From positions 1 to 20,054 of the forward strand of contig JAHBMJ010001942.1 of NCBI GenBank assembly GCA_018398765.1: a stretch of DNA of 20,054 bases, in the 5' to 3' direction. Source of the stretch: Chromera velia. Taxonomy: Eukaryota > Sar > Chromeraceae. Below the pieces are notes generated by a model that was given only the letters and a program-made list of their open reading frames with translations, was not told the origin of the DNA and ran no database searches. The translations under genes and the position numbers were made by a program. This document shows, one piece after another, positions 1-20,054 of the stretch (its first letter is position 1; the number at the start of each line of letters is the position of its first letter).

Positions 1-703
1 CGGGGATCCTTCATTGCTCGCGGAAATTGTCAGGTACGCAAACAAGTATAGACATTTTGCTTTGATTGCTTTATCAATATATGCTTGATTGTGTCATCTT
101 CTGAATTCCTTCTTGCCATCTTATTGATTGATTCTTTTTAGTTGCTTGCATACTTGTGTTGACAGAGTAACGTGATCTAAATCTCTTTTTCGCTCTGTCT
201 GACTGTCTAGTTGAATGCAACACCAGCAGCTGATAGATGAACAACTGATCTATGATTATTCTTTGCAGACAGAGGAGACCTCGTCCGTAGAGACACTTCT
301 CCAGTGGGGGCCTTCGTGGCATGAGCGACTGATGACGGGACCAGACTGCGTTTGGACAGGACAGTTGGCCCTTGTCTGGGCTCATGTCTGTCAAGTATGT
401 TTTCGCTGTGGAAAGCGAGTGTGGGAGTGTGGAGGCTTCACTGCTTGCCAAACTGAGACGGCAGTTCCATCAACAGTGCCTAACGTGCCCAACATAAAAA
501 TGGTTCTCCCAATTGGCCGACCGTTCAGGAAAGACATGCACCCACAGTGCCGCAAGGCACATGTCCGCTGCCATGAGCCGAATACTGACTGTCTTTGGGC
601 TCTCACAAACAAGAAAAAACGAGCCGCGGCCAGAGAGTGTGAGTGTGGGCAGGCAGTAAAGAACAAGAAATGTTTTTGCCCCAAAAAAGATCCAGAAAGT
701 TAA
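1..703 (+). CDS. 3' end of a Cys-rich protein gene of unknown function (partial, two exons)
   Basis: I do not recognise the product. The last exon is read from 269 to the TAA at 701-703. It follows a TTTGCAG acceptor at 262-268. An upstream partial exon at 1-33 ends at a CAG/GTACGC donor and joins it in phase 0. The joined frame is open from the window edge, so the start lies outside. The product is rich in Cys: a cluster CQVCFRCG with further Cys after it, then CRKAHVRC, and a C-terminal ECECG...CFCP set, with a basic NKKKRAAAR stretch between. Spaced Cys pairs suggest metal binding, but the spacing fits no family I know. An alternative is a single unspliced ORF from the ATG at 215, which would drop the exon at 1-33. 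The exon structure is inferred; the open frame and the Cys pattern are directly visible. Confidence 0.45.
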
Positions 704-1041
704 GTTTTTCATCCTAAATTCATTTCATAAACTCTTATAAATACACTATAGAGACCTAAAACTAAAAGTAGGTACAAATCAATGCCCAGGGGATGCGCAG
801 ACCGCGCGCCACTGTGTTTAATTTTTATGCACATCTGCGGCTGAAATTAAGGATCAAAGAGTCGAGAGAGGTACGTTAGATTCTGTGGCATCTGTGCAGA
901 CGAGTGCACGTGCATGGGGCATTAGCTTTTCGACTTAAGAAGAAGAACTCCCAGATGTGGGGGTTTGATTCGATTCTTTTGTTGCGGCCAAGAACCGGCA
1001 CTCGTAATCTCAACAGATCCAGCTCGTGTGTTGCATGAAGA
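704..1041. other. Intergenic spacer / 5' region of the RCC1-repeat gene
   Basis: No coding exon was found. It begins with an AT-rich stretch containing a TATAAATA-like run near 736, which could be 3' UTR of the gene on the left. An out-of-frame ATG at 1035 lies seven bases before the start I chose for the next gene and opens a 55-codon frame that overlaps its first exon. Confidence 0.5.
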
Positions 1042-3764
1042 ATGCGGGCCGTTGCGAGGTCTGTTCAGCTCCTTGCAGGGGCTGTGCTTCTCCTTGGTGC
1101 AGCAATAATCCTTTGGTACAGATACCTTCCTTGCGCTCTTCCGGTCCGCTTGTCACCCTTCTGCACGGAAGAGCAGGAACCAACTCCTAGTGGTCAGTGA
1201 AGCTCTCTGCTCCTTGTGCAACAAGTAGAACAACACCTGACCTTTCCAATCTGCGCACTGTCTGTTCATGCCTCGATAAGCATGTGCCAAGCATCTTTGA
1301 CACGGTATGGCTTCCTACTTACTCAGAGAATGTCTTTGATTTGTTGTGGCTGCAGAGGCGGCATCTCTGAGGGAACGTGACATCGACACTGAGGACCCAA
1401 CTGACGGTCAGCTGCATGCATCTGAGGGGTCAGACTGACGAGCCGTGTTTGGATGGAGAGCAGCGGCAGTGTATGATTTTGGGAATCCATTGATTCGTTT
1501 CCTCAATCCTGCTGTCTGTCTTTTGGGTATTGCAGGAATTTCCACTCCATTTGAAGTGTCAAGCATCGCAACTGGGTGGCGTCACTCCCTCATGATTGCC
1601 ACGCACAAGGGACACGGGCACGTGGAGAACAAACTTTTTGTGTTTGGAAACAACGAAGAAGGTCAATTGGGGACAGGATCGACGTTGCGCTACTCCAAGC
1701 CGACTGAGCTGAAGGCCGTGGGTGACGTTGTCGATGTCTGCGGGGGAAATGCGCACTCACTCGTCAGTCTGACCTTCTTTTCCATACTGAAGTCTTCAAC
1801 ACACATGCATATATAGATGATACATGTATGCTCTTTTCTCTGCTGCACTCTTTGGGTACCATCGGCCCTTCCCTTGTTCTCGTTCGATCGCTCTCTCCTC
1901 TTCCTCTTTACTCCATGCCTTCTTGTCAACTCATTTCCGTTTGAGCTGCCTTTCGGAGTTTCTCTCTCTCTTTCTCCTGGCGTTTCAGTCTGACCACCTA
2001 CTTCCTGTCCATTGGTCCGCCTACCTCTACACTTCAACACTGTTCTTGCTTCCTCTCTCTTCTCCTGATTTTTACACCGTCTGCCCCTCGGTCTCTCTCT
2101 CCCTCCCTCCGTCTGTCCGTCCGTCCGTAGAAGAATGAGAGAGGGGAAAAAAGGAACCTATGGTCTGGTCTGTATTTGTGCATGTATGAGTGTCCATCCT
2201 TCTGTGTTTTCGACGATTGTTCTGCATGCAGACTGTCGACAGAGAGGGCAAAGTGATGGCTTTTGGGAGAAATTTTAGGGGAATGCTGGGGAATGGGAAG
2301 AGCGGGGATGGGGCGGAATCGTACACCCCCGTGGAATCCGACTTCAGTCGTTTTTCGGCTTTCGGAAAGGTCGTGGGGGTCGCGTGCGGATCCGAACACA
2401 GGTCTGTGTGCATGTGTATTTGTCCAGGGTCAGGTCAGGGGGGGGAGGTTGACAGCTTTGAATCTCTTTTCGTCTCTGCTGTATTTGTTTTGCGAAAGCC
2501 GTAGGGACTCTTTTTGATTTGCACTTGTGAGAGGATGCGTGAGGGTCCAAGGGTATGCTTTCTCTTTTGGAGGACCCGCCTGCCTCACTAACTGGCTCTT
2601 TCTTTGTCCGCCTGCCCGCCTGCCCGCCTGCCCGCCTGCCTGCCTGCCTGCCTGACTGACTGACTGCCTGCCTGCCTGCACATGTGCCGGTATGTTACAC
2701 ATTCGTGCTCGCGGACATTCCGTGCTGCTGCATGTCTGTCGCATCTGGGAGCTGTCCTAGTTTCTATTCTGCCTGCTTTTTCATGCATTTTGTCAATCGT
2801 ACCTTATGCTTGCAGCGCTGCTTGGACGGAGAAAGGTGCGCTCTTTGCGTGGGGAAGCAACGAGAAGGGGCAGCTGGGGGTGGGAGACGCCAGAATTCGT
2901 GACAGGCCCACCAAGGTAGAGGGAGGCCTGAAGAACGAAAGAGTCGTCGGTGTGAGTGCGGGAAGGTATCATACCCTGGCAGTCTGTGCGTCAGGGCGAG
3001 TTTATGCATGGGGAGCGGGGGGGAAGGGTCAGACAGGTCTGGGTATGGGGGGGAATTTTGACCCCCACCAGTATGTGAACGAACCGATGGAGGTGCGGCT
3101 TCCGGATGGGGTTATGGCCACGGGGGTTGCCGCAGGGGAGGAGCACTCTCTTGTGGTGAGTGCCTCACAGCAGGTGTTTGCGTTTGGGGACGGATATTTT
3201 GGTCAATTGGGGACAGGGAAGTTGCCCCCACACCCCTTGCAGTCGAATATGAACTCCCTCAAACCAATAGAGGTAGCGGCTCTCTCAGGACTAGGGGTGG
3301 AATCAGTAACCGCAGCCGACGACGCAAGCTTTGCCACAACATCGGAAGGGGCCCTCTACGCGTGGGGGTACGCTTATCACGGCCAGCTCGGGTTGCCTGT
3401 TGAGGCGCAACGAGAGAGTCGGATAGGCATACCCACGGAGGTACTCTCCAGGGGGGTTAAGTCAGTGGCAAAAGTGAGTACATCTTGGCACTCGCTGGTT
3501 CTGATGCAGAACGGTTCCGTCCTCGCAAGTGGACTGAACGACAGCGGACAGTGCGGTCTGGGTGAGAGTGCGCCTGAGAAGCTGGAAGAGTGGAGAGCAG
3601 TCGAGCCCCTTGAACAGGAAGAAGAGGAAGAGGGGACAAGTGAAGTAGCAAGTGAAGGGCGAGGGACACAGAAAGGGGAAGAAGGGGAGAAAGAAAAAGA
3701 AAAAGAGAAAGTGGGAGAGAAAGAGGAGGAGAATGCCGGTTTTCAAGTGGTGCAGTTCAGTTGA
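1042..3764 (+). CDS. Membrane-anchored RCC1-repeat (seven-bladed beta-propeller) protein, five exons
   Basis: Exons are 1042-1192, 1356-1406, 1536-1762, 2232-2401 and 2816-3764. All junctions agree in phase and give 515 residues. Donors 1, 2 and 3 begin GTCAG; acceptors end TGCAG. Residues 8-29 form one hydrophobic segment after a short basic N-terminus (MRAVARSVQ), so a signal anchor or mitochondrial presequence with a membrane helix is likely. Seven RCC1 blade signatures of the type [VL]-x-A-[FW]-G-x4-GQLG start near residues 101, 151, 209, 262, 320, 380 and 435, with HSL-type turns before them, so the propeller appears complete. Residues from about 460 to 515 are a Glu/Lys-rich tail. RCC1 propellers act in GTPase exchange or as scaffolds. 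The N-terminal anchor recalls the mitochondrial RCC1L/Fmp25 group rather than nuclear RCC1, but that assignment is inference. Exon 2 is the least certain exon: it is in phase and could be skipped. Confidence 0.85.
1193..1355 (+). other. Intron 1 of the RCC1-repeat gene
   Basis: Donor GTCAGTGA at 1193 follows the exon base G; acceptor GGCTGCAG ends at 1355. The intron is 163 nt and in phase 1. Its removal carries the frame from the membrane anchor into a short acidic linker. The in-frame TGA at 1198-1200 would end the protein after 52 residues if the intron were retained. Confidence 0.6.
1763..2231 (+). other. Intron 3 of the RCC1-repeat gene, pyrimidine-rich
   Basis: The donor GTCAGT at 1763 directly follows the codon for Leu in the AHSL turn; the acceptor CATGCAG ends at 2231 and the next codons read TVDREGKV. 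Joining them rebuilds a standard RCC1 blade boundary in phase 0. The 469-nt intron contains long CT-rich tracts (about 1860-2130), including CTCTCT runs and a CCGT repeat near 2110-2130. Confidence 0.8.
2402..2815 (+). other. Intron 4 of the RCC1-repeat gene
   Basis: Donor GTCTGT at 2402 follows CACAG; acceptor CTTGCAG ends at 2815. Joining gives HSAAWTEKG, the expected blade-boundary sequence. The intron carries a CCTG/CCCG tetranucleotide tract at about 2609-2679. Confidence 0.85.
2609..2679. repeat. (CCTG/CCCG)n tetranucleotide microsatellite
   Basis: A run of four-base units alternating GCCT and GCCC, with three GACT variants near 2654, lies inside intron 4. It explains the Gln/Ala/Gly-rich open frames seen on the opposite strand here. 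Confidence 0.9.
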
Positions 3765-5135
3765 TTGTTCGTCGTGCATGCGCAAGTGGCGCAGTCTGGT
3801 TGTTGCGACGGCCACCTGGTTTCATCAACCAGGCTAATTTTGCTTGTCCGTTTTTAATTCGTTCTCGCCCTGTTTCGAGTAATCGGTGCACAGCATCGCT
3901 TAAGCAGCGTGTTAAAGGTGGTTGTGCCACCAATCGTTTCAGGTTCAACTTTAGTGGGCATTGTGAATAAAGAAGGCAGTGACCAAACGGCCGAGTCCAC
4001 GTACTTTCTTCTTGACCAGAAACGACGGGACAACCAAGGTGCGTGCTTGTATGCGGTCGCACTGTTTTTGTCCTATGCAAACCAATTCGGCCGATTCAGA
4101 GGATTGTTCAGAAGTGAAGTAAAAGAAGAATTAGGTGGGGAGTGCGCTTACAGGTGGGAGTTTTGAGACACTGACATGTCAATGGACAGAAAGAACGAGC
4201 GTTCGATGCATGCATCAAATCGATTCACTTAATTCAGGATCGATTCTTCGCGATGGGGTGAAGCTAGAATGATGTGACTGTAGAGAGAGGCCGAGCTGGG
4301 CAGGCTGATGATGATGAAGTGATGTGAAGTGCCGGTATCTGCCGTTGCATTTTGCTGCGTCTGGCACATCGACTGCTGAAGTCTGAAAACGCTGAAAGGC
4401 AGTCCTGCAGGCTGAATTAATGAAAAACATTGCAGGGCGGCAAAAGTGCAACAATATGAGGCCTGCGGGCAGGGAAAGCTATATCAATCAATCAATCAAT
4501 CAATCAATCAATTATAACTGTAGTACAAAAATTGCTTGAAATCGATCATTGTTGAAAATAGTTTTTCAGTGAATTTCTATTTTTATAAAATGACAAAGAC
4601 AAAAATTTTTTAACTTTAGTCTTTAGAGTTTATGCAGTCTTAAGTTCAGACTGTTTCAGTGCAACTTGAATCTAGCCTTCAATATATAGCTAGCCAATTT
4701 TGAGTCTTTAAAAGAATATATATACTTTTTGACAACTTTTTGGCTGAGCCTTAGTGCTAAAAAAAATTAACATCGATCTCTGACTACATATATATTGAAG
4801 ACATGTATTTGAATTGAATTGGAACGATCAAATCTTCCGTGGATGCTGACACGCACGGAGAAAGAAAAGCTGTTGGTATCACATTGTTTCAGATTTGCCT
4901 TTGTCTACATAAACTTAGTTGATCTGTAAGTAAGTTTGATACATGCTCATGACAAAATTCATGGGTTTGTGTACGCTTTTACGGGTCTCTCGCAAGGCGC
5001 AATGAGCGACATTAATCTACGCACATGCGCGAAAGCAACACAAATTGCGTCATTTCATCATGCAGTGTTTTTATCCGCGTTTGTGCCGGATGGATGCAAC
5101 TAAGATCAACCGAATGCCTTCTTTTAAAGTATTCC
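3765..5135. other. 3' UTR and AT-rich intergenic region
   Basis: The first 400 bases keep moderate GC and several short open frames, none with recognisable content; they probably include the 3' UTR of the RCC1-repeat gene. From about 4480 the sequence is AT-rich with TATATA runs (4681-4730, 4785-4795) and has no credible gene. A TGCATGCATC palindromic stretch lies at 4207-4216. Confidence 0.5.
4483..4512. repeat. (ATCA)n tetranucleotide microsatellite
   Basis: About seven uninterrupted copies of the four-base unit ATCA (or CAAT). Confidence 0.95.
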
Positions 5136-6009
5136 CTAGGGTTGGACACTAAAGTTTTAAAGTTTTTTTTTGTTAAAGTTTTTTTTTTACCCTTTAGACT
5201 TTATTTTAAAAAAACATTTTTCAATCAGTTTTTGAGTAGATCGTTAATTAAGTCAGTCATAAGTTAGACTCATAACTAAACTAATCAACTAGCCTACATA
5301 GAAGATGGCACAAGCTTAGTCTCTTTAAGTTGAAATTTATGTTCACATTGAAAATAATTATCAGCAAGATCGATCGGATTTAGCATCGGAAGAAAAGTGA
5401 TTGGATGACATTACGGATTAAAAGTTCGGATGTACTTGTACCAGGAAGTAAACACTCGCAATCATTAGAATCAATGGATTTCAGATCAGGTATGCAATGC
5501 AAGAATTCCTTTTCATCCAGCGACTTGACATAAGAACGCGCCTAAAAACGCACATAAAGAAAGTCTATGTATGAAGCCATCAAGAGATCGAATTCAAGAA
5601 TCATGTACACAGAATTTGTGCTCGCGACATTCATCAAACACATGGCAAGAAGTCCAGCGATTGAGGAGTACTACATAGATTTTCTGCATGCGATAGGTGA
5701 TCAACACAAATGCATATAACATGAACAAACTCGACTTTGCCTTGTCTGCATTTAAAGGTACGAATGATTGCACAAAAAGAGAAGAAGAAAAAAGAGGACA
5801 GATGAAAGGGATAACTATAGTATATCTAGTAATTTATAAAGTATCAACTTCGTCTGCAATAATATAAATGAAACCAACTTCTCTAGCAATGTCTTTTAAA
5901 TGAGCTTTTACATGTCTGGTTGCATGTTTACTTTTAAAGTTTTAAAGTTAAAGTTTAAAGTTTTGCAAGCAAACTATATTATAAAAAAAACTTTAGTGTC
6001 CAACCCTAG
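5136..6009. mobile_element. hAT-like non-autonomous inverted-repeat element (874 bp)
   Basis: The ends are perfect 23-bp inverted repeats at 5136-5158 and 5987-6009, beginning CTAGGGTTGGACACTAAAG. The flanking octamers AGTATTCC (5128-5135) and AGTACTCT (6010-6017) match at six of eight positions, as expected for an old 8-bp target-site duplication. The TAGGG start fits the YARNG end consensus of hAT transposons. Both ends carry clustered subterminal TTAAAGT repeats (5155-5190 and 5935-5963). The interior is AT-rich and holds no transposase frame, so the copy is non-autonomous. The family assignment rests on end sequence and duplication length only. Confidence 0.7.
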
Positions 6010-6626
6010 AGTACTCTTGTTATACAGTTATGTCAACAGACAAAGACCCAAGTAAAAGACGTGACAGCGTAGTGAAGTCATGCACTACAGCTTGAGATTT
6101 AGACGTCTATTTAAGTTAAATCCTAAGTTAAATCGCGTTGATTTATAAAGCTAGTAAACCGACGTTTTATAGGCTTGATAATCAAGCTTTGATTTCGTCA
6201 ACCCATGTCATGCAATATATATATATATATATATATATACGTTTGTTTAAAACTTTTTGAAGACATCAAAGAAAGTCAATCTATATTCAACTAAATATTT
6301 AATAGAATCAATACTACTATAGATAGTAGGAATGGTTTTCAAGTTTGTAGGGGAGAGTTCTGGTAGAATGGCGACAGTGCTTTAGTTAGGGCTAGGCTCC
6401 AGTACTAACTATATTACTATGACTACCATACTCTAGGCCACACCTAGGTCCACACTATTAAATCTAGATTGATACTATTATTGTCACACTAACGTATATG
6501 TCATGTATTAATAACTGCTAAGCCTGAGTGACAAAATTTAATGCACATGACACACATAGATCCACAGTATATATAATCCATAGAATGATTCACTATGTTA
6601 TTACATAAATCAGACATGACAAATCT
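6010..6626. other. AT-rich intergenic region with a dinucleotide repeat
   Basis: No gene is visible. It contains an (AT)n tract at 6215-6239 and scattered TATATA motifs. Confidence 0.6.
6215..6239. repeat. (AT)n dinucleotide microsatellite
   Basis: About twelve uninterrupted AT units. Confidence 0.95.
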
Positions 6627-6630
6627 TGTA

Positions 6631-6811
6631 GTGTTACACATTAAAGTGTGCATTATTGTTATTCAAAAAGTATAGAAGAAGCATAGAAGATGAGAAGCTT
6701 AAACTAATAATGGTATAAGATGTTTACTAAAACATTAAGTATTATCAGTTTGAGCTTTTCATCTTTTGTACTTTTTATACAACAATTATGCACACTTTAA
6801 TGTGTAACACT
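6631..6811. mobile_element. Palindromic MITE of Tc1/mariner type (181 bp)
   Basis: The two halves are inverted copies of each other. The first 22 bases (GTGTTACACATTAAAGTGTG and on) match the reverse complement of the last 22 without a gap, and homology continues, with mismatches and small indels, almost to the centre (AGCTTAAACTAATAAT against AGCTCAAACTGATAAT). A TA dinucleotide flanks both sides (6629-6630 and 6812-6813), as in Tc1/mariner insertions; the complementarity extends two bases beyond. There is no coding capacity. The whole element could fold as one hairpin. Confidence 0.7.
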
Positions 6812-6815
6812 ACAG

Positions 6816-9094
6816 GATTGGACCAGGTGTATGTATTATCCACACCCTTTTTTCGTTTTTAAATGCGAAAACGTTCACGATCACGAAAAGGATGAAGGAG
6901 GACAAAAGCATGTCGAAGCAGGTCGAGGATTGAGCGGGGTTAGGGACAGCAAATAAGTACCCCTTGCATGCCTATCTCCCACTCGGTTCGCACCGAGACT
7001 CAATATCCAGTCAGACTTGCGAACATACCACGGAGATCGATTGATATCCTGAAGCATGCTCAAAGCATAAGAATTTTTGGAGGTGCAGCTCGATCGGTAT
7101 ATCGGCTTACCTTCATACAGTTCCTTCGTTTGCTTTCGTCAAGTCCTTTTCACTTATGCAGACAGTCTTTTTAACAAATTCCTTCAGTTTACTTCAAGAC
7201 AAAGAGAGGGTCTCCCAATAGATTTTTACTGATGCGAGCGGTTGTAAGAGGTTCAGATACCAACCTCCTCATATTCAAGACAAACAAACAAAATTCAGTG
7301 ACAAAGAGTATGGAAACACTGACATGCTACCCATGCAGACAGGTAGAAGTGCCATAAATTTCTACCTTTTCCACAAACAGTGGGACATGAACATTCATTT
7401 TTAGTAGATGTACATGCTTCAAAAAGTAACTGTTCAAAGCTTTCTATCGCAGCCTTATGAAGACATCCGTCTACGTTCGAACGGTTTGCTCTCGTATTAT
7501 GCGCAAGAAGGTTCCGGCCCATCAGAAAGTCGGATTTTGTGACACTTTCATGTATGTATGCATGTATGCATAACTCACTGTCTCTGCATGTATGTTTGAC
7601 GATGCATACACGTAAAAACATAAAAGAGGGGAAATGCAGACGGAAGGAACAAAAGAAAAAGATTTAAAAAGTAGAAAAGAAGAAGGAAGGTTAGACATAG
7701 AATGAATGAAGGAGAAGTCGAATCGTTAGATTGTCATTGAAACCTTTTAAACAGGACATGCCATTGGATCATGGTACATTATGAAAAAGAGAGGAGAAGA
7801 CTATACTGCGAGAGGAGAAAGAGGTAAGAAAAGGAAAAAAGGAGGAAGAAGGAAAAGAAATGAAAGGGAAAGAAAAGAAAATAGGCGACAGAAGAATGAA
7901 AAGAAGAAAGAGATTTTGAAAGAAGAGAAGTTTAACCATCTGTTAGAAAGTTCTTTTCTCTTTCTCGTCCTCTTTCTGATTTCTTTTCCTTGACACTTCT
8001 TTTAATCTTTCCCCCAGTTCTTTTTATTTCTACCGAATTTGAAATATAAAATAGAATACGGTTACAGAAAGAGTAAAAGCTCTAAATGAGAGAAACAATG
8101 GGGCTACAAACGGATAAAAGAGAGAAAAAAAAAATTAGGGGAGAGACAGAGGAGGCCCTGGGGTGAATCCGAATAAAAAAGTAATAAAATAAAGGAAGGA
8201 GAGGGAACAAACCAAAGGAAAAAACGCCCACGGTTGAGTGAAAAGAAGCTTTCTTCAACTTTCTTTTCATTCTTTCATTTATGGCCTGAAAAACAGTCGA
8301 GGGATGAAAGAACTGCTCTGTCTGTCTGTTCGACCTGCTCAACACTGAGGGCAGTCAGAGAAGCCGGGGTGGTCTTCATATATGTACATGCCCGCCGTGA
8401 TGTCCCCTGGTCGATAGTAGTTTCCCCTAAACAACGCTTTATATGCAAACACTGGCTAGCCGAGACGTACGTCCCTTTTATGCAAAGCTAACTGTCTTTC
8501 TCTGCATCTATTGCATGAACGATAGCCCCCTCTTTGGTACGTGTATACATAATCGTTCCTCTTCCCCTTCCTTCTAGAATTTCATCCAAACAAAATTTAA
8601 AGTGTATTCAGTCGCCGAGAAACGTTCCCTACATTGATTATAAGGCCTTTCTCCTTCCTCCTCTTCCTTTTTGTTATTGCTACAGCCTATAGATCGAAAA
8701 GGACAAGCGGACACTTCCTGAGACGGGAAAATTGGTTATCTGCCTTCCACTTCCGGTTGTCTGCAAAGCAGACACTGTTCTTCTACTGTCGGATGCAGTC
8801 TCTGTCAAAAATAATCACGCCCCTTGAACCCACTCTCCCACCGCGCTCTGCAAAGGTCTGATATTAAATGATGACCGCACGGCAGAGGATGAGTCCCTTC
8901 CCCAGTACATGGATCCTCCTGTCCTGCTCTCTCATTTAATCTGTTACAAATGCACCATCTCCCAAACCACACTAACTCGGGAAGGGGTACGACGTGGAGT
9001 GCGAAGGGATGGAGTCTCTCGTCTAGCTGTGCTCTTGTTTCCACTCTAAGACTTCCCAATTCTCTCCTCCTTTCAATCTATTCCCTTGTCAGAT
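6816..9094. other. Long intergenic region without a supported gene
   Basis: Open frames occur here but none is convincing. A minus-strand frame at 7295-7621 has several Cys and no known motif. A Lys/Glu/Arg-rich frame at 7781-7993 comes from purine-rich DNA. A minus-strand frame at 8805-9059 has a Cys/His set (CIC, DPC, PCGHH, DLC) that loosely resembles a zinc finger but has no splice or start support. Long purine-rich tracts run from about 7625 to 7930 and 8080 to 8225. A (TGTATGCA)-like repeat lies at about 7552-7570. Confidence 0.45.
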
Positions 9095-9402
9095 CTATTT
9101 CTGGATCTCCCTCTTCCCTCCTGGCCTGCATGGCAAATCAGCCCGGATTTCTGCATTCTTTCTTAGACTAGCTGCAAGTTCCAGGCAGGATGGAAGACCG
9201 GACGGCACTGCAAGGGACTGTGCAGAGGGAGCTTCAGCATGGAATTATACAGAGACAACTTCAGCGTGGGGCTGTGCAGGAGGGGCTTCAGCGGAAGGTT
9301 GCACAGGGAAGGAGGAATCAGAGGAAGGGCCAGGCACAGGGAAGGGGAAATCTCGCCTCACAAATTGTTCCGGCTCAGCATCTGGGAGAGTAGGCTCTGG
9401 GA
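9095..9402 (-). pseudogene. Possible degenerate coding exon with 9-residue Pro/Ala/Glu repeats
   Basis: Reading leftward from an acceptor-like CTTGCAG ending at 9403, the frame begins PEPTLPDAEPEQF, continues through a Pro/Ser-rich stretch and enters 9-codon repeats QPSAEAPPA and QPHAEVVSV. The third unit starts with TAA at 9247-9245 where the others have a Gln codon, then continues in frame as FHAEAPSA and on to ELAASLRKNAEIRADL, stopping at TAG (9097-9095). An open frame on both sides of one nonsense codon suggests a disabled exon, a sequencing error, or a true end at the TAA. The exon phase (1) would fit a weak GTAGAC donor near 10055 in the gene to the right, but that link is speculative. 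Confidence 0.35.
9200..9301. repeat. 27-bp tandem repeat, about 3.7 units
   Basis: On the minus strand, units run 9301-9275, 9274-9248, 9247-9221 and a partial 9220-9200. Each is built around GCTGAAG and ends TGCA or TGTA. Units diverge by several substitutions but keep their length. Confidence 0.75.
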
Positions 9403-10036
9403 CTGCAAGCTAGACTGTAAGTCCCCGGAGGTATACGGTAACCGTTCTAAAGAATGACTGCATTTCGTTGAGCTCTTGGTATAGGGTGCAGGTGTTACTC
9501 ATTATTAGCGGAATGGATGACCTTTCCCTGATACGGTCTTCCGCCATGCCAAAACACTTGTCAGACTCCTCACACCGCTAGTGAGCCCTTCTGCAGTTCA
9601 CCCGTTCCGTTACCCTCCTCGTGCACTGGGGCGTATCACATTCTCTGGCCAAATGCACCTTGTAGGCGCGAAAGCCCCTCCCCTCTCATCACTCGCCCGA
9701 ATTGAAGGAGATGGGCCTTTCAGTGTCCCACTCCTCCTATACAACTCCCTCTGAGATGTCCAACTCTTGTCTTCGAAAGATGACCCACCAGTGTCCCGAA
9801 CGTGGCCATCCCCCACTGTTGAAGAGGAGGGCGGGGGCTCTTGACTGACGGAAGGGTTTGTCTTATGTCATTCCTTGAACTCGGAAAGCTAGAGCCCGCA
9901 ACAGCACACACATTTGTTCTTCAGTTAAACCTCGTCTGCTGACCCTTGGCTGCTGGTGAGCCTCAAGGATAGAATTTGTAACCCTCTCCCCGCAGATCCC
10001 TCTGCCTTCCCATCCTTAATTAAACCGGCGTAGAAT
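9403..10036. other. Spacer or intron without a supported gene
   Basis: Short open frames on the minus strand (9720-9911, 9610-9816) have no recognisable content. A minus-strand frame at 9925-10200 reads plausibly (LAGGQERIDVDCSSLNRFYA) but overlaps the end of the neighbouring gene in another frame. This could be 3' UTR of that gene or an intron leading to the segment at 9095-9402. Confidence 0.35.
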
Positions 10037-11518
10037 CTATTCAACGAAGAACAGTCTACATCTATTCTCTCCTGCCCCCCTGCTAAGTTCTCTGAAGAGT
10101 GCTGAGTTTCTCCTTCTAGTATGAGATGAGGAAGAAGAGGAACGTAAAAGCGGTTGATAAGGGGCGTTTGGATGGTACATAGGGGGCATCGGTTTGTCAT
10201 TGTCCTCCGAGTTAGGAGACTCGGCAGGGGAAACAGAAGTAAGGAGACTCATATGGGGGAAGTCTTGGGGAGTGAAGGGACTGATATCAGTCATCTGATG
10301 GGTCTTGAGTAGCTCTGACGGTTGAAGTCCTGCAGATTCTGAAACAGAAGGCTGACTTAGAGGGACTATGGAAGCAGCAGTGGTCACCGTGGCTGGTTGA
10401 AGTGTTGGAAGGGCAGACGGCTGAGGGACTGCAAGAGCAGCGGGGGCAGCTGGTTGAAGTGTTGAAGGGGCAGAAGGCTGAGGGGCTGCAAGAGCAGCAG
10501 GGACGGCTGGTTGAAGTGTTCAAGAGGCAGAAGGCTGAGGGACTGCGAGAGCAGCGGGGTGGCTGGTTGAAGTGTTGAAAGGGCAAAAGGCTGAGGGACT
10601 GCGAAAGCAGCGGGGGCGGCTGGTTGAAGTGTTGAAGGGGTAGAAGGCTGAGGGACCGCGAGAGTAGCGGGGGCGGCTGGTTGAAGTGTTGAAGGGGCAG
10701 AAGGCTGAGGGACTGTGAGAGCAGCGGGGGTGGCTGGTTGAAGTGTTGAAGGGGCAGAAGGCTGAGGAACTGTGGGAGCAGTGGGGGCTGTTGGGTTAGG
10801 GGCTTCATTTGAAGGAGCAGGAGGATGTGAAAGGGAAAGAGATATCATGGGTGCATCAAAAGAGTGAGATAAATAGAGAGATTCAGGGTGTGGAGGTAAA
10901 TGTGTTGAGAGACAGGTAGGAGGGTTGGCGTTTCTAGGTCCTGTTGTAGTCTCCGTGCGACTGCTGACTCTCCGTGCATCTCCAAAAGTATCTGCACTAA
11001 AGGGGAGCTCAGCTTTTTCCTGACTTCTTCTGATACTTCGTCTGTTGTCTTCAACCGCCGGGGGGTGACTTCTCATATTTCCTTGGGGTTTGACTACTCT
11101 TGCAACCTTAAAGTTTCACACAGGTACCACCAACGGTGCTGTGCTAAGTACCCGTCAGTGACAAGCAAGCCACAAGATGGGCAATGCTGCTCTTGTCTGT
11201 TTCCTCTATAACTTCGGCATCTTCTGCAAAGTCTGGTTTCTGCGTTTTCGAGGGTTGGCTGGTGTATTCCTGCACCTCTGCGTAGAGCAAGACGAACAAC
11301 TGCTCTCTGGTGAGCGAAGGTTTGGGCTCTCCAAAAAATGTTGACTTACTGTTGGTCGTTGGACAGCCGTTGCTGTGGCTCTTGTGTTGGCAACGGAAAG
11401 GGAAGAGCAGAGGAGGCGGAATTCCTCGGTCTCCCCCTTCCACGTCGGACTTCCTCGGTCTGCTGCTGTTGCTGTTGCGACTGCTGCTGCTCTGGTGGCG
11501 GGGCCTAGTATCTGACAC
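10037..11518 (-). CDS. Pro/Ser/Ala-rich protein with 19-residue tandem repeats, interrupted by a one-base defect
   Basis: I do not recognise a family. Exon 1 runs from ATG at 11518 to 11152 and reads as a Ser/Arg-rich start followed by a helix-like segment PSLTREQLFVLLYAEVQEYT. A GTACTT donor at 11151 and an AG acceptor at 11098-11097 define a 55-nt intron that joins in phase 1 to exon 2, 11096-10037. Exon 2 contains seven repeats of about 19 residues (type PQPSAPSTLQPAAPAALAV), then a Ser-rich tail ending SRGAGENRCRLFFVE. One repeat unit is 56 bp, not 57. The frame above it does not continue below it unless one base is restored; with it, both exons total 476 codons and end at the stop at 10037. 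Without it, the frame stops at 10384. A strong GTAAGT donor at 11349-11344 is an alternative splice site. The exon structure is inferred; the repeat frames are visible. Confidence 0.5.
10391..10788. repeat. 57-bp coding minisatellite, seven units
   Basis: Units start at 10391, 10448, 10505, 10561, 10618, 10675 and 10732, each opening with GGCTGGTTGAAGTGTT or a one-base variant. Six are 57 bp and the third is 56 bp (10505-10560). Fifty-seven bases equal 19 codons, so unit number can change without breaking the minus-strand frame. Confidence 0.95.
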
Positions 11519-12191
11519 CCTAGTCTATAGACATGCAGTAACATATATACTAGCAGTGTTGCGTAGAGGAATGGAAGGACCAAAGTAAGGCGGACGTGCT
11601 AGGAACAGTTCTCAAAATGCATTCCCCCCTGACATATATACTAGCTAGCATATATACAAACTCTCATATGAATGAATGAATGAATGAATATACACTGAGA
11701 AACCTACCATACTGAACGCGCGGCCAGACATGAATTCTTGGTCAATTGCAAATTAACAGACACGAAAGAGAGAGGACGTCCCTCACTCTATTGACGACTC
11801 TATCGAGTCAATTCGTTCCTCCGGCGGTTGACTTCCTGCATTTATCAGACGATGTGGACACACACACATCTAACTGTGGCCCCATGACGTGCATGCGCAT
11901 CTTTCACCGTCTGAGGTTGTGTCGAACAAGCCAACGACCTCGTGGGGACTTCCCAACAGATCTAGCCGGAGAGTGCCGCTCTTTCCGTTCAGAAGCTCCT
12001 GCCTGCCATTTAACAGCTCGACCTCAGTGGCCAACCTCAAAGTTGCAGCATCCCCCCACAAAGGTGGAATTACACATTACCACCCACCCGCCGCACCCGG
12101 CGACCACCGGCTACAGAGGGAGGAGACGCAGAAAGATGGACCAATACCTTTTCACCCCCTTTCGTACCTTCCCTTTTCGTTCTGGTCTCAT
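11519..12191. other. Intergenic region between two minus-strand genes
   Basis: It contains a GAAT tetranucleotide tract at 11670-11689 and CTAGCTAGCATATATAC-like AT-rich sequence at about 11635-11660. The part next to 12191 is probably 3' UTR of the small membrane-protein gene. A 166-codon plus-strand frame here has no family resemblance and runs antisense into that gene. Confidence 0.5.
11670..11689. repeat. (GAAT)n tetranucleotide microsatellite
   Basis: Five uninterrupted units of GAAT. Confidence 0.95.
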
Positions 12192-12533
12192 TCATGCGTT
12201 GCTGAGGTGCCGTGTCGGGTCATACTTTGTGTCGTACAGCTGGTAGATCTTTAACACGACCAAACAGACGACAGAAAGTGTCGCGTAGATACAAGCTCGA
12301 ACCATAATATCTTTTTTGGCTGCGTATTCGACCAGTGTGTCCAAGAGACCCCAAAAGCTGACAAGGCCAATGAACGCCACGGTGTACGCAAAGATGCGAA
12401 ACGGAGGGTCTGACTCTGAGTCTTTGAGGGAGTGCAACTTTCCCCCTTTGCCCTGCACATCCCCATCTGCAGCTGCAGACGCTGCAAGAAGGCCTTGTCC
12501 CTCCTCTGCGTTCTTCTCTGCGTCTTCTTTCAT
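12192..12533 (-). CDS. Small two-helix membrane protein, function unknown
   Basis: A single-exon frame of 113 residues runs from ATG at 12533 to TGA at 12192. Residues 1-44 are hydrophilic and acidic and include EGQGLL preceded by Glu, which fits an acidic dileucine sorting motif (E-x3-LL). Two hydrophobic helices follow: about 46-66 (FRIFAYTVAFIGLVSFWGLL) and about 77-97 (MVRACIYATLSVVCLVVLKI). They are joined by a short polar turn with two Lys. The tail YQLYDTKYDPTRHLSNA is polar. By the positive-inside tendency the loop and both ends are not clearly assigned. The gene is divergent from the ZZ-finger gene at 13467. I do not recognise the family; composition, length and the two-helix plan are what the sequence shows. 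Confidence 0.7.
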   Translation of the reverse strand: MKEDAEKNAEEGQGLLAASAAADGDVQGKGGKLHSLKDSESDPPFRIFAYTVAFIGLVSFWGLLDTLVEYAAKKDIMVRACIYATLSVVCLVVLKIYQLYDTKYDPTRHLSNA

Positions 12534-13466
12534 GGCAGAGGACCTACGGCAGCCGTCTCCTGAAGCACGCCTCTACGAATAATTCAAAAGAACGAAAATG
12601 CCTTCGGCAGGGCAGCCCCACTCTCACACAATGTACTCGGATGATGGCACAGACCAGCGGGGGACAGCCAGCCAGTCGCACACACGCAATCTGGATGTCA
12701 GACCCCCAATGTCTTGAAGCAACACCCGTTGAATCAGTTATGGGGGCTCCGTATCCGTAACTCTGGGACCCAATATGCAGAAAATCCGAGCAGGGTCAGC
12801 AGGAGTTTCTGTCGACTTTCAGCAGGGTCTTATGGGAGTGTGGCGTCACGGGGGACAGATGCGGTTGTGTAGTTTCATAACCCATTCCATCCCGACGATG
12901 ATCCCGTTACTTGGGCCGTAACTTGGCACCACATTCGTGTATGTACGCGTAGACGGATACACACTGTCACGCGGCGGCGGGCGGCCGCCCCGGCGGCGCG
13001 CTAATTTTTAGGGCCGGGCGTGCGCGTCGGTGCATCCATGCATGCATGACGACATGCAAAGGTCAGTCAACGAATCGAAAAACCGCGGAATTAATCGGTT
13101 TCGTTGTGGTCGGCTGAAAGTTACCCGTACGTGTCTGTCTGCATGGAAAGAGTCCTCAACAAAATTCTTTGATCCTCATTGGCAGTACACAGGGAGTGAA
13201 TTTATTGAATGTCGGTTGCACGTACAGTGGCGTACGTGTTTCGTGCTGCCTCTTAATTTTTCGCGCGAACATTGAAGGAGACCCTGGAGACGCCAGCAGT
13301 GGCCCAGCACGTCAGCATTGAAATCATCCAGCTTGCCGTGCAGGTGTGCTACTCGGCTGGATGAGGTGTTAGACTGCGTGTGTAGATTTTAAAAATCGAG
13401 AGAAAATCTTTCATCCTTTTTCTCTTCCTCTACTTCAGTTATATATATATATAACTGCTGGAAAGG
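12534..13466. promoter_or_regulatory. Divergent intergenic region, probable promoter area for both flanking genes
   Basis: This 933-bp gap separates two genes that point away from each other, so it should hold both promoters. A very GC-rich block at about 12968-13030 contains CGG/CGCC runs and a GGCGGCCGCC palindrome. A TGCATGCATG stretch lies at 13037-13046. A perfect 22-bp palindrome at 13436-13457 centres on an (AT)n core just before the ZZ-finger ATG. A long pyrimidine tract ending TTCAG at 13438 looks like a 3' splice site, so the ZZ gene may have a 5' UTR intron. No individual promoter element can be proved. Confidence 0.45.
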
Positions 13467-14387
13467 ATGATGTTCCATCCGTCCAGCGGTCGAGAAGGTG
13501 AAAGGGTCCTCTCCCAGGAGGAGAGGGCTCTATTTCGTGCATCAGGAGCAGGGGCGCCGAACACAGTGCCTCACATGCCGGTTCCGGCCGGCATGAATCA
13601 TATAATAAGCGGACGTCTCGGGGAGACTGTGGCTACCCCTCCTGTGCAACCTACCCGGCCCCCCATGGCAGACCCAAACCCGAGGTTTTGTGACGGTTGC
13701 CAATCCAACTTGAGCCTTCGACGTTTTCGCTGCCTGTGTTGCCCAGATTTCGACCTCTGCGAGACCTGTGCGCCCCTTCATCCGCAAAGCCACCCCCTTG
13801 TCTTCATCCGTTCTCCCTGGCACCAACACTGGGACCGTGTGTTTGACATGACCACTCTTGTGAATAAGGACGGCCAACCGTGTGACTTCTCAGCTCCTCC
13901 CGACCATCATATCCTCAAAGATCTGCGCAACCGCATCGACCAAATTCTGTTCAATGAACAAGAAGCGATGACGAACTTTGTGGATGCACACAGAGAACGG
14001 ACACAGAGGACCCAGGGCCTGGCCCAGGGCAGCGCGCAACCGCTACCTCAAACAGACTCCACGGCGGCGGCGGCTCTGGCCAACCCGCCTCCCGTCGCCC
14101 CGCACAGAGTCAGCTCAACGATTTCCACTCCCTCCATCTTCCCAACACCACTCTTCACCCCCCCAACATTCGACCCCACGGCTTCCCACACCTTTCCCCG
14201 CGCCAGCCCTAATCCAGCAAGCCAACCCCCGCGCCAGCCCCTGCCCCCCCCGCCTGCGATGCTTCACTTAACCAGCGGTCGAGCCGGGCAGACCACCATG
14301 CCGCCGCCGCCCTCCTTCGGAATGGGGCACTTCTCGAGCGGTCGGACAGGCCAGGACGTTCTCCAAAGGAACACTCCTCCCAAGTGA
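13467..14387 (+). CDS. ZZ-type zinc-finger protein with four MxHxxSGRxG motifs; may be the N-terminal part of a fusion
   Basis: The frame opens at ATG 13467, with an in-frame TAA at 13452-13454 upstream, and runs 306 codons to a TGA at 14385-14387. Residues 75-109 form a ZZ zinc finger: C75-x2-C78, C89-x2-C92, then DLC98-x2-C101 and H105-x3-H109. ZZ fingers bind two zinc ions and usually mediate protein contacts, for example with ubiquitin-pathway or histone-tail ligands. A motif M-x-H-x2-SGR-x-G-[EQ] occurs four times, starting at residues 2, 43, 265 and 286, bracketing the finger. Residues 175-260 are Pro/Ser/Thr-rich and probably disordered. The 66 bases to the next ATG stay in the same frame without any stop, so the TGA may not end the protein (see findings). 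A minority alternative is removal of the TGA by a 105-nt intron, 14341-14445. Confidence 0.8.
   Translation: MMFHPSSGREGERVLSQEERALFRASGAGAPNTVPHMPVPAGMNHIISGRLGETVATPPVQPTRPPMADPNPRFCDGCQSNLSLRRFRCLCCPDFDLCETCAPLHPQSHPLVFIRSPWHQHWDRVFDMTTLVNKDGQPCDFSAPPDHHILKDLRNRIDQILFNEQEAMTNFVDAHRERTQRTQGLAQGSAQPLPQTDSTAAAALANPPPVAPHRVSSTISTPSIFPTPLFTPPTFDPTASHTFPRASPNPASQPPRQPLPPPPAMLHLTSGRAGQTTMPPPPSFGMGHFSSGRTGQDVLQRNTPPK
14385..14387 (+). other. In-frame UGA between ZZ-finger and deiodinase-like domains
   Basis: The codon follows TPPK and is followed by C. Reading on in the same frame gives HSSQQPSSPPLPPSEFL and CTEDQ, then the Met codon at 14454, with no stop. It can be a true stop, a second selenocysteine or readthrough codon, or lie in an intron. 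Confidence 0.5.
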
Positions 14388-14453
14388 CACAGCAGCCAGC
14401 AACCGAGTTCCCCCCCTCTCCCTCCGTCCGAATTTCTCTGTACAGAGGATCAG

Positions 14454-15356
14454 ATGAGATGGCTGATGGAGAGCGAAAGAGAGCTTCGGCTGTCCGAAGA
14501 GGTCCAAGAAAAGTTCCGAATCCACGAAAGAGAGCCAGAGAGAGGAGAGGAGGATCATGGGAAGTCATGGCTGGAGGTGGTGGAGGAAATCCAGGAATAC
14601 CTAATCGACCAGTGTTCTCACATTCTCCCTCACCAGAAGGAAGCCGCTCTGTACCAATTTCGCATCGGTCACGTCCTCTTTCCCTCCCTTTCCGGCATAT
14701 CCATTCAATCCAAATTCAACCGTGCAGGTCCCTGTCCAGTTGCGGAGGGGACCCTCCTCTCCTCTGACATTCCCCTCGCTTCCGTCTCTTCCTTCTCCCA
14801 TCTGTGCGACACCAGTCTCTTCTCTTTCCTTGACCATCCTGGATCGAAGAGAGTCGGGATCGTCACAGGGTCTCATTCCTGACCCCCGATTCGGGCCCTC
14901 GTCCCCTTCTTGGTCTCTCTCTGTCAAGAGGCCAATCAGCAAGGGTGTGGACTCCTCTTCATCTACATCGAGGAGGCCCACGCAGAGGACGAGTGGCCCA
15001 TCAGGTCGGGGAGGTGCAACAACGGAAGGGGACCTGTGAGGGTCATGCAGACGAAAACACTGGAGTCACGCAGGGCGGCAGCTCGCGACTTCATTTCAAC
15101 CTTCTCCTTCTCGGTCCCAGTGGTCATAGACCCCCCCCCTTCTGCTCTCCCATCAGATTCCCCCCCCCCGACAGTCTCTGAGGACCCGTGCAGTCTTTCC
15201 GAGGGCCCCTTCAGTGCCGCATTCAAGCCCTGGCCCCTCCGACTGATGGTCTTCGAAGGCCGACGCCTCATCCAAGCCAGCGCCCCCCGAAGTGCCTCTG
15301 TTGAACCTCTACTGCACCCGTTTCGCGACGCGGTCCTTTACGGGCTCCAGAAGTAG
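14454..15356 (+). CDS. Iodothyronine-deiodinase-like selenoprotein (in-frame UGA read as selenocysteine)
   Basis: The frame 14454-15356 is 300 residues if the UGA at 14880-14882 (residue 143) is read as selenocysteine. It ends in TAG. The UGA sits in GIVTGSHS-U-PPIRALVPFL, which matches the deiodinase active-site pattern G-S-x-[ST]-U-P-P followed by a helix. Thirty residues on, LLFIYIEEAHAEDEWPI (167-183) is the family's most diagnostic block, including the conserved His of EEAH. TLESRRAAARDFI and a PVVID strand follow in the usual order, then PLRLMVFEGRRLI near the C-terminus. These enzymes have a thioredoxin fold; animal members remove iodine from thyroid hormones. Homologues in protists exist, with unknown substrates, so a peroxidase or other redox role is possible. 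The first 60 residues are charged and helical. Pro/Ser-rich inserts (about residues 224-245) exceed the usual length. The region upstream is in frame with the ZZ-finger gene, so the ATG at 14454 may be internal. Confidence 0.75.
14880..14882 (+). other. Selenocysteine UGA codon at the deiodinase-like active site
   Basis: TGA is followed by C and lies exactly where the deiodinase family has its catalytic Sec (or Cys). The frame is open for 142 codons before it and 157 codons after it, and the family signature continues directly across it. Other genes in the window (the RCC1-repeat and two-helix membrane proteins) end in TGA, so UGA is not generally reassigned. Confidence 0.75.
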
Positions 15357-15494
15357 ACGAAGCAATCGAAAAGCATGATTAGTCCACGAAATCACAGCAG
15401 AGGGAGGGAGAGGAGTCCGATCCCTGGGGTGTCCCCTGGCTGCGGCCCTTCTATGTTCGTCCTTTCAAGCGTGCAGATTCGCGAAGAGTGACTG

Positions 15495-15558
15495 AAGGCG
15501 TTCACGAAGCGAGGAGGGTAAACCGACCTGGAGCCTCCTCGCTGACTCCATCCGCCTT
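15495..15558 (+). promoter_or_regulatory. SECIS-like hairpin in the 3' UTR
   Basis: About 140 nt after the TAG, the RNA can fold as follows. A lower helix AAGGCG (15495-15500) pairs with CGCCTT (15553-15558). An internal loop TTCA / TCCATC follows, then a CGA (15505-15507) facing GAC (15544-15546), allowing tandem sheared G-A pairs. A perfect 10-bp upper helix AGCGAGGAGG (15508-15517) pairs with CCTCCTCGCT (15534-15543). The 16-nt apical loop has AAA at 15520-15522, twelve nt after the GA. This is the layout and spacing of a eukaryotic SECIS. The odd point is ACGA where AUGA is canonical; a GGGA variant is known from Toxoplasma, so the U position can vary. A possible CC-GG mini-stem after AAA would make it form 2. 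Confidence 0.55.
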
Positions 15559-17035
15559 TGCTTTTTGCACTATCGTGTTGATCGCATTGCTTGGGGACCA
15601 CTGTAATTCATCTCAGAATCATCTGATCGATCTGAATCAAGTGTATCAGTGCCAGACTGAGTGCTGTACCACTGTACCATCCTTCTGACTCCTTAAATTA
15701 TTTTTCAGCAGAAATGAAGGATATTCGCGGTACCGGGAATACCGTTTCAAACTAAAAATAATAGAAAGCCTGCATGACCTTTAAAATGATTCTAGCATAG
15801 GCTAGCATAAGCCAAAGCCCCCGTCAAAACTCAAAAACAGGCTTAAAGGGCTCCAACCTTGGCAAAACAGGTCCTAATTCATAATTACTTCAGTGTCTTG
15901 TATTGTTAACGTTTCTTCACAGTTTCATAAGTAAATTTAAGTTCATAAAATTTATTGATTTTTTTTCTATAACCTATGCACGATTATTATTGTTATAACA
16001 CTATACATAAAAAATTTGTATAAAAACAATTGAACAAATAAACGCATATAAAGTTATCATACACTGTCACACTCGATCATTTAAATACATTAAGAAAAAA
16101 AAAAGATTCAGAAATACATGGTTTTTAATCGTCTTACATCGTCTCTTACAGACTCGAACAGTCAAAAAATCTGAAAGGGAAAAACTCCTATACGAATTAC
16201 TAAGTTCGGATTCTTAGGGGCCATTAGGAACTCGCTAGGGAACTCGTACATTAGGCTGGGGCTAGGGCTGGGGTCGGTTGGCTGCCCCCAGCCGTGGGCG
16301 GTGTGGGGCCCCAGCCCCCCGCCACGGACTGCATGGTGGTGTGCGTACAGTGCGCGCTTAGACATCGACTTATATAATTCGCTGTGTACATGTAAATACT
16401 CGAACGATGGTTTCCTTCCATAGCTATACTTACTTCATATATTCGATAGGATGTATATATCCAGTACACCTTTCCATCTATATTAGATGGCATCTCATGT
16501 TGGGATGCTGCATGTACGGTTTGCGTGGATTCCGATCTCTCCATATATATACTGATACTTAATAGCCACCATGTATTAATATATGTGCCGGATTCGCAAC
16601 GGGAACTCTGTCGATGATCAACAATCTTTTGATCGGTGTTGCGTAGGAAAGTTCAACACGTACATCGATCTTCGTAGGCTCTCCATGCACATGATTTCAG
16701 AGCGCCTTCCAATTCTTCAGTGCTGCAGTTCGATTCAAGGCCCCTGAGTCTCCTTTTCTATGTGTATATACGTATCCGATTGAAGATAAATTGCGCAGTT
16801 GTTCTGATGTCTCTTTTTCTCTTTGCCGCTCACTCTCGGCAAGCATGGGGCTTCGCACGTTGCTGTCATAGCCCAGGTTAGCACACCTCCATCATCAGCT
16901 CTTCATGATGTTCTGTTCTCCTTCTTTCGATTTATTTGCTACATTCTTTATCCCTATTCCCATCTCCTTTACGTGCGCGCGTGCAGAAGGGCATGCAAAC
17001 TGCATCGCTTGAGGATCACGTTGGGTGCGTCTGGC
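15559..17035. other. Intergenic region without a supported gene
   Basis: AT-rich from about 15690 to 16200, with no coding frame of note. A GC-rich patch at 16254-16323 contains GGCTGGGG and CCCCAGCC arms that can form a hairpin. TATATA runs recur at 16450-16550. The stretch 16800-17035 has a pyrimidine-rich part and a 113-codon frame with no recognisable content. Confidence 0.5.
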
Positions 17036-17043
17036 GTTTTTTT

Positions 17044-17496
17044 GCATGCCGGGCGTAAGTGGGGTGCTTTTTACCCCCCTAAAGCGGCGCATTTCCGCAA
17101 AAAACTCGTTCTCATAATTGGTAAGGAGTTAAAAGCTGAAACTTTATGTAAGAAGACGTTGTAACGATAGAAAAAGAACTATGGAACAGATTTTTTATAT
17201 CATTTCTAGAAATATAGGCTGCTATACAAATTTTTTGATTTTTAAGCCATTTTTTAACGGTTCCTAATAGTAAGAAAAACGGTATGAAACTCACAAAATT
17301 TGTATAGCAGCCTATGTTTCTAGAAATGATATAAAAAATCTATTTCATAGTTCTTTTTCTATCGTTATAATGTCTTCTTACACAAAGTTTCAGCTTCTAA
17401 CTCCTTACCAATTATGAGAACGGGTTTTTTGTGGAAAAGCGCCGGTCTCCTATGTAGAGGGGGGGGTAAAAAGCACCCCACTCACCCCCGGCATGC
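17044..17496. mobile_element. Foldback (long inverted-repeat) element, 453 bp
   Basis: Arms of about 210 bp run 17044-17255 and 17285-17496. They share GCATGCCGGG at the tips, then GTGGGGTGCTTTTTACCCCC, then long near-identical tracts such as CTCATAATTGGTAAGGAGTT and TATCATTTCTAGAAA. A central 30-nt loop separates them. The right arm has roughly 12-15 extra bases next to its G-run. The flanks GTTTTTTT (17036-17043) and GTTTTTAT (17497-17504) match at seven of eight positions and may be a target duplication, though a T-run makes this weak. There is no open frame of coding value. Confidence 0.75.
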
Positions 17497-17504
17497 GTTT
17501 TTAT

Positions 17505-18158
17505 GTGCCGCGTACCTCACTGAGGAAGAGGCATGTAGACGGAAAAAGTAAAAGGATTAAACACCTCAAGGTGCGGTGAACGAAGAGCTCTAGGCGGGGG
17601 AGTATCTGCTCGTGCGGCGGCAGTCTCGTGCCCGGCCGGCTTGGCTGAGTCCTGCTGCTTGGCGTTCCCGTGGTCAAGGTTAGTTGAGGCGAGTTTGAAT
17701 TAAATTAATTTGAATTGGATTGAAGTGGCTGAGGTTGGCGAGCCTCCACTCGGGCTCTTGCTTATTTGTTTGTTTGTTTATTTTTGTGTACTGCCAGTGG
17801 TCGTTGAACGGATTCTCCCTTCTATGAGTACCAAAGCGTATAGCCTCTCCTGATGTCGTTTCCGGACCCCCACATCTCCCCCGGGCTAAGCTAGCCTGAA
17901 CCCTACAAAGTTTAACTAATATAGATGAAGCCTTAGCAGTAAACCTAGTAGAAAACTGATCAAATCCTACATAAAATCCTCTACCAAAATCCCATATAAT
18001 TAAAATTTTCGTTTCTTGTACGGTATAGTGCAATTGGCCAAAGGTTCGAAATCAAAATTTGTATCATCTACACTGTCTACTATCATCTGGGCTAGCATCC
18101 GGGTTGACTTGGGAGATGAACGATCGACCCGCCGGCGCCGCCGCAAACGGTCTCTTTT
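17505..18158. other. Intergenic region with an AT-rich block and a short tandem repeat
   Basis: A (TTTG)n tract lies at 17764-17780. From about 17900 to 18060 base composition turns sharply AT-rich. On the minus strand that block stays open and reads LIIWDFGRGFYVGFDQFSTR followed by FTAKASSILVKLC, unlike the GC-richer nuclear exons here. I do not recognise it. It probably includes 3' UTR of the gene that ends at 18159. Confidence 0.4.
17764..17780. repeat. (TTTG)n tetranucleotide microsatellite
   Basis: About four units of TTTG, degrading to TTTA at the right edge. Confidence 0.85.
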
Positions 18159-19062
18159 CTAGCTTTGCCTCCTGCTGGCATGACTGCCGTCGTCTGAACT
18201 TATCTCCTCCACCTCCGAGCTTCCCGAGAATCCCGCCGAGATGTCTTCCTCGGGATCGTGGCGATCGCCGCGCTGGCGTTTGGAGACAGGGTGTTCTGGT
18301 GATTCTATTGCTGTCCGACTGACCCCCCTTTCGGGAGCGGGAGAGGATGACAGACCATTTCTCCCATCGGTACTCGCCTTTTTTTTTTCTTGTTCTCTTC
18401 TTCCTCCCTCCTGATGAGTTGAGTCACCGGATGCAGGGAGGACACGTTTCTTCCCTTTTGCACTCGACAGAGGCGAACTCGTCCTTTGGATTTGGATTTC
18501 TGAATCCGAACTCCCCTCTTCTGCCCTTTCTCTCTTTTCCCCGGTTGGCCTTTCCTTTTCCTTTCGTCTTTTCTCTCTTTCTTTGTCACTTCGCTCTTTC
18601 CTCCTCCTCAGGCTGCCCTTGTCAGGGTCGTCTTCCCGGGGGTCTGTCTCTTTGTGTCTTCTGGGGTCCACTCTGGAAGGGGACGAGGCGGCGTCGTGAC
18701 TTTTTTTCTTCTTCGCTCTCTTTCTGTCGGTATGTTCATTATCCGACTTGTTCCTTTTCTTTTTCTTATCCTTCTGCCTGTCGTGTTTCTTGTCCTTTCC
18801 CCTTTTCTTGTCGCGCTTTTCTTTGCTTTTTTTGGTCTTCTTGTGCTTGCGGGCTGAGTCTGAACTGCGCCGCCTATCCTTTTCACGTGTTCCCCTTCTG
18901 TCTCTCCCACTGTCACTGTCACTCTGGTTGTTCCCGCTGTCTGAGGAAGAAAGGCTTGACTCGTCAGAGGAAGAAGAGGAGGAAGAGCCGGAAGAAGAGA
19001 CAGAGGAAGAGCGGAGACGGGAACTCCGACCGGTATCCTTCCCCCGCTCCTTCTCTCTCCCC
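18159..19062 (-). CDS. Last exon of a Ser/Lys/Arg/Asp-rich disordered protein (SR/RS-like tail)
   Basis: The minus-strand frame is open for 301 codons from 19062 to the TAG at 18161-18159. It contains no in-frame ATG near its start; a GCATTCAG acceptor ends at 19063, in phase 2, so earlier exons lie to the right. The order of composition is: basic start (GREKERGKD), a Ser-rich run with SSSSSSSDESS near 18960-19000, RS/DR-rich sequence, Lys blocks (KKTKKSKEKRDKKRGKDKK near 18780-18840), then mixed charged segments such as PREDDPDKGSLRRRKERSD and a final acidic SSEVEEISSDD before SRRQS. Such tails occur in splicing and other nuclear factors, so nuclear location is likely. No folded domain is visible, so the protein's function cannot be named. 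Confidence 0.65.
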
Positions 19063-20054
19063 CTGAATGCATCATGCAGGCAGGCAGGGAAAAGAGGTAA
19101 ATCAATTCAGAGAGCAGAGACAAATCTCGGGAAGACGAGAGGGAGGAGGGCGCTGAACGCGAAAGAGACGCAACAAGAACTCAAGGGAGTAGAATGAAAT
19201 TGCAGCTAGAAAAAAAACATGCAAGATTATCACTTCAGTGCACACGTTTGTCTCTTCAATCTGACCTTTTGGATTTTCCCTCTCTTCGTTTTTTTGCGTC
19301 CTCTCCCGGAGAGGGGGGGGCGGCATCTTTCTGCAGGCACAGCAAAGCAAATCAAAGCGACGCACGAAAGCACTTCCCTTGAGTGAAAAACTGAAGGGAA
19401 AAGGCAATGTGACAAACCTTCTGTCCTAAGCCGAGGTCTGGTGAAAATCAGACAGGCTGTATCACTTTTTGGTCTTCTTCGTTTCTCTTGGTTTCTTACT
19501 GGACAGACACAGAGACAGAAACGCACGCAGGCAGACAGACTCTTTGTTTCTTTCGCCTCTGTTCTTTTCACGTGTACAGCAGACAAGGACGGGAAGACAG
19601 ATCAAAGGCGGTCGCTCAGACACCGTACGTGCCCAGAAAGACAGACTGAATCGTCTCTTCTTTCGTTTTCCTCTTCCTTTCGCACAGACCGACAGGCAGG
19701 CACACATACATACAGAGCGACAGACAGCTTAGACACGCAGAATGTGTGTTTTCTCTTTTCCTTTCTTTCTCTTGACACCGGACAGAGAAAAAAAACGGGA
19801 AAACAATTACCGACAGACTTGAAGGCAATACTGTTGTTTTTTCCGTCTTTCCTCTTTTTCATTCAGAGGTAGACAGACAAGCAAACAGACTGTGTGATAG
19901 ATCAACATTCAAAAAGACAAACAGGCTCACAGAAAATGCTTAGGATCGCACGGACAAGTGCCTTAAAAGGAGATGGAAGTAAGGCAAAAGCCACACGTGC
20001 AAACCCACCCACCCGCAGACACAAGGAGCTGTTCGCACATGGAAACACTTTATT
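19063..20054. other. Probable intron or upstream region of the minus-strand gene, to the window edge
   Basis: Low-complexity sequence rich in GACAGACA, CTTTTC and CCACCC words. All strands have open frames of 60-145 codons that come from this biased composition; none has recognisable content. An upstream exon of the Ser/Lys/Arg-rich gene should lie here or beyond the edge, but I cannot place its donor. Confidence 0.4.

Follow-up and report, generated by a model that had tools for sequence, protein, structure and literature searches.

The window, a stretch of 20,054 nucleotides, is one entire contig of the 178-Mb, eukaryote-like and intron-bearing genome of Chromera velia. Its plus strand carries a deiodinase-like ORF (14454-15356) of 300 residues, counted with an in-frame TGA read as selenocysteine (Sec) and with TAG (15354-15356) as the predicted terminator, preceded in the same frame by a ZZ zinc-finger ORF and followed by a SECIS-like element. 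The preliminary description of this DNA had placed 14454-14882 and 14910-15356 in one phase, interrupted by a single TGA. This was confirmed: TGA 14880-14882, which falls in the catalytic column of the deiodinases and would encode Sec143, is the sole stop between 14454 and the TAG, and another 157 codons are open after it. Both signature blocks of the deiodinases, noticed at the same time, are present in the read-through protein, which contains GSHS-U143-PPIRAL and then IYIEEAHAEDEW starting at residue 170; YIEEAHAEDEW at residues 171-181 represents the YI[ED]EAH..D.W block of the family. The limits first given for the gene (14454 to 15356) stood in part. The read-through frame is real, while 14454 marks no more than the first ATG to follow an earlier TGA. 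Apart from that codon, TGA 14385-14387, the frame extends without a stop back to 13467, so that the gene may start further upstream and be longer.

Relationship to the deiodinase family

A Pfam search of the joined frame, set beforehand as a test, gave a match to PF00837 (T4_deiodinase) above the cut-off (35.3 bits versus 27, E 9.8e-9). The match covers residues 124-226, spans the TGA and aligns the UGA to the Sec/Cys column. Among the matches listed in an exon-wise search of the genome, the deiodinase-like ORF was the sole one to this family. When PDB sequences were searched with phmmer, DIO2 (9h48, E 6.1e-5) and DIO3 (4tr3, E 0.0026) came first, both of them Sec-to-Cys mutants at the catalytic position according to the entry titles, and the TGA 14880 codon lay opposite that position in both, gap-free. 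Because homology is contiguous on both flanks, an intron over TGA 14880-14882 is disfavoured.

The AlphaFold model of the protein, with the bacterial relatives as input alignment, had a mean pLDDT of 64.7. Mouse DIO2 and DIO3 were ranked at the top by Foldseek with this predicted model. With VIA-align, DIO2 led (Z 14.2) and DIO3 was found at rank 35 (Z 13.0), with peroxiredoxins in between; as these lie less than 1 Z below DIO2, the fold alone is not specific for deiodinases.

A single scan covering genomes of bacteria and archaea yielded 23 relatives (loci L021-L043) from Acidobacteria and Planctomycetes, to which the identity of the Chromera protein is 27-33%. One of the 23 loci (L031), with its frame broken ahead of the motif, was not scored. 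The motif could be read in the other 22: TGA was found at the same Sec codon in 21 (20 from Acidobacteria and one from Planctomycetota), and Cys in one, from Planctomycetes. Relative L030, shortened by a later TGA, was dropped from the profile of 21 relatives and retained in the codon count, the tree and the residue alignment. A profile of the deiodinase-like protein with the 21 relatives matched DIO3 with E 9.5e-34 and DIO2 with E 4.7e-32, values carried mostly by its bacterial rows. The NCBIfam model NF038285 (deiodinase_rel) scored 41 bits, far below its cut-off of 250, and in a 25-row tree the protein stood on a saturated branch, too divergent to be placed. In viral contigs, 27 stretches fitted a pattern and none was a relative.

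Common to the protein, DIO2, DIO3 and all 22 bacterial rows of the alignment are the Sec column, the Tyr, Glu and His of YIEEAH, the Trp, an Asp and the LEDR Arg. In the Chromera protein, Thr stands where QHR has its His, and Pro at the basic position of GG[RK]GP, which places the protein outside the iodothyronine deiodinases in the strict sense; among the bacterial rows this His occurs in 0/22 and the Arg in 1/22. Since both of these residues, which we take to be thyroid-hormone contacts, are absent, the protein was assigned to the deiodinase family in its broad sense. Judged from its sequence, it is likelier to be a Sec-dependent thioredoxin-fold reductase than a true iodothyronine deiodinase.

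Selenocysteine machinery and SECIS-like elements

A tRNA-Sec with anticodon TCA was found in the genome (69.4 bits, cut-off 47), in agreement with ARAGORN, together with SelD (152.8 bits, cut-off 125). The SelD (selenophosphate synthetase) locus at G000:C1230:23833-25619 was matched as three pieces and has Cys in its active site (GCACK) in place of Sec. SepSecS gave no match in an exon-wise search of the genome, which by its nature does not prove absence.

Protein searches also revealed two further genes with an in-frame TGA in a place typical of Sec, one SelT-like (L004, Rdx 42.4 bits) and one a Sep15/SelM gene (L011, 76.5 bits). A SelW-like exon with an in-frame TGA, VKVSIQFCGGUGYDP (L019, on G000:C29), is absent from the Rdx search list; its 32-residue piece has an Rdx score of 17.7 bits, under the cut-off of 22.6, and the remaining exons were guessed by eye. 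L005 was rejected as a Sec gene, being a Cys Rdx protein. Five genome matches to GPx have no internal stop, and in the four GPx loci examined no Sec was read. In the frame read for the GPx-like proteins at G000:C3586 and C1238 (L009 and L006), the usual catalytic position is occupied by a residue other than Cys or Sec. The four matches to MsrA, all of them exon pieces, lack TGA, and one contains TAG.

The SelT-like frame, like the deiodinase frame, ends in TAG, and the SelM-like and SelW-like frames end in TAA (for SelW, with a last exon chosen by eye). Seven non-Sec frames, including RCC1 and a 113-residue ORF of the window, end in TGA, some of them maybe at an intron. With seven non-Sec frames ending in TGA and the four Sec frames in TAA or TAG, UGA is probably not generally reassigned in this genome.

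The SECIS-like element is located at 15495-15558 on the plus strand, in the stretch 3' of TAG 15354-15356 that would form the 3' UTR. It is form II-like with an apical stem of two pairs. The 5' strand of its quartet (15504-15507) reads ACGA for AUGA and the 3' strand is TGA 15543-15545; GTAAA at 15518-15522 provides an unpaired A run in the apical bulge. The z-score against shuffles is -2.97, and 2/200 shuffles fold equally well. A SECIS scan for a helix flanked by GA/TGA with unpaired AA gave one match on the plus strand of the deiodinase locus (L001). The elements of the deiodinase, SelT and SelM genes depart from the canonical AUGA in that their quartet has CGA as its 5' strand. A quartet variant is proposed in which 5' CGA stands for UGA, the tandem G.A/A.G pairs are kept and the usual U.U becomes C.C or C.U. 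Rfam scans, run with no positive control, detected no SECIS family, neither at E up to 5 over the whole window nor at E up to 10 in 15357-15700 and in the loci of SelT, SelM and SelW.

The SECIS core of Toxoplasma is GGGA. Neither this GGGA SECIS nor an ACGA-core SECIS was found in openly licensed PMC papers, and as these alone make up the literature covered, its silence is weak evidence of novelty. Excerpts of one such paper describe the Toxoplasma SECIS as non-canonical (PMC11431864).

At the SelT locus, the better of two scan matches has the ACGA, helix, GTAAA and TGA of the deiodinase element. At the SelM locus, where only a relaxed scan gave matches, the better candidate has ACGA (-12.2 kcal/mol) and the second a canonical TGA start (-10.3). 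Against shuffles, the z-scores were -1.13 for SelT, 0.24 for SelM and -0.16 for SelW, so that a fold clearly better than shuffled sequence is seen in the deiodinase element only; the SelW element, folded without constraint, is not SECIS-shaped. A background scan of 89,164 bases of other loci on both strands, counted at -12 kcal/mol or better (the loci of interest at -9), gave one match, without CGAA and GTAAA combined. The loci outside this background, namely those of interest and L005, hold further matches within the -12 limit that lie away from any Sec gene or differ from the element, for example in L005 (-16.4 and -13.6), on the minus strand of L001 (-15.3) and as the second match of L004 (-15.3). 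The simple scan thus also matches elsewhere in the searched loci and is not specific alone. A covariance model with C masked found the deiodinase, SelT and SelM elements and no others in 61,834 bases, a result that is circular for those three, and the near single-element covariance model R1 matched itself only. MAFFT gave useless alignments of both raw and N-masked elements, and interpolated seeds were used for that reason.

For the whole genome, the pattern ACGAN{9,12}GTAAAN{18,30}CTGA gave 128 matches. Three of the 100 listed passed a fold filter: the deiodinase element, the SelT element and C29:24114 (43 rows, picked by eye, were scored at first, and afterwards all 100). The last of these lies downstream of the SelW-like exon, at a distance of about 3.3 kb in the genome (core at 3515 of L019). 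This RNA signal leading to an unseen SelW-like exon is the strongest support for the ACGA variant; since the SelW locus was fetched for its ACGA, it is no test of ACGA against AUGA. In the ATGA control, 0/65 scored rows passed the filter (from 100 of 376 matches listed, near-identical repeat copies excluded), and in the CTGAT control 2/32 did (from 100 of 158 listed, repeat copies excluded), with no Sec gene recognised by eye upstream of these two. The figures of the ACGA and ATGA surveys of the genome hold for the matches listed, which run up to a certain contig number. A promising ACGA match, C157:49450, failed the fold filter; the frame there reads by eye like alpha-galactosidase.

The zinc-finger frame upstream

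The ZZ zinc-finger ORF (13467-14387, plus strand; ZZ 23.8 bits, cut-off 21.4) is possibly the N-terminal part of the deiodinase-like protein. It ends at TGA 14385-14387, either its stop or a second Sec codon, and from there 22 open codons (14388-14453) lead to the deiodinase ATG. By eye, a short motif resembling [MH]-x-H-x-x-SGR-x-G[EQ] can be seen about four times in its translation. The ZZ ORF recurs, together with the beginning of the deiodinase ORF, as a duplicate at G000:C3747:54453-55394 (L045), with 54% identity over residues 22-329; this copy then enters a 5,000-base N run that hides the deiodinase part. Its linker likewise contains a single in-frame TGA, at a different aligned codon: the TGA follows VLQR by 5 codons in one copy and by 10 in the other, and the linker from VLQR to the ATG measures 28 and 27 codons. 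In a frame test, the 48 bases upstream of the ATG scored 12 in the deiodinase frame versus 2 and -2 in the others, with 9% of simulated mutants scoring equally; over 27 bases the scores were 12, 8 and 11, a weak result.

The chance is close to even that ZZ and deiodinase are separate genes lying side by side, or an operon-like pair resolved by trans-splicing, that they were duplicated together, and that UGA 14880 alone encodes Sec. Both copies have a TGA that ends the ZZ frame and an ATG that starts the deiodinase, and a pyrimidine-rich tract with AG stands before the ATG. Against this speak the frame kept in both copies with no further stops, and the very short gap.

Nearly as probable is a single fusion selenoprotein, in which UGA 14385 and UGA 14880 would both be read as Sec, the first perhaps partly, and ZZ-only and ZZ-deiodinase products would arise from one mRNA. 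The two ORFs share a frame that is open over the 22 codons from TGA to ATG, the duplicate has the same order and likewise one in-frame TGA, linkers of 28 and 27 codons indicate that the frame has been kept, and the 48 bases before the ATG score highest in the deiodinase frame. With only 66 and 48 bases between TGA and ATG in the two copies, separate transcription units hardly fit unless trans-spliced, and if one mRNA contains both ORFs, the SECIS should act on both UGAs. However, the linker TGAs of the two copies fall on different aligned codons, the frame test is weak, and the Pro/Ser-rich linker offers no obvious role for Sec. The deiodinase ATG is moreover conserved in both copies, and the deiodinase part of the duplicate is hidden by the N run.

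An intron that removes the upstream TGA and joins ZZ to a deiodinase with one Sec, 96 bases long here and 93 in the duplicate, is improbable. The GT (GTTCT) of both copies and the CAG before the ATG would allow a phase 0 splice, but measured by the usual consensus, which may not be that of this genome, GTTCT makes a poor donor. In addition, the copies differ at two of the first 12 bases, and both differences leave V-L-Q-R unchanged, as coding sequence would.

Interpretation and comparison with known systems

The locus is very probably a genuine eukaryotic deiodinase-family selenoprotein gene, in which UGA 14880 is read as Sec by means of tRNA-Sec and the SECIS element at 15495-15558. We infer this recoding from the frame, the homology, the catalytic column, the predicted fold, the tRNA-Sec and the recurrence of SECIS-like elements. 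The initial proposal of a deiodinase-like selenoprotein with an active-site UGA is thereby supported by PF00837, tRNA-Sec, SelD, the other Sec-like genes and the SECIS-like element. That the ORF is instead a pseudogene, or TGA 14880 an ordinary stop followed by decaying sequence, as the divergence of the protein and the missing C-terminal GP motif of the other rows shown could suggest, is very improbable given the family-invariant residues beyond the TGA, the 157 codons still open and the SECIS-like element after the ORF.

For the selenoprotein gene, the following mechanism can be envisaged. During translation, tRNA-Sec would decode UGA 14880 as selenocysteine, directed by the CGA-type SECIS downstream of the TAG. 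The product would be a thioredoxin-fold reductase with the family core of Sec, Tyr, Glu, His and Trp, in which the Tyr-Glu-His cluster may hold a peroxide or carbon-halogen bond for attack by Sec, with formation of a selenenyl intermediate that a cellular thiol would then reduce. The substrate is most likely a small halogenated or oxidised compound, and action on thyroid hormone is unlikely. A more far-reaching scenario, which we regard as rather unlikely, is that the lineage has moved to a CGA-type SECIS quartet (C.C/C.U for U.U) with no Rfam match and in this way makes a two-UGA ZZ-deiodinase fusion, whose first UGA would be a selenium-dependent switch between a ZZ-only product and the full reductase.

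Should the CGA core prove general in this lineage, some of the selenoproteins there may have escaped surveys built on AUGA, and wider pairing rules would have to be allowed for recognition by the SECIS-binding protein. A two-UGA fusion is directly testable at the upstream TGA, which is found in the duplicate as well. Thyroid hormone is what deiodinases are known for, but Sec-containing relatives exist in organisms without a thyroid, and a divergent member that lacks the animal substrate residues helps to ask what these proteins act on.

That deiodinase-like Sec proteins occur outside animals, as stated in the preliminary description, agrees with the literature as far as excerpts of the sources go, which report Sec deiodinase homologues in Dictyostelium (PMC2375036), algae (PMC7539508) and marine microbes (PMC2398784). 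Null mutants of the Dictyostelium homologue still have normal DIF dechlorinase activity, according to the excerpts of PMC3205185. On Chromera and selenoproteins, openly licensed PMC papers gave work on chloroplast proteomes only.

With the iodothyronine deiodinases DIO1-3 the Chromera velia protein has in common the thioredoxin fold (predicted here), Sec in GS-x-T/S-U-PP, the YIEEAH-D-W block and the conserved Arg and Asp. It differs from them in Thr for the QHR His, Pro for the GG[RK]GP basic residue, a Pro-rich insert of about 21 residues and the possible ZZ fusion. The bacterial deiodinase-like selenoproteins of Acidobacteria and Planctomycetes (NF038285) are similar in the core, the Sec codon, the lack of the animal QHR His and the near absence of the Arg. 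In contrast to them, the Chromera protein stays under the NF038285 cut-off and its gene is followed 3' by a eukaryotic SECIS-like element. This element resembles the eukaryotic SECIS with AUGA core in its helix, its G.A/A.G tandem, the unpaired A run (here 12-13 bases after CGA) and the 3'-side GA, whereas its 5' strand has CGA and not UGA. The deiodinase-like selenoproteins of Dictyostelium and algae are likewise Sec DIO homologues of unicellular eukaryotes; their descriptions, on which alone this comparison is based, mention neither a ZZ fusion nor a CGA-type SECIS in the excerpts of PMC2375036 and PMC7539508. The protein itself is of an already known kind, a Sec deiodinase homologue, while the SECIS variant and the possible ZZ fusion are new.
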